A stretch of DNA of 64,000 nt from an uncultured bacterium. GTDB lineage: Bacteria; Verrucomicrobiota; Kiritimatiellia; CAIVKH01. Numbering within the stretch: position 1 is the stretch's first letter; every line of letters begins with the position of its first letter. This document shows positions 1-64,000 of the stretch, one piece after another. Under the pieces are notes generated by a model, which was given only the letters and a program-made list of their open reading frames with translations, was not told the origin of the DNA and ran no database searches. The stretch spans positions 31,770 to 95,769 of the forward strand of contig CALGMT010000004.1 of assembly GCA_937958885.1 (NCBI GenBank), in the 5' to 3' direction. A program made the position numbers and the translations under genes.

Positions 1-207
1 GGTGTAAGAGACCACCGTCCCGCGTCGCGAGGCGCGGGGCAAGGCAAACCCCGCCTGGAGCAAGATCGCATAGGAGATACGAGGCGGCCCGTCTCCTCCC
101 GTTTCGGCGGGGGACCCCGTTTGCGGGGGGTGTCTCGGGTTGATCGCACTAGATAAATGACCGGCCCGCTTCGGCGGGAACAGAATCCGGCTTACCGCGC
201 CATGCGG
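1..207 (+). ncRNA. rnpB: RNase P RNA (bacterial type A), 3' portion only; 5' end lies outside the window
   Basis: Conserved RNase P core strings: 'GGTGTAAGAGACCACCG', 'GGCAAACCCCGCCTGGAGCAAGATCGCATAGG', and the 3' 'AGATAAATGACCGG...ACAGAATCCGGCTTACCG'. Exact 3' end is approximate. Confidence 0.9.
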
Positions 208-215
208 CTCCCCGG

Positions 216-1124
216 TTGGACATGAATGACACGCTTACGAAGGCGGCCCGCGTTGCCGCATGCACGTTGGCCGCTTTGGCGCTCGCGCTTGCGGCCCATT
301 ATTATCTCTTGTTCCGCCGTTTGCCGCGCGCAACGCCGCCAGCACGGACGCCGCCTTCGGCGTTCTCTCGCGGGATCGATCTGCCGCCCGCGGAGGCGTG
401 GAAGGTGTTTCAACTGGCCGGCGTCGCGGCCCGCGATGCGGGACCGCTCGCGGAGCGCTTCCGCCTCGCAGGCACCTTTTTCTTATACGGCGACGATGCG
501 GACGGTCAGGGCGGCGAACGCAGGCGCGCCATCGTCGACGATCTGGCGGAGCGCAAGCAGTTGCTCGTTTCCGAGGAGCAGGATATCGCGGGCTACACGG
601 TGACGCGCATCGAGCCGGATCGCATTCGACTGCGGCGCGACGGAATCGAGCACGAACTCTTGTTGAGCTTCAGCGCGGTGAGCGCGGCGGCCGCATCGCC
701 CGCGTCCGAGCGCTCGGCGGATGCGGTTTCAATGGAGGACATGCCCGCCATCGAGAGCACGCGCTTCGGCAAGCGCGTGGGAGAAAACCGATGGGTCATT
801 CGCCGGGAGGAGCTGCTGCGTTATTATGCCGAGTTGCTCGACGACCCGGAGCGTATCGCGAATGTCTATGCCTCGCTGAAGCCGAAGTATGAGGATAACG
901 CCATCGCCGGCTATGTCCTGAACACGGAGGGGGAGGGGGACTTTTTTCGCGCGATTGGCCTTCAGGAGGGCGACGTGATTCGGCGCGTCAATTCGATGCG
1001 GATGGTGAGCCAGCGGCGGGCGGAGTATTTCATCTCGGAATTCATGAAGAACCGCGTGAGCGCGCTGGTGTTCGATATCGAGCGCGGCGAGCAAGCGGAG
1101 AAGCTGATCTACTTGATTCGTTGA
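216..1124 (+). CDS. gspC: Type II secretion system protein GspC-like (TM anchor plus C-terminal PDZ-like domain)
   Basis: N-terminal TM; 'RLAGTFFLYG...' homology-region-like segment; C-terminal 'GYVLNTEGEGDFFRAIGLQEGDVIRRVNSMRM' PDZ-like. Alternative start ATG at 222. Confidence 0.72.
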   Translation: MDMNDTLTKAARVAACTLAALALALAAHYYLLFRRLPRATPPARTPPSAFSRGIDLPPAEAWKVFQLAGVAARDAGPLAERFRLAGTFFLYGDDADGQGGERRRAIVDDLAERKQLLVSEEQDIAGYTVTRIEPDRIRLRRDGIEHELLLSFSAVSAAAASPASERSADAVSMEDMPAIESTRFGKRVGENRWVIRREELLRYYAELLDDPERIANVYASLKPKYEDNAIAGYVLNTEGEGDFFRAIGLQEGDVIRRVNSMRMVSQRRAEYFISEFMKNRVSALVFDIERGEQAEKLIYLIR

Positions 1125-3286
1125 CGCCGTCGTTCACGCGCGTCCGAGCGGGCCGCGTGTTCGTCCGCGAGGGCAAAATCAATCCGCTGCTTTCGCTCGT
1201 CCACCCGGCATAGTTCCACGCGGAGGAGGTCGCCGATACGGAAGCGACGATGCGAATGCCGGCCGAGGATTAGGCCCTCGTCGGCGAGGATAACAAAATG
1301 GTCATCGCCGAGATCGTTGATCGGGATCAACCCGCGCTGCAGCGACTCAACGAGTTCGACAAGCAGTCCTCGTGGAAGCACGCCGGTGACAATCGCATCG
1401 TGCGGCCCGATGTCGCCTGCGTTCAGGCGCTCGGCATAGAACTCGATGCATTTCTGGCGGAGGCTTTCCTGTTCCGCCTCGTCCGCGTTGCGCTCAGTCT
1501 CGCTGCAATGCGCCGCCAGGCGGCGCACGTCGTCATGCCGGTAGGGCATGCGCGCCTTCGCTTCGGCAGCTTTCAAGAGACGGTGCACGATGAGGTCGGG
1601 ATAGCGGCGAATCGGCGAGGTGAAGTGTGTGTAGCGCGGGAAACCCAGCCCGAAATGCTCCGCGAGGCGGTCGGAATACAGCGCGCGTTTCAAGTTGCGC
1701 AGAATGGCGAGGTTGATGATGTACTCGGGCGGCGTGCCCGCGACATCGGCGCAAATGCGATTGATGTCGCGCCGATTGCGCACCGGACGGCGAATGCCCA
1801 ACTGGGCCAGCGCAGCGCTCATCGCTTCCCATTGGTCCGGCGAAGGTTCTTCGTGAATGCGGTAAAGCGCAGGCATCCGGCGCGCGGCAATACGCTCGGC
1901 CACCGCCACGTTGGCGAGGAGCATGAACTCCTCGACCAAATGATAGGCCTCTACCGCAGTTTGCCGCCTGACGGCAATCGGCTTGCCGCGCGCATCGAGG
2001 ATGCACTTCACTTCGGGCATGGAGAGATCGAGCGCGCCCGCCTCCATCCGGCGCGCGCGGAGAAGGCGCGCCAGGTCCCACATCGCCGCCAGAGGTTCGC
2101 GCACCGCTTTCGGAACGGTGGTTGCGGACGGTTGATCGAAATGGCGCTGAACCTGATCGTAGTCGAGACGGCACCGCGAGTGGATCGCTGCGGGCGCGAC
2201 GCGGTGTCGAAGCGCGCGCCCCTCGCGATCGACGGTGATCCAAACGGAATAGGTCAGGCGGTCGCAGTGGGGTTTCAGGCTGCACACATCCGACGTGAGA
2301 TAAGGCGGCAGCATCGGGACGAAACTGCCGGTCAAATAGACGCTATTGCCGCGCCGCGCAGCCTCGCGATCGACAGGCGAGCCGATGGGCACAAAGTGCG
2401 ACACGTCGGCAATATGGACCCCGACCTCCCAGCCCTCATCGACCTGCGTCAGCGAAATGGCGTCGTCGAAATCTCGCGCGTCCTCGGGATCGATCGTGAA
2501 CGTCAACAGCGCGCGACAATCGTCGCGGCCGCGGAGGTCCTCCTCCGTGACGACCGCCCGTGCGGCCCGCGCGGCGGCCTCGACATCGGACTCAAATTCG
2601 ACGGAGAGCTGGCGATTGCGCAGCAGTATGCGAACGGCCAGCCCGGGATCGCGATCATCGCCGAGATCTTCAATGACCTCGCCGCGCAGGCCCTGATTCG
2701 GCCCGCTCCAAGGCTCCAGTTCGACTGTCACATGATGTCGTTCGGTCAGTTCAACTCCATTGCGCGCCCCTGTGATGTGGACATTCTCCTGGATGCGCGG
2801 GTGTTCCGGCACGACATACCAGTAGTACCGATTGCGCAGCAGGACCCCGGCGATGCGCCGATTCGGCCGCTCGGTGACACGGACGACGCGGGCTTCTTCG
2901 CGGTCGTATTCGTCGCGCCCGCGCCCGCGTCGTCGAATGGTCTCAATAAGGACGCGGTCGCCATGCAGCGCGCCGCCGAGATGCGCGCGCCCGATAAAGA
3001 ACTCGCGCGAAGGGTCTTCGTCGCTCGCGGCGATAGCGCCTCCGTTGGGCAGGGCGCTGATGCGCGCGGCGATGAAGCGCCCTGCGTCGGGCAGCGCCCA
3101 TCGATTCTTTCGCAGGCAGACGATCCGGCCCTCGCGTTCCAGCCGTCGCAAGAGGGCGCGCAGCTCGGCGCGCGCACGCGTCTTCACGTGGAGGGCGCTC
3201 GCGAGTTCGTGCTGTTTGAGCGGCTGATACCCCGGCTGCGCGAGGAGCGCGATCAGGCTGCTTTCCATGCTTGCCCCATGCGACAT
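1109..3286 (-). CDS. rnr: Ribonuclease R (RNB-family exoribonuclease)
   Basis: 725 aa; 'TIDPEDARDFDDAISL', 'GVHIADVSHFV', 'YTHFTSPIRRYPDLIVHRLL' RNB motifs; C-terminal S1-like domain. Confidence 0.95.
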   Translation of the reverse strand: MSHGASMESSLIALLAQPGYQPLKQHELASALHVKTRARAELRALLRRLEREGRIVCLRKNRWALPDAGRFIAARISALPNGGAIAASDEDPSREFFIGRAHLGGALHGDRVLIETIRRRGRGRDEYDREEARVVRVTERPNRRIAGVLLRNRYYWYVVPEHPRIQENVHITGARNGVELTERHHVTVELEPWSGPNQGLRGEVIEDLGDDRDPGLAVRILLRNRQLSVEFESDVEAAARAARAVVTEEDLRGRDDCRALLTFTIDPEDARDFDDAISLTQVDEGWEVGVHIADVSHFVPIGSPVDREAARRGNSVYLTGSFVPMLPPYLTSDVCSLKPHCDRLTYSVWITVDREGRALRHRVAPAAIHSRCRLDYDQVQRHFDQPSATTVPKAVREPLAAMWDLARLLRARRMEAGALDLSMPEVKCILDARGKPIAVRRQTAVEAYHLVEEFMLLANVAVAERIAARRMPALYRIHEEPSPDQWEAMSAALAQLGIRRPVRNRRDINRICADVAGTPPEYIINLAILRNLKRALYSDRLAEHFGLGFPRYTHFTSPIRRYPDLIVHRLLKAAEAKARMPYRHDDVRRLAAHCSETERNADEAEQESLRQKCIEFYAERLNAGDIGPHDAIVTGVLPRGLLVELVESLQRGLIPINDLGDDHFVILADEGLILGRHSHRRFRIGDLLRVELCRVDERKQRIDFALADEHAARSDARERRRQRIK

Positions 3287-3330
3287 GGAAGAGGACTATA
3301 TCGCGCCATCGGGGAAAGCCAAGGAGCGCG

Positions 3331-4773
3331 ATGAAAATTGCCTACATTGCGAGTGAAATCAGCCCCTACGCGTCCACCGGCGGTTTGGCCGAGGTGGCCG
3401 GCGCACTTCCGCTGACGCTCACCCGGCTCGGGCATCCGGTGACGCGCTTTATGCCTTGTTACCGCGCGGCGCTCGAAGGGACGCGAAAGCTCAATTCGAC
3501 GGATCTGAAGATTACAGTTCCCGTCGGGATGCGCTCGTACACCGCGGACATAGTGCGGACAGATGATGGCGGGACTGAGACCTATTTCATTCGGCGCGAC
3601 GAATTTTTCGACCGTTCGCAGCTCTACAACCTGCCTGATCGCGATTACGAAGATAACTTCGAGCGCTTCGTGTTTTTCCAGAAGGCTGTGGTTGCGCTGA
3701 TCGACCGGCTGTCGTTGAAGCCCGACCTCGTCATGTGCAACGACTGGCAGACCGGTTTGATCCCGTACTTTCTCGAATATGGCGTGCAGGGCAAACGGCG
3801 CGGCCGGCGCGAACGCTGCGTGTTCACCATTCACAATATCGCGTATCAGGGAATTTATCCCGACAGCGATTACGCGCTGACCAATCTGCCGTTCAACGCC
3901 TACTCGGTTGATACCTTCGAGTATTACGGCAAGCTGAATTGCATGAAGGCGGGCATCACCGGGGCCGATCTGGTGACGACCGTAAGTCCCGGCTATGCGC
4001 GCGAGGTGCTGACGCCAGAGGGTGGCTTCGGTCTCGACGGTTTGCTTCGAAGCGTTCAGGACCGGTTCGTGGGCATCTTGAACGGAATCGACACCGATGT
4101 CTGGAATACGGCGACCGATCCGCATCTGCCCGCGCCGTACACTGCGGCTGACGTGTCGGGGAAATCGGTCTGCAGGCGGTCGTTATCCGCCAAGATGAGC
4201 GTGCTCGCCGGAGAGACGACAGCGATCGTCGCCATGATCTCGCGTCTGGTGGATATGAAGGGGCTCGACATTGTGGCAGAGGCCATGCCGGAATTGATGA
4301 AGCGCGATGTCGTGTTCGTGCTGCTCGGGTCAGGGCAGAAGGCCTACGAGGACATGGCGCGTGAGTGGGCGACGAAGTGGCCGGGCAGGGTGGGGGTGCT
4401 CATCGGATATAATGCCCCCCTGGCCCACCTCATCCAGGCCGGCGCGGACATCATGCTGATTCCATCCCGGTCGGAGCCTTGCGGATTGACGCAGTTTTGC
4501 AGTCAGCGCTACGGGACGATTCCCGTCGTCCATTCGGTCGGCGGCTTGGCGGATACGATAGTAGACCCTTCGGAAGGCGAGCAACCGACAGGATTCAAGT
4601 TTAAGGAATATTCCGGCGCCGCATTAGTCGAGGCCGTTGATCGCGCATTGAGCATGCTGCGTTCGCCCATCCGGATGACCATAATCAAGCACATGATGGG
4701 GCTCGACGTTTCCTGGAGGCGCGCTGCAGCCCGATACGTTGAAGTATTTGATCGCATGCTTGGGCTGAAATAG
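3331..4773 (+). CDS. glgA: Glycogen synthase (GT5, ADP-glucose type)
   Basis: 'MKIAYIASEISPYASTGGLAEVAGALP' start; 'HNIAYQGIYP', 'PSRSEPCGLTQ...YGTIPVVHSVGGLADTI'. Start moved from 3271 to the conserved ATG. Confidence 0.95.
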   Translation: MKIAYIASEISPYASTGGLAEVAGALPLTLTRLGHPVTRFMPCYRAALEGTRKLNSTDLKITVPVGMRSYTADIVRTDDGGTETYFIRRDEFFDRSQLYNLPDRDYEDNFERFVFFQKAVVALIDRLSLKPDLVMCNDWQTGLIPYFLEYGVQGKRRGRRERCVFTIHNIAYQGIYPDSDYALTNLPFNAYSVDTFEYYGKLNCMKAGITGADLVTTVSPGYAREVLTPEGGFGLDGLLRSVQDRFVGILNGIDTDVWNTATDPHLPAPYTAADVSGKSVCRRSLSAKMSVLAGETTAIVAMISRLVDMKGLDIVAEAMPELMKRDVVFVLLGSGQKAYEDMAREWATKWPGRVGVLIGYNAPLAHLIQAGADIMLIPSRSEPCGLTQFCSQRYGTIPVVHSVGGLADTIVDPSEGEQPTGFKFKEYSGAALVEAVDRALSMLRSPIRMTIIKHMMGLDVSWRRAAARYVEVFDRMLGLK

Positions 4774-5046
4774 CGTCATACGGCTATCGTAGTTGAACGT
4801 CACCGATCGCGTCTCGTTTGCGCAGCCGGGCGTCGCGGGCCAGCAGAGTTGTGATAGTGGCTTCCGCAGCGACATAAAATCAGTCACCCCAATGCCTAGC
4901 GGTTCCCGGCATCCATTTATAGACATAATATGTATTATGCGACGTTGCGTAAGTTGCCGGATTTGCTTCGATTTCATTGCCTGAAACTGAAGCCGTCGCA
5001 CCCTTCAGACCTTGGCGGGAATCCGATGCTCGCAGCCGCGGCGCAG

Positions 5047-6144
5047 CTATTGGATCCAGCCCCAGCGCGGGCCGAAGGGCCAGTACACCATGAAGGCGGG
5101 ACCGACGATGTTCTTGCGTTCCACGCCGCCAAAGTAACGGCCGTCGAGACTCGACAACGTATTGTCGCCAAGCGGCAGATACTGCGTGTCGGATAATTGC
5201 AACACCTGCCCGGGCCATCCCAGCGCCAGAGGAATTCTTCCATCGGATTTCGGCAACTGATAGCCGTGATAGCCCAGCTCCCGATTTTGGAGCCGGGCGA
5301 ACGGCATCGGTTCGCGGATCGGCGTCCCGTTGGCATACAGGAATGGCGGGTCCAGTGTGATCCGCTCGCCGGGCAGGCCGGCCATACGTTTAATATAAAA
5401 CGCGTCAGTCCTGATCTGCGGATACTGTATCCCTTTCGTGCTGAAGACGAAGATGTCACCGCGCGTCGGGCGCGAGAAATTGTAACGGACCTTGTTGACG
5501 AGAATATGATCGCCGAGGCGGACGCGCCCGGATGCGATCACCTCACCTCTGCGGACCATCGAATATCCGGGCTGCGCAAAGAGCGCCATCTGCCGCGGTA
5601 TCTCGTGTGGAACACCCCCGATGTAGATGCGGATCGCCTCATCCGACTCCTCAAACCGGCGATCCACGAGTCCATCCGCGCGCGCGCGTATTTCCTGATA
5701 GCGCTCTCCGTAGAGCGCGAGTGAAACCAGCATCAGCGGAAACCGGTCGTACCATCGGCGCTCTTTCTGCGAGGCCACCGTAATTCCATACAGGGTGGGC
5801 TGCATCGATCCGGTGGGAATCTTGAACGGTTGCACAAAGTAGGTTCGAACACCCATCGCGACGACCAGCGCCACCAACAGCACCTCGAGATTCTCGCGAA
5901 GTTTGGGATGGCTTCGCAATGGCGCCAGCGCATCCATGGCATCCGACAGCCGGTCCGCGGCGGCTTCGATCGCGCGGATATCGCGGCTCTTGCGCGCTTC
6001 GCAAAGCGCGTCCTCCGCCGCCTGAACCGCGGCGAGCGCGGAAGGGTCCGCGACATCCTCCCGCATGTGGCGCAAGTGCCGCGATTCGTGCAACAGATGC
6101 CGCACCATCTTGCGGAGCCGCCGCTGGGCAAACCACTTCATCAT
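5047..6144 (-). CDS. lepB: Signal peptidase I
   Basis: 'VQPFKIPTGSMQPTLYG' catalytic Ser box; 'DAFYIKRMAGLPGE' Lys box; 'LGDNTLSSLDGRYFGGV'. Confidence 0.95.
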   Translation of the reverse strand: MMKWFAQRRLRKMVRHLLHESRHLRHMREDVADPSALAAVQAAEDALCEARKSRDIRAIEAAADRLSDAMDALAPLRSHPKLRENLEVLLVALVVAMGVRTYFVQPFKIPTGSMQPTLYGITVASQKERRWYDRFPLMLVSLALYGERYQEIRARADGLVDRRFEESDEAIRIYIGGVPHEIPRQMALFAQPGYSMVRRGEVIASGRVRLGDHILVNKVRYNFSRPTRGDIFVFSTKGIQYPQIRTDAFYIKRMAGLPGERITLDPPFLYANGTPIREPMPFARLQNRELGYHGYQLPKSDGRIPLALGWPGQVLQLSDTQYLPLGDNTLSSLDGRYFGGVERKNIVGPAFMVYWPFGPRWGWIQ

Positions 6145-6150
6145 CGCGGC

Positions 6151-8004
6151 CTACTCCACCCCGCCCTTCAATACCTTCACGAACGCTTCCTGCGGTATGC
6201 TCACGCTTCCGACTTGCTTCATCCGCTTCTTGCCCTCCTTTTGACGCTCGAGCAACTTGCGCTTTCGCGTGATGTCGCCGCCATAGCACTTCGCCGTAAC
6301 GTCCTTGCGGAACGCGCGAATGGTCTCGCGCGCAATAATCTTTTTGTTCACGGACGCCTGCAGCGCGATCGGAAACATGGCCGGCGGAATAAGCTCCTTC
6401 AGCGCCGCGCATAACTGCCGTCCCCTGCCCTCCGCCTTGGACCGATGAATGATGCACGAAAAGGCTTCGACCGGCTCGCCGTGCACCAGGATATCCATCC
6501 GGACCAGATCGGACGCCACATAGCCGCTGTACTCGTAGTCCATCGAGGCGTAGCCGCGGCTGATGCTTTTCAATTTGTCCTGAAAATCGATCAAGATTTC
6601 GTTCAGCGGCAGCATGCAGGTCAACATCACGCGCCGCGTGTCGAGAGACTCCGTTTTCTCGACGGCCCCCCGTCGATCCATGATGAGCTGCATCAGGTCA
6701 CCGATGTGCTCATTCTGGCAGATGATGAACGCCTTGATGATCGGCTCCTCGATGCGCGCGATTCGGGTCTGATCCGGCAATCGAGTCGGATTTTCGATCT
6801 CCGTCATTTCGCCGTCTGTCGTATGGACGCGATAGACGACATTCGGATACGTAGAAATGATGTCCACATCGTACTCGCGCCGCAGGCGTTCTTGGACGAT
6901 CTCCATGTGCAGCAAGCCGAGGAAGCCGCACCGAAAGCCGAGACCAAGCGCGACGGAGTTCTCCGGCATGTAGCTGAAGGAGCTGTCGTTCAGCTTGTAT
7001 TTTTCGAGGCTCGTCCGGAGCTTCTCGAAATCCGCGGTGTTGATCGGGTATATTCCGCTGAACACCATCGGATGGATTTCCTTGAATCCCGGCAGCGGGT
7101 TCGACGTCGGACGCTGCGCCAGTGTCACGGTGTCGCCGATTTTGACCTCGGAGGGATCCTTGATGTTTCCGATGAAATAGCCCACCTCGCCGGGTCCCAG
7201 CGCATCGACCTTTACGGGGCCCGGCGTGAAGATGCCGACTTCCTTCACCTCGTAGTCGATACCGGTGCTCAACAATCGAACGCGATCGCCGGCCTTGAAT
7301 GTTCCATCCACCACGCGAACGTAGGTTACGACGCCGCGGAACGTGTCGTAGGTGGAGTCAAAAACCAGCGCGCGCAAGTGTTCGCCGGCGGTATGCGGCG
7401 GAGGGATTCGCGAGACGATGCCTTCGAGCAAGTCGGCCACCCCGAGTCCGGTGCGCGCGCTGACCTTGAAGGCGTCGTGAGCCGGGATGGCCAGAATTTC
7501 TTCGAGTTGCGTTTCGGCTTCCTCGATATGCGCGTTTTGCATGTCGATCTTATTGAGGACCGGCACGAGGGTGAGTCCCTGCCCGATCGCCAGATGGGTG
7601 TTGGCAACGGTCTGCGCCTCTACGCCCTGCGTCGTGTCGACGACAAGCAAGGCTCCCTCGCAAGCCGCGAGGCTGCGCTGCACCTCGTAGGAAAAGTCCA
7701 CATGGCCGGGGGTGTCGATGAGGTTGAACGTGTAGCGGCGCCCGTCGCGGGCGGTATAGTACATGGTCACAGGGTGCGCCTTGATGGTAATCCCGCGCTC
7801 GCGCTCGAGGTCCATCGCGTCGAGCACCTGCTCCTGCATGTTGCGCTTCTCGATGGTCGACGTCATTTCGAGCAGGCGGTCGGCCAGGGTGGACTTGCCA
7901 TGGTCGATGTGCGCGATGATGCAAAAGTTGCGGATATGGGACAGGTCGCGCACGTCAGGATTCCCATGCGGCGGCGCAGGCCGCGCGCATTCGCTCAAGT
8001 TCAA
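6151..8004 (-). CDS. lepA: Elongation factor 4 (LepA GTPase); GTG at 7953 is an alternative start giving ~600 aa
   Basis: 'IRNFCIIAHIDHGKSTLADRLLE', 'DTPGHVDFSYEVQRSLAACEGALLVVD', 'LNKIDM'; LepA C-terminal domain. Confidence 0.95.
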   Translation of the reverse strand: MNLSECARPAPPHGNPDVRDLSHIRNFCIIAHIDHGKSTLADRLLEMTSTIEKRNMQEQVLDAMDLERERGITIKAHPVTMYYTARDGRRYTFNLIDTPGHVDFSYEVQRSLAACEGALLVVDTTQGVEAQTVANTHLAIGQGLTLVPVLNKIDMQNAHIEEAETQLEEILAIPAHDAFKVSARTGLGVADLLEGIVSRIPPPHTAGEHLRALVFDSTYDTFRGVVTYVRVVDGTFKAGDRVRLLSTGIDYEVKEVGIFTPGPVKVDALGPGEVGYFIGNIKDPSEVKIGDTVTLAQRPTSNPLPGFKEIHPMVFSGIYPINTADFEKLRTSLEKYKLNDSSFSYMPENSVALGLGFRCGFLGLLHMEIVQERLRREYDVDIISTYPNVVYRVHTTDGEMTEIENPTRLPDQTRIARIEEPIIKAFIICQNEHIGDLMQLIMDRRGAVEKTESLDTRRVMLTCMLPLNEILIDFQDKLKSISRGYASMDYEYSGYVASDLVRMDILVHGEPVEAFSCIIHRSKAEGRGRQLCAALKELIPPAMFPIALQASVNKKIIARETIRAFRKDVTAKCYGGDITRKRKLLERQKEGKKRMKQVGSVSIPQEAFVKVLKGGVE

Positions 8005-8617
8005 CCCGCATATCGGCCGCGCGATAGAGCGCGGTACCCGCGATCAATACGTTTGCGCCGGCGCGGGCGCATGCCGGCGCAGTGGTTTGCGTGATTCCGC
8101 CGTCCACTGAGAGGTCGATGGCGGGCGCCCGCGCCCGGAGCGAGGCGATCTTTGGAAGCACATGTTCGAGAAAGGACTGTCCGCCGAATCCCGGATGGAC
8201 CGTCATGAGCAAGATTTCGTCCGTTTCCGAAATCCACGGATCCGCCGCATGGCCGGGCGTCTCGGGATTCAGGACCACTCCCGCGCGCCGTCCGGCGGCG
8301 TGAATGCGTTCCAGCAAGGCGCCTGGATCATCGTGCGCTTCGACATGCACGAGCACGAGGTCGGCGCCGGCTTCAAGAAATGCATCCACCAGGACCGCCG
8401 GGCGCGAACACATCAGATGCACGCTTAAGGGGAGCGCTGTCGAACGGCGCGCCATCCGCACGATGTCCGGGCCCATCGTGAGATTCGGCACGAAGTGACC
8501 GTCCATCACATCGAGATGCAGCGCATCGGCGCCGGCCCGCTCGGCCGCGCGGCAGGCGTCGGCCAGATGGCCGAAATCGGCCGCGAGTAGCGAGGGCAAT
8601 ATCTGAATGTTCGGCAT
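7955..8617 (-). CDS. rpe: Ribulose-phosphate 3-epimerase
   Basis: 'ILPSLLAADFGHLA', 'LHLDVMDGHFVPNLTMGPDIV', 'MTVHPGFGGQSF', 'VDGGI'. Start set to MPNIQ (8617). Confidence 0.94.
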   Translation of the reverse strand: MPNIQILPSLLAADFGHLADACRAAERAGADALHLDVMDGHFVPNLTMGPDIVRMARRSTALPLSVHLMCSRPAVLVDAFLEAGADLVLVHVEAHDDPGALLERIHAAGRRAGVVLNPETPGHAADPWISETDEILLMTVHPGFGGQSFLEHVLPKIASLRARAPAIDLSVDGGITQTTAPACARAGANVLIAGTALYRAADMRVELERMRAACAAAWES

Positions 8618-8683
8618 GGCGATAAAGTCGGCGACGCTAACGCACCCCACCCTACCCGTCAAGGCACAGCGGCGGGCGCGGGA

Positions 8684-9301
8684 TCAGTCGATCCAGATGA
8701 AGCGATGCAAGCGATCTCCGGCGAGTTGCTCGAAAAGCGCTTCCAGCATTCGGCGCCGCTCGATCGAGGCGCGCGGGGAGGCGGATCGGGCGCAACTGGC
8801 GCGGGCGAGAATCAAACCGGGGCGCGGCTGCGCGTCCAGAATGCACAGCGCGTCGCGCATCAGTTCCCGCAGCGCCGGCAGCGCAGCAAAATCGAGCTCC
8901 CATTCGGCGCCGCGGTGAAGCCGCTCCGGGTCGATCGCGATTGCCGCGCCGGGTGTGAGCGCGGAATCGGGCACGATGCGCAGCGCGCCGACGGCGAGCG
9001 CGCAAAGCGCGGCGCTGGAAAGTTGCGCGAACGGCAGATGCCCGTCCATCGCCGCCGCGCTGGGTGCGCGAGCGGCGAGACGCCGGGCGTCATCGGCCAG
9101 TCCGCAGGTGTCGAGCGCCTTCGCCAGCAGCAACGCTGCGGCGTCCGGCTGATGCATCGCGGGGACGCGCGCGTCTTCGATATAGCGGCGCACGCCATCC
9201 CATGCGGCGCGAATGTGATGTGCGAAAGGATGATCGCGCAGAAGCAAATCGAGTATCGGATCGAGCGCGTGCTCTTCAGCGCGTGGGGACGGGTAGATCA
9301 T
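8684..9301 (-). CDS. Hypothetical protein
   Basis: Open reading frame overlapping nrdR stop by 4 nt (9298-9301), consistent with the same transcription unit; no family recognised. Confidence 0.6.
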   Translation of the reverse strand: MIYPSPRAEEHALDPILDLLLRDHPFAHHIRAAWDGVRRYIEDARVPAMHQPDAAALLLAKALDTCGLADDARRLAARAPSAAAMDGHLPFAQLSSAALCALAVGALRIVPDSALTPGAAIAIDPERLHRGAEWELDFAALPALRELMRDALCILDAQPRPGLILARASCARSASPRASIERRRMLEALFEQLAGDRLHRFIWID

Positions 9302-9753
9302 TCTCGTCCGATGAGTCCTTCCACTTCGCTCAAAAATTGACTCACATCGCGGAAGCGCCGATAGACGGAGGCGAACCTGACATAGGCCACCTCATCCAGT
9401 TCTTCGAGTTTGTCCATGACCTTCTGTCCGATCACGGTGGAGGGCACCTCGCGCTCGTATTCGCTTTCCAGTTCGGTGATGATCGCGTCAACCATCGATT
9501 CGATCTGCTGCGCGCCGATCGGCCGCTTCTCGCACGCGCGCGCGATACCGCTCAACATTTTCTTCCGATCGAGCTCCTCGTGACGCCCGTCGCGCTTGAT
9601 GACGCGAAGCCCGGCCTTCACGACTTCCTCGTATGTGGTGAATCGATAGCCGCACTTGAGACACACGCGCCGGCGGCGGATGACATCGCCGTTCCGGACG
9701 GTCCGGCTGTCGATCACCTTGTCGTCCTGATGGCTACATTTGGGACAGCGCAT
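9298..9753 (-). CDS. nrdR: Transcriptional repressor NrdR
   Basis: 'MRCPKCSHQDDKVIDSRTVRNGDVIRRRRVCLKCGYRFTTYE' zinc ribbon plus ATP-cone. Confidence 0.97.
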   Translation of the reverse strand: MRCPKCSHQDDKVIDSRTVRNGDVIRRRRVCLKCGYRFTTYEEVVKAGLRVIKRDGRHEELDRKKMLSGIARACEKRPIGAQQIESMVDAIITELESEYEREVPSTVIGQKVMDKLEELDEVAYVRFASVYRRFRDVSQFLSEVEGLIGRE

Positions 9754-9865
9754 GCAAAAATGCCACTAGATGTGGCGTCTCGCGCTTACCAGTAACCTAC
9801 CTGCGGTAGGGGTGTCAACTTTATTGGAAATTGACTTGCGCGAAAAGGCGGGGGTTCGGTACCAG

Positions 9866-9916
9866 AAAAATGAAATGACGACTCTTTGACCTTGCGAATC
9901 GCGAGTCGTCATTTCA
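9866..9916 (-). terminator. Rho-independent terminator downstream of the Lys/Ala peptide gene
   Basis: 14-bp perfect inverted repeat TGAAATGACGACTC (9871-9884) / GAGTCGTCATTTCA (9903-9916), followed on the minus strand by TTTTT (9866-9870). Confidence 0.7.
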
Positions 9917-9919
9917 CGT

Positions 9920-9949
9920 CCTGGCCGCTATGCGGCCAGGATCCTTTTT
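9920..9949 (+). terminator. Second hairpin with a + strand T-tract (possible opposite-direction terminator)
   Basis: CCTGGCCGC-TAT-GCGGCCAGG (9920-9940) followed by ATCCTTTTT on the + strand. Confidence 0.55.
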
Positions 9950-9955
9950 AAGCCA

Positions 9956-10015
9956 CTATTTTTTCTTCTTGGCCGCGGGCTTCTTAGCGGCTTTCTTGGC
10001 TGCTTTCTTCGCCAT
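9956..10015 (-). CDS. 19-aa lysine/alanine-rich basic peptide (MAKKAAKKAAKKPAAKKKK)
   Basis: Read directly from the minus strand; perfect SD (AAGGAGGG) ~7 nt upstream of ATG, stop TAG, followed by a hairpin terminator. Below the ORF-track length cut-off. Confidence 0.7.
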   Translation of the reverse strand: MAKKAAKKAAKKPAAKKKK

Positions 10016-10283
10016 TTCTCATCCCTCCTTTCCGTGTTGTCGTTTTTCCTCCTGCCGGCGCCGGGCGCCGATCATGCCGCATGCGCATGGCATGCGTGCG
10101 CGAAGACGAACGGTGATGAAAGGCAGGACGCATGAGGCCGAGCGCATGAGGCGAAGCCTCCTCGCGGTGGAGAAGCGAAACGGAGAAGGGAAATGTGGAA
10201 CGTATCAGACACAAGTGTGTGACGCATGAACGCGAACGTAATTTTTTCGTTGGTCGCTCATCAATGTCTACCGTGATGCTCAC

Positions 10284-10312
10284 AGAATAGGAACACACCT
10301 TCGTCTCGTCAA
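10284..10312 (-). promoter_or_regulatory. Sigma70-like promoter for the Lys/Ala peptide transcript
   Basis: Minus strand TTGACG (10312-10307), 17-nt spacer, TATTCT (10289-10284). Confidence 0.5.
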
Positions 10313-10341
10313 CTATCGTCGTAAAAAAATCGCACAATTTT

Positions 10342-10965
10342 TTAATCCGCGTCGCGCAGCAGGCGATGATGCTCGGCGACGATGATTGCGCGCAACGCGT
10401 CGTACGATGCGTCGAGTCGATCGTTCACGATGAGGTATTGATACGCGCGCCACTGCTCAAGTTCCTTCTCCGCCTGCTGAACGCGCCGCTCGATGACCGC
10501 GTCGGCATCCTTGCCGCGAAGATGAAGGCGCTTGCGCAGCACGTCGATGGAGGGCGGCGCGATGAAGACGTCGACAAAGCCGCGCCGGAGCGGATCGTGC
10601 GGGGGAAGCGACGCGAGCCGTCCGCGAATCTGCGCGGCGCCCTGCACGTCGATATCCATCAGAACATCGCGGCCGGACGCGAAGCCGCGCTCGATGAAGC
10701 GCCGCAGCGTGCCGTAGCGGTGGCCGTGCACCCGCGCATGCTCGACAAACTCGCCGGCCTGCACGCGCCGCTCGAACTCCTCTTCGGAAATGAAATAGTA
10801 ATCCGTGCCGTCGATCTCGCCGTCGCGCGGCTGGCGCGTGGTGCAGGAAACGGAATAGACCATCTGATGAAACTCGGCCAGCAAGCGCTCGCACAGCGTA
10901 GTCTTGCCGCCGCCCGACGGCGCGGAAACGACGACCAGCAAGGAACGCACGGGTAGTTCGATCAT
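10342..10965 (-). CDS. gmk: Guanylate kinase
   Basis: 'VVVSAPSGGGKTTLCERLL', 'YSVSCTTRQPRDGEIDGTDYYFISEEEF', 'VLMDIDVQGAAQIR'. Confidence 0.96.
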   Translation of the reverse strand: MIELPVRSLLVVVSAPSGGGKTTLCERLLAEFHQMVYSVSCTTRQPRDGEIDGTDYYFISEEEFERRVQAGEFVEHARVHGHRYGTLRRFIERGFASGRDVLMDIDVQGAAQIRGRLASLPPHDPLRRGFVDVFIAPPSIDVLRKRLHLRGKDADAVIERRVQQAEKELEQWRAYQYLIVNDRLDASYDALRAIIVAEHHRLLRDAD

Positions 10966-11846
10966 TGTATGTTCTGGACCTGCTCGCGCAGGCGTTCCAA
11001 CTCCGTCTTGAAGACTATCACGCGCCCGGCGATCTCCGCATCTGCAGATTTGGATCCGATGGTATTAATCTCGCGGTTCAGTTCTTGCGCCAGGAAGTCG
11101 AGCGCCTTGCCCGCCGGTTCGGGGCCCCGCAGCAACGCGCGCGCCTGTCGGAGATGACTGTCGATCCGCGTGCATTCCTCTGTGATGTCCGATCGGTCCG
11201 CGAACAGCAGCGCCTCGCGATCGAGGCGCTCCGGCGCGATCCCCGGCTCGTCTCGAAGGGACTCGAGGCGGCGGCGCAGCGTTTCGCGATAGCGCACGAC
11301 GGACGCCGGAGCCAATCGTTTGATCTCGGAAACCGCGGAGGCCAGCGCCGCGATACGTCCGGCGACGTCGCGCGCGAGCGCCGCGCCCTCCCGACGGCGC
11401 ATGCGATCCAGCGCGTTGAGCGCCTTGCGCAACGCCTGCTGGAGAACCGGCCAGACGCGCTCCGGTTCCTCCTCGTCCGCATCCACGCGCAGTACACCCG
11501 GCATGCCGGCCAGCAGGCTGATTCCGATGTCGTCCCGGACGTCCAACTTGCGCGCCGCCGCGCGCATGGCATCGCGATAGGCGCGGGCGAGCGGTTCGTC
11601 GATCCGCACGCGCGCGTGCGGGCGTCCGCTCAACGCGCGCACGGTCGCGGCGACCGAAATGCGCCCCCTCGCGAGCACGGCGGCAATTTCCTCGTGCACG
11701 CGCGCTTCCAGGGCGTTCAGTGAGCGCGGCAGCGAGAGCGCGACATCCAGCTGCTTTCGATTGACGGAACTGATCTCAATCTCGGCGCGCAGCCCGCCGA
11801 CTTGCGCGACCGCTCGGCCGTATCCCGTCATGCTGCGGACACTCAT
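10962..11846 (-). CDS. YicC family protein
   Basis: '[12 protein letters not shown]' start and '[44 protein letters not shown]' C-terminus. Start moved from 12032. Confidence 0.93.
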
Positions 11847-13063
11847 GATCGATCCTTGGACCGATTGGCATGGCGGCGATCCCACGCCTCCATTTGCTGA
11901 ACATCTTTGTCCCCTCGGCCGGAGACATTGATAATGATCAAGTCGCGCCGCTTGAACGAACGGCGCATGTTGAGCGCGTAGGCCACGGCGTGAGCCGTTT
12001 CGAGCGCGGGCAAAATACCCTCGAGCCGGCAAAGCGCGTTCACCCCCTCCATCGCCTCCGCATCGCCGACGTGGTGGTACTCCGCGCGCTTGAGATCGCG
12101 CAACAGCGCGTGCTCGGGACCGATCGCCGCGTAGTCGAGGCCCGCGCTGACGGAATGGGTCAGTTGGATGTTGCCGGACGCGTCTTGCAGAACATAGGTC
12201 CGCGTCCCCTGCAGGATGCCGACCTTCCCTCCGGCGAATCGCGCGGCATGGCGACCGGGACGGATCCCCTCCCCCCCCGCTTCAATGCCGATCAGCCGAA
12301 CGCCGCCGTCGCGGAGGAACGGATAAAAGATGCCGATCGCATTGCTGCCGCCGCCGACGCACGCGAGTATGTGCGTTGGCAGACGGCCCTCCGCTTTCAA
12401 TATTTGCCGACGCGCCTCGCGCCCGATCACACTTTGAAAATCGCGCACCATCATGGGATAGGGATGCGATCCGAGCGCCGAGCCGAGGATGTAATGCGTG
12501 GTTCGCACGTTGGTCACCCAGTCGCGCATGGCCTCGCTGATGGCTTCCTTCAACGTCTGCTGGCCCGCGGTCACGGCTGTGACCGTGGCGCCGAGCCGCC
12601 GCATGCGGGAGACGTTCAATGCCTGGCGCTCCATGTCCACGGCGCCCATATAGATGACGCACTCCAGGCCGAACATCGCCGCGACCGTCGCGGTAGCGAC
12701 GCCGTGTTGGCCGGCCCCGGTTTCGGCGATGATGCGTTTCTTCCCCATCCGCAGCGCAAGCAACACCTGGCCCAGCGAGTTGTTGATCTTGTGCGCGCCG
12801 GTGTGGCAAAGATCTTCGCGCTTCAGATAGACCTTTGCGCCGAGTTCGCTCGATAATCGACGCGCGTGATAAAGCGGCGTCGGACGCCCGACGAAGTCGC
12901 GCAGATACGCGTTCAGTTCTCGGCTGAACGCCGGATCGCGCCGAACGCGCGCATATTCGGACGCCAATTCCTTCAGGGGCGACATCAGCGTTTCCGGCAC
13001 GTACATGCCGCCGTAGGGGCCGAAGTGACCCCGCGCATCTGGTTCTGTTAGTCCACGCGACAT
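11843..13063 (-). CDS. trpB: Tryptophan synthase beta chain
   Basis: '[13 protein letters not shown]', 'GRPTPLYHA', '[19 protein letters not shown]', '[12 protein letters not shown]'. Confidence 0.97.
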
Positions 13064-13665
13064 GACTCAATAAACAATCGCACCTTCTCAATATCTTTTA
13101 AACCTGGCGCTTTTTCGACCCCGGAACTGACATCGACGCCCCAGGGACAAACCCGTCGGCGCGCCTCGCGCACATTCGCCGGCGTCAGCCCGCCTGCAAG
13201 CAACACCGGTCTCGACGCCGCCTTCACGAACGCGCGCGCGCGATCCCAATCGCCCGGCTCGCCCGTGCCCCCGGGCGACTTGGGACTATAGGTGTCGATC
13301 AGGTAGGCGTCAACGGACCAACCCGAAAGATCGGGGTCCGTCTCGCCTCGCAGCGTGACACTGCGCCAAAGGGGATGGGGAAAATTTCTAAAGGCGGCCG
13401 CGGTCTCTGCGCCGTGCAACTGGGCGATATCCAGGGCGGCCGTTTCAATTGTGCGGCGCACCTCGTCTGGTGTTGCGTCGACAAACACGCCGACACGTTT
13501 TATGCCGCTCGGCAACCCGCGCGTCCATTTCGCGACATCCGCCGGTCGGGCGTAGCGCTTCGATCCCGGCCAACAGACAAACCCCAATGCGTCGGGGGCC
13601 AGCGCGGCCACGGCGTCCACGTCCGCCGGGTTGGCCAATCCGCAGATTTTTACGAAACAGCCCAT
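13048..13665 (-). CDS. trpF: Phosphoribosylanthranilate isomerase
   Basis: '[26 protein letters not shown]', 'VGVFVD', 'IAQLHGAE', '[11 protein letters not shown]', 'GVDVSSGVE'. Start set to 13665. Confidence 0.94.
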
Positions 13666-14441
13666 ACGGGTCCCATCAAACGCCGCACCGCGGCGGAGAG
13701 GTGTCGCTGGCGAAGCAGCGATTCTCCCACCAGCACCGCATGCGCGCCGGCCTCGCGCACGCGCATGACATCCGCGGCGGTGCGAATCCCGCTCTCGCTC
13801 ACAAGGCAGCACCCCGCCGGCGCGAGAGCGGCGATCTCGAAGGTGGTCTCCAGCGTTGTTTCAAATGTTTTGAGATTGCGGTTGTTGATGCCGATGAATC
13901 GGGCGCCGATCTCCAGCGCGCGATTCATTTCCTTCGCATCGTGCACTTCGACAAGTGGCGACAGCCCTGCGCGGAGAATCTCTGCGTGCAGATTCTGAAG
14001 CGTCCGCTTGGGCAAGGCCGACACGATGAGCAGGACGGCGGACGCGCCGATCGCGCGGGCATGCGCGATCTGCCAGCGATCAAGCACGAACTCCTTGTAC
14101 AGCAGCGGCAGATCGACAGCCTTCCGCACCAGCGCGAAGTCGTCCTCTCCTCCGCCGAAGTAGGGTCCATCCATCAGGACGGACAGCGCCTGCGCCCCGC
14201 CGCGGTGGTACGCCTCGGCAATCGCCGCGGGGTCGAATGGCGTGCGAAGCACTCCGGCCGACGGCGAGCGCCGTTTGACTTCCGCGATCAGTCCCATCGG
14301 GTATGCGCGGAGCGCAGCGATGAAATCGGGCGGCGGCGGCGCATCCGACGCGCGGCGCTCCAGTTCGCGCAGCGATAGATCCGCGCGTCGCGCCGCGATC
14401 TCGCGCCGCTTGTCCGCCACGATCTGGTCGAGGATGTTCAC
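13650..14441 (-). CDS. trpC: Indole-3-glycerol phosphate synthase
   Basis: '[16 protein letters not shown]', '[22 protein letters not shown]', '[13 protein letters not shown]', 'VSESGI'. Confidence 0.96.
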
Positions 14442-15557
14442 GAGGCCCGATTCGAGCGCAAATAGGCTTCGATGAAGCCGTCCAGATCCCCATCCAGCAC
14501 AGCGTCGACCTGGCCGGTCTCAAAATCCGTGCGGTGATCCTTCACCATCGTGTAGGGCTGGAGCACGTAGCTGCGGATTTGGCGGCCCCAGGCGATCTCG
14601 CCCTTTTCGCCATAGAATTTCTCCATCTCGCGCCGCTTCTTGTCCACCTCGTACTCATAGAGTTTGGCGCGCAGCATCTTCATGCACTTGTCGCGGTTCG
14701 CATGCTGGGATCGTTCCGCCTGGCACTGCACGACGATTCCGGTTGGAAGATGCACGATACGCACAGCCGAGTCGGTTTTGTTCACATGCTGCCCGCCGGC
14801 GCCGCTGGAGCGATAGGTGTCCACGCGCAAATCCTTGTCCAAAATCTCGATCTCAATCGCGTCGTCCACCTCCGCCACCACGTCCAGCGCGGCAAAGGAG
14901 GTGTGGCGCCGCTTGGCCGCGTCGAACGGGCTGATGCGGACCAGGCGATGGACGCCGCGCTCGGCCTTCATATAGCCGTACGCATAGGGGCCGGCCACAA
15001 AAAAGGAGACACTTTTGATGCCCGCTTCATCGCCCCGCTGCATGTCCAGCAAGTCCACGCGATAGCCCCGCCGTTCGCAAAAACGGGTGTACATGCGAAA
15101 CAACATCGCCGCCCAATCGCAGGACTCGGTGCCGCCGGCGCCGGCATTAATCGTGAGATATGCATTGTTCGCATCGAACCGCTCGGACAGCAGGGTCTGC
15201 AGCTCGAATCGGCGGTAGTCGGCTTCCAGCTTGTCGAGACGATCAATCGCCTCGCGATATGCGGCAGTCCGATGCGGCCCTTCCGCTTCGCCGGCGGCAA
15301 GTTCGAGCAGAATACCGGTTTCCTCCGCGTCGGACTCGAGTTGGTCGAACGGTTCCAGCAGGGCCTTTAGCTGGTTTGACTTTTCAATGCTGGCTCGCGC
15401 CTTGTTGGGGTCGTCCCAGAAACCGGGCGATGCTGAAATCGCCTCGAGTTCCTCCACCTGGCGGCGACGTCCGGCGACGTCAAAGAAACCCCCTTAGCTC
15501 ATCGAGCTTTCGCCGGACGAACTCAAGCCGTTCGACCAATTCTCGCGCGTCATCCAT
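14438..15557 (-). CDS. prfB: Peptide chain release factor 2, expressed through a programmed +1 frameshift
   Basis: Short [28 protein letters not shown] (ATG 15557) ends at TGA 15482-15480 within AAGGGGGTTTCTTTGAC; the +1 frame continues [24 protein letters not shown]...; GGQ motif '[19 protein letters not shown]'. Confidence 0.97.
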
Positions 15558-15666
15558 TAGATCTTCTCTCCGAGATGAATAAACACGTGAGCATACGGGC
15601 TGAGCGGGGAAATACAAAACGATTTCATTTGATTGAGGAGTCCATTGAATGTTGTATGATTTTTCC

Positions 15667-16032
15667 ATGACGAGGTTGAGTCAACGCGCATGCGCCGCCG
15701 CTGCGCTTGCGATGGGCCTGTCGTTCGCCGGCTGCGATTGGGGCGACAAGCGGGATCATGTGCCGCCGGATGGCCTCGGCGCGCTGTACGTTCAGAACAA
15801 CACCTCCCTCGATCTGCGCGTGTATGTCGAGGGCGAAGAGAAAGGCCGGGTGCGCAGCTACTCCGATCGCCCGTTCGACTTGGAACCCGGTGTGTACCGC
15901 ATCGTGCTCGATCAGCGAAACTCATCCCGCAACTGGCGCGATACCGTGGACGTGATCGAGGGGCGGCTGACGGTGCTCGATGTGGCCGATGGATTCGGCA
16001 GCGAACTCGACGTGGTCGTCTTTTTCGACTAG
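15667..16032 (+). CDS. Small lipoprotein-like hypothetical protein
   Basis: MTRLSQ... signal peptide with lipobox-like 'LSFAGC'; no recognised family. Confidence 0.6.
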   Translation: MTRLSQRACAAAALAMGLSFAGCDWGDKRDHVPPDGLGALYVQNNTSLDLRVYVEGEEKGRVRSYSDRPFDLEPGVYRIVLDQRNSSRNWRDTVDVIEGRLTVLDVADGFGSELDVVVFFD

Positions 16033-16082
16033 CCGGAGAGTTGTACAATGAAACATGCGCCGCCTGCGGAGTCCAATTACTC

Positions 16083-17027
16083 ATGACGCGAATATCGTTT
16101 CGTCTTCTGGTGCCGGCGGTCCTCGCCGTTTTACTCATCCTTTCACGGCACCCGGCGCATGCGGAAGACGCGGCACCGCAAACGGAACTTTCCATCATCA
16201 GTTGGAACATCGAGTGGTACCCAGGGAAGCGGCGAAACGCCGACGATGCGACGGCCGCCGCCCATGCGGCAGTGGTGAAAGAAACCCTGCGGGCGATCGA
16301 TCCGGATGTCTTGCTGGCGCAAGAGATTCGCGACTGGCAATCCTTCGCAGAACTCTGCGAAGCAGTGCCGAATCTCCGCCCGGTTGTGGTATCGGCCTTC
16401 CGGGCCGAAGATACCGGCGAGTACTGGCCGCAGCAACAGGCGATCGGGTCGAAGGTGCCGGCTATGGCCGCGTGGTCCGAGTTTTGGCGCGCGGGCGAGA
16501 TCCATCCACGCCGCGGATTCAGCGCTGTCGTCCTGATGCTATCGGATCAACGTCTGCTGCTGGTGTACAACGTGCACCTGAAGAGCAACCGCTCGTCGGA
16601 CGAGGAAGAAGCGCTCCGTAATTTCGCGACGCGCGACGAGAGCATCAGACAGTTGCTCGACCATATCGACGAAATGGAGACCGTATTCCTCCCCGGCCGC
16701 ATCGCCGGGGTGATCGTCGGCGGAGATTTCAACACGAACCAGGACGGGCAATTCGGGGATCGCGTCGATGCGATGATGCGGGACGCCGGTTTCGAGAATA
16801 CGTGGAAGGACACGCCGCGCGAGGATCGTTTGACCTGGCGCGGTCATGCCTTGTTTGAACCGACCACGTTGGATCACATTTATGTGAGGGGGCTTCCCGC
16901 GCCTCGAGCGGAACTGGTGTCGGTCCCGGACGCCGCCAGCGATCACTGGCCCGTACGGATCCGCCTGATCATACCTGCTGCGCCGCCCCTCTCTACAGCG
17001 CCGGTCGAATCACCCGCTCATCGATAA
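16083..17027 (+). CDS. Secreted endonuclease/exonuclease/phosphatase family protein
   Basis: 'ELSIISWNIEWYPG', 'DVLLAQEIRDW', 'VIVGGDFNTNQDG', 'ASDHWPVRI' EEP motifs; N-terminal signal peptide. Confidence 0.85.
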   Translation: MTRISFRLLVPAVLAVLLILSRHPAHAEDAAPQTELSIISWNIEWYPGKRRNADDATAAAHAAVVKETLRAIDPDVLLAQEIRDWQSFAELCEAVPNLRPVVVSAFRAEDTGEYWPQQQAIGSKVPAMAAWSEFWRAGEIHPRRGFSAVVLMLSDQRLLLVYNVHLKSNRSSDEEEALRNFATRDESIRQLLDHIDEMETVFLPGRIAGVIVGGDFNTNQDGQFGDRVDAMMRDAGFENTWKDTPREDRLTWRGHALFEPTTLDHIYVRGLPAPRAELVSVPDAASDHWPVRIRLIIPAAPPLSTAPVESPAHR

Positions 17028-17063
17028 GCTTGAAAACGGGCGGCGTGCCGGTACCCTGCCGGC

Positions 17064-18044
17064 ATGCGCTACATTGCAATTCTACTGACGGCCTCATTGC
17101 TGGCGGGCTGCGCGACGACAAAAGACGAGCACATCGTGCCGTTCACCCGGCAGCAAACGAGCGCCCTCCTCAAAAATGCGCGCCCTCCGCAGGCATTCGG
17201 TCTCACAGTATATAACACCGAGCGCGGTCCGGTCTTCGCGGGATCGCATCGTGTTCATGCTGGGCACGCCGCGCAAATGCCGTTTCAGAACCGTTCGGAC
17301 CCCAAGGCGCCGGTCGTCGGATTCGCGGCGCGCGGGATAAAGGATATCCCCGCGCTCATCGACACCGCCTCGCGAGAAAACTGGATCGTGCCCAGCGTCG
17401 CGCAAGACATTGCGATCGTACCCCTGGCCGGACCGAACCCCTTCGAGACCCAAGCAGTCCACGTGTATGACGAAATCGGCGGCATGGCGGGTTTGCTGCA
17501 CAAGCTGATGCTGGACACGCTGCACGTGGAGAATGTGGTGTTCTACATACGCGCGGCATCCGGTCCGCTGGGCCCGCCCGCGCGTTGGGTTCAAAATCCG
17601 TCGCCCTCCGCCGTGCTCGGCGTGCCGTTTTTGCGCGCCTTCAGCTATGTCACCCTCGATTTTCCCGCCCGTTCCGCGATCTTTTCCTCGACCCTCCCAT
17701 TCCCCGGCGCATCAGATGATTCCTTGCTGGTCAAGCTCCCCTTGCTGGACATCCGCGGCGTTCTCGGCGTTGAAGGCACGCTGCGCGGAGAACCGACAAC
17801 GTTCATCATCGATACCGGAGGCGATTTTGAACTCGCGCTCAACGATCCCGAAGAACCAACCGTGCGGCGTCTCGCTATCGGCGATCTCGTGGTTCCGCCT
17901 GAAATCAGCGTCGTTTCCGCGCGCGAGATCGGGTTGGGCGAAATTGAGTATCCCCGGATCGGACGCGGCCTGATGGCCCGGTACAAGATCACGTTCGATT
18001 TCAGGAACCGTCAGATCTGGGTCGAGCGTCCGAGCGCCCGATAA
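17064..18044 (+). CDS. Lipoprotein with retropepsin-like aspartyl protease features
   Basis: Lipobox 'LLAGCATTKD'; 'PALIDTASRENWIV' and 'TTFIIDTGGDFELAL' resemble D(T/S)G motifs. Confidence 0.5.
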   Translation: MRYIAILLTASLLAGCATTKDEHIVPFTRQQTSALLKNARPPQAFGLTVYNTERGPVFAGSHRVHAGHAAQMPFQNRSDPKAPVVGFAARGIKDIPALIDTASRENWIVPSVAQDIAIVPLAGPNPFETQAVHVYDEIGGMAGLLHKLMLDTLHVENVVFYIRAASGPLGPPARWVQNPSPSAVLGVPFLRAFSYVTLDFPARSAIFSSTLPFPGASDDSLLVKLPLLDIRGVLGVEGTLRGEPTTFIIDTGGDFELALNDPEEPTVRRLAIGDLVVPPEISVVSAREIGLGEIEYPRIGRGLMARYKITFDFRNRQIWVERPSAR

Positions 18045-18095
18045 TCTCCTATCGTTTTCGGTTTTCTTTCGCGCGCCAATTGTTAGGATTCGGTT

Positions 18096-19541
18096 ATGAA
18101 GGCAGTCGAAGCCGGAAGCGAAAAAGAGAGGCCGGCTCCATACCCTCGAGGATTTCGTGCGCGCCGCGGCCTGAACTGGGGCCTGCTCGGCTCGATGTAC
18201 GCGACCTACTACATGTGTCGCTACAATTTCCGATTCGCCACTCCGGGCATGCAGGCGGAGTTTGGGTTCACGACCACGCAGATTGCCGACATGATCGCCA
18301 TTTGGTCGTTGACATACGGCACGGGTCAACTGGTGAACGGACTCTTGTGCGATAAGATCGGCGGCAAGCGATCCATGCTGATAGGCGCGTTCGGCACGAT
18401 TGGCGTGAATCTGTTGTTGGGATTGGCGCCCCTGTTGGTGATCGGCGGCGCGCTCGCGGCGGCGTCAAAATTCTGCTTCGGCGCGACGTCGTTCGATCCG
18501 GCCTTTTTCGCCATTTCGATCATCTGGCTCGTCAACGGCTGGTTCCAATCGTTCGGCGCGCCCGGCATGGTCAAAGTGAATGCCGCGTGGTTCCGGCGCA
18601 CCGAGCGCGGAACCTTTGCCGGTATCTTTGGATTCATGATCCAGATGGGCCAGGTCATCAGCACGAAGCTTTCGAAGGCCCTTTTGGCCGGCGGGGTCAT
18701 CGGCGGCTTCGTCATCGCCGGCGGCGCATGGCGGTGGCTGTTCATCATTCCCCCGCTCTTTACCCTGCTCGTGGCGATCTGCGTGGCAATCGGCGCTCGG
18801 CAAACGCCCGAAGAGGCAGGCTATCCGGGGGTGATTGAGGACGAACTCGACAATTCCGCGGGCGTCACCGTCAGCCTCAAGGACTCGTTCCGCACCATTT
18901 TCACACATCCGCTCGTCTGGTTCTACGCGGCAGCCTATGCCTGCACCGGCGCGGTCCGCTCCAGCTCCGACCACCTCGCGGTTCTCTATTTCCAGGAACA
19001 ACTGGGCATGGACATGAAGACCAATATCCCTTCTGTTGTCGGCTGGACGCTCGCGCTCATGCCGATGGCCGCAGTGCTCGGGTCGCTCGCGTCCGGCTTC
19101 ATTTCGGATAAATTCTTCAAGGGACATCGCTCTCCCGTCGCCATGACCCTCTATTTCCTCGAGGCCGTCGTCATCGGCACGGCCGCCGTCATTCTTCTGA
19201 AAGGGCTCGTCGGCCCGACCCACGGCGGAATACTCGCCGGCTGCGCTATCCTGATCATGATCGCGCTTACGGCGAATTCGACGCACTCCATCGTCGGCGC
19301 GGCCGCGCCGATGGACATTGGCGGGAAAAAAATGGCCGGCTTCGCCGCAGGTGTCATCGATTCCTTCCAGTATTATGGGGGCGCCCTCTCGCTGGTCATC
19401 ACGGGGCGCGTGCTCGACGCCACCAAAGAGCAGTATGGATGGACATTTTGGTATGCCATCATGGCCGGCTTCGGCATCCTCGGCGGTATTTCGATGTTTC
19501 TCGTGATGCGCAAGCAAAAGCGCATGGCCGCGGCAACCTGA
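18096..19541 (+). CDS. MFS transporter, organophosphate:phosphate antiporter (GlpT/UhpT, OPA) family
   Basis: 'YATYYMCRYNFRFATPGMQAEFGFT', 'GQLVNGLLCDKIGGKRSMLIGAFGTIGVNLLLG', 'VNGWFQSFGAPGMVKVNAAWF' are OPA-like. Confidence 0.8.
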   Translation: MKAVEAGSEKERPAPYPRGFRARRGLNWGLLGSMYATYYMCRYNFRFATPGMQAEFGFTTTQIADMIAIWSLTYGTGQLVNGLLCDKIGGKRSMLIGAFGTIGVNLLLGLAPLLVIGGALAAASKFCFGATSFDPAFFAISIIWLVNGWFQSFGAPGMVKVNAAWFRRTERGTFAGIFGFMIQMGQVISTKLSKALLAGGVIGGFVIAGGAWRWLFIIPPLFTLLVAICVAIGARQTPEEAGYPGVIEDELDNSAGVTVSLKDSFRTIFTHPLVWFYAAAYACTGAVRSSSDHLAVLYFQEQLGMDMKTNIPSVVGWTLALMPMAAVLGSLASGFISDKFFKGHRSPVAMTLYFLEAVVIGTAAVILLKGLVGPTHGGILAGCAILIMIALTANSTHSIVGAAAPMDIGGKKMAGFAAGVIDSFQYYGGALSLVITGRVLDATKEQYGWTFWYAIMAGFGILGGISMFLVMRKQKRMAAAT

Positions 19542-19556
19542 TCCCCATCGGTCCGT

Positions 19557-19574
19557 CTGTTAGTTCTCTGTTAG
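19557..19574 (-). promoter_or_regulatory. Candidate Pho-box-like direct repeat CTAACAG-AGAA-CTAACAG (minus-strand orientation)
   Basis: CTGTTAG-TTCT-CTGTTAG on the + strand: perfect 7-bp repeat at 11-bp period in the intergenic region upstream of the ABC transporter operon. Confidence 0.5.
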
Positions 19575-19639
19575 TGCGCCGTGCCGTCTTGACGTTACCG
19601 CCTCGCACGTGGAGTCTGTCCATCAAGGGAAGGCCATTC

Positions 19640-20734
19640 ATGGCGGTCGCAATCCGTTTCGATAACGTCACCAAGCGGTTCGGCGATCTCACGGTCGTCG
19701 AGCGGATCAATCTAGAGATTGAACCAGGGGAACTCTTTTTCCTGCTGGGCCCCAGCGGATGCGGAAAGACCACCCTGCTCCGCTCCCTCGCGGGTTTCTA
19801 CGTGCCCGAATCAGGGTCGATATGGATCGGCGATCGCGATGTCACCCGCCTTCCACCCGATGAACGAGACACCGGCATGGTGTTTCAAAGCTATGCGCTT
19901 TGGCCGCACATGACCGTCGCGCAAAACGTCGCCTTCGGCCTCGAATTGCGGAAAATCCCGCGCGATGAAATTGACCAGCGCGTTGCTGATGCCCTCGCGA
20001 TGGTGAAAATGGGCGATCGCGCGGACTACAAGCCCAACCAGCTTTCCGGCGGCCAGCAACAACGCGTGGCCCTCGCCCGCGCGCTGGTGATCCGCCCTCA
20101 ATGTTTGCTGCTTGATGAGCCGCTCTCCAACCTCGACGCCAAATTGCGCCTCGACATGCGAACGGAAATCCGCCGCATCTGCAAGCAGGCTGGACTCACC
20201 GCGATCTATGTCACGCACGACCAAAAGGAGGCGCTCTCCATCGCCGACCGGATGGCCATCCTTGATCGGGGCACGATCCAGCAATGCGGAACGCCGGAGT
20301 CCGTCTATCGGCGCCCGGTGAACCGATTCGTCGCCAACTTCATCGGCGAAACGAACTTCATCGACGCCCGCGTCGCGTCGATCTCAAATGGCCGCGCCAC
20401 CCTGGATTCGCCGGTCGGTCCGATCATTTCGACGGCCTTGCCGGAAGCGCCGCTCTCGATCGGCCAGGAAGTCACCATCTCCTTGCGCCCCGAAGTGATC
20501 CACGTCGGCACCGAGCCGAAGGATCCCTCCAACGTTTTCACCGGCAACATCCACGATACCGTGTATCTGGGCGAAATGGCCCAGCACTGGGTGAACCTGC
20601 CACCTGTATCGTCCTTCGAGGAGATCGCCCTCAAAGTGTTCGAACTGAATCCGAAAATCCTCGCGCATGACGAGGAGGTGAAGGAAGCCCGCGTCTGGTT
20701 CCGCCCGGAAAATGCCGTTGTGCTGGTCACATGA
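19640..20734 (+). CDS. ABC transporter ATP-binding protein (Fe3+/spermidine/phosphonate/sugar-phosphate-type importer)
   Basis: 'FLLGPSGCGKTTLLRSLAGF' Walker A, 'LSGGQQQRVALARALVIRPQCLLLDEPLSNLDAKLR', TOBE-like C-terminus. Start moved from 19439. Confidence 0.9.
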   Translation: MAVAIRFDNVTKRFGDLTVVERINLEIEPGELFFLLGPSGCGKTTLLRSLAGFYVPESGSIWIGDRDVTRLPPDERDTGMVFQSYALWPHMTVAQNVAFGLELRKIPRDEIDQRVADALAMVKMGDRADYKPNQLSGGQQQRVALARALVIRPQCLLLDEPLSNLDAKLRLDMRTEIRRICKQAGLTAIYVTHDQKEALSIADRMAILDRGTIQQCGTPESVYRRPVNRFVANFIGETNFIDARVASISNGRATLDSPVGPIISTALPEAPLSIGQEVTISLRPEVIHVGTEPKDPSNVFTGNIHDTVYLGEMAQHWVNLPPVSSFEEIALKVFELNPKILAHDEEVKEARVWFRPENAVVLVT

Positions 20735-20833
20735 TACTAGGAGCAGCAGAGCAATCGCACCATGGCGCATAGACCGGCACATCTGTCCAGGAGGCGTCTC
20801 CTCCCGATTTGATCCCCGCGCCCCCTCTCTCCG

Positions 20834-22654
20834 ATGAAGCGCAACATCGTCATCCTGCTGGCCGCCGCACTGATCATCGCGCTCCCCTTCGTGTTGCGGC
20901 GATCCGATGAGCGAACCAATTGGCGGCCGGGCGATCCGGAACTCATCATCATCTCTCCCCACAATGAAGCCATTCGCTTCGAGTTCGGGCACGCGTTCTC
21001 CCGCTGGCACGAACAGCGCTATGGCCGGCCGGTTCGGATCGACTGGCGTTCGATCGGCGGCACGACCGAAATCAGCCGCTATCTGACGGCCTCCTTTGTC
21101 TCCGCGGCGCGCGGCTGGTGGACCTCGCAAGGACGCGACTGGCCCGCGGGCGCCGGCGATGCGCTGGTCGACCGCCGGTTCAACCTCGCGGAACCGCCGG
21201 CAACCGTCCGGCGTCCGCGCGATACCGACGAACGGTATGCCCGACGCGTCCAAGAGGAAATCCGACGGTGGGAAACGATTCGCGACCTGTACCGCGCATT
21301 TCGCGCCACGGACGATCCCGCTCAACTCACCGCGAAAATCGACCTCTTTTTTGGCGGCGGCGATTACGACCACCAAAAGGCTTTCGGCGAGGGCCTCACC
21401 GTTGCCCCCTGGCCCGCAGACGATCAGCCGCGCGGACTCTTCGCCGACGATGCAGGCCGTGAGCTGATTCCCGCTCGAATCGCCGGAGAAACCTGGCGCA
21501 CGCCGACCATGTTCGGCAATGCCATCAGCACATTCGGCATCTGCTACAACCTGGATCGCCTGCGCGAACTGGGCATCCGCGAGCCGCCCTCGTCCTGGTC
21601 GGACCTCGCGGACCCGCGCTATTTCCGACAAATCGGAGTCGCCGACCCGACGAAGAGCGGCAGCATCGCGAAGGCCTTCGAGCTGATTATCCACCAACAG
21701 TGCTATCAGGCCATTCGCGAGGCGGGATTTGACGATGCGGATATCGACCGCTTCGAGGCCGCCATCGCGGTGGCGCGCTTGCCGCCGGGCGAGTTGCCGG
21801 AGGACGTGCCGGCCGACTACCAGCGCGCGCTGGAGCGCGGCTGGATGTCCGGCATCCGGCTCGTCCAGCGGATCGGCGCGAATGCGCGCTACTTCACCGA
21901 CTCGGCCAGCAAGGTTCCCATCGACGTCAGCATGGGCGCGGCCGCCGCCGGCCTGGCGATCGATTTCTACGGCCGCTTCCAGGCGCAAAGCACGCGCGCG
22001 CCCGACGGCCGCGAGCGAATGGGGTATATCACACCGCCCGGCGGCTCCGGCGTGAGTTGCGATCCTATCAGCCTTTTGCGCGGCGCCCCCAACCGGGAAA
22101 TCGCGGTTCGGTTCATCGAATTTGTCCTCAGCGAAGATGGCCAGAAATTATGGACGTATAGACCCGGCGCGCCCGGCGGCCCCGTCAAATTTGCGCTGCG
22201 CCGCATCCCGATTCGTCGGACGTTCTTTCCGTCCGACGATCCGGCAATTCACGCGATGCATGAGGAGCATCTCCGCCACGCCGCCGACGATCTGGCTGAT
22301 CCCCTCATCAACCCCTACGCGCTGGCCGAGCGCTTCACGTATCGCCCGCGGTGGACCTCTTCCCATTTCGGCATCCATCGCGACCTCATCCGCGCGATGT
22401 GCCTCAATGCCTCCGTCGAACTACAGTCGGCCTGGGCAAAAATTATTGCGCACGGCGGCCCCAACCGCCAGGGAACCGCCTTCGTGATGCTCGGCCGTCT
22501 GCCCGACTGGCCGGAGCCCGTCACCTGGCGCAGCGCGCCGCGGATCGGACGCGAGCACAGCCGACTCGATTATATGCGCGAGTGGACACTTTTTTATCGG
22601 GCCAGCTACCGCGAAGTCCTCGAAACCGTCCAGACCCGCGAGACTCTGAGATGA
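20834..22654 (+). CDS. Extracellular solute-binding protein (FbpA/AfuA-type)
   Basis: Position in ABC operon; 'IISPHNEAIRFEFGHAFSRWHEQRYGRPVRIDWRSIGGTTEISRYL', 'LADPRYFRQIGVADPTKSGS'. Confidence 0.8.
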   Translation: MKRNIVILLAAALIIALPFVLRRSDERTNWRPGDPELIIISPHNEAIRFEFGHAFSRWHEQRYGRPVRIDWRSIGGTTEISRYLTASFVSAARGWWTSQGRDWPAGAGDALVDRRFNLAEPPATVRRPRDTDERYARRVQEEIRRWETIRDLYRAFRATDDPAQLTAKIDLFFGGGDYDHQKAFGEGLTVAPWPADDQPRGLFADDAGRELIPARIAGETWRTPTMFGNAISTFGICYNLDRLRELGIREPPSSWSDLADPRYFRQIGVADPTKSGSIAKAFELIIHQQCYQAIREAGFDDADIDRFEAAIAVARLPPGELPEDVPADYQRALERGWMSGIRLVQRIGANARYFTDSASKVPIDVSMGAAAAGLAIDFYGRFQAQSTRAPDGRERMGYITPPGGSGVSCDPISLLRGAPNREIAVRFIEFVLSEDGQKLWTYRPGAPGGPVKFALRRIPIRRTFFPSDDPAIHAMHEEHLRHAADDLADPLINPYALAERFTYRPRWTSSHFGIHRDLIRAMCLNASVELQSAWAKIIAHGGPNRQGTAFVMLGRLPDWPEPVTWRSAPRIGREHSRLDYMREWTLFYRASYREVLETVQTRETLR

Positions 22655-22666
22655 GGACACTGTGAG

Positions 22667-24373
22667 ATGAATCGCGCCATATCCAAAATCATATTTGCCG
22701 CCGCCTCCGTCATTTTCGCCCTGCTCTTCCTTGCGCCTTTGAGCACCGTCATTCAGGGCGGTTTTTGGGTCAACGGACGCCTGACGACCGACTACCTGAT
22801 CGGCGTATTTCGGAATCCGATCTACTCCGAGGGCCTCTTCAACAGCCTGATGCTTGCGATCGGGACAACCTCGCTCGTAACCCTCATCGCCGTGCCGCTC
22901 GCGTGGCTAACCAACAAATACGATTTTCCAGCAAAGAAGTGGGTCAGCGGCCTCATCCTCGTGCCGATGATCCTGCCGCCCTTTGTCGGCGCAATCGGGT
23001 TTCAGCAGATTCTCGGTCCCTACGGCGGGCTGAACACCCTGCTCGGTCTCGGCCCGGTGGACTGGCTCGGCCGCATGCAGTACTGGGGCGTGGTCTCGCT
23101 TCAGGCCCTCGCGCTCTATCCGATCATGTACCTGAATGCGAACGCCGCGCTGGCGAATATCGACCCCGCGATGGAAGAGGCCGCGGCGAACCTCGGCTGC
23201 AAAGGCTTCACAAAGTTTCGCCGCATCACGCTGCCCCTGATGATGCCAGGCCTCTTCGCCGGCGGCACGATTGTGTTCATCTGGAGCTTCACCGAACTCG
23301 GCACGCCGCTGATCCTGAACTACACCAAGTGCGCCTCGGTTCAAGTCTTCGATGCCTTGAAGGAAATCGGGACCAATCCGTTTCCCTACGCGCTGGTGTT
23401 CGTCATGCTGGTCTGCAGCGTCGCGCTCTACGCGCTCGGGAAATTCGTTCTGGGCGGCCAGGCCTACGCGATGCAAAGCAAAGCCGCCACCGTGTCGAAC
23501 GTGCGAACAGTCACGGGCGCGCGCGGACTGCTGGTGCTGCTCCCGTTCGCCTTCGTCATTCTCGTCGCGCTGACCCCCCACCTCGGCGTGATCGCGACCA
23601 GCCTCGCCAAGCCGGGCAGTTGGTATCAGTCCGTCTTCCCCGCATCGCTCACGCTCGGCAACTACGCCGAAGCGCTGGGTCACGAGATGACCGTCAGCAG
23701 CATTCGCAACAGCTTGCTATACTCCTCGCTCGCCGTCGCGTTCAATACGGTCCTCGGCATCGCCATCGCGTTTGTCGTCGTCCGCTCCGACCTGCGCGGC
23801 CGCGGCATTCTCGACGCGCTCGCGATGTTGCCGCTCGCCGTACCCGGCCTCGTGATGGCGTTCGGCTATCTCGCCATCAGCGCCCACGTCAGCAACACCG
23901 ATTGGGTGAAAACCAGCCCCTTCTGGCAGAACCTGCTCGATGTGCGGACGAATCCGACCTTCTTCCTCGTCATCGCCTACAGCATCCGCCGCCTGCCCTA
24001 CATGGTCCGCTCCGCCGTGGCCGGCTTGCAGCAGACGTCCGTCACGCTGGAGGAGGCCGCCGCAAATCTCGGCGCGGGCTTCCTGACGACCCTGCGGCGG
24101 ATCACCGTTCCGCTCATCACCGCCAACCTGATCGCCGGCGGCCTGCTGGCCTTCGCGTTCAGCATGCTGGAAGTTTCCGACAGCCTGATGCTCGCCCAAC
24201 GCGCGGATTACTATCCCATCACCAAAACGATCTACGAATTGTTCCACCTGATCGGGACCGGCCAATATATCGCCTCCGCCCTCGGGGTCTGGGCCATGGC
24301 CTTCCTCGCAGTCACCATCCTTGGCGCCAGCCTGATTCTCGGAAAGAAACTCGGCGCGATATTCCGCGCATGA
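22667..24373 (+). CDS. ABC transporter permease with two fused BPD_transp_1 domains (FbpB/AfuB-type)
   Basis: Two EAA-type loops, 'MEEAAANLGCKGFTKFRRITLPLMMPGL' and 'LEEAAANLGAGFLTTLRRITVPLITANL'. Confidence 0.9.
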   Translation: MNRAISKIIFAAASVIFALLFLAPLSTVIQGGFWVNGRLTTDYLIGVFRNPIYSEGLFNSLMLAIGTTSLVTLIAVPLAWLTNKYDFPAKKWVSGLILVPMILPPFVGAIGFQQILGPYGGLNTLLGLGPVDWLGRMQYWGVVSLQALALYPIMYLNANAALANIDPAMEEAAANLGCKGFTKFRRITLPLMMPGLFAGGTIVFIWSFTELGTPLILNYTKCASVQVFDALKEIGTNPFPYALVFVMLVCSVALYALGKFVLGGQAYAMQSKAATVSNVRTVTGARGLLVLLPFAFVILVALTPHLGVIATSLAKPGSWYQSVFPASLTLGNYAEALGHEMTVSSIRNSLLYSSLAVAFNTVLGIAIAFVVVRSDLRGRGILDALAMLPLAVPGLVMAFGYLAISAHVSNTDWVKTSPFWQNLLDVRTNPTFFLVIAYSIRRLPYMVRSAVAGLQQTSVTLEEAAANLGAGFLTTLRRITVPLITANLIAGGLLAFAFSMLEVSDSLMLAQRADYYPITKTIYELFHLIGTGQYIASALGVWAMAFLAVTILGASLILGKKLGAIFRA

Positions 24374-24461
24374 TCGGCCGGCTCCTCCGCGGCAATTGAC
24401 GTTCGCGGACTCAATCGGTAGTATCTGCGCCACTCGTAGCCGTCCACGGACTGGGCGGCAC

Positions 24462-24573
24462 ATCGAGAGTGGCGCGAGGGATCTGGCCCCATGACCGCCC
24501 AGCAACCTGTCCCGCGCATGCGGAATAAGGTGCCAATGCCAGCCCTGGAAACGGGGAAACGATGGGCCTCGAT
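24462..24573 (+). ncRNA. SAM-I (S-box) riboswitch aptamer upstream of metY
   Basis: P1 ATCGAG/CTCGAT; 'AGAGTGGCGCGAGGGATCTGGCCCCATGACCGCCCAGCAACC', 'AAGGTGCCAATGCCAGC' core strings; next gene is a methionine-pathway enzyme. Confidence 0.88.
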
Positions 24574-24697
24574 CGATGAGGAATAACATCCTGTCAGTTC
24601 CCTGCACTCCGCGGCCGGCGTCTGCTGGGCGAACAGCTCTTTCCGCCGCATTCGATCGCGAGCTTGTGAACGGTCTGATCTAGGAAGGAGACGTCGA

Positions 24698-25987
24698 ATG
24701 AAGCTGGAAACCATCTGCCTGCACGGCGGCGCGCAACCCGACCCCACCACCCTCTCGCGCGGCGTGCCGGTCTACCGGACCTCGTCCTACGTGTTCAAAA
24801 ACACGGAACACGCAGCTAATCTCTTCGCCCTCAAAGAACTCGGCAACATCTACACGCGCCTGATGAACCCGACGACCGACGTGCTCGAAAAACGCGTCGC
24901 GCTCCTCGAAGGCGCTCCGGAATTCGGCGGGCTCGGCATCGCGTCCGGCACCTCGGCGGTCTTCTACTCGCTGATCAATCTCGCCCAGGCCGGCGACAAC
25001 ATCGTCTCCGCGCGCAACCTCTACGGCGGCACCTACACGCAGTTCAACGATATCCTGCCGACCCTCGGCATCAACGTGAAATTCGTGGACACACAGGACC
25101 CGCAGAATGTCGCGAAGGCCATCGACGACAAGACCCGCGCGGTCTTCGCCGAGAGCGTTTCGAATCCCGCGCTTGAAGTCACCGACCTCGAGGCGATCGC
25201 GAACATCGCGCACGCCGCCGGCATCCCGTTCATTGTCGATTCCACCTTCTCGACGCCGTACCTCACCCAGCCCATCGCGTTTGGCGCCGACATCGTCGTC
25301 CACTCGCTGACCAAATGGTTCGGGGGACACGGGACCGGCATCGGCGGCGTGGTAGTCGACTCCGCGAAATTCAAGTGGTCCGCCGGAAAACACCCGCTGT
25401 TCGACATCCCGGACACCTCATACCACGGCCTGCGCTGGGGCCACGACCTGCCCGAAATGCTCGCGCCTCTCGCGTACATCCTCCGCATGCGCACCGTGCC
25501 GCTGCGGAATCTCGGCGCGTGCATCTCGCCGGACAACGCATGGATGTTCCTGCAGGGCATCGAAACGCTGCCGCTCCGCATGGAGCGCCATTGCCAGAAT
25601 GCCCTCGCCGTCGCGCAGTTCCTCAAGACGCACACGCTCGTGGAATGGGTCCGCTTCCCCGGCCTCCAGGACGACCCGGAGTACGCAAAGAATGTCAAAT
25701 ATCTCAAGGGCAAGGGCGGCGCGATGGTGGTGTTCGGCATCAAGGGCGGCGCAGCCGCCGGCGCGAAGTTCATCAACAGCCTCAAACTGCACTCGCACCT
25801 CGCAAACGTCGGCGACGCAAAGAGCCTGGCGATCCATCCGGCCACAACGACGCATTCGCAGCTCAACGAAGAGCAGCAGCGCGGCGCGGGCATCACGCCG
25901 GAGCTCGTCCGTCTCTCCGTCGGCATCGAACACATTGAGGATATCCTGGCCGACCTCGACCAGGCCCTCGCGGCGTCGCAGCGCTGA
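24698..25987 (+). CDS. metY: O-acetylhomoserine aminocarboxypropyltransferase (sulfhydrylase)
   Basis: 'LETICLHGGAQPDPTTLSRGVPVYRTSSYVFKN', PLP site 'IVVHSLTKWFGGHGTGIGGVVVD'. Confidence 0.94.
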   Translation: MKLETICLHGGAQPDPTTLSRGVPVYRTSSYVFKNTEHAANLFALKELGNIYTRLMNPTTDVLEKRVALLEGAPEFGGLGIASGTSAVFYSLINLAQAGDNIVSARNLYGGTYTQFNDILPTLGINVKFVDTQDPQNVAKAIDDKTRAVFAESVSNPALEVTDLEAIANIAHAAGIPFIVDSTFSTPYLTQPIAFGADIVVHSLTKWFGGHGTGIGGVVVDSAKFKWSAGKHPLFDIPDTSYHGLRWGHDLPEMLAPLAYILRMRTVPLRNLGACISPDNAWMFLQGIETLPLRMERHCQNALAVAQFLKTHTLVEWVRFPGLQDDPEYAKNVKYLKGKGGAMVVFGIKGGAAAGAKFINSLKLHSHLANVGDAKSLAIHPATTTHSQLNEEQQRGAGITPELVRLSVGIEHIEDILADLDQALAASQR

Positions 25988-25990
25988 TTT

Positions 25991-26052
25991 TTCCATGCTC
26001 TGTAAATTACATAGCATGGAAGCCGCAAAAAAAGTTTTTACAGAGCATGGAA
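25991..26052. repeat. Nested inverted repeats: three copies of TTCCATGCT(C/A)TGTAA
   Basis: TTCCATGCTCTGTAAATTACATAGCATGGAA (25991-26021; 15-bp arms with one mismatch) plus TTTACAGAGCATGGAA at 26037-26052, which is the exact reverse complement of the first copy. Confidence 0.8.
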
Positions 26053-26074
26053 CGGTTGAACGGGTAGCGTGGCG

Positions 26075-27247
26075 ATGACGCGTTCAGCGACCTCCGACCT
26101 CGGCGAGGTGAAGACCCGCTTCTTCACGTTCGGCGACCGCCGGCATCCGTTCATCTTCCGAACGGGTGAAACGCTAGCGCCGGTCACCCTCGCCTACGAG
26201 ACGTATGGCGCGCTCAACAACGACAAAAGCAACGCCATTCTCGTGTTCCATGCCCTGAGCGGAAGTCAGCATGCCGCGGGGATCAACCGCGCAGTGAACG
26301 GCGTGCGCCGACTCTGGACGGAGGAGTTGTACCGCGGCTGGTGGGACGATTTTATCGGACCGGGCAAGGCGCTGGATACGGAACGCTATTTCGTCATCTG
26401 CGCGAACTATCTCGGCGGCTGCTACGGATCGTCGGGTCCGGTCTCGCGCAACCCGGCGACGCGGCGGCCGTATGGGCGGTCGTTCCCGACCGTCATGTTC
26501 GGCGACATCGTCGATTCACAGGTGCAGTTGTTGGATCACTTGGGCATCGGCAAGTTGCATGCCGTCGCCGGCGCTTCGCTCGGAGGATTGTGCGCGGTGA
26601 ACCTCGCCGTGCGCCATCCGCAGCGGGTGGGCGTGGTGATCGCGATTGCGGCGGGCATCGAGGTCACGATTCAACAGCGCATCTACAACTACGAGCAGAT
26701 TTGCGCCATCGAGGAGGACAAGTATTTCAACGGCGGCCACTACTACGGGCGCCGGCATCCGGAGCGCGGCCTCGCGCTTGCGCGGATGATCAGCCACAAG
26801 ACGTTCGTCTCGCTCGACATGATGGCGGAACGCGCGCGGAGCGAAGTCGTGCGGCCGGAGGAAGACCGCGACAAGTGGTACTGGATGAGCCACCCCGTCG
26901 AATCGTATTTGCGCAATCAGGGATTGAAGTTCGTGAAGCGATTCGATGCGAACACGTATCTGCGCATCATCGACGCGTGGCAGCGCTTCGATTTATTGAA
27001 AGACACCGGACGAAAATCGTATCGAGATGTCTTCGCGGCATGCCGAAAGCAGCGACACCTCGTGTTCAGCATTCAAGGCGATGCCTGTTTCGCGCCGGAA
27101 CAACAGGAGCAGCAGTGCGAGGTGTTGCGAGCGGCGGGCGTTCCGCATCAGCACATCTCGGTGCATTCCGACAAGGGCCACGATTCATTCCTCCTCGAGC
27201 CTGAGCTCTACACCCCTCACATCGCCTACTTCCTGCGCGGCGCATAG
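26075..27247 (+). CDS. metX: Homoserine O-acetyltransferase
   Basis: 'VTLAYETYGALNNDKSNAILVFHALSGSQHAAG', 'VAGASLGGLCAVNLAVRHP', 'SDKGHDSFLLEPE'. GTG at 26069 also possible. Confidence 0.93.
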   Translation: MTRSATSDLGEVKTRFFTFGDRRHPFIFRTGETLAPVTLAYETYGALNNDKSNAILVFHALSGSQHAAGINRAVNGVRRLWTEELYRGWWDDFIGPGKALDTERYFVICANYLGGCYGSSGPVSRNPATRRPYGRSFPTVMFGDIVDSQVQLLDHLGIGKLHAVAGASLGGLCAVNLAVRHPQRVGVVIAIAAGIEVTIQQRIYNYEQICAIEEDKYFNGGHYYGRRHPERGLALARMISHKTFVSLDMMAERARSEVVRPEEDRDKWYWMSHPVESYLRNQGLKFVKRFDANTYLRIIDAWQRFDLLKDTGRKSYRDVFAACRKQRHLVFSIQGDACFAPEQQEQQCEVLRAAGVPHQHISVHSDKGHDSFLLEPELYTPHIAYFLRGA

Positions 27248-27289
27248 ATTTCGCATGTAAGGCGATGCGCGCCATAGCGATATAAGAGT

Positions 27290-27820
27290 ATGGAGCAATT
27301 TGACATTGTGGATCGTACGGGCCGCGTGATCGGGCGCGCATCGCGCGCGGAGTGTCACGGCAACCCGTCGCTCATCCATCAAGCGGTGCACGTCGCGGTA
27401 TTTGACCATGCGAGCCGTCTGTTTCTCCAAAAGCGCTCAATGGCTAAGGACATTCAACCGGGCAAGTGGGATGTATCCGTCGGCGGCCATGTGCAACCGG
27501 GCGAGACGCCTGAGCGAGCCGCTGAACGCGAGTTGGAAGAAGAACTCGGTGTTCGGGTGAACCGACTTCAGAAAGCCTACGAGTACGTCTGGGAATCGCC
27601 GATCGAGACAGAGCTGATCCGCACCTATTGCACCGTGCATGAAGGGCCGTTCCGACTGCAGGCGGAAGAAATTTCGGAAGGGCGGTTTTGGTCGCTCCCG
27701 GAAATCGAACGCGCGATTCCGTCAGGTTTCGCTACGCCGCAGTTTGCGTTCGAGTTTCCACGACTTCGCGCGTATTGGGAAACCGCGCGGAATGAACAGA
27801 CCCGAGCCGCGCGGGCCTGA
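27290..27820 (+). CDS. NUDIX hydrolase
   Basis: Nudix box 'GHVQPGETPERAAERELEEELGV'. Confidence 0.9.
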   Translation: MEQFDIVDRTGRVIGRASRAECHGNPSLIHQAVHVAVFDHASRLFLQKRSMAKDIQPGKWDVSVGGHVQPGETPERAAERELEEELGVRVNRLQKAYEYVWESPIETELIRTYCTVHEGPFRLQAEEISEGRFWSLPEIERAIPSGFATPQFAFEFPRLRAYWETARNEQTRAARA

Positions 27821-27821
27821 C

Positions 27822-29102
27822 ATGAACTACGCTGCGTCCAGCAACCTGAACATGGCCGTGATCGGCGGCGGTGTCGCGGGACTCACCTCTGCATTGCTGC
27901 TTCAAGAGAAGCATCGCGTGACGCTCTACGAGAAGAACGACTATGTCGGCGGGCATACAAATACCATCACCATCGCCGACGGACCGGATGCCGGGACGCC
28001 GGTGGACACCGGCTTTATCGTGCTCAACAACAAAACCTATCCGCTTTTCAATCGCTTGTTGCGAAAGTTGGATTGTCCGACACGCGACAGCGACATGTCA
28101 TTTGGGTACTACGACGAGACCACGCGCCTTCAATATGCCGGTACGGGTTGGATGGGCTTGTTCGCGCAGCCGGGGAATGCGCTGAAGCCGGCCTATTGGC
28201 GTTTTTTGCTGGAAATTGCCCGATTTTGCAAAACCGCCCGCGCCGATTTGGCGGCGGGGCGTCTCGAGAGCTTAACCGTCGGCCAGTATCTCGACGGACA
28301 TGGCTACTCCGGCTTCGCGCGCGAAGCGTACATCCTTCCCATGGCCGGCGCCATCTGGTCCTCTTCGCTAAAAGACATTGAAGGTTTTCCCGCGGAAATG
28401 ATGATCCGCTTTTGGGAAAATCACGGTCTGCTCTCGCTGGAAGACCGTCCTCAGTGGCAGACCGTGGTCGGCGGCAGCCGCCGATACGTGCAGAGCGCTA
28501 TCGCCCGGATCGGCGGGCCCGTGCATGTCCGTGCCGACGTGAAAAAGATTGAACGGACCGACGCCGGGGTGCGGGTGTATGTCGATGGACACTCCCCCGA
28601 GTTGTTTGACGCGGTGGTGGTGGCCGCGCACGCCGACGAAGCGTTGCGGATGTTGAGCGATCCCACCGCCGACGAAAAGCGGCTGCTCGGCGCCTGGCGC
28701 TATTTGCCAAATCTCACGCACCTGCACACGGACGTCTCGCTGATGCCGCCGAACCGCCGCGCGTGGGCCTCATGGAACTATCGCCGTTCGCCTGCTGTGG
28801 CCGATTCGAGCCCGGTCTCGGTCACCTATCACATGAATCGACTGCAAGGGCTGCGGACACAGCAGCAATACTTTGTGTCGCTGAATGCGCCCCGTCTTCC
28901 TCGTGATGAGTGCATGATTCGCGAAATTCGCTACACACACCCGCTCTATACGTTCGATTCAATGGCAACGCAGAAAGAGCTGCCGAACTTAAACGGAGTG
29001 AATCGAACATTTTACTGTGGCAGCTACTTCGGCTACGGCTTTCACGAGGATGCGGTGCGGTCGGGCGTAGCCGTGGCCCGCGCGTTTGGGATCGACCTGT
29101 GA
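27822..29102 (+). CDS. FAD-dependent amine oxidase-like protein (NAD(P)-binding)
   Basis: 'MAVIGGGVAGLTSALLLQEKHRVTLYEKNDYVGGHTNTI' dinucleotide-binding motif; 'FYCGSYFGYGFHEDAVRSGVAVARA'. Confidence 0.9.
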   Translation: MNYAASSNLNMAVIGGGVAGLTSALLLQEKHRVTLYEKNDYVGGHTNTITIADGPDAGTPVDTGFIVLNNKTYPLFNRLLRKLDCPTRDSDMSFGYYDETTRLQYAGTGWMGLFAQPGNALKPAYWRFLLEIARFCKTARADLAAGRLESLTVGQYLDGHGYSGFAREAYILPMAGAIWSSSLKDIEGFPAEMMIRFWENHGLLSLEDRPQWQTVVGGSRRYVQSAIARIGGPVHVRADVKKIERTDAGVRVYVDGHSPELFDAVVVAAHADEALRMLSDPTADEKRLLGAWRYLPNLTHLHTDVSLMPPNRRAWASWNYRRSPAVADSSPVSVTYHMNRLQGLRTQQQYFVSLNAPRLPRDECMIREIRYTHPLYTFDSMATQKELPNLNGVNRTFYCGSYFGYGFHEDAVRSGVAVARAFGIDL

Positions 29103-31084
29103 ACTCGCGCCTCTACAGAGGCCGCGTGATGCATGCGCGGTTGGAGCCGACCCGCCACGCGTTTTCCTACCCCGTTTATTTCCTCGGATTGGACATCGAC
29201 GAACTTCCGATCCTGGCCGAAACGGTGCGCGGATTTGCCTACAACCGACGCGGTCTTTTTTCGCTGTACGACCGCGACTATCTCGAAGACGTTGCGGGTA
29301 CGATCCGCGACAAGCTGGATCGTGTTCTAAAGCACATGCAACACGGCGGCGATGTTGCTCGGATTTTCCTGCTGACCTCGGCGCGATACTTCGGCTACGT
29401 CTTCAATCCCGTTAGTTTCTATTATTGCTACGACGCGCACGGCCGGCTGCGCTGCGCGCTCGCCGAGGTGAACAATACATTCCGCGAGCGCCATCTTTAC
29501 ACGCTGGAGGATCCGCGCTTCGAGGGCGAGACGGCCTTTTTCAAGGCGGCAAAAGCATTCCACGTTTCCCCATTCAACGACCGCAATGGGACGTATGCCT
29601 TTTCTTTTTCTCCGCCGGACCCGAACGTGGACGTTCGCGTGGATATAGTGCGGGACGGCCGCGTGGTTTTTAAATCGCAATTATCTGGTAAGGCGATGCC
29701 GCTGGACGCGAAACATCTGGTATCGACGCTGGTCGGATATCCCCTGACCGGTTTCATGACAATGCCCCGAATTATGTCGCAGGCGGCTCAATTATATTTT
29801 CGTCGACGGTTGCCGGTCTTCACCAAGCCCGCGCCCTCGAGCCCTTTCACGATCCGCACCGCACCGGCAACGTCATGGGAGCGCGTATGCGAGCGCCTTA
29901 TCTTGGCTCTGTTCGATCGGCTGGAGGTCGGCGAATTGCGGGTGCGCCTTCCGGGCGGAGTCGAGCGCACGTTCGGCGGAACATCGCCCGCCGTATCGGC
30001 GTCGATGCAAATTCGCAGCCATTCCTTCTTCTCGCGCGCAGTGCGCGACGGCGAAATTGGACTGGGCGAAGCCTACATGCTGGGCGAGTGGGATTCCCCG
30101 GACATCACGGCCTTGATCAGCCTGCTGATTGCAAATCGCCACAAATTGGAGAACGGCGATCTCCGCATGGCGCGCGTTGGACGATTGATCAATCGCGCGC
30201 GCTATCTGCTACAGCCCAACACGCTTTCGGGAAGCCGCAAAAACATCGCGGCCCACTATGATTTGAGCAACGACTTTTTCAAACTGTGGCTGGATCCGAC
30301 CATGATGTATTCGGCTGCAGTATTCGCGTCGCAGGGGGAATCGCTCGAAGTCGCCCAGCGCAATAAGATGCGAAAGTTGATCGCAGCCGCGCGCATCGGT
30401 CGTGAGCACCACGTGCTGGAAATCGGATCGGGCTGGGGCGGGTTTGCGATTGAGGCCGTACGGCTGACCGGGTGCCGCGTCACGTCCGTGACCATATCTC
30501 AACGGCAACTGGAGGAGGCGCAAGCGCGCGCGGCGGCGGCCGGCTTGGCGGATCGTATTGAGTTCAAGCTGTGCGACTATCGGCAACTCGACGGCGTGTA
30601 TGACCGCATTGTCTCCATCGAAATGCTGGAGGCGGTGGGCCGCAAGTATTTGGGAACTTTTTTTGCCACCCTGGATCGCGTCCTTCGTCCCGACGGCGTC
30701 GCCGCAATTCAGGTGATTACCATTCCCGATCAGCGGTACGATGGATATTCCCGCAGCACCGATTGGATTCAGAAGCACATTTTCCCCGGCGGCCACCTGC
30801 CCTCGCTTGGCGCGTTGGTATTGGCGATGACGCAGCATTCATCGCTGCATGTGGAGTCGGTCGAGAACATCGGCCCCCACTATGCCCCCACCCTCCGTCG
30901 CTGGCTGGAGAATTTCGAGGCCGCCCTTCCGCGCGTGCGAGAGCTCGGTTACGATGAAATGTTCATCCGCAAGTGGCGCTATTACCTGAGCTACTGCGAA
31001 GCCGCCTTTGCGACGCGCGCGCTCGACAACCTTCACCTGGTGCTGACCCGAGCCTGCAACCCTGCATTGCGAATGGCCTATTGA
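29099..31084 (+). CDS. DUF1365 - cyclopropane-fatty-acyl-phospholipid synthase fusion protein
   Basis: GTG start (GTGA overlap with upstream stop). N-terminus 'NSRLYRGRVMHARLEPTRHAFSYPVYFLGLDIDELP' is DUF1365-like; C-terminal half has 'AHYDLSNDFFKLWLDPTMMYSAAVF' and SAM motif 'VLEIGSGWGGFAIEAV' of CFA synthases; no stop between. Confidence 0.9.
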   Translation: MNSRLYRGRVMHARLEPTRHAFSYPVYFLGLDIDELPILAETVRGFAYNRRGLFSLYDRDYLEDVAGTIRDKLDRVLKHMQHGGDVARIFLLTSARYFGYVFNPVSFYYCYDAHGRLRCALAEVNNTFRERHLYTLEDPRFEGETAFFKAAKAFHVSPFNDRNGTYAFSFSPPDPNVDVRVDIVRDGRVVFKSQLSGKAMPLDAKHLVSTLVGYPLTGFMTMPRIMSQAAQLYFRRRLPVFTKPAPSSPFTIRTAPATSWERVCERLILALFDRLEVGELRVRLPGGVERTFGGTSPAVSASMQIRSHSFFSRAVRDGEIGLGEAYMLGEWDSPDITALISLLIANRHKLENGDLRMARVGRLINRARYLLQPNTLSGSRKNIAAHYDLSNDFFKLWLDPTMMYSAAVFASQGESLEVAQRNKMRKLIAAARIGREHHVLEIGSGWGGFAIEAVRLTGCRVTSVTISQRQLEEAQARAAAAGLADRIEFKLCDYRQLDGVYDRIVSIEMLEAVGRKYLGTFFATLDRVLRPDGVAAIQVITIPDQRYDGYSRSTDWIQKHIFPGGHLPSLGALVLAMTQHSSLHVESVENIGPHYAPTLRRWLENFEAALPRVRELGYDEMFIRKWRYYLSYCEAAFATRALDNLHLVLTRACNPALRMAY

Positions 31085-31134
31085 TTCCGGCAGTCGATTT
31101 ACCCACATCCTATTGCGCCGCAGTCGGGGCTCAA

Positions 31135-32364
31135 CTAGCCGGCGAGGGCTATCCATACACAGAGAATCGCGAATGACGCGACGGTTGCGGGAATCCCGGC
31201 GCGCGCGTGCTCTGCAAATGAAATCCGAATGCCGGCTTGCTTCGCTTGCTCGATCACGATCAAGTTCGCGATGCTGCCGATGGTGATCAGATTGCCCGCA
31301 AACGTGCTCGCCAGCGCAAGCACATACCATGGCTCGGGCGAATCGGCGGGCAGGAACTTGATGAGCACCATCACGGCGGGGACGTTGCTGACGATGTTGC
31401 TGAGCACGGCCGCTACTGCGGTGAGTACATACGGGTCCTCCAGGTGCACCCCGCGCTGCCGCGTGGTCTCAACGATCCACGCGGGCAGGCCGCTGTCCTC
31501 GAAACCCCGCACGACGACGAATAGGCCGATGAACAGCGCGATGAGATGCCAGTCGACCAAGCCCATCAATGAACGCGTCGCCAGTTTTCGGCTGCACAAA
31601 AGCACGCCGGCGGCAACCAGGGCGGATAGCTCCCGCGGGATATCTGTGAAAAAAGCCGCGACGAGCAGCGCGGCCACAATTCCCCCCTTCCGCGCCTGCG
31701 TGGGGCTGTATTCGGGCCATTCGCCGTGCGGCGTCTCTTGCGCGGCTGCCGCGCCCCATTGATTTCGATACAGCGCGATCACAATCCCGTACGCGGCTGC
31801 CAGGGAGATCGCGCTTGGTATCGCACACCAAAGAAAAAAATGCGTGAAGGAAAGCCGTCCCACTTGTCCGATCAGCATGTTTTGCGGATTGCCGATGATG
31901 GTGGCCGCTGATCCGATGTTGCTGGCCAGGGCGAGTCCCAGCAGAAACGGAATCGGATTCAGCCGCCGCCTCGCCAGAGACCACGCCAGCACCGGCGTAA
32001 AGGCGAGACACACAATGTCGTTCGCCAGGATCGCCGACAGCGCGCCGCTGGCCAACATCAGTTGCCAAAGAAAACGTCGAGGCCGATCCATCGCGCGCGT
32101 GAGCGCCATGGCGACATGGGTATAAAAACCCGCGAGCCGGAACTGAGAGGACAGCACCATGAGTCCGAAGAGCAGCAAAATGGTAGGAAAATCCACCGCG
32201 GCAACGGCATGATCCGTATCGAGGACCCCGAACGCGATCATCGCGACGCCGCCTAAAAGCGCGATGCCCGTGCGGTCGATGGCTAGACCAGGGACTTCGC
32301 CGATGGCCACCCCGATATAGGTCAGGGCAAAGATGAGCACCGCGGGTGTAAGGATGTCGGGCAT
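31135..32364 (-). CDS. Anion permease, ArsB/NhaD/SLC13-type
   Basis: 'LASNIGSAATIIGNPQNMLIG', 'ILANDIVCLAFTPVL', 'LSNIVSNVPAVMVLIKFLP'. Start set near MPDILTPAV; upstream starts would overlap the divergent SDR gene. Confidence 0.8.
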   Translation of the reverse strand: MPDILTPAVLIFALTYIGVAIGEVPGLAIDRTGIALLGGVAMIAFGVLDTDHAVAAVDFPTILLLFGLMVLSSQFRLAGFYTHVAMALTRAMDRPRRFLWQLMLASGALSAILANDIVCLAFTPVLAWSLARRRLNPIPFLLGLALASNIGSAATIIGNPQNMLIGQVGRLSFTHFFLWCAIPSAISLAAAYGIVIALYRNQWGAAAAQETPHGEWPEYSPTQARKGGIVAALLVAAFFTDIPRELSALVAAGVLLCSRKLATRSLMGLVDWHLIALFIGLFVVVRGFEDSGLPAWIVETTRQRGVHLEDPYVLTAVAAVLSNIVSNVPAVMVLIKFLPADSPEPWYVLALASTFAGNLITIGSIANLIVIEQAKQAGIRISFAEHARAGIPATVASFAILCVWIALAG

Positions 32365-32404
32365 TTGCAGAAGTATTTCAAATGAAAGGTTTTTGTAAAT
32401 CGCC

Positions 32405-33130
32405 ATGAATGCACTTATTTTCGGAGCAACAGGCGGCATCGGCGCGGCTCTCGCCCGAAGATTGCGCAACGCGGGTCATCACGTTTGGGGCAGCGCGCGC
32501 CATGCAGACCGACTGGCGCAACTCTCGACAGAACTCGAAATGGGCGCGACCCCCGGCGACGTGACGGCGCCTGAAGAGGTGGATCGCATCGTGGACACTG
32601 CGGCCCGTTCCATGGGCGGTCTGGATGCAGTGGCGCTATGCGTCGGAAGTATCTTGCTCAAACCGGCTCATCTGACGACAAACGACGAATGGGCCTTCAC
32701 ACTAAACGTGAATCTGAATGCCGCTTTTTACGTGACGCGGGCTTGCGCGCGCGCGATGCAGTCCGCCGGCGGTTCGGTCGTTCTGGTTTCCACCTGTGCC
32801 GCGCGTATCGGGCTCCCCAATCACGAAGCGATCGCGGCAGCGAAAGCGGGTGTTGAGGGCTTGGCGCGTGCGGCGGCGGCGACGTACTCGTCTCGCGGGA
32901 TTCGATTCAATGTTGTTGCACCAGGCCTCGTGGACACACCGCTTTCGGCGCGCATTACAGCCAATGAGGCCTCGCGAAAAGCCTCCCAAGCCATGCACCC
33001 GCTCGGTCGTATCGGCACGCCGGACGATGTGGCATCGGCGATTGCATGGCTGATGGATCCGGAGCAAAGCTGGGTCACCGGACAAGTGCTGGGCGTTGAC
33101 GGCGGTTTAGCCTCGCTGAAAGGCCGGTAA
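32405..33130 (+). CDS. Short-chain dehydrogenase/reductase
   Basis: 'ALIFGATGGIGAALARRL' Rossmann motif; 'PDDVASAIAWLMDPEQSWVTGQVLGVDGG'. Confidence 0.93.
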   Translation: MNALIFGATGGIGAALARRLRNAGHHVWGSARHADRLAQLSTELEMGATPGDVTAPEEVDRIVDTAARSMGGLDAVALCVGSILLKPAHLTTNDEWAFTLNVNLNAAFYVTRACARAMQSAGGSVVLVSTCAARIGLPNHEAIAAAKAGVEGLARAAAATYSSRGIRFNVVAPGLVDTPLSARITANEASRKASQAMHPLGRIGTPDDVASAIAWLMDPEQSWVTGQVLGVDGGLASLKGR

Positions 33131-33133
33131 GTC

Positions 33134-33607
33134 ATGCGCACATTCATCGCTCGCCATACGGTCCCCTACCCGGTCGAAGTCGTTTTTGCATGGCACGAGC
33201 ATCCGGGTGCTCTAGACGCCTTGCTCCCGGCATTTCCGCGCATACGGGTGGTGCGGCATGAGGGCATACGGAATGGCGCCGCGGCCGTGATGGAAATTCG
33301 ATTGGGGCCCTTTCGACTCGAATGGGAGGCCATCCATGATGGATTCGTTCGCAATAAGCAATTTCGCGATATCCAAGTCCGAGGGCCTTTTCGTGTTTGG
33401 GAACACACGCATCGTTTTGAGGCTGTTGGCGAATACAGCTGCCGTTTGACCGATCGGGTGGTCTTTTCGTTGCCCGGAGGCCGAATCATCAATGCCCTGC
33501 TTTCGCCGGTGGTCGCGATGTTGCTGCACGGCATGTTCAATGAACGATATCGCGCGCTTGATCGCGCGCTAGAAGAATCCTATGCGATGAAGCCGTGCGA
33601 CATATGA
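33134..33607 (+). CDS. SRPBCC (START-like) family protein
   Basis: 'VPYPVEVVFAWHEHPGALDALLPAF...' SRPBCC-like; ATGA overlap with photolyase. Confidence 0.75.
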   Translation: MRTFIARHTVPYPVEVVFAWHEHPGALDALLPAFPRIRVVRHEGIRNGAAAVMEIRLGPFRLEWEAIHDGFVRNKQFRDIQVRGPFRVWEHTHRFEAVGEYSCRLTDRVVFSLPGGRIINALLSPVVAMLLHGMFNERYRALDRALEESYAMKPCDI

Positions 33608-35028
33608 GCAGCGAAACGACCATTCTCTGGTTCAGACGCGATCTGCGGCTTGCTGACCATGACGCCTTGAACGCGGCGCGCGTCCGCGGAAGTTGCGTCA
33701 TCCCTGTGTTTATTTGGGCGCCGGAGGAGGAAGCGCCCTGGCAGCCAGGCGCGGCATCCCGGTGGTGGCTGCACCAGAGCCTACACGCGCTACGGGTTTC
33801 CCTGCGAGAGTTGGGAAGCGACTTGATCATTCGGCGCGGTCCGTCGCTAGACGCCATCCGGCAGTTGATAGCAGAGACGGGCGCGACGGCAGTTTATTGG
33901 AGCAGACTTTACGAACCCGCAGTTATTGAACGGGACCGCGTGATCAAAACCGCGCTTCGCGAGGCGGGTATCGAAGCAAAGTCCTTCAATGCGGCCCTGC
34001 TCCACGAGCCATGGACAGTCCAGACGACGCAGGGCAAGCCGTACCAGGTCTTCACGCCTTTCTATCGCGCGTGTCAGGCGCTGGGCGACCCCTCAACGCC
34101 GCTGAAGAAACCGACAGCTTTACCGCCGATTCCTGCCCTCGCATCACTGGAGATCGATGCGCTCGAATTGCTTCCATCAATCCGCTGGTACACGGGAATA
34201 GCAGCGGCTTGGCAGCCGGGCGAAGAGGGTGGGCTGAAGCGGCTCGGCGGGTTTGCCCCGATCGCGCCCCGCTACAAATCTGAGCGCGATCGCCCGGACT
34301 TGGAGAGCACCTCGCGACTCTCGCCGCATCTTCATTTTGGCGAGATCAGTCCGCGCCAAGTGTGGTGGGCGATTCGCAAGGCGCATCCGGGCGGAGCTGC
34401 TGAGCCGTATCTCCGACAACTCATTTGGCGGGAGTTTGCGCACCATTTGCTTTACCACTTCCCCCACACGACGTCCGAACCGTTGCGCCCGGAATTCAAG
34501 CGCTTCCCATGGTCTGAAGATGCGCGCCTGCTCCGCGCTTGGCAGAAGGGCCGAACCGGATATCCGATCGTTGATGCCGGCATGCGCGAGCTATGGCATA
34601 CCGGGTGGATGCACAACCGCGTTCGCATGATTGTCGCGTCGTTTCTCGTCAAGGATCTCCTCGTTCCGTGGCAGGCCGGGGCTCGCTGGTTCTGGGATAC
34701 CCTGGTGGACGCCGATCTTGCCAACAATTCGTTGGGCTGGCAGTGGACGGCCGGTTGCGGCGCCGACGCCGCTCCGTATTTTCGGATATTCAATCCCGCT
34801 TTGCAGGGTGAAAAGTTCGATCCGGACGGCGCATATGTACGGCGTTGGGTTCCCGAACTCGCTCGCATCGACACGCGCGGACTGCACCGCGTCTTCGAGC
34901 GGGATCGGCAGGAGTTAGCCGCCGCGGGCGTTGAAGTGGGTCGAGACTATCCCGCAGCGCTGGTCGATCACTCTGCCGCGCGCGATGCGGCGCTGGCGGC
35001 ATACGATCGGATCAAACGCTTCGAGTAA
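33604..35028 (+). CDS. phr: Deoxyribodipyrimidine photolyase
   Basis: 'ILWFRRDLRLADHDAL', 'GYPIVDAGMRELWHTGWMHNRVRMIVASFLVKDLLVPWQAG', 'DADLANNSLGWQWTAGCGADAAPYFRIFNP'. Confidence 0.96.
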   Translation: MSSETTILWFRRDLRLADHDALNAARVRGSCVIPVFIWAPEEEAPWQPGAASRWWLHQSLHALRVSLRELGSDLIIRRGPSLDAIRQLIAETGATAVYWSRLYEPAVIERDRVIKTALREAGIEAKSFNAALLHEPWTVQTTQGKPYQVFTPFYRACQALGDPSTPLKKPTALPPIPALASLEIDALELLPSIRWYTGIAAAWQPGEEGGLKRLGGFAPIAPRYKSERDRPDLESTSRLSPHLHFGEISPRQVWWAIRKAHPGGAAEPYLRQLIWREFAHHLLYHFPHTTSEPLRPEFKRFPWSEDARLLRAWQKGRTGYPIVDAGMRELWHTGWMHNRVRMIVASFLVKDLLVPWQAGARWFWDTLVDADLANNSLGWQWTAGCGADAAPYFRIFNPALQGEKFDPDGAYVRRWVPELARIDTRGLHRVFERDRQELAAAGVEVGRDYPAALVDHSAARDAALAAYDRIKRFE

Positions 35029-35032
35029 AAGG

Positions 35033-35061
35033 CTGACGCTTTTCTCACAATGAGCTAACCT
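35033..35061 (+). promoter_or_regulatory. Candidate Pho box upstream of phoB: CTGACGC-TTTT-CTCACAA-TGAG-CTAACCT
   Basis: Three CT(n)AC-type half-sites in exact 11-bp phase, directly upstream of phoB. Confidence 0.5.
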
Positions 35062-35108
35062 GTTTCTTGGAGTGTGTCGTTCGTTAAGTTGGGTGTGAAA
35101 GGAGCGAC

Positions 35109-35795
35109 ATGGCCAAGAAGAAGATACTGCTCATCGAGGATGATGAGGACATACAAGAGCTCGTTTCCTACCATCTCGGCAAGGAAGGGTATGCCGTTCA
35201 GGTTGTGGGGGCCGGAGAATCGGCGCTCGATACGGCGCGAAAAACTGCGCCCGACTTGATTTTGCTGGATTTGATGCTGCCGGGAATCGACGGCTTGCAG
35301 GTTTGCCGCAATCTGCGCAACGACGCGAAAACGCGCCATATCCCCATTGTGATGGTGACCGCGAAGGGCGAGGAAACCGACATTGTCACGGGCCTCGAGG
35401 TCGGCGCCGACGACTATCTGACCAAGCCGTTCAGTCCCAAGGTGCTCGTTGCGAGAATTCGAAATATCATGCGCCGAAAGGCGCGCGATGTTGCCGACGA
35501 CGCGTCGCCGATCGCGGTGCACGACATCGTGATTCACCCCGGTCGCCACGAGGTCCTCGTGAAGGGAAAACGCATCGATCTGACCTTCACCGAATTTCGA
35601 GTGCTTCAGTTCCTCGCTCGGCGACCCGGATGGGTGTATACACGTCAGCAGATTGTGGACGCGGTGCGCGGCGAGGACTATGCCGTGACGGATCGTTCGG
35701 TGGATGTGCAAATCGTCGGCCTTCGTCGAAAACTCGGCGCGGCGGGCGATTGCATCGAAACTGTCCGAGGAGTCGGTTATCGCTTCAGGGAATAG
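35109..35795 (+). CDS. phoB: Phosphate regulon response regulator, OmpR/PhoB family
   Basis: 'KILLIEDDEDIQELVSYHL', 'LILLDLMLPGIDGLQVCR', winged-helix 'RRPGWVYTRQQIVDAVRGEDYAVTDRSVDVQIVGLRRKLG'; adjacent to pst-phoU. Confidence 0.93.
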   Translation: MAKKKILLIEDDEDIQELVSYHLGKEGYAVQVVGAGESALDTARKTAPDLILLDLMLPGIDGLQVCRNLRNDAKTRHIPIVMVTAKGEETDIVTGLEVGADDYLTKPFSPKVLVARIRNIMRRKARDVADDASPIAVHDIVIHPGRHEVLVKGKRIDLTFTEFRVLQFLARRPGWVYTRQQIVDAVRGEDYAVTDRSVDVQIVGLRRKLGAAGDCIETVRGVGYRFRE

Positions 35796-35827
35796 TCGGC
35801 AGAGCATCTTCGACTCCTCACGCAATC

Positions 35828-35845
35828 CTAACACATCGCTAACAC
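35828..35845 (+). promoter_or_regulatory. Candidate Pho box CTAACAC-ATCG-CTAACAC upstream of the porin
   Basis: Perfect 7-bp direct repeat at 11-bp period; a weaker half-site (CTCACGC, 35817-35823) sits one more period upstream. Confidence 0.6.
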
Positions 35846-35938
35846 TCGGCGTGGAGCATCCGAACGTTCTTTATAGGCTTTCTCGCACTGGATGGCATGT
35901 AAAGGACACGAACCAAAACAAGACCACAGGAGATTATC

Positions 35939-37051
35939 ATCAAAAAGTCAACAATGCTGGGCCTGGTGACCGCCGCCGTCACGGGATTGACCGTAACGGC
36001 TCAAGAGAGCAAACCGGCCGCAACCTGGACCGATAAAGTCACGGTAAAGGGAGATGTCCGCGTTCGCTACGAAAGTATCGAGGAAGACGGCAAGCCGGAC
36101 CGTCAGCGCGATCGCTTTCGTCTCCGCCTTGGTGTCGATGCCAAGCCCTCGGATGAGTTGAAGGTTGGCGCGCGCCTAACGTCCAGCGACGGCGGCGACC
36201 GCCTATCCCGCAATTCCACCTTCACGGGCGCGGGTTCCAAAAAAGATATTTATATCGACCTCGCCTTCATTGAGTATAGTCCGGCGGCTGTTGAAGGGTT
36301 CAGCCTGATCGCCGGAAAAATGGAGAACCCGTACACTGCCGTTGCAGATCATATCTGGGACAGCGACTACACGCCGGAAGGCGTCGCGGTGAAATACGCG
36401 GCGGGTGGCGATGTCAAGGCGACGCTGGCGGCGGGTTACCACTGGTTGATCGAGCGCTCGGCGAGCGAAGACGACGCCAAGCAGCTCGGCGTTCAAGGCG
36501 CGGTTAGAATCAAGACCGGCGACGACTCCTCGCTGCTCGCCGGCGTCGGCTACTACGCAACCCAGGAGTTGGACGGCTTCCCGCTGATTGACGACAAGTC
36601 GTTCGGCAATTCCACCGTAAAAGTGGTGGACGGAGACAAGACCAATTCGTTGTTCGCCTCCGAATTCGAAGTGCTGGAACTTTTCGCGCAGTTCGCGGCG
36701 AACGTCGGCCTGCCCTTCTCGGTGTACGGCTCCTACGCGATCAACCAGGACGCCGATTCCGACGACACGGCATGGATCGCCGGCTTTACTGTCGGCAAAA
36801 CCAAGGAAGTCGGGTCGCTCGAAGGCGGCTATAATTACCGCGTTATCGAGAAGGATGCCGTGCTCGGCGCCCTGACCGATTCCGATTTCATCGGCGGCGG
36901 AACGAATGGCGAAGGCCACAAGTTCTATGTCCGCTACCAACTCGCAAAGAACCTGCAGCTTGGCGCGACCTACTTCCTCAACGCCAAGGATCCGGATGAA
37001 AAGGATATCGAGTACCAGCGCCTCCAAATCGATCTCGCGGCTCGCTTCTGA
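35939..37051 (+). CDS. Outer-membrane porin-like beta-barrel, probably phosphate-starvation linked; likely ATC start
   Basis: Signal peptide; alternating beta-barrel-like pattern 'VTVKGDVRVRYESIEED...RDRFRLRLGVDAKPSDELKVGARLTS'; C-terminus 'LQIDLAARF' ends in Phe. AGGAG is 6 nt from ATC 35939; first ATG is 35954. Confidence 0.75.
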   Translation: MKKSTMLGLVTAAVTGLTVTAQESKPAATWTDKVTVKGDVRVRYESIEEDGKPDRQRDRFRLRLGVDAKPSDELKVGARLTSSDGGDRLSRNSTFTGAGSKKDIYIDLAFIEYSPAAVEGFSLIAGKMENPYTAVADHIWDSDYTPEGVAVKYAAGGDVKATLAAGYHWLIERSASEDDAKQLGVQGAVRIKTGDDSSLLAGVGYYATQELDGFPLIDDKSFGNSTVKVVDGDKTNSLFASEFEVLELFAQFAANVGLPFSVYGSYAINQDADSDDTAWIAGFTVGKTKEVGSLEGGYNYRVIEKDAVLGALTDSDFIGGGTNGEGHKFYVRYQLAKNLQLGATYFLNAKDPDEKDIEYQRLQIDLAARF

Positions 37052-37065
37052 TTCACCGATTCGCG

Positions 37066-37096
37066 GGGCGGGCCGCAAGGCCCGCCCCAAACTTTT
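37066..37096 (+). terminator. Intrinsic terminator after the porin
   Basis: GGGGCGGGCC-GCAA-GGCCCGCCCC 10-bp stem with GCAA loop, then AAACTTTT. Confidence 0.7.
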
Positions 37097-37219
37097 CGAT
37101 ATTTGGCGGGCACCCGACGGCGAATATGGGCGCAGGGGCTTAATCATTTCGAGAGTTGATGATGCGCCGCATGCCGCGGCGGTCCGGCTCTCCTAACCCC
37201 AAAAAAGGACGTATACACG

Positions 37220-38194
37220 ATGAAAACGAAGATCATGCGCTCCGGCCTCGCTGGAGCACTCGCTGCAGCCATGTCGGCCGGCTCGGCGTTCGCTGGTCCG
37301 GTCAAAGTTGACGAGCGGATCGCCCCCTATTCACGAGTGGAAGGCGTCTCCGGCAACCTGAACAGCATCGGTTCTGACACGTTGAACAACCTGATGACGC
37401 TGTGGGCCGAAGGGTTCCGCGCCGTCTATCCGAACGTCAACATTCAGATCGAAGGCAAAGGATCGTCGACGGCGCCGCCGGCCCTCATCGAGGGGACCGC
37501 ACAAATCGGTCCGATGAGCCGTCCGATGAAGTCTTCCGAGATTGATGCCTTCGAGAAAAAGTTCGGCTACAAGCCCACAGAGATCCGCGTGGCTGTCGAT
37601 GCCTTGGCCGTGTTTGTCCACAAGGACAATCCGATTAAGGGCCTGACAATGCAGCAGGTGGACAGCATCTTTTCGTCCACCCGCAAAATGGGCGGTCCGG
37701 ACATTACGACGTGGGGGCAACTCGGGTTGACCGGCGATTGGGCGAACCGCCCGATCTCGCTCTTCGGCCGCAACAGCGCCTCCGGCACCTACGGATTCTT
37801 CAAGGACCATGCGCTCTCCAAGGGCGACTTTCGCGCGACGGTGAAGGAGCAACCGGGTTCGTCGTCTGTTGTGCTAGGCGTGGCCGGGGACATCTATGCG
37901 ATGGGATATTCGGGTATTGGGTATATGACCGCCGGCGTCCGCTCTGTTCCTCTTGGTGTAAACGAGGGCGAGTACTTCGAATCCACACCCGAAAATGCGA
38001 TCAGCGGCGATTACCCGCTCGCGCGCTTTTTGATGATCTATATTAACAAAAAGCCCGGCCAGCCGCTCGACACGCTGACTAGCGAGTTTGTTAAATTCAT
38101 CCTCTCCAAGGAAGGCCAGGAGGTCGTTGTCAAGGATGGCTACTTCCCGATGCCTAACGAGGTGATTCAAGAAGAGTTGCAGAAGATTCTGTAA
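37220..38194 (+). CDS. pstS: Phosphate ABC transporter substrate-binding protein
   Basis: '[22 protein letters not shown]', '[29 protein letters not shown]', '[18 protein letters not shown]'. Confidence 0.92.
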
Positions 38195-38204
38195 TTCAGT
38201 TACG

Positions 38205-38246
38205 GCGCGGAGCGCGTGCAACACGCGCTCCGCGCTGCTTTCTTTT
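38205..38246 (+). terminator. Terminator/attenuator hairpin between pstS and pstC
   Basis: GCGCGGAGCGCGTG-CAA-CACGCGCTCCGCGC (14-bp stem) followed by TGCTTTCTTTT. Confidence 0.75.
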
Positions 38247-38250
38247 CACC

Positions 38251-40521
38251 ATGACCGCGCCCCCCGACAAGAAGCCCGTGCGCTACGAGATTGCGGCGTC
38301 TACGATCCGCGTGGATCGCGCGATGCAGCAATTCATCAAGGTCGGCGGAATCAGCATCGTAACAGCGGTATTTGCTATATTCATTTTTATCCTCTGGCAA
38401 ATACTCCCGCTGTTCGCCGCTCCCAAGGTCGAGGAGGATGCGGCATGGAGCGTCCCGCCCGGTCCGCATGCCGCAATGGGTGTGGATGAATGGTCGGCGC
38501 TCGCCTTTTTCCTGGATCGAGAGGGCGAACTGACTTTTTTCCGCATTGAGAACGGGGCGATCCATCGCCAACGCCTGCCTCTGCCCGATGGCGAGCGTAT
38601 GACCGCGTCGCGGTATCATCCCAAGCGCCAGGACATCATCGTCGGCACGGATCAGGGCAAGGTGCTCTTCGTTCATTTGAATTATCGAGCCTCGTTTCTA
38701 GATGGCGCGCGACGTGTGGAGGCTGACGTCGACGCGTCGCCCGCCCTCTTGGTTGGCGCGCCCGGCCACGCCGTCCTCGACGTCGATATGGACGGCGCCG
38801 GAGGACAAAAAATCGCAGCAGTAATTCAGGACATCGACGGACGACGCACACTAACGGCTGCGCTGGTCAGCCAGCGGCGCACGCTCATCGGCGGCGGCGC
38901 CTGGCGTGTGACGAAACAGATCGATCTAACCGAACAATTGGCCGAGCCGCCGCGCAAAGCCCTGCTCAATGAACGCGCCGACAGCGTGCTGGTGCTTACG
39001 GCAGGTAGCAAGATTCAATACTTTCTTCGAACAGGGGATGAGCTGAACCTGGTACAGACTTTTGAACCCTTCCCACCCGAGTCCGGCGAGATTCTAGCCG
39101 ATGCCGAATATCTCTTCGGCGACGACTCCCTGGTCTGCTGGAGTGAACGGGGCGCCAATGTGATTTTCTCTCTGTTCAATCAACCGGGAAAAGGCCGCAT
39201 TTTTGGGAAAACCAAGACATTCCCCGCGCTCGAAGGCGGGGTCACCGGATATGCCAAGAGCGTGAGAAACAAGGCCTTCCTGCTGACCGGCCCCAAACGC
39301 GCTTCCTTGAGATTCGCCACAACCGAAGCCATTCGATGGGAACACGATGTGCCCTACGCCTTGCAGGGCGGGTTTATCGGACCGAAATACGACTCCGTTT
39401 GGTTGCTCGACGTTGCCAACAGGCTGCACCGGCTTGCCGTTCACGACCCCCACCCCGAGTCGAGCATCCGCGCATTTTTCGGAAAAATCTGGTATGAGGG
39501 CGCCGCAGAGCCCAAATACGAGTGGCAGAGCACAGGCGGCGCGGATGAGTTTGAGCCGAAACTCTCCATGGTCCCGCTGTTGATCGGTACGCTGAAAGGC
39601 ACGCTGTACGCGATGTTGTTCTCCGTTCCGCTCGCGCTGCTGGCCGCTCTCTATACCTCGCAGTTTGCGCACCCGAATTTCAAGCGCTTCGTGAAGCCGA
39701 TTATGGAAATCATGGCTTCGCTTCCCTCCGTCATTCTCGGCTTCCTCGCCGCGCTCTGGCTCGCGCCGCTGGTCGAGCAACGCGTGCCCTCTTTCATGTT
39801 GTTGATTCTCGCGCTGCCCCTGTCGTCCGTGGTGTTCGGCGCGTTATGGAATCGCATGCCGTACAGCATCCGCAAACACATCCGCCAGGGCTACGAGTTT
39901 ATTTTCATCGTTCCGCTGCTGGCGATCGCCGCCTACGCCGCATGGAAGCTGGGGCCGCTGATCGAATCGATGTTTTTCGTCGCGCGCGATCTCTCCACGG
40001 GTCAGCCGGTGGCCGATTTCCGGCTCTGGTGGGTGCAGACGACGGGGCTTCCCTTTGAGCAGCGCAACTCGCTCGTCGTCGGATTGATGATGGGCTTTGC
40101 GGTCATCCCGATCATTTTCACCATCGCAGAGGATTCTTTGTCCAACGTTCCGCCCTCGTTTCGATCCGCATCGCTGGCCCTGGGGGCCAGCCGCTGGCAG
40201 ACCGCGATTCGCGTCATTTTACCTACCGCCTCTGCCGGCATTTTCTCCGCGATCATGATCGGTTTCGGACGCGCGGTCGGCGAGACCATGATCGTGCTGA
40301 TGGCCACGGGCAATACCCCCATCATGGATTTCAATATCTTTTCCGGGATGCGCACGCTTTCCGCCAACATCGCAGTGGAACTGCCAGAAGCGCCCCACCA
40401 CAGCACCCTCTATCGCGCCCTTTTCCTCGGCGCCATGTTGCTCTTTTTGATGACCTTTTTCGTCAACACGCTGGCCGAACTGCTTCGGCATCACCTGCGC
40501 GAGAAATATAAGGCGATCTGA
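38251..40521 (+). CDS. pstC: Phosphate ABC transporter permease PstC with large N-terminal extracytoplasmic domain
   Basis: 756 aa; permease core 'MVPLLIGTLKGTLYAMLFSVPLALLAALYTSQF', 'ASLALGASRWQTAIRVILPTASAGI'. Confidence 0.92.
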   Translation: MTAPPDKKPVRYEIAASTIRVDRAMQQFIKVGGISIVTAVFAIFIFILWQILPLFAAPKVEEDAAWSVPPGPHAAMGVDEWSALAFFLDREGELTFFRIENGAIHRQRLPLPDGERMTASRYHPKRQDIIVGTDQGKVLFVHLNYRASFLDGARRVEADVDASPALLVGAPGHAVLDVDMDGAGGQKIAAVIQDIDGRRTLTAALVSQRRTLIGGGAWRVTKQIDLTEQLAEPPRKALLNERADSVLVLTAGSKIQYFLRTGDELNLVQTFEPFPPESGEILADAEYLFGDDSLVCWSERGANVIFSLFNQPGKGRIFGKTKTFPALEGGVTGYAKSVRNKAFLLTGPKRASLRFATTEAIRWEHDVPYALQGGFIGPKYDSVWLLDVANRLHRLAVHDPHPESSIRAFFGKIWYEGAAEPKYEWQSTGGADEFEPKLSMVPLLIGTLKGTLYAMLFSVPLALLAALYTSQFAHPNFKRFVKPIMEIMASLPSVILGFLAALWLAPLVEQRVPSFMLLILALPLSSVVFGALWNRMPYSIRKHIRQGYEFIFIVPLLAIAAYAAWKLGPLIESMFFVARDLSTGQPVADFRLWWVQTTGLPFEQRNSLVVGLMMGFAVIPIIFTIAEDSLSNVPPSFRSASLALGASRWQTAIRVILPTASAGIFSAIMIGFGRAVGETMIVLMATGNTPIMDFNIFSGMRTLSANIAVELPEAPHHSTLYRALFLGAMLLFLMTFFVNTLAELLRHHLREKYKAI

Positions 40522-40525
40522 CGTC

Positions 40526-42166
40526 ATGAAGCTTCCGCACCACAAGCTCGGCGATACGCGTCCCGCCGGCGAAACAGGGGTCTGGCTGACCTCCATGGGG
40601 TTGAGCATCGGCCTGTTCATGGTTTTGGCCTTGCTGGGCCTGATTCTTGTCAACGGCATCCGGGTCTTTTGGCCCAAGCCGGTGATCCGTATTGAACTGG
40701 TGCCGGGCAGCGCATCGATTCAGCGCGACCAGCTCATTGTCGGCGGCATCATCAGCAGCACGCGCGACCGCATGATCCCGCAGGAATCCGGCAAAGCGGT
40801 TGAGCGGGAGTGGCATATCCAAGTCGGCAACAAGGACGCATACGGACAGAGCTTTCGCTACATCGCCATCGATGATGCCGCTTCCACGGAGTTCCCGATC
40901 GATGCCATTGTGATCGAGCGGATGGAATACGGACATGCAGTTGGCCTTCCTGTCGCGCTCGCCTTGCCGAATGGCGATCGGTTGGAGGCCGGGGCTGACG
41001 ATTTCGATGCGGCCTTATCGCGCGCCTTGATCGAAGTTCGAAAGCACCGAAAGGAGCTTCTGAAAATTGAAAAAAAGCAGATCGGGCGGATCAATCACGC
41101 GATGACCAGGCTGCGGCTCGCGCCGGGCAAGCTGGCCACGCCCGAGGGCATCGAGCAACAGGCCGCGTTGCAGGCCGCCTACGAGAAACTGGCCGCTGAG
41201 GCCGCCCGTCTTCGCGCTGAATTGGCCAATGGCCAGTTGATCATACGGCTGTTCACGGGCGAAGAGCGCGGTATTCCTTTAGGCCAAGTGGTGCACGTTC
41301 ACTATCCGAACCGCATGACCGTGCGCGAGAAGGTCGCGTTCTTTCTCCATGGGATCCGCGCATTTGTCGCCGACGAGCCACGCGAGGCGAACACGGAAGG
41401 CGGCATATTCCCGGCGATATTCGGCACATTCGTCATGACGTTGCTCATGAGTCTCGCCGTCATGCCATTCGGAATCCTCGCCGCGATCTATCTGCGCGAA
41501 TATGCCAGGCAGGGCTGGTTCACGAGGTCTGTTCGCATTTCGGTGAACAATCTCGCGGGTGTGCCTTCCATCGTTTTTGGCGTTTTCGGTCTCGGCTTCT
41601 TCGTCTACTTCACCGGCGGCAGCATTGACCAGCTCTTCTTCTCGAATGCCCTGCCAACTCCGACCTTTGGCACCGGCGGCATTCTATGGGCCGCGCTGAC
41701 GCTTGCGCTGATGACCGTTCCGGTGGTGATTGTCTCGACGGAAGAAGCGCTAGCCGCCGTTCCGCGGGGCACCCGCGAAGGATCGCTCGCGCTCGGCGCA
41801 TCGAAATGGCAGACCATTTATCGCATCGTCCTGCCTGCCGCCGCGCCCGGCATTATGACCGGGCTCGTTCTTGCCATGGCCCGCGGCGCGGGCGAGGTCG
41901 CCCCGCTCATGCTGGTCGGCGTGGTCAAACTCGCCCCCACCCTGCCCATCGACGATCTCTTCCCATTTATCCACCTGGACCGCAAATTCATGCATCTCGG
42001 ATTTCACATCTACGATCTCGGCTTTCAATCGCCCGATTCCGATGCCGCGCGGCCCATGGTCTTCGCCACCACGCTCTTTTTGATCGCCCTCGTCGTCGTG
42101 CTCAACCTCGGCGCCATTATCATCCGCGAGCGCCTGCGCCGAAAATATGCCACTGGAGCCTTCTAG
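40526..42166 (+). CDS. pstA: Phosphate ABC transporter permease PstA (enlarged)
   Basis: 546 aa; 'IFGTFVMTLLMSLAVMPFGILAAIYLREYA', 'GSLALGASKWQTIYRIVLPAAAPGIMTGLVLAMARGAGEVAPLMLVG'. Confidence 0.92.
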   Translation: MKLPHHKLGDTRPAGETGVWLTSMGLSIGLFMVLALLGLILVNGIRVFWPKPVIRIELVPGSASIQRDQLIVGGIISSTRDRMIPQESGKAVEREWHIQVGNKDAYGQSFRYIAIDDAASTEFPIDAIVIERMEYGHAVGLPVALALPNGDRLEAGADDFDAALSRALIEVRKHRKELLKIEKKQIGRINHAMTRLRLAPGKLATPEGIEQQAALQAAYEKLAAEAARLRAELANGQLIIRLFTGEERGIPLGQVVHVHYPNRMTVREKVAFFLHGIRAFVADEPREANTEGGIFPAIFGTFVMTLLMSLAVMPFGILAAIYLREYARQGWFTRSVRISVNNLAGVPSIVFGVFGLGFFVYFTGGSIDQLFFSNALPTPTFGTGGILWAALTLALMTVPVVIVSTEEALAAVPRGTREGSLALGASKWQTIYRIVLPAAAPGIMTGLVLAMARGAGEVAPLMLVGVVKLAPTLPIDDLFPFIHLDRKFMHLGFHIYDLGFQSPDSDAARPMVFATTLFLIALVVVLNLGAIIIRERLRRKYATGAF

Positions 42167-42181
42167 CCACGGAACCGCCCT

Positions 42182-42967
42182 ATGAATGCCACCCTCGAAG
42201 CCGATCCCGCGCTCGACATCGTTATCGATGTCAAGAATGTCAGTTTCTACTACGGCGCCCACCAGGCTCTGTTCAACTTGAACATGCGCATTCCGCGCCG
42301 CCAATGCACCGCGTTCATCGGCCCGTCCGGTTGCGGAAAATCCACGTTTCTGCGCTGCATCAACCGGATGAACGACCTGATCGACGGTGTCCGCATGGAG
42401 GGCTCGCTGTTGCTCGACGGCATGGAGCTGAACTCCCCGCACGTCGACGTCATCGCGCTGCGCCGCCGCGTCGGCATGGTCTTCCAAAAGTCGAACCCCT
42501 TCCCCAAATCGATCTACGAGAACGTAATCTACGGCTTGCGCATCGCCGGCGTGAACAATCGTTCCGTGCTCGATGAAACGGTCGAAAGATGCCTTCGCAA
42601 AGCGGCGCTATGGGATGAGGTCAAGGACCGTTTGCACGATTCCGCGCTTCAGCTCTCCGGCGGCCAGATGCAGCGTCTTTGCATCGCGCGGAGCATCGCC
42701 GTGAACCCGGAGGTGATCCTGATGGATGAGCCGTGTTCCGCGCTAGACCCGCGCGCCACCTCGCGCGTCGAGGACCTCATTGCCGAACTGCGCCAGGAAT
42801 ACACCATCGTCATCGTCACGCACAACATGCAGCAGGCTGCGCGCGTTTCCGACTGGACGGCCTTCTTCTTTGAAGGGAAACTGATCGAGTTCGGCAGCAC
42901 GGAACAGTTGTTCCGCAAACCGGTGAATCAACAAACGCAGGATTACATCACCGGTCGCTTCGGATAG
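42182..42967 (+). CDS. pstB: Phosphate ABC transporter ATP-binding protein
   Basis: '[22 protein letters not shown]', '[33 protein letters not shown]'. Confidence 0.95.
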
Positions 42968-42990
42968 GATCGATGTAGAGGAGTATCATC

Positions 42991-43680
42991 ATGGCCGTTC
43001 ACTTCATGCGGGAACTCGACAACCTCAAAAAGCTCAGCCTCACCATGGCGGCGATGGCCGAGGAGAACCTGCGCCTCGCGGTGAAGTCCGCCATTGAGCG
43101 GGACGAGCCCCTGGCGCGAAAAGTGATCGAGGCGGATCACGATATCGATCGCCAGGAGGTCGCCGTCGAGGAGGAATGCCTCAAAATCCTCGCCCTGTAC
43201 CAGCCCGTGGCCCATGACCTCCGTTTTGTCGTTGCGATGATTAAGATCAATCACGACCTCGAGCGCATCGGCGATCTGGCCGTCAATATCGGCGAGCGCG
43301 CGATCGTGCTCGCTCAGCGACCGCAATTAACCCGCGACTACAATTTGCGCGCCCTCGCCGAGACCTCCATCCAAATGGTGAGCCGTAGCCTCGACGCGCT
43401 GATCAACCAAGACGCCAAGCTCGCGCGGGAAATCTGGCTCTCCGACGATGAAGCCGACAAACGCAATCGCGAGGTGCTCAACTCGGTCGAGGAGGACATC
43501 GCGCGAGATCCCTCCCAATTGCCAAGCCTGCTGGCCGTCACTTCGATCTCGCGCACACTCGAGCGTATTGCCGACCACGCGACCAACATCGCGAAAGATG
43601 TCATCTACATGATTGAAGGCGACATCGTCCGCCATCGGTCGCGCTTCCTGCGCGCGCAAAAAAGCCAAGGGGCGGCCTGA
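42991..43680 (+). CDS. phoU: Phosphate-specific transport accessory protein PhoU
   Basis: 'LERIGDLAVNIGERAIVL' and 'SRTLERIADHATNIAKDVIYMIEGDIVRH' PhoU repeats. Confidence 0.95.
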   Translation: MAVHFMRELDNLKKLSLTMAAMAEENLRLAVKSAIERDEPLARKVIEADHDIDRQEVAVEEECLKILALYQPVAHDLRFVVAMIKINHDLERIGDLAVNIGERAIVLAQRPQLTRDYNLRALAETSIQMVSRSLDALINQDAKLAREIWLSDDEADKRNREVLNSVEEDIARDPSQLPSLLAVTSISRTLERIADHATNIAKDVIYMIEGDIVRHRSRFLRAQKSQGAA

Positions 43681-43681
43681 A

Positions 43682-46600
43682 TTAAGGCGCTTTCACTTCA
43701 GCGGCATAAAAATCCGACGGCGACCCGGTCGCCGGGCTCGTGTAGCTGTTGATCGGAGGCGTGGCGGCCACATTTGCGGCAATGCGATTCCACGGACTCA
43801 TCAGGTTCGTGGTGTTCCACAAATCGTACAGGCGCGCGCTTTCACTCGACCACTGCAATACGACGCTGTCCGGAGGCTGGAGCACAGCGACAATGAGTTG
43901 AAAACGAGAGGCAGAGTCGTTCGGATCGGTCCCGGCGATCGCCTCCTGCCCATCCGGCACGCCGTCTCCGTCCGTGTCTGAAATCAGCGGATCGGTGATG
44001 TGACCGTTCGGGTTGGGCGCCGTCAGACGGTTGTCCAGACCCGTCAACTCTTCCTGATCGCTCAACCCATCGCCGTCGCTGTCCGCCATCGGAAAGAATA
44101 CCTGCTGAACGAAAGCGGTTTCCGAAAATCGCCCGTCGTAAATGGTCAAGGCCAGCAAGGTCGTCTCAACGCCCGCGACATTCTGTGTGAGCCAGAAACC
44201 CGCAGCAGGCGATGCCGCGTTCTCAAACAGACCTGCAGGCCCTCCGACATAGCTCCAAGCGAACGTCAAGGGCAGGTCCGATGGCGAATACGACGCCGAT
44301 CCGTCCAGTGGCGCCAGCATGCCGGCCTCGATCGGCGGATTGGTCGTCGCCAGCGGCGCCGGCAGGTCCATGGCGATATCGCGCGTGAATACGAGGAGAA
44401 ACTCATTTGACTCGATATGTCCGTTGCCGTTTCCGGCGGGCGTTTGCGACGCGCTGATCAAGTGGCCGCCATTGGTGGTCTGATACGGCGCCGCCGCGAG
44501 ATAGAGGCGGTCCGGGAACGCGCCGAAATGGCCGGCGAGATGAATGGAACCCTCCAACACACCGTTCCCGTTGGTGCCGTTATTGTTCAAACCCGAGGTG
44601 ACGGACTTGTAGAATGCGAAATTCGTCAGCGGCTCTTCATTTGGCCCGAACCAACCGTGAAAGGCACCGTCGTTTTCGTCGGCCAAAAACGCGCCCCACT
44701 GCATCACCGTGCCCGATTTAGCCCAATTCGCGGCTCGCTGGGTGCTCAACATGTCCGCCACATACACGAAGTGATCGCTACCCTCCCCGGCATCCTGGGT
44801 GGCCAGATACAAGAAAGGTCCGTGTATGGCGGCATACACATTCAAGCCGTTTGATGCGCGGATCCACGAGGCATCGTCCAGCAAACCATCCATCGCGAAC
44901 GGATGATCGAGATCGATTTCGAACACATCGAACGCGGCGCCCGCGTCGTCCACGGCTTCGATCCGCATCGACCCGCCGGCAACCTCGACGATGGCGTAGC
45001 TGTGGCGGTCATTCACGAAGCGCGCGGAATAATCCTTGCGCAGGGAGGACGTGTAGAGTCCGGCGCCCGATCCGGCGATTGTGAAATAATGAATGCCGTT
45101 GATCGGATTGATGCGCTCGTACCAATGATTGTGGCCCTGAAACACGAGTTGCACCCCATGCGCCTCCAGGATGGGCACGATGTTCGATTTCACCCGGACA
45201 TTGTCGTTGTGCGATCCCACCGAGGTGTAGGGCGGACGATGCAAGAAGGCCACACGCCAGCGCTGCGTGGCCGATGCGAGATCCGCGGCCAGCCATGCAT
45301 TGATGGCCGACATGGCCGCCGTGTTGTTGTCCTCGTACGGCTCCGTGTCGATCACCACCGCGTGGATGTTGCCGAATTCATACGAGTAATTTTTTCCGAT
45401 GTGCCCGGCGGGTCCATTCGTCGGCAAGCGGAAGTAGTCGACCATGTACTGTCCCGAAGCGGTGTCCCAGTCGTGATTGCCGAGCGCGGGAAAGGTCGAA
45501 ACCCGCGCCATCGTCGGTCCGTAGAGGGTGAACCAAAATGGATCATACCAACCGGGCGCGCCGTCCATATTGCACGGCGCCATGCCGTACACATTGTCGC
45601 CCACTGTCATCACCGCGTCGAAATCTGTGCGCGCGTTGATCAGGTTCGCGATCGCATACATGCCGGGCGTCCCCTGCCCATGATCGCCAATCACGACAAA
45701 GCGGAACGCTTGATCGGCCTCCGGTCTCGTTCGAAACGACATCCCTTCCGCAAGCGTTTCGTCCCCGCTCCGCACGCGATAAAAGTAGGTCGTGCCCGGG
45801 GCCAGACCTGAAAGATGAATCGTGTGCTCGCGGCCGACGGTCGCGTTCGACACCGTTCCTGCGGAATAGGACAGGTCGAGTCCGTAATCCACTGCCCCAT
45901 TCGTCAACGCGGCGGTATGCCAGACGATGGCCGCCGTGCGACCCGGATCGGGCATTTGAACGAACGGTCCTCGCACCATCGATGCGTTGGTGTAGAGCTC
46001 CACGATCAGCGAGAAATCCGAACTGTTCGTGGACACATTGTGGCCGGAAACCGCGATCAGATTAGTGCCCGCGATCAGCAAAGTAGGATCCAGCGCGTAA
46101 AACTCCTTGGGATTCGGTGGCGACGCGCCTTCTCCGCGCGATGCCTCATGGTTGCCCGCTGCGGCGGTATGGCGGGTGACGGTCCCGATCGGCATATTCA
46201 GCCGCAGAACTTCCTGGCCGTTTAGATAAACGACGGCCCCGTCATCATAATCCGCGGCGAGCGTCAACGCGCGAATCGCCGAAGGGTCCTCAACGAGAAA
46301 GCGCTTTCGCGTGAAAACCGAAATGTACGCATTCTGCATGTCCGTCAGTACGGTCCCATCGTCGCAGTCGCCGTAGCCGAAGCCCGACGGCGCCGGGCCC
46401 AGCCATCCGATGTCATCGAATTCCGGGCGGTACCACTGGTTGGTTCCCTGCAGCGGCGGCGTCGAGCTGCCCTTCCAGTAACGCCACAAATCGCCCTCGC
46501 GAATGGGAAGCGCTTGAAGCGGCGGCGCGACGTAGGTGGGCGACTCCACATAAATACTGTCGAAAAAAGCGTCGTTACCCGGACCGGATGGCCCACGCAT

Positions 46601-47257
46601 CATGCACGCGACGGAGCCCAGCGATTCACCATTGCTGCCGAGCGTCCAAGCGCCGGCATAGGCGAACGATGCCCCGCTCGTTCGGTTTGAGACGACAAAT
46701 GAATAGGCGCGCGCGGAAGGATCAACGTCGATCGCGAGATCGTAAATATGATTCGTGACAAACGTCACCGCATTGGTTGCCCGGTTTGTGCCATCAAACC
46801 ACTGAAACTGGGTGCTGCCCGCGGCGAAGAAAAAAGACAGGCGCTGGTTCGAAAAATGGCTCTCATCGTTCCCGACGCGAACGGTGAAGGCCATGCGTCG
46901 CAGATTGGCCGGGGTGTTTGTGCCGGCGATGTTGTAGTCCGCGCGCATCGACACGCGGAAGCTCATCGCACTGGCGCATGGACTGAAGGCCCGGCTGATC
47001 GACTGGCCTGCCGTGCTGCCGTTGCCGAACAGCCCGATGGCCTTGGCGCCGTCGATGCGGCTGTCTGCGCTCAAAAAAACGCCTCCGCCATTCTGGGAAT
47101 TGACGCCCCAGAGCGATATCCAGTCGCCCGTCCCTCCGATCTGTCCGATCGGGCTGGAGGTGTAACTTTCGATATCATCCACCGCCGAAAGCTGCGCGGC
47201 CGCACGCAGTGCAATCAACATGTGGATCACAGCTATTCGCAGGCGTAATCGATGCAC
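43682..47257 (-). CDS. Large secreted metallophosphatase (purple-acid-phosphatase-like: Fn3-like N-domain plus calcineurin-like phosphoesterase) with thrombospondin-3-like repeats
   Basis: 'FRFVVIGDHGQGT', 'TVGDNVYG', 'PALGNHDWD', 'FQGHNHWYERI' metallophosphoesterase motifs; 'DSDGDGLSDQEELTG' and 'DTDGDGVPDGQEAIAGTDPND' Ca-binding repeats. Confidence 0.88.
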   Translation of the reverse strand: MHRLRLRIAVIHMLIALRAAAQLSAVDDIESYTSSPIGQIGGTGDWISLWGVNSQNGGGVFLSADSRIDGAKAIGLFGNGSTAGQSISRAFSPCASAMSFRVSMRADYNIAGTNTPANLRRMAFTVRVGNDESHFSNQRLSFFFAAGSTQFQWFDGTNRATNAVTFVTNHIYDLAIDVDPSARAYSFVVSNRTSGASFAYAGAWTLGSNGESLGSVACMMRGPSGPGNDAFFDSIYVESPTYVAPPLQALPIREGDLWRYWKGSSTPPLQGTNQWYRPEFDDIGWLGPAPSGFGYGDCDDGTVLTDMQNAYISVFTRKRFLVEDPSAIRALTLAADYDDGAVVYLNGQEVLRLNMPIGTVTRHTAAAGNHEASRGEGASPPNPKEFYALDPTLLIAGTNLIAVSGHNVSTNSSDFSLIVELYTNASMVRGPFVQMPDPGRTAAIVWHTAALTNGAVDYGLDLSYSAGTVSNATVGREHTIHLSGLAPGTTYFYRVRSGDETLAEGMSFRTRPEADQAFRFVVIGDHGQGTPGMYAIANLINARTDFDAVMTVGDNVYGMAPCNMDGAPGWYDPFWFTLYGPTMARVSTFPALGNHDWDTASGQYMVDYFRLPTNGPAGHIGKNYSYEFGNIHAVVIDTEPYEDNNTAAMSAINAWLAADLASATQRWRVAFLHRPPYTSVGSHNDNVRVKSNIVPILEAHGVQLVFQGHNHWYERINPINGIHYFTIAGSGAGLYTSSLRKDYSARFVNDRHSYAIVEVAGGSMRIEAVDDAGAAFDVFEIDLDHPFAMDGLLDDASWIRASNGLNVYAAIHGPFLYLATQDAGEGSDHFVYVADMLSTQRAANWAKSGTVMQWGAFLADENDGAFHGWFGPNEEPLTNFAFYKSVTSGLNNNGTNGNGVLEGSIHLAGHFGAFPDRLYLAAAPYQTTNGGHLISASQTPAGNGNGHIESNEFLLVFTRDIAMDLPAPLATTNPPIEAGMLAPLDGSASYSPSDLPLTFAWSYVGGPAGLFENAASPAAGFWLTQNVAGVETTLLALTIYDGRFSETAFVQQVFFPMADSDGDGLSDQEELTGLDNRLTAPNPNGHITDPLISDTDGDGVPDGQEAIAGTDPNDSASRFQLIVAVLQPPDSVVLQWSSESARLYDLWNTTNLMSPWNRIAANVAATPPINSYTSPATGSPSDFYAAEVKAP

Positions 47258-47272
47258 TTATCCCTCAATCGG

Positions 47273-47290
47273 CTAACATTATCCTAATGC
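47273..47290 (+). promoter_or_regulatory. Candidate Pho box CTAACAT-TATC-CTAATGC in the divergent phosphatase / PHP-phosphatase intergenic region
   Basis: CTAA repeats with 11-bp period between genes at 47257 (-) and 47360 (+). Confidence 0.35.
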
Positions 47291-47359
47291 GCGCCAGCGT
47301 GCGAACCTTTTTCCCATACGTGCTCGACAGCATGCGCGGCGATTTTTCATTATTCTCGC

Positions 47360-48226
47360 ATGCCCGCGATGGACCATCCGCGCTTGCCGCCCGACTACCA
47401 CACGCACAATCATCTGTGCAAACACGCGGACGGCGAGCCGCTGGACTACGCGCGGGCAGCCATGGATGTCGGCGTTCTGGAGATCGCCGCGACGGACCAC
47501 TGTCCCACGGATGATCGCTACGGGGCGGATCATCGAATGAGCCTCGAACAATTCGAGGCATATCTCGACAGCGTGGAGCGCGCCCGCAGCGCGTCGCCAA
47601 TCCCGGTGTTGCTCGGCATTGAGGCGGATTATTACCGCGGATGCGAGCGGTTCCTCTCAGGGTGGATCGAGCGGCATTCGTTCGACCTCGTGCTGGGATC
47701 CGTGCATTTTCTGAATTTCTGGGGGCATCCCTCTGAGCCGCGCGGGCTTTCGGATCAACGCGACCCGAACGAAATCTGGGAGTTGTATTTCCAGCGCGTT
47801 GCCGAGCTCGCAGACACGCGCTTGTATGACGTCGTCGCGCACCTAGACCTGCCCAAGCGGTTCATACCCCTGCCGGATGAATCGCGTCTGCGAGAGATCG
47901 CCCTGCCCGCGCTGGATCGGATCGCGGCCGCCGGCATGGCCATCGAAATCAACACCGCGGGATTGCGCCATGCGCCGCGTGAAGCGTACCCGACCTCTGC
48001 ATTATTGCGCTGGGCGCGGGAACGCGAGATCGGACTGACGTTCGGATCAGACGCCCACCAGCCTGCGCGCGTCGGCGACGGGTTTGAAACGGCGCTTCGT
48101 CTAGCGCGCGAGGCGGGTTACACGACCAGCCGACACATGCGACAACGCGCGCACGTGAACGTGCCGCTTCCGCAGCCTGCCCCCAATCGCCCGCCCGACG
48201 CGGTACCTTCATTGAATCTTTGGTGA
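47360..48226 (+). CDS. PHP-domain histidinol-phosphatase (HisJ) family protein
   Basis: 'PPDYHTHNHLCKHADG', 'AATDHCPTDD', 'GSDAHQPARVGDGFETALRLAREAGY'. ATG at 47369 also possible. Confidence 0.85.
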   Translation: MPAMDHPRLPPDYHTHNHLCKHADGEPLDYARAAMDVGVLEIAATDHCPTDDRYGADHRMSLEQFEAYLDSVERARSASPIPVLLGIEADYYRGCERFLSGWIERHSFDLVLGSVHFLNFWGHPSEPRGLSDQRDPNEIWELYFQRVAELADTRLYDVVAHLDLPKRFIPLPDESRLREIALPALDRIAAAGMAIEINTAGLRHAPREAYPTSALLRWAREREIGLTFGSDAHQPARVGDGFETALRLAREAGYTTSRHMRQRAHVNVPLPQPAPNRPPDAVPSLNLW

Positions 48227-48248
48227 TCTGCCGCTATTCTCTGGCGTG

Positions 48249-49322
48249 ATGAAGGAAGCCGACCCGGTTATTCTGGCGACAGACCTATCCAAGCAGTTCC
48301 GAGACTTCTGGCGTCGGCCGAAGGTTTCTGCCGTGCGCGGCGTTTCCTTCGAGGTTCAGCGCGGAGAGGTGTTCGGCCTCCTCGGTCCGAACGGATCCGG
48401 CAAAAGCACGACGATCAAAATGATCCTCGGTCTGCTGCATCCGACACGGGGGGCGCTGCGCGTGCTCGGATGCGATCCGCGCGACGTCCACGCCAAGGCG
48501 CGGATGGGCTATCTGCCGGAGGAGTCGTATCTGTATCCCTATCTCACTGCGGAGGAGACGCTCGAATTTTACGGCAAGCTGTTCGACCTCGACCGCGGCG
48601 AACGGCGATCCCGCATCGCGCAGTTGCTCGACATGATCGGCCTCTCGCACGCGCGACGGCGCAAGATCGGCGAGTTTTCGAAGGGCATGATGCGGCGTAT
48701 CGGCCTGGCCCAAGCCCTCATCAATGATCCCGACTTGGTGATTTTGGACGAGCCGACATCCGGCTTGGACCCCATCGGGTGCCGGCAAATCAAGGATCTC
48801 ATCACCACGCTCGCCCGGCGCGGCAAGACCGTCCTGCTCTCCTCGCATCTGCTGGCCGATGTCGAGGACGTATGCGATCGCGTGATGATCCTTTACAACG
48901 GACAGGTTCAAGCGATCGGGCCTATTCGCGACTTGCTCGAAATGCGAAGTCGATCCCGCATCTTGCTTCCGCCCGACATCGAAGCGGATGCCATGCGACG
49001 GATACTGGCCGCCATTCGCGCCGAGCTCGGCGCCGATCCGGAAATTGATCATCCGCGCAAGGATTTGGAACAATACTTTCTAGAGGTCGTCGAACGCGCG
49101 CGCCGCGAGGCGCGGGACGCCTCCGGCGTGGGCAGCGCATCTGCTGTCGCGACATACCTGGCGGCGCCGGCCGGCGTTTCGGTGGATGAGCTGGCCCGTC
49201 TCGCCGCGCCAGACTCGCCTACCCCGCCGGTTGCTTCGCCCCGCGCAGAGGACAGACCCGATGATGCCAATCGGAAACTGGCGGACTTGGTCAAGCCGGA
49301 CGACGCCTCGCGGTCAACCTGA
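48249..49322 (+). CDS. ABC-2 type transporter ATP-binding protein
   Basis: 'GLLGPNGSGKSTTIKMILGLLHPTRG', 'FSKGMMRRIGLAQALINDPDLVILDEPTSGLDP'. Confidence 0.92.
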   Translation: MKEADPVILATDLSKQFRDFWRRPKVSAVRGVSFEVQRGEVFGLLGPNGSGKSTTIKMILGLLHPTRGALRVLGCDPRDVHAKARMGYLPEESYLYPYLTAEETLEFYGKLFDLDRGERRSRIAQLLDMIGLSHARRRKIGEFSKGMMRRIGLAQALINDPDLVILDEPTSGLDPIGCRQIKDLITTLARRGKTVLLSSHLLADVEDVCDRVMILYNGQVQAIGPIRDLLEMRSRSRILLPPDIEADAMRRILAAIRAELGADPEIDHPRKDLEQYFLEVVERARREARDASGVGSASAVATYLAAPAGVSVDELARLAAPDSPTPPVASPRAEDRPDDANRKLADLVKPDDASRST

Positions 49323-49330
49323 TCGACGCC

Positions 49331-50647
49331 ATGCGACGCATCTTCGCCATCGCTGCGATCGGAATCCGGAACGCCGTGCGCTCCCGCATGGTGATCTGCC
49401 TGCTCGCGCTGCTCGTCCTCGCAGTGGTCGGACTTCCGTTAAGCCTAAAGGGAGACGGCACTGCGGAGGGTCAATTGCGCATCATCATCACGTACAGTCT
49501 GGGCGCCGCGTTTATGTTGCTCGCGCTCGCTAGCCTCTGGGCCGGCGCGCTCTCCATTTCGCAAGAGGTGGAAGATCGACAGATTCAAATGCTGGCATCG
49601 AAACCCGTGCGCCCGTTCGAAATTTGGCTCGGCAAATGGCTCGGATTAATGGCGGTCAACACCGCGCTCCTCATAGCCGCGGCATGCGCGACGGCGTTGT
49701 TGCTTCCCCGTGAGCTGCTCGACGCGCAGGCGAACGAAGGGACGAACTGGCGCGCGGTGTTTCGCCCTGTCGCCCCGCAGACCCCGGACCGCTCCGCATC
49801 CGCACGGGAACTCCTGGAAGCGCGTATTCGCGCAGGCGAATTATCCGCCGATATTCCCAAAGCAGCGGCGCTTCGCGCGCTTGAGCAGGAGCTCCTCGTG
49901 CGCGCGGCGACGGTCGCGCCCGGTCGTCGTGCGGAGTGGACCTTTGCGCTGCCCCGCGAGGTGCGCGCAGACGAATCGCTGCGCATTCGGTTTCGAGCAT
50001 CCTCCTCGCACATGAGCATGTCCGCCGTGCGCGGGCAGTGGATCGCAAGCTTTCCCGATCGGGACGCTATCTGGCGGCAAACGCAAACATTCATTCCGAA
50101 CACCTATCAAACGTTTGACATACCCGGCGCGGCAATCGCAGGCGCGCGCACGCTGAATCTGGCATTTGTGAATGACGACCCGGCGCACGCCACCCTGGTG
50201 TTCGATCCCAAGGATGGCGCGCGCGCGCTGCTGCCCAGCGGCGGGTTTTATGTCAATTATGCGCGGGCTATCATGCTGCTTTTGATGCGACTCGGATTTC
50301 TCGCCGCGATGGGCGTCACCGCCGGCGCGCTCTTTTCATCGCCTGTCGCACTGTTCATGGCCGTCGCGCTGTTGGTCATGGCGCAATTGGCCGGGTACAC
50401 CGCTGAGTTTCAGTCGGCGCCCGGCGGCGTGTATCTGATCATCGACCGCATCGGGGACGCGCTTCGCTTCATCCTGCGTCCGTTGTCCACGCCGCCGGCG
50501 CTCGATGCCGTGGCGACGGGCATGCGCGTAGAATCCCTCTGGCTATGGCGCGTGTTCGGCCTCCAACTGCTGGCGTATGGCGGCGCGCTTGCTGCGCTTG
50601 GCGCGGGCGTGCTGACCCGAAGAGAACTCGCCCTGCCGCAAGCCTGA
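49331..50647 (+). CDS. ABC-2 type permease
   Basis: Multiple TM segments; 'QEVEDRQIQMLASKPVRPFEIWLGKWLG'; adjacent to the ATPase. Confidence 0.82.
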   Translation: MRRIFAIAAIGIRNAVRSRMVICLLALLVLAVVGLPLSLKGDGTAEGQLRIIITYSLGAAFMLLALASLWAGALSISQEVEDRQIQMLASKPVRPFEIWLGKWLGLMAVNTALLIAAACATALLLPRELLDAQANEGTNWRAVFRPVAPQTPDRSASARELLEARIRAGELSADIPKAAALRALEQELLVRAATVAPGRRAEWTFALPREVRADESLRIRFRASSSHMSMSAVRGQWIASFPDRDAIWRQTQTFIPNTYQTFDIPGAAIAGARTLNLAFVNDDPAHATLVFDPKDGARALLPSGGFYVNYARAIMLLLMRLGFLAAMGVTAGALFSSPVALFMAVALLVMAQLAGYTAEFQSAPGGVYLIIDRIGDALRFILRPLSTPPALDAVATGMRVESLWLWRVFGLQLLAYGGALAALGAGVLTRRELALPQA

Positions 50648-50649
50648 TC

Positions 50650-52149
50650 ATGCGCCGCTTCGTTTCCATCATCCTGCTGGCGGTTGCCGGCGTCGGTCTC
50701 TGGAACGCCGCCCGGCTCAACACGGCCCTTCGCGACGCGCGGCGCGACTATGCGATTTCGCAAGCCGACCCGTTGATTAATGCGCCGCCGCTGGTGGCAT
50801 TCACCACGGTTGCACTGGGCGGATTTCGCGGGTTGGCGGCCGACTTGCTGTGGTTGCGTTCCGCCCGGCTTCAGGATGAGGGCCGCTACTTCGAACTTGT
50901 GCAACTGGCGGATTGGATCACCAAGCTCGAGCCCCGTTTCACCAGCGTTTGGGCCTATCACGCATGGAATCTCGCGTATAACATCAGCGTGCTGCTCGAT
51001 CGCCCGGAGGAGCGCTGGCGCTGGGTCCGGCATGGCCTGCACCTGCTCCGCGACGAGGGGTTGCGCTACAACCCAGGCGATGCCCGACTGCTCTATGAGC
51101 TCGGATGGCTCTTTCAACACAAGATCGCGGGCGAAATGGACAGCGCGCACCTGTTCTACAAGCGCGCATGGGCGGATGAAATGGCGCAGTTGTGGGAAGG
51201 CCCGACACCGGACTATGGGAACCTGGCCCTCGCCGCTGCCACGCGCGCCGAGTTGCTCGCGCGACCCGGTGTGGCCGAATTGACGAGCGCGCTGCAGGCC
51301 GCGGGCCGCAGTCCATTCTCATTCGCGCGCGTCGCGGAGGCGCGTTCCGCGCCGGCGAGCGATCTGTTGCGCTCCGCGCCGGGTCGGGAGTTGATCGACC
51401 ACTTGCGCCGCCGCGCCGTAGAGGACCAGTACAAGCTGGACCCGCTCACGATGCGGGAAATCGACGCGCGGTATGGCCCGCTCGACTGGCGTCTCCCGCA
51501 GGCGCACGCGCTGTATTGGGCGTGGTTGAGCCGGCGCGCGGCGCGCCGTGAATTTGACCAACTCTCGGCGGAACGCATGATCTTTCAGTCCCTCGCGGAT
51601 GCCTTTCGCCAGGGGAATCTTTTCTATGACCCTGCCCGCAATCTGTTCATTCTCTCCCCCAACCCGGCGCTGACTCCGCGCGTGCAGGCCGCGTATGAGG
51701 AGGCCCTGGCGCGCCACCCGGACAATGAATCAATCCGCACCGCGCACGCCAACTTCCTGCGCGAGGCTATTGTGATTCGCTATACGTTCAACCAGCTCGC
51801 CGAGGCGCGCGGCTTATTCGCCGAATTGCGGAATCGCTACGCCGAAGAAACAAAGGGCTTGTCTTTTGAGGCCTTTGTTCAGGAACAATTCCTTTCGCGA
51901 CAGGCTCAGTTGAATGTCGCGGATGCGCGCGCGGTCGTCGAGGGCGCGCTCTATCAAAGCGAATTTTGGCGCGTGGTCGGCGATACCGAGCGCGCGGCCG
52001 GCTTCGCCGGTCTGGCCCGACTGACGTGGGAGCGCCATCAAGCCCGCGTCTCCGCGTCGCCCGATTTGGCGGCGCGACTTTCGCTCCCGCCGCTCGATGA
52101 GCTGCGCCGCCTCGTCCGCGATCGCGTGCGCGAAGAGATGGGATTCTGA
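50650..52149 (+). CDS. Hypothetical membrane-anchored protein of the ABC-2 cluster
   Basis: N-terminal TM, alpha-helical; 'FRGLAADLLWLRSARLQDEGRYFELVQLADWITKLEPRFTSVWAYHAWNLAYN'. Start moved from 50545. Confidence 0.7.
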   Translation: MRRFVSIILLAVAGVGLWNAARLNTALRDARRDYAISQADPLINAPPLVAFTTVALGGFRGLAADLLWLRSARLQDEGRYFELVQLADWITKLEPRFTSVWAYHAWNLAYNISVLLDRPEERWRWVRHGLHLLRDEGLRYNPGDARLLYELGWLFQHKIAGEMDSAHLFYKRAWADEMAQLWEGPTPDYGNLALAAATRAELLARPGVAELTSALQAAGRSPFSFARVAEARSAPASDLLRSAPGRELIDHLRRRAVEDQYKLDPLTMREIDARYGPLDWRLPQAHALYWAWLSRRAARREFDQLSAERMIFQSLADAFRQGNLFYDPARNLFILSPNPALTPRVQAAYEEALARHPDNESIRTAHANFLREAIVIRYTFNQLAEARGLFAELRNRYAEETKGLSFEAFVQEQFLSRQAQLNVADARAVVEGALYQSEFWRVVGDTERAAGFAGLARLTWERHQARVSASPDLAARLSLPPLDELRRLVRDRVREEMGF

Positions 52150-52187
52150 CGGGTCCTGTGCGAATGGATTGCGGACGTGCGCGCGGA

Positions 52188-53951
52188 CTACCGATGGAAG
52201 GCGTCAAAGTGAACGGATTCTGACCGTCGTGGAAGCGGACGATTGGCGCGCATGGCTTCCGCGAGCTCGGCGGCAGCATCCTCGTCATACCACCACAGGC
52301 TCAAGGCCGCGCGCTCATCGCCGTATTTGCCGAGCACGGTAGGCGGCGTGCCGAATTTGTTCCAGTAGAGCAGGCGCTTGTAGTTGAGGTTCCAGAGAAG
52401 AATGTAGGGGAACTCCGCCGTCAGAATCGAATCGATCTCGCGAAGAATGGCGTTCCGTTTTTCGATATCAAACTCCGTGCGCTGTTGCGCGATCAGCTCA
52501 TCCACCCGCGGATGGCGAAAACCGGTAATGTTTTGCCCGGACGGGCGGTCCGCCTCGCGCGATGACCACTGATACTCAGGATCGCGCCAGAGGCCCCCGC
52601 CCCACGCGGCCCAGGTCATCTCGAAATTAAACTCATCCATGTCCTTCATCCATGCGGACCAGTCCTTCTGGACAAGATTCATTTCGATGCCGACATCCTT
52701 GAGGTCCTCCTTGAAGATCACGAGGAAGCGATCGGTGGAGGAATCGCGCGTGAGGAACGTGAACCGGAAGGGGCGGCCTTCTTTTTCCAAGAGACCGGTG
52801 CGCGGGTTGGCCTTCCATCCTGCCTCATCCAGGAGCGCGCGCGCCGTCTCCTTGTCGAACGCCACGAGCGGATTCGGGCATGGGTGTTCAGGAGAATATA
52901 GGTCCTCATAGTAGGAGCGGTGCAGAAAATACTGGTTGTGCATGAGGACTTCGTTCATGTGCTCCCGGTTCAACAGGTGCGCCAGCGCCTTGCGGACGCG
53001 AACGTCGTCGAACGGCGGCTTCCGCATGTTCATCGCGAATCCCTGGAACCCCACGGGGTCGTAGTTGTGGACGCGCTGTTTGACGATCCAGTTGCGATCG
53101 AATCGTTCCCCGCTGGTCTGATTCACCCACCGGTGCGCGGTGTACACGGGGAATAGATCGATATTGCCCTTCATAAAAGCGTCGAAGGCATTGTCCCGTT
53201 CCTGAAAATACATGAAGCGGATCGATTGAAAGTTGCCCACGTTTTGATTTCGAAGCTGTTCGCGCTGCCACCAGTCCGCGCGCCGCTCGAAGCGCGAGAA
53301 AAAGCCTTCGCGCAACTCCGCCAACCGATAAGGTCCGGAGACAACCGGGAACTCGAAATTGATTTTGTTGAAATCCTGCGTCTCCATGATGTGTTTCGGA
53401 AGCGGATTAAAGCCTGCAATGCTCATCAGATTCTTCCAATGCGGTTCGCGCGCCGTGAACCGGATCGTGCGTTCGTCCAGCACCTCGGGCGCTTCGTAGC
53501 GCTCCAGATCGACTTTGTGCGGGCCGGTGAGATTTTTCGGATCCAACAGAGTATTCCACGTCCACTCAACATCCGCCGCTGTGATCGGCGCGCCGTCGCT
53601 CCAGACGGCGCGCGGGTCCAGATGCACGGTGATGACGCGCTTGTCGTCCGAGACGCTCCAACGCTCGGCGAGTCCCGGCTCGTATTCAAGCGTCGCGGGA
53701 TTCATCGAGAGCAAGCTGTCGTAAAGCAGGCCGAGGATTTCAGCCGAATGTACCGACGTATCGAGAAAATAGTTCAGGCTCCGCGGGTAGGGACCCGCGA
53801 AGGTGGAGATCTCGCCGCCGACCTCCGCATGCGGGGACGCGAACGGATGCGGCGACTCGCTCCAGTCGGGCGCCGGATAGTGCGTCTCGGCAAGGACCGG
53901 AATCGTCAAAAGCGCGCCGGCGGCGATGCGGATGCAACATGTTCGAATCAT
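52188..53951 (-). CDS. Extracellular solute-binding protein, family 5 (YejA-like)
   Basis: 'LGLLYDSLLSMNPATLEYEPGLAERWSVSDDKRVITVHLDPRAVWSDGAPITAADVEWTWNTL'; signal peptide. Confidence 0.88.
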   Translation of the reverse strand: MIRTCCIRIAAGALLTIPVLAETHYPAPDWSESPHPFASPHAEVGGEISTFAGPYPRSLNYFLDTSVHSAEILGLLYDSLLSMNPATLEYEPGLAERWSVSDDKRVITVHLDPRAVWSDGAPITAADVEWTWNTLLDPKNLTGPHKVDLERYEAPEVLDERTIRFTAREPHWKNLMSIAGFNPLPKHIMETQDFNKINFEFPVVSGPYRLAELREGFFSRFERRADWWQREQLRNQNVGNFQSIRFMYFQERDNAFDAFMKGNIDLFPVYTAHRWVNQTSGERFDRNWIVKQRVHNYDPVGFQGFAMNMRKPPFDDVRVRKALAHLLNREHMNEVLMHNQYFLHRSYYEDLYSPEHPCPNPLVAFDKETARALLDEAGWKANPRTGLLEKEGRPFRFTFLTRDSSTDRFLVIFKEDLKDVGIEMNLVQKDWSAWMKDMDEFNFEMTWAAWGGGLWRDPEYQWSSREADRPSGQNITGFRHPRVDELIAQQRTEFDIEKRNAILREIDSILTAEFPYILLWNLNYKRLLYWNKFGTPPTVLGKYGDERAALSLWWYDEDAAAELAEAMRANRPLPRRSESVHFDAFHR

Positions 53952-54023
53952 GGCGATACTCCCGTATTGGCTACACGCGCTGCCTAACGTAGTTCAAATC
54001 GCGCCGGCCGCAAACGCGGAATG

Positions 54024-55220
54024 TCAGAACGCGGCGCGATTCAGCGACAACATCGGCATCAAGATGGCCAGCGCAATCAGCAGTACAAATCCACCGACGA
54101 TCACAATCAGCACCGGCTCCGCGAGGCGGACCGATCGCTGTAGAAGCGTTTCCCACTGCATCTGGAAGCGGCGCGCGGCCTGCTCCAGCATGCCGGGCAG
54201 ATCGCCCGACGCCTCTCCGGCGCGATACCAGGGGGGGATCTGTTCGCCGATGAGCGGACACTCAGCCAGCATGGCGGCGACGGATCGACCTTGGCGCACC
54301 TGATCCGCGCCCTTGCGCACCGCATCATCCAGGGCGCTATTTCCGGAGGCGCGGCCTGCGAGCGGCAGGCAGTCCACAAGGGGAACGCCTCCTTTTAAGA
54401 GAATCGCCAGTGTGCGGACAAATCGGATTGAGGCGGTCAATCGTATTCCGGTTCCCACCAGCGGCCAACGCAGCAAACGGCGCTCTATCGCGGCGCGCGA
54501 TGCAGGGCGCGTCCACATGGCCCTGCCCCATCCCATCAGCGCCAGCGGTGCGGCGAGCGCAACGACGGCCAGCAGCCGGCCCTCTTGACCCAGCCAGATC
54601 AATGCTCGGGTAATAGCCGGCAATTCCATTCCGGATTCCCTGAACAATCCACCCAACCGCGGGAGCACGGCCAACATCATCACAATGCCGATCACCAGGG
54701 CCAAAACAACCACGAGGGCGGGATAGATCAGCGCGGATTGAATGCTGTCGCGGATGCGATGCTCTTCCTCCATGTAGCCGGCCATTTGATCCAGCACATC
54801 GCCGAGCCGCCCCGCGCGTTGACCGGTCTGCAAGAGCGCGATCTCGAATTCCGTCACATCCGGGATGGTTTGAGGCACGGCATCCGCCAGCGCGGCGCCC
54901 TCCCGAATGCGGTCGCGGATGCCGGCGAGCGCGGGGGCGTGGGGCGCATCGGGCTGTGCATCCAGCAACAAGTCGAGCGCGGCAACCACCGGCACGCCTG
55001 CGCGCGCAAGCGCGGCAAGTTCCCGATAAAACGCCGCGCGGCGATTCGCGTCGAATCGCGCGCGCCCGCGGTGCGCGCCGGTTGTTGCGGACTCCACGGA
55101 TTCGGCCAGAATGCCGCGCGAGGCCAGCTTCTCGCGCGCGTCCTTCGGATCGAGCGCCTCCAGCATGCCGCGCGCGCGCGCGCCGTCGCGCGCGTATCCC
55201 CGATAGCTGAACGTCTTCAT
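54024..55220 (-). CDS. gspF: Type II secretion system protein F
   Basis: 'FSYRGYARDGARARGMLEALDPKDAREKLASRGI'; two GspF domains with 'FYRELAALARAGVPVVAALDLL' and 'RFVRTLAILLKGGVPLVDCL'. Confidence 0.92.
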   Translation of the reverse strand: MKTFSYRGYARDGARARGMLEALDPKDAREKLASRGILAESVESATTGAHRGRARFDANRRAAFYRELAALARAGVPVVAALDLLLDAQPDAPHAPALAGIRDRIREGAALADAVPQTIPDVTEFEIALLQTGQRAGRLGDVLDQMAGYMEEEHRIRDSIQSALIYPALVVVLALVIGIVMMLAVLPRLGGLFRESGMELPAITRALIWLGQEGRLLAVVALAAPLALMGWGRAMWTRPASRAAIERRLLRWPLVGTGIRLTASIRFVRTLAILLKGGVPLVDCLPLAGRASGNSALDDAVRKGADQVRQGRSVAAMLAECPLIGEQIPPWYRAGEASGDLPGMLEQAARRFQMQWETLLQRSVRLAEPVLIVIVGGFVLLIALAILMPMLSLNRAAF

Positions 55221-56770
55221 GCGGACGCGCCGATACGCTGCGCGCCAATCGTGCGCAGCACCTCGTCGATGGAGGTCGCGCCCGAAAGCACCTTATCCAC
55301 GCCATCATCCAGCAGGGTGGCGCAGCCCGCGCTCTTCGCGCGGCGACGCAACGCTTCCGCATCCGCGCCCGCGCGCAGAACTGATTCCCAGTCAGGTCCG
55401 AATGCGATCCACTCATAGAGGCCGATACGATCGCGATAGCCGCCGATACATTCCGGACATCCGACCGGCCTCCAGACGGGACGCCCTCCAAGCCGCAAGG
55501 CGGCGGGCCCCATCGCGCGCAACTCATCCGCCGAAGGCAAGCCCTCTTTCTTGCACAACGGACACAGCCGGCGCACAAGACGCTGGGCCATGCAGCCGCG
55601 CAACGCATTCGCGAGCAGGTAGGATGGCACGCCCATATCCGTAAGTCGCACCACCGCGGAGAGCGCATCGTTGGTGTGCAAGGTGCTGAAGACCAGATGG
55701 CCGGTCAGCGAGGCGCGGATCGCGATTTCAGCGGTCTCGGCATCGCGAATTTCTCCGACCAAGATCACATCGGGATCCTGCCGCAGAATGTGGCGCAGCC
55801 CTTGCGCGAACGTAAGCCCGATCTTGGGCTTCACCTGAATTTGCGCCACGTTCGGGATCTGATACTCGATGGGGTCTTCGATCGTCATCACATTGAGGCG
55901 CGCGGTGTCGAGCGCCTGCAATGCGGCATAGAGCGTGGTCGTCTTGCCGCTGCCGGTCGGACCGGTCACGAGGATAACGCCGTTGGGCTCGGCAATCGCG
56001 CGCCGCACATCCGCTTCGACCGCAGGCGGCATGCCGAGTCCGCTGAGCGGGCGAAGCAGGCTTTCCTGATTCAAAATGCGCAGGACAACACGCTCGCCTT
56101 CGGCGACGGGGACGGTGGACACGCGGACGTCAAACTCGCGGTCGCCGATTCGGACCCTTGCCATACCGTCCTGCGGCAGGCGCCGCTCGGCAATGTCCAT
56201 GCGGGCCATCACTTTCAGACGGGAGACCAATGCCGCTTCGATCGATTTCGGCGGCGGCGGCTGTGCGTGCAGGAACCCGTCGATGCGGAATCGCACCAGC
56301 AGATGCGATTCGAACGGTTCGACGTGCAAATCCGAGGCTCTCTTTCGCACGGCATCCAACAGGAGTCCGTTCACGTATTGGGCAACCGGCGCATCATCGG
56401 TGTCGCGAAGCAAATCTTCCGCGCGCGCGGCAGACGGGGCTTCCGCGGCGGCGCCGCCGATTTCTTTCCACATGGGCGTCGCACGCTGCGCGTAGCATTG
56501 ATCGATTGCGCGCCGGAGGACCTCGGGGGTGGTCAGGATGGGAAAAACGTCACGGCCCAGTAAAATAGACAGCTCGTCCATCCGAGCGGCTGCGGAGGGC
56601 GAGGCGGCCAGCGCATACAGACGTCCGCTTCGTTCGATGGGGAGCACATGGTGGGCGCGGGCCCAATCGACGGGCAATTTCTCGACCAGCTTCGGTTTCA
56701 GCCAGCTGTCTTCCACCTCCGCGACGAATTCCACGGACGCATCATCCGGCGCTTTCCCATGAGCCTGCAC
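55217..56770 (-). CDS. gspE: Type II secretion system ATPase E
   Basis: 'ILVTGPTGSGKTTTLYAALQAL', 'TIEDPIEYQIPNVAQIQV', 'LRHILRQDPDVILVGEIRDAETAEIAIRASLTGHLVFSTLHTND', CxxC pairs. Confidence 0.95.
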   Translation of the reverse strand: MQAHGKAPDDASVEFVAEVEDSWLKPKLVEKLPVDWARAHHVLPIERSGRLYALAASPSAAARMDELSILLGRDVFPILTTPEVLRRAIDQCYAQRATPMWKEIGGAAAEAPSAARAEDLLRDTDDAPVAQYVNGLLLDAVRKRASDLHVEPFESHLLVRFRIDGFLHAQPPPPKSIEAALVSRLKVMARMDIAERRLPQDGMARVRIGDREFDVRVSTVPVAEGERVVLRILNQESLLRPLSGLGMPPAVEADVRRAIAEPNGVILVTGPTGSGKTTTLYAALQALDTARLNVMTIEDPIEYQIPNVAQIQVKPKIGLTFAQGLRHILRQDPDVILVGEIRDAETAEIAIRASLTGHLVFSTLHTNDALSAVVRLTDMGVPSYLLANALRGCMAQRLVRRLCPLCKKEGLPSADELRAMGPAALRLGGRPVWRPVGCPECIGGYRDRIGLYEWIAFGPDWESVLRAGADAEALRRRAKSAGCATLLDDGVDKVLSGATSIDEVLRTIGAQRIGASA

Positions 56771-56771
56771 G

Positions 56772-58694
56772 CTACCTCCGGGGCACGGGCGCCTGCAATC
56801 GGATCGCTTCGGGCTGAAGCAAGGTTTGCTCCTGCAGGCGTTCCTGGATTTCGCGGGCCTTTCGCATATCCGTCACAATGTGCGGCGTCACGAAAATGAG
56901 CAGGTTGGTTCGCTGCATGCGCTCGCTCTTGCTGCGAAAGAAGAACCCGATGAGAGGAATATCGCCGAAAAAGGGAACCTTGTTGACGGCGTTAACACGA
57001 TCCTCGCGGATCAGGCCGCTGATCACAACCGTCGCGCCGTTCGGCAGCGTGACGGTGGTGGAGACCTCGCGTTTGGCGATCGTCGGCGCGAAAGGCGTAT
57101 TGGCGGGCCCCTGATCCACAATAGCCTCAATACTGGGATTGAGGCGCAACGTGATGTCGCCGTCCGGATTCACGTGCGGGGTCACCTTGAGTTTGATGCC
57201 GACATCGATGCGATCAATATTCTGAATCACATCGCGCGAGGCGCCCGCGCCGCCCTCGATGGTGGAACGCAAGATGGGTATGTTCTCGACCACGCTTACG
57301 GCGGCCTCGGTATTGTTCTGCGCCCAAAGAGGCACATTCGAAAGAATCTTCACATCCCGGTTTCGGGCGAGCGCCTCGATCAACAGCGGTACGTTCGGCA
57401 CAACGGCGCCGGTGATGGGATCGGTGAGCGTGCCTCGGGCAACGCCGATGGCCATCCCCTGCGGGAAGAGTCCGCTCTCGATGAACTGCGCCAGGCTGTC
57501 CGTTTCGGCGGGCCGGCTGGTTCCGATCGCCGTAGTCGATCCCGCGCGCGGCGATTCGATAGTGGAAAGGCGCACACCGAGGTCAAGATTGCGTCCAACG
57601 GCCACCTCTGCGAGCAGCACCTCGACCAGCACCTGCTGGGGAATCTGGTCAAGCTGGTCCACTAGTTTGCGCACGAACTCGAAATCCTGCGGGGTGGCGT
57701 CAACGATCAGCGCATTATTGGCCAGATTGTGCTCGATTGCGATCGGCGCGCGCTGTTCCTTATCGGCCTTTGCCAGCAACGCGTTGAGATTCTTCGCGGC
57801 GTCCTCTGCCGAGAGATAGCGGAGAAATATCGCATGGAGCCGCCCATAGCCCGACGGCGCTTGTACGTCGAGGCGGGCAACGATCTCGCGCATCTCGTTC
57901 AATTGAACCGGCGTGCCCACGAGCAGAAGACTGTTCGCGCGCGGCGCTGGAACCACGATCACGTCAGCCGGCAGCGCGGCCATCCCCTCGCCCACCTGCT
58001 GCAAGTGCCGCGCCACGCGCTCTCCGGCCGTCGCGCCGCCGCGCATGGCGGCGACCAATTGGCGGGCAAGATCTTCGGGCGATGCATGCTTCAATTCGAT
58101 CACCTCGACCATGCGCGCGGAACCGGGCTTGTCGAGTTCGGCCACGATGCGCTCGATATTGCGCACATTCTCCGCCGTATCCGTCACAATCAGGTGGTTG
58201 GTGGGCGGAAACGCCGCAAGCGCGCCGGCCTTGCCGCCCCGCACCAGCGGCTCCAGCAGTCTGCGCAATTCAGCGACGCTGACATGCTGGACGCGGATCA
58301 GCCTCGTAATGACGCCCACGGCATCCGACGCACCCTCGCCATCGCCCACGAGGGCGGCCGCCGCCACGCTTCGTTCGGGCAGCGAGACGATCTGGTGAAC
58401 GCCGCCGCGCTCAACCACTGACAACCCGCGCGATTCGAGTATCGAAACCAGCAGCGGATAGGCGTCGCGAATGGGAATCCGCTGGGGCGTCACGACGGTC
58501 ACGCGTCCGCTGATCTCATCGCCGACGACAAAACGACGGCCGGTCATTTCGCCGACAAGCTTCACCAAGACGGGAATTTCGACCTGGTCGAAATTGAAAT
58601 TGACGTAGCTCTCGCCGGGCGGTTGTCCGACCGCCTGCCCAATCATGCCGGCGCAGAGCAACGCCGCCACGATGCGCTTGCGGAAACGGTTCAC
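56772..58694 (-). CDS. gspD: Type II secretion system secretin D
   Basis: N-domains 'YVNFNFDQVEIPVLVKLVGEMTGRRFVV', secretin 'VLVEVLLAEVAVGRNLDLGVRL', 'VVISGLIREDRVNAVNKVPFFGDIPLIGFFFRSKSERMQRTNLLIFVTPHIV'. Confidence 0.95.
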   Translation of the reverse strand: MNRFRKRIVAALLCAGMIGQAVGQPPGESYVNFNFDQVEIPVLVKLVGEMTGRRFVVGDEISGRVTVVTPQRIPIRDAYPLLVSILESRGLSVVERGGVHQIVSLPERSVAAAALVGDGEGASDAVGVITRLIRVQHVSVAELRRLLEPLVRGGKAGALAAFPPTNHLIVTDTAENVRNIERIVAELDKPGSARMVEVIELKHASPEDLARQLVAAMRGGATAGERVARHLQQVGEGMAALPADVIVVPAPRANSLLLVGTPVQLNEMREIVARLDVQAPSGYGRLHAIFLRYLSAEDAAKNLNALLAKADKEQRAPIAIEHNLANNALIVDATPQDFEFVRKLVDQLDQIPQQVLVEVLLAEVAVGRNLDLGVRLSTIESPRAGSTTAIGTSRPAETDSLAQFIESGLFPQGMAIGVARGTLTDPITGAVVPNVPLLIEALARNRDVKILSNVPLWAQNNTEAAVSVVENIPILRSTIEGGAGASRDVIQNIDRIDVGIKLKVTPHVNPDGDITLRLNPSIEAIVDQGPANTPFAPTIAKREVSTTVTLPNGATVVISGLIREDRVNAVNKVPFFGDIPLIGFFFRSKSERMQRTNLLIFVTPHIVTDMRKAREIQERLQEQTLLQPEAIRLQAPVPRR

Positions 58695-59464
58695 TTCAAG
58701 ATGCCGCGCTCGGAGGCGCGGATGAACTGCACGAGATGCAGGATCTCGGGTGTTTGCGGGATCTCGCGCTCGATTCGATCCAGCGCGTCGCGGGTGTTCA
58801 GCTCGCTCCGGTACAAGAGACGATGCGCCTGCTTGAGGGCCTGCTGCGAAGTCTCCGACAAGCCGGCGCGCTTGATGCCGAGCGCATTAATACCCGGCAC
58901 ACGCGGCGGGTTGCCGTCTGCCATCATATAGGGCGGCACATCCTGTGTAATTTTCGTGCAGCCGCCGATGATCGCATGGCGCCCCAATCGCACGAACTGG
59001 TGAATGCCGCTCAACCCACCCACCAGCACGCGGTCTTCCACGATGACATGGCCCGCCAGCGTGCCCACATTGGCGATAATCACATGGTCGCCCACGACGC
59101 AATCGTGCGCGATATGCGCATAGGCCATAATATGGCAGTGCGAGCCGATGCGCGTGAGATCGCCGTCCGCTGTCGCGGCATGAACCGTCACGCACTCGCG
59201 CAACGTCGTGTGATCGCCGATCACCGTGCCGGGTTTGCCGCCTTTGAACTTCAAGTCCTGCGTCTGCAGCCCGACGCTGGCAAAGGGAAAGAAGGTGCAG
59301 CCCGCCCCGATGCGGGTGAATCCATCCACCACCACATGGGAGATCAAGCGCGTGCCTTCGCCAATCGTCACCTCCGGACCCACGGTGCAAAAGGGTCCGA
59401 TGGACACCCGGTCCCCCAGTTGAGCCTGAGGCGCGACGATGGCCGTGGGATGGATATCCGCCAT
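58691..59464 (-). CDS. lpxA: UDP-N-acetylglucosamine acyltransferase
   Basis: 'IHPTAIVAPQAQLGDRVSIGPFCTVGPEVTIGEG' hexapeptide repeats; 'LSGIHQFVRLGRHAIIGG'; adjacent to fabZ. Confidence 0.95.
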   Translation of the reverse strand: MADIHPTAIVAPQAQLGDRVSIGPFCTVGPEVTIGEGTRLISHVVVDGFTRIGAGCTFFPFASVGLQTQDLKFKGGKPGTVIGDHTTLRECVTVHAATADGDLTRIGSHCHIMAYAHIAHDCVVGDHVIIANVGTLAGHVIVEDRVLVGGLSGIHQFVRLGRHAIIGGCTKITQDVPPYMMADGNPPRVPGINALGIKRAGLSETSQQALKQAHRLLYRSELNTRDALDRIEREIPQTPEILHLVQFIRASERGILK

Positions 59465-59467
59465 GGA

Positions 59468-59902
59468 TCAGGAATCCCCGTAGCCGAACATGATGTCTGC
59501 TTCGCTCGCCAGCTCATCGCCCACAAAAATCTTCCCGTGCATGCGCGTCATGCCCATGCGCGCCCGTTCGAAGGCGACCTCGATGCGAAGCTGGTCTCCC
59601 GGTCGAACCACGCGCCGGAACCGGGCCTTGTCGATCGCAAGAAAATACGCAATGCGCCCTTCGAAACCCAAGGCTTTGTTCATCAGGATGCCGCCGGTCT
59701 GGGCCATCGCTTCGATCTGAAGCACACCGGGAAAGACCGGATCGCCCGGAAAATGTCCCTGGAAGCACGGCTCCGCAACGGTGAGGTTCTTGATCGCCAC
59801 GATACGCTCCTTGAAATCGCACTCCACGATGCGGTCGATCAACAGCATCGGGTATCGATGCGGCAGGATTTCAAGAATCTCCTTGATCTGGATTTCTGAC
59901 AT
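59468..59902 (-). CDS. fabZ: 3-hydroxyacyl-ACP dehydratase
   Basis: 'ILPHRYPMLLIDRIVE', 'GHFPGDPVFPGVLQIEAMAQTGGIL'. Confidence 0.96.
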   Translation of the reverse strand: MSEIQIKEILEILPHRYPMLLIDRIVECDFKERIVAIKNLTVAEPCFQGHFPGDPVFPGVLQIEAMAQTGGILMNKALGFEGRIAYFLAIDKARFRRVVRPGDQLRIEVAFERARMGMTRMHGKIFVGDELASEADIMFGYGDS

Positions 59903-59970
59903 CTCGCTAGGCCTCCGGGTAATCGCCGGATAGTCTGAACCAAACGAGGGTGCGCTGTCAGCGCAAAAAG

Positions 59971-60609
59971 TCAGCTTCCCGTGATCAAGACGCCCTGCTG
60001 GGTGAAGCGAAGCAGCTCGCGCACGTCATAGATTTCGACGCCCAACTCCGCCTGCGCAAGAAAGGCCAGCCGCTGGGCGACCTTGAATACGTTGAAGCTG
60101 TCATCGCGCACAACGAGCACGATACGATGGGTGTCTTTATTGAAGTTTTTCAGCAGGTCCACCATAAAATTTTTGGTGGAAAACGTGGAGCGTTCTTCCA
60201 ATTCATAGCCATTGCGGACCGGGTCATGACGGGGCTTGATCACCAGCTGACCGAGCAGGTAGTACGTCAAATCCACCTCGTAAAAATCGTCCACCACCCG
60301 GATGCCGGAAAGGGCCTGCATCAGCTTGTTCTGATCTCCTCCCGCCTCCTGACTGACGCGCATCATCTGCATGCGGGCCTGACGTGCGAGTTCCGCCACA
60401 TCCATCGGATGGATCAGGTTGCCGCGACACTCGAGGTAGACCGGGATGCGCGTGCTGGTCCGCTCGATCGGTGTCGGGATGAGCACCTTGGTTTGGGCGG
60501 CATCGATGCCCGTGGCGATGATGACGAGCATCAAGATACCTTGAAGGCAGGTCAACACATCGAGGAAGGAGTCAAGATTGACTGCCGAGCTGGAATCCTT
60601 CTTGGCCAT
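59971..60609 (-). CDS. ExbD-like single-TM protein retaining the TM aspartate
   Basis: 'VNLDSFLDVLTCLQGILMLVII' aligns with ExbD 'VTPFIDVMLVLLIIFMV'; periplasmic domain; in cluster with ExbB-like gene. Confidence 0.7.
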   Translation of the reverse strand: MAKKDSSSAVNLDSFLDVLTCLQGILMLVIIATGIDAAQTKVLIPTPIERTSTRIPVYLECRGNLIHPMDVAELARQARMQMMRVSQEAGGDQNKLMQALSGIRVVDDFYEVDLTYYLLGQLVIKPRHDPVRNGYELEERSTFSTKNFMVDLLKNFNKDTHRIVLVVRDDSFNVFKVAQRLAFLAQAELGVEIYDVRELLRFTQQGVLITGS

Positions 60610-60627
60610 GGCGTTTCGTCAGCCGGG

Positions 60628-61146
60628 TTATTGCGTGACCGCAGCATCCGCTTGATCGGTGTTCACGTTGCGCAAGACGATAGGCTCATCCTTATACAGC
60701 AGGTCCATGCCGATATCGATTTGCCGATCGCGAATCGCTTTTTTGAGTTTTCGCGCTATGGTTGCCCCGTGCTCACGCACCAGGAGAACCACGTACTGGC
60801 TTTCCTTGCGCGCCTCGACCTGTCGAAGGAACTGCTCGAAATTATTGTCGCGCCGCTCAAGCTCGCGAACAGGAATCTCCTCGCCGCCGGGATGCACGAT
60901 CATGCGATCGCGCCAGACCTCGAGATACCATGGGCTTTTGATGACATTGCCTCGGCTATCATAAATCTCCTTATCTTGGGCGGGGTCCATACCATGCGGG
61001 ATAATGGAGGTGATCTGAACATTTTCAGGATTGGCGGAAATGACGACTATGTTGCTGATCATGATCGTCACCAGGCATCCGGTGAGCATCAAAATGACGC
61101 ACATGAAGGAAGAGAAATCGGTCTTCGTTTCCTTCTTCTCAGCCAT
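60628..61146 (-). CDS. ExbD-like single-TM protein lacking the TM aspartate
   Basis: 'TDFSSFMCVILMLTGCLVTIMIS' aligns with the same segment but has Cys in place of Asp; shares the 'YLE..RD...HP.G' periplasmic pattern. Confidence 0.6.
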   Translation of the reverse strand: MAEKKETKTDFSSFMCVILMLTGCLVTIMISNIVVISANPENVQITSIIPHGMDPAQDKEIYDSRGNVIKSPWYLEVWRDRMIVHPGGEEIPVRELERRDNNFEQFLRQVEARKESQYVVLLVREHGATIARKLKKAIRDRQIDIGMDLLYKDEPIVLRNVNTDQADAAVTQ

Positions 61147-61171
61147 CTGAAATTCCTCCCGCCAGAGGGCG

Positions 61172-62668
61172 CTATTCTTCGCGCAGCGTGATCACGCGCG
61201 GCTTGCTCAACCGCGTGCAGAATTCCGTCGTCGTATTGAGGTGCTTGCGTAAATCCTCCAGCGTAGCCTTGAACTGCTCCGATGATGCAACAGTCGTCAA
61301 ACTCTGGTCGATCGACTGGCTCACCTTGAGCAGGCTCTCGATGCCTGACGCCAATCGCGAAACCTCCTGCATCCTCGCCGCAAGGTCGCGCGCCGCGGAC
61401 AGTGTTTGCTCCGTAACCTCGCGCGTGTTGGCCTGAATCGCTTCGGCCCCTTGCCGGTAGGACTGAGCAACGCGATCTGCGGTGGTGTTGATTTCCGTGA
61501 CCACTTCTTTGAATCGGGCCGCCTCTTCCTCGCCTACGCGGCGTCGCGCCTCGATCGTGCGGTCGTCCTGCTTGCGCAATTCATCGGCTAGGCCGCGCAG
61601 ACTCTGCTCCACCGAGGAGCCCGCGCCCTGCAGGTTCTCGGCAAGGCGCTGGCTCAAATCGCGGAGCGTCGTTTCATATTTGACGGTCATGCCGCTGAAA
61701 CGCTCTTCCACCGTGGCGGCCGCCTTTTCGATCGATCGTGTGAACACCTCATCATACCGGTCGGGATCCGGAATGTAGCGGCGGAAGGCCGCCTCGATGG
61801 AGTCCTCGAGATTTTCAATGACGATCGGCTTTTGTTCCGGCGACGGCAGCCGAGCGAGCAAGACATCATCCAGATAATTGTCTAATTCGCCGAAGAGATT
61901 CTCCTCGCGCCGCTGAAACGCGGTGAGCGGGAACATCAGCAGCGTGGTCAAGATGAGGGCCAGTAGCGTGGTATCGAAGGCGACGCCGAGGCCGACGGTC
62001 ACCTGGCCAATCGCCTCTTTAATCGCTCCCACGTCAGCAGAACCACCCAGCACGCCGAACCCTGCGACGGCCTGACCGAGACCGTTGACCGTTCCGATAA
62101 ACCCCAGGATCGGTATAGCCCACATCAGCACGCGCGAGAGCGCGTATGAGGAATCAGAGGCGCTCTGATCACGGGCCGATTCTGTCTGCAGATACGTTGC
62201 CACGCGAGAAACATCCTTGGTGCCCAGCCAAAGCGCCAGCGCGCGGTCTAGTCGATTGAGGAGAATGCTCCATTCGAATTCGGGCCGCTGTGGGAGGGAA
62301 TCACGGAACGACTGCAGGGCCGCATCGTCATTCAGGTCGAGTTCGGGCGGCAACGGGTTTGATGCGACGACGCGCAAATTCCTGCTCACGATCTTGCTTT
62401 TCAAGATAATCATGGCGCCGACCATGAAGGACATCAGCAGTTCGAGATACTGCACCGGTCCGCGCCCGTTGATGATGCCGTAGAGATAGTCGGCTTTAGT
62501 GCCCTTGAGCGGGACCACCGCAAAGGCGACCAGCAGAGTTCCGAGAATACCTACGGCAATTTGAATAAAAACATTGGCGTCCGTACCCGGTCGCGCTCCG
62601 CGCAGCGATTGAAGGTCTTCGGGACTGGCATCGACGATCATTTCGGCATGTTCGTGTTCCTGCTCCAT
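61172..62668 (-). CDS. MotA/TolQ/ExbB proton-channel family protein with long C-terminal helical tail (ZorA-like architecture)
   Basis: 'PILGFIGTVNGLGQAVAGFGVL' and 'VTVGLGVAFDTTLLALILTTLLMF' ExbB/TolQ signatures; ~230-aa coiled-coil-like tail. Confidence 0.85.
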   Translation of the reverse strand: MEQEHEHAEMIVDASPEDLQSLRGARPGTDANVFIQIAVGILGTLLVAFAVVPLKGTKADYLYGIINGRGPVQYLELLMSFMVGAMIILKSKIVSRNLRVVASNPLPPELDLNDDAALQSFRDSLPQRPEFEWSILLNRLDRALALWLGTKDVSRVATYLQTESARDQSASDSSYALSRVLMWAIPILGFIGTVNGLGQAVAGFGVLGGSADVGAIKEAIGQVTVGLGVAFDTTLLALILTTLLMFPLTAFQRREENLFGELDNYLDDVLLARLPSPEQKPIVIENLEDSIEAAFRRYIPDPDRYDEVFTRSIEKAAATVEERFSGMTVKYETTLRDLSQRLAENLQGAGSSVEQSLRGLADELRKQDDRTIEARRRVGEEEAARFKEVVTEINTTADRVAQSYRQGAEAIQANTREVTEQTLSAARDLAARMQEVSRLASGIESLLKVSQSIDQSLTTVASSEQFKATLEDLRKHLNTTTEFCTRLSKPRVITLREE

Positions 62669-62903
62669 GATACCCCCACTGGAATAAGGCTTGTTGGACC
62701 GGCACCTGCGAATACGCGATTATCCGACAGTGCACCCTCAAAACGATACTGCGGACATAATCCAGATGTGGGAGCCGGAAGTCAATATCTGTCCTGGCGG
62801 CAAATGGATTTTTTGCGATGCGGAAGCAATCGCCTTGCAAAGACCCGGATTGCTCGCATAGTCTCTACGCCATTGCGAATCACACTGCCCCGCGTTCGCA
62901 CGA

Positions 62904-62995
<92 letters not shown>

Positions 62996-63204
62996 TCCCG
63001 ACCGCAAAGCGCGTCGGGTAGGTACTGGCTGGCCCGGTCGCCGCCCATGTGACGACGGCGCCCCCGCCGACCAGTTCGTTCCGCCCGTCTTTCTCGTGCG
63101 CCGAAGTCCCGCCTCGGCGGGACGAAGGAGGATCGTCTTCGTCTTCGGGGGCGCGCGCGCAATCAGATCCAGCAATCGGCGTAGCCGCCCTGTCCGCATA
63201 ATTC

Positions 63205-63690
63205 CTAGCCAAGAACGAACCTGGCCCGCTCGCGACGCAACATCTCGAACGGCGTCATAACCTTCACGCCCAGCGCAATACAGGGATTGGGAATCTTGAT
63301 GATCTTGGTGGAAGGCGCAGCCTTCTCGTGGGTCACGACGGTGTATCCGTGAGCCAGGGCATGGGCGACAAGGTAGTAGTCTGCCACCTGCAGGAATGTG
63401 TTTACAGCAGCGGGGTCGTACCTCTGTCCCATGGCCCAAGCGCTTACCGTTCCGAGCGCAGGAAGAAGTGCGGCGTCCGGTTTAAGGAAGAAGCCTGGCC
63501 CGCGCTGTTCGGCCCAATCGGAAAGCTCGTCGCCGCCGGCGGCGAGTTCATCGCCGACCTTCTCGATGCTGAACACTTCGCCGGCTGCATTCCTTTGGAT
63601 CAGCCAATCCCAGAAGCCCGGGCAGAAGTCTAAGCCATAATGCAAGTTCTTCGCCTGAATGAAGACATTCGAATCGAGGAGATACGGCAT
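63205..63690 (-). CDS. DUF4411 family PIN-like protein (putative toxin)
   Basis: 'MPYLLDSNVFIQAKNLHYGLDFCPGFWDWL', 'QVADYYLVAHALAHGYTVVTHE'. Start set to 63690; the longer ORF start at 63987 is in the antisense-neighbour frame. Confidence 0.8.
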   Translation of the reverse strand: MPYLLDSNVFIQAKNLHYGLDFCPGFWDWLIQRNAAGEVFSIEKVGDELAAGGDELSDWAEQRGPGFFLKPDAALLPALGTVSAWAMGQRYDPAAVNTFLQVADYYLVAHALAHGYTVVTHEKAAPSTKIIKIPNPCIALGVKVMTPFEMLRRERARFVLG

Positions 63691-64000
63691 CAGGCGATCC
63701 CCAGACTGTGACCGAGTTCCCGGAAGGTCGCGAGCTTCGAAAAGCCCAGTAGACGGAAAGCATCGCGGTGCAGCGTCTGACCCTCCAGCGTGCTGGTAAT
63801 CAAGGCGCTCGCGAAGCGTTTGCTGACTCTCGCCGCCTGTGTCAGATAGAAGTTCCCGCCGGCGCCTCTTGGGATCGCGAACAATCTCTCTAATTCCGCG
63901 TGATACGCCGTCCAGAGTTCGTCTTGCGTCAAATGGCCTGCGTCGTAAATCCGGCGCAGAACGACCAGTGTGCTGACCTTGAACCATCGCGCCAGCCGCG
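63690..64000 (-). CDS. ImmA/IrrE-like (COG2856-type) protein, C-terminal portion; truncated by the window edge
   Basis: Frame is open to the edge: RLARWFKVSTLVVLRRIYDAGHLTQDELWTAYHAELERLFAIPRGAGGNFYLTQAARVSKRFASALITSTLEGQTLHRDAFRLLGFSKLATFRELGHSLGIA; TGATG overlap with DUF4411. Confidence 0.65.
   Translation of the reverse strand, partial: RLARWFKVSTLVVLRRIYDAGHLTQDELWTAYHAELERLFAIPRGAGGNFYLTQAARVSKRFASALITSTLEGQTLHRDAFRLLGFSKLATFRELGHSLGIA

Follow-up and report, generated by a model that had tools for sequence, protein, structure and literature searches.

A DUF1365-methyltransferase fusion gene from a Kiritimatiellia-like bacterium, a probable bifunctional enzyme of furan fatty acid synthesis

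The window that we analyzed is a stretch of 64,000 nucleotides from an uncultured bacterium of the Verrucomicrobiota (contig CALGMT010000004.1 of assembly GCA_937958885.1). It contains a UfaD-like gene followed directly by a gene that joins a DUF1365 domain to a methyltransferase in one polypeptide (Table 1). The reading frame of the fusion gene is open from the GTG at 29099 to the stop codon at 31082–31084, and its product matches two Pfam families. DUF1365 (PF07103) aligns over its full profile (positions 1–235 of 235) with an E value of 2.6e-76 and 256.8 bits against a cut-off of 25, and CMAS (PF02353) aligns over profile positions 7–270 of 273 with an E value of 1.4e-78. An earlier, sequence-only reading of this DNA had described a stop-free ORF running from a DUF1365-like N terminus into a CFA-synthase-like methyltransferase and had proposed a domain search for these same two families; the 661-residue frame and both matches bear it out. 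Within the DUF1365 domain, 11 positions are invariant across 62 relatives: His12, Arg14, Phe102, Pro104, Asn126, Thr127, Ser157, Pro158, Pro215, Ile225 and Ala229.

Table 1. Genes, domains and active-site positions at the fusion locus (window coordinates)
Feature	Position	Strand	Remarks
UfaD-like FAD (amine-oxidase family) oxidoreductase	27822–29102	+	426 aa
DUF1365-methyltransferase fusion gene, ufaO-ufaM type	29099–31084	+	661 aa, GTG start
DUF1365 (UfaO-like) domain	29111–29836	+	aa 5–246; Pfam, predicted fold
Short junction	29837–29875	+	aa 247–259; KPxPxSPxTI strand end and about 5 residues
CFA-synthase-like SAM methyltransferase (UfaM-like)	29873–31081	+	aa 259–661; CMAS profile aa 380–644
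Signature residues E508, E511, A512	30620–30634	+	E. coli Cfa G236, E239, H240
Signature residue Q538	30710–30712	+	E. coli Cfa H266 position
SDR	32405–33130	+	
SRPBCC/polyketide cyclase-like	33134–33607	+	
Photolyase/cryptochrome	33595–35028	+	

The alignment of whole CFA synthases from the PDB to the fusion protein starts at about residues 287–298, and the stretch between the two Pfam matches belongs to the CFA-type fold as its N-terminal part, which in the predicted model opens with a helix spanning residues 259–272. These match starts, together with the helix, place the junction at about residues 254–259, near nucleotides 29858–29875, a range that includes the position near 29870 given by the earlier reading. 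In split relatives of the f7 lineage, the first gene ends just past the same conserved TI motif. The AlphaFold2 model, which was built from an input of 53 fused relatives, is one compact two-domain protein with a mean pLDDT of 92.6 and a pTM of 0.87, and about five residues separate the last DUF1365 strand (251–253) from the first methyltransferase helix. The fold of the C-terminal part matches those of CFA synthases. The DUF1365 part is predicted with a pLDDT of 94.0; its fold gave no PDB match with an E value below 0.001, and the closest resemblances, to barrels of the fatty-acid-binding and nitrobindin type, are weak (best E value 4e-3).

The C-terminal half has the fold and family of the CFA synthase that the earlier reading took it for, but it is not a standard one. 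On the two cfa equivalog models, the fusion protein scores 254.1 bits (NF008686, cut-off 400) and 290 bits (NF053839, cut-off 600), whereas a control, the stand-alone CFA synthase of the same phylum at locus L116, reaches 544 bits on NF008686. The signature E/E/A/Q, formed here by Glu508, Glu511, Ala512 and Gln538, is common to all 106 of the 106 DUF1365-linked methyltransferases; at the corresponding positions 236, 239, 240 and 266 of E. coli Cfa, four stand-alone CFA synthases and the solved E. coli, Lactobacillus and Aquifex enzymes have G/E/H/H. Compared with E. coli Cfa (PDB 6bqc), the fusion protein shares the fold and retains the equivalents of Glu239 and Tyr317, but Gly236 is replaced by glutamate, and neither His240 nor His266 is kept, their places being taken by alanine and glutamine. 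The DUF1365-linked methyltransferases also group apart from the CFA synthases, with an outgroup split of 100% in a quick tree with four outgroup rows. Given the low equivalog scores and the different active-site residues, we reject the identification as a true CFA synthase. We take His266, Glu239 and Tyr317 to be the bicarbonate-binding residues of E. coli Cfa, and the proton-removal step may differ in an enzyme that has lost His266 and acquired a glutamate. Plant cyclopropane synthases carry the E/E/A/Q signature as well and nevertheless form cyclopropanes; a cyclopropane product is therefore compatible with the signature taken by itself. The position of cysteine 139 in E. coli Cfa was rejected as a discriminator because the DUF1365-linked proteins vary there among C, S, A and G.

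We scanned 84,980 species genomes, surveyed the window's phylum and checked every frame, which yielded 55 distinct single-ORF fusions, including this gene and a few that are incomplete at contig ends. The survey of fusion frequency suggested by the earlier reading thus finds an architecture that is not rare, with carriers in about a dozen phyla: Verrucomicrobiota/Kiritimatiellota, Lentisphaerota, Omnitrophota, Thermodesulfobacteriota, Spirochaetota, Sumerlaeota, Acidobacteriota, Bdellovibrionota, Myxococcota, Poribacteria, Margulisiibacteriota, FCPU426 and Bacillota (Paenibacillus psychroresistens), as well as one genome labeled Pseudomonadota. Within the window's phylum, 15 of 388 genomes have a full-length fusion, one more has a fusion that meets a contig end, and roughly 50 have both genes separate, as tallied from the survey listing with doubtful long frames rechecked. 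The phylum of Desulfosarcina has the fusion in 6 of 247 genomes and probably in a seventh. Seven Verrucomicrobiota genomes with long open frames were considered as carriers outside the class, and all proved to have two genes. On annotated proteobacterial and actinobacterial plasmids the DUF1365 and methyltransferase genes are separate and adjacent, as they are in Mesorhizobium terrae, where the DUF1365 gene was located by similarity; this is the arrangement that the earlier reading had expected of proteobacteria.

The tree of the methyltransferase half and the tree of the DUF1365 half each require only three changes between fused and split states, compared with averages of about 34–37 when the labels are shuffled and no shuffle as low as three; because both come from quick searches and contain several long branches, the count of changes is approximate. 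In both trees, seven split loci from one Kiritimatiellia-like lineage (L013, L014, L020 and L025–L028) branch from within the fused clade. This history fits a single old fusion that would have been passed on both vertically and by transfer, and at least one subsequent split. The split relatives inside the fused clade indicate that the covalent link is not essential, and tethering of the two domains may help. A table published in 2008 (BMC Bioinformatics, PMC2613160) lists a "DUF1365-OMT" architecture for Desulfococcus oleovorans Hxd3, which likewise places DUF1365 and a methyltransferase in one protein and is probably the same fusion, so the architecture itself is not new. That entry differs from the present account in that it is a table row labeled OMT with no function given, and the papers mentioning DUF1365 that we consulted gave no functional account of the fusion.

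The end of the UfaD-like gene and the start of the fusion gene share four base pairs, GTGA, so that the gene order at the locus is ufaD-[ufaO-ufaM]. A UfaD-like gene lies directly upstream at all but two of the 55 loci, and at both exceptions the fused gene begins at a contig edge. In the described furan pathway, UfaM carries out methylation, UfaD acts as an FAD desaturase and UfaO inserts oxygen (PMC7380195). DUF1365, which the earlier reading had left without a function, is the UfaO family, whose characterized member is necessary and sufficient for furan ring closure and uses O2 to convert the methylated diene 11Me-10t,12t-18:2 to a furan fatty acid (PMC7380195). The FAD/amine-oxidase family protein encoded next to ufaO places the upstream neighbor in the UfaD group, and the CMAS-family methyltransferase beside ufaD and ufaO is likewise placed in the UfaM group.

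The same three families make up the UfaD-UfaO-UfaM sets of Rhodobacter sphaeroides and Rhodopseudomonas palustris (PMC7380195), with orthology judged by families, gene order and published descriptions. The order ufaD-ufaO-ufaM of R. palustris (RPA2571, RPA2570 and RPA2569; Lemke et al. 2020, PMC7380195) equals the order here, and the three genes are also consecutive in Halomonas YLGW01, whose ufaM gave the methyl-branched intermediate in E. coli (PMC12089945). In both R. sphaeroides and R. palustris, however, UfaO and UfaM are separate proteins rather than one polypeptide, and the ufaM gene of R. sphaeroides lies far from the operon. The Arabidopsis protein At3g23510 (AtUFAMD1) is likewise a two-enzyme fusion drawn from the same set of three, but it joins UfaD to UfaM and leaves UfaO (At1g30130) separate, whereas the bacterial fusion joins UfaO to UfaM (PMC10940516).

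Taken together, we consider the fusion to be probably a bifunctional UfaO-UfaM enzyme that makes furan fatty acids with UfaD. Its observed basis is formed by the domains, the gene order, the signature, the conservation and the genome content, from which we infer the reactions and the complex. The UfaM-like C-terminal domain would use SAM to methylate a phospholipid-bound cis-monounsaturated acyl chain, giving a methyl-branched trans-monoene. The UfaD-like flavoprotein, separate but translationally coupled, would then convert this monoene to a conjugated diene, and the UfaO-like N-terminal domain would insert an oxygen from O2 and close the furan ring. A FufM-like methyltransferase encoded elsewhere in the genome could supply the second ring methyl. 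The fusion would hold the enzymes of the opening and closing steps side by side at the membrane, probably in a UfaD-UfaO-UfaM complex, and the most likely product is a lipid with an antioxidant role, not a common cyclopropane lipid. That alternative pairs have been fused, UfaO-UfaM here and UfaD-UfaM in Arabidopsis, suggests that the three enzymes work as one complex. The earlier reading had argued from the fusion that the two halves act physically together on the same lipid; the fusion still argues for joint work on one acyl chain, but not on the same molecule, because in the published pathway one domain would open the series of reactions and the other would end it, with the UfaD step separating them.

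On this furan reading, the fusion and the UfaD-like gene would form a self-contained two-gene module for furan lipids that could be tested on a single plasmid. The fusion suggests that the steps opening and ending the pathway are physically coupled; considered alongside the UfaD-UfaM protein of plants, it points towards a complex of all three enzymes. The fusion also predicts antioxidant furan lipids in new phyla, including Kiritimatiellia-like Verrucomicrobiota and sulfate reducers, for which, to our knowledge, no furan lipids have been reported so far. Among the proteins that bear the name cyclopropane fatty acid synthase, many may be of the UfaM type, and a few active-site residues can separate them.

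A cyclopropane or simple methyl-branched product, with a DUF1365 half that lacks oxygenase activity here and serves to position either the lipid or the methyltransferase, is the alternative that survives best, although we regard it as unlikely. The C-terminal half does retain the CFA fold and the Glu239 and Tyr317 equivalents, the plant enzymes with the same signature do make cyclopropanes, the likeness of the predicted DUF1365 fold to fatty-acid-binding or nitrobindin-like barrels is weak and some carriers have no terminal oxidases. This alternative would leave unexplained the presence of UfaD at nearly every fusion locus, since we know of no role for UfaD in bacterial cyclopropane synthesis. 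Related genomes have separate standard CFA genes, and the UfaO activity of the DUF1365 family is published (PMC7380195), both of which count further against it.

We give a small chance to a composite reading, in which UfaO, UfaD and UfaM would form a channeled complex with alternative pairs fused in bacteria (UfaO-UfaM) and plants (UfaD-UfaM), Glu508 would replace bicarbonate as the proton remover and so steer the reaction from cyclopropane to methyl-alkene, and the DUF1365 half of anaerobic carriers would carry out a chemistry different from O2-dependent furan closure.

A slimmer one falls to the idea that in anaerobic carriers, possibly here as well, the end product is methyl-branched or the chemistry is independent of O2, with furan formed only upon oxygen exposure as a stress response. 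Its appeal lies in fusions from organisms that are anaerobes by name (Desulfobacter, Desulfosarcina, Desulfospira and Syntrophus), in the lack of FufM-like genes from the tested genomes of Desulfobacteraceae, and in the requirement of the described UfaD and UfaO for O2, without which R. sphaeroides makes no diene (PMC7380195). The window genome, however, encodes terminal oxidases (haem-copper oxidases, COX1), which indicates that the cell meets and uses O2, and COX1 or cytochrome bd is present in 10 of the 13 carrier genomes checked. Neither was detected in the other three (the L065 genome, G389, as well as G520 and G547), Desulfobacter latus being among them; the explanation may be gaps in the draft sequences, enzymes that work while the cells are exposed to oxygen, or a different chemistry in these carriers. 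The 10-methyl acids of Desulfobacteraceae also count against this idea, because they are made by a different operon, tmpBA (PMC7791843), and for the same reason we dropped a link to the 10-methylpalmitate of Desulfobacter. Finally, an artefact of sequencing or assembly that merged two adjacent genes can be dismissed: the source is a draft genome of 87 contigs, but a same-family relative in an independent genome (locus L003, 68% identity) has the same single ORF, as do more than 50 others, among them the complete chromosomes of Desulfosarcina widdelii and P. psychroresistens, which makes a hidden frameshift or stop very unlikely, and the fusion is natural and real, as the sequence-only reading had held.

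The wider surroundings also recall known ufa loci. An SDR-SRPBCC-photolyase group lies 1.3 kb downstream of the fusion, past one opposite-strand gene; the Salinivibrio ufa cluster is flanked by SDR, small NTF2-like and photolyase genes and that of Cupriavidus by SDR and NTF2-like genes, an analogy that points to a functional association of the group with the ufa genes in this genome. The best NCBIfam match of the photolyase/cryptochrome gene is a cryptochrome photoreceptor model, at 439 bits and below the cut-off of 604. In M. terrae the same gene set adjoins a ChrR anti-sigma factor, a photolyase and MsrA, in agreement with the ChrR-controlled ufa genes of R. sphaeroides. The present genome (about 88% complete) differs from R. 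sphaeroides in that it gave no match to the ChrR model TIGR02451, and a scan for the consensus promoter found sites no more numerous than in shuffles. Just upstream of the ufa genes, at 24698–27247, lies a methionine pair, an O-acetylhomoserine sulfhydrylase followed by a MetX homoserine acetyltransferase; that it supplies SAM to the ufa genes is a speculative link.

The FufM-like methyltransferase is encoded on the same contig, about 31 kb upstream of the fusion and outside the window. It scores 255 bits with coclaurine N-methyltransferases and 121 bits with CFA, as expected because the Arabidopsis relative of FufM is At4g33110, which is presumably coclaurine-NMT-like. FufM itself adds the second furan methyl. 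The presence of such a methyltransferase in the genome leads us to class it with FufM, whose activity is predicted here. Many ufa loci, fused as well as split, have a relative of this methyltransferase gene, at about 50–60% identity, no more than 8 kb away. The gene itself (G000:C4, about 28.2–29.3 kb; L002:1357–2391, minus strand) is preceded by a DUF1295 gene, and the two converge on genes whose products look like enzymes of the riboflavin pathway. In a Sumerlaeaceae genome (L041:16583–17959), one ORF appears to fuse DUF1295 to the FufM-like methyltransferase.
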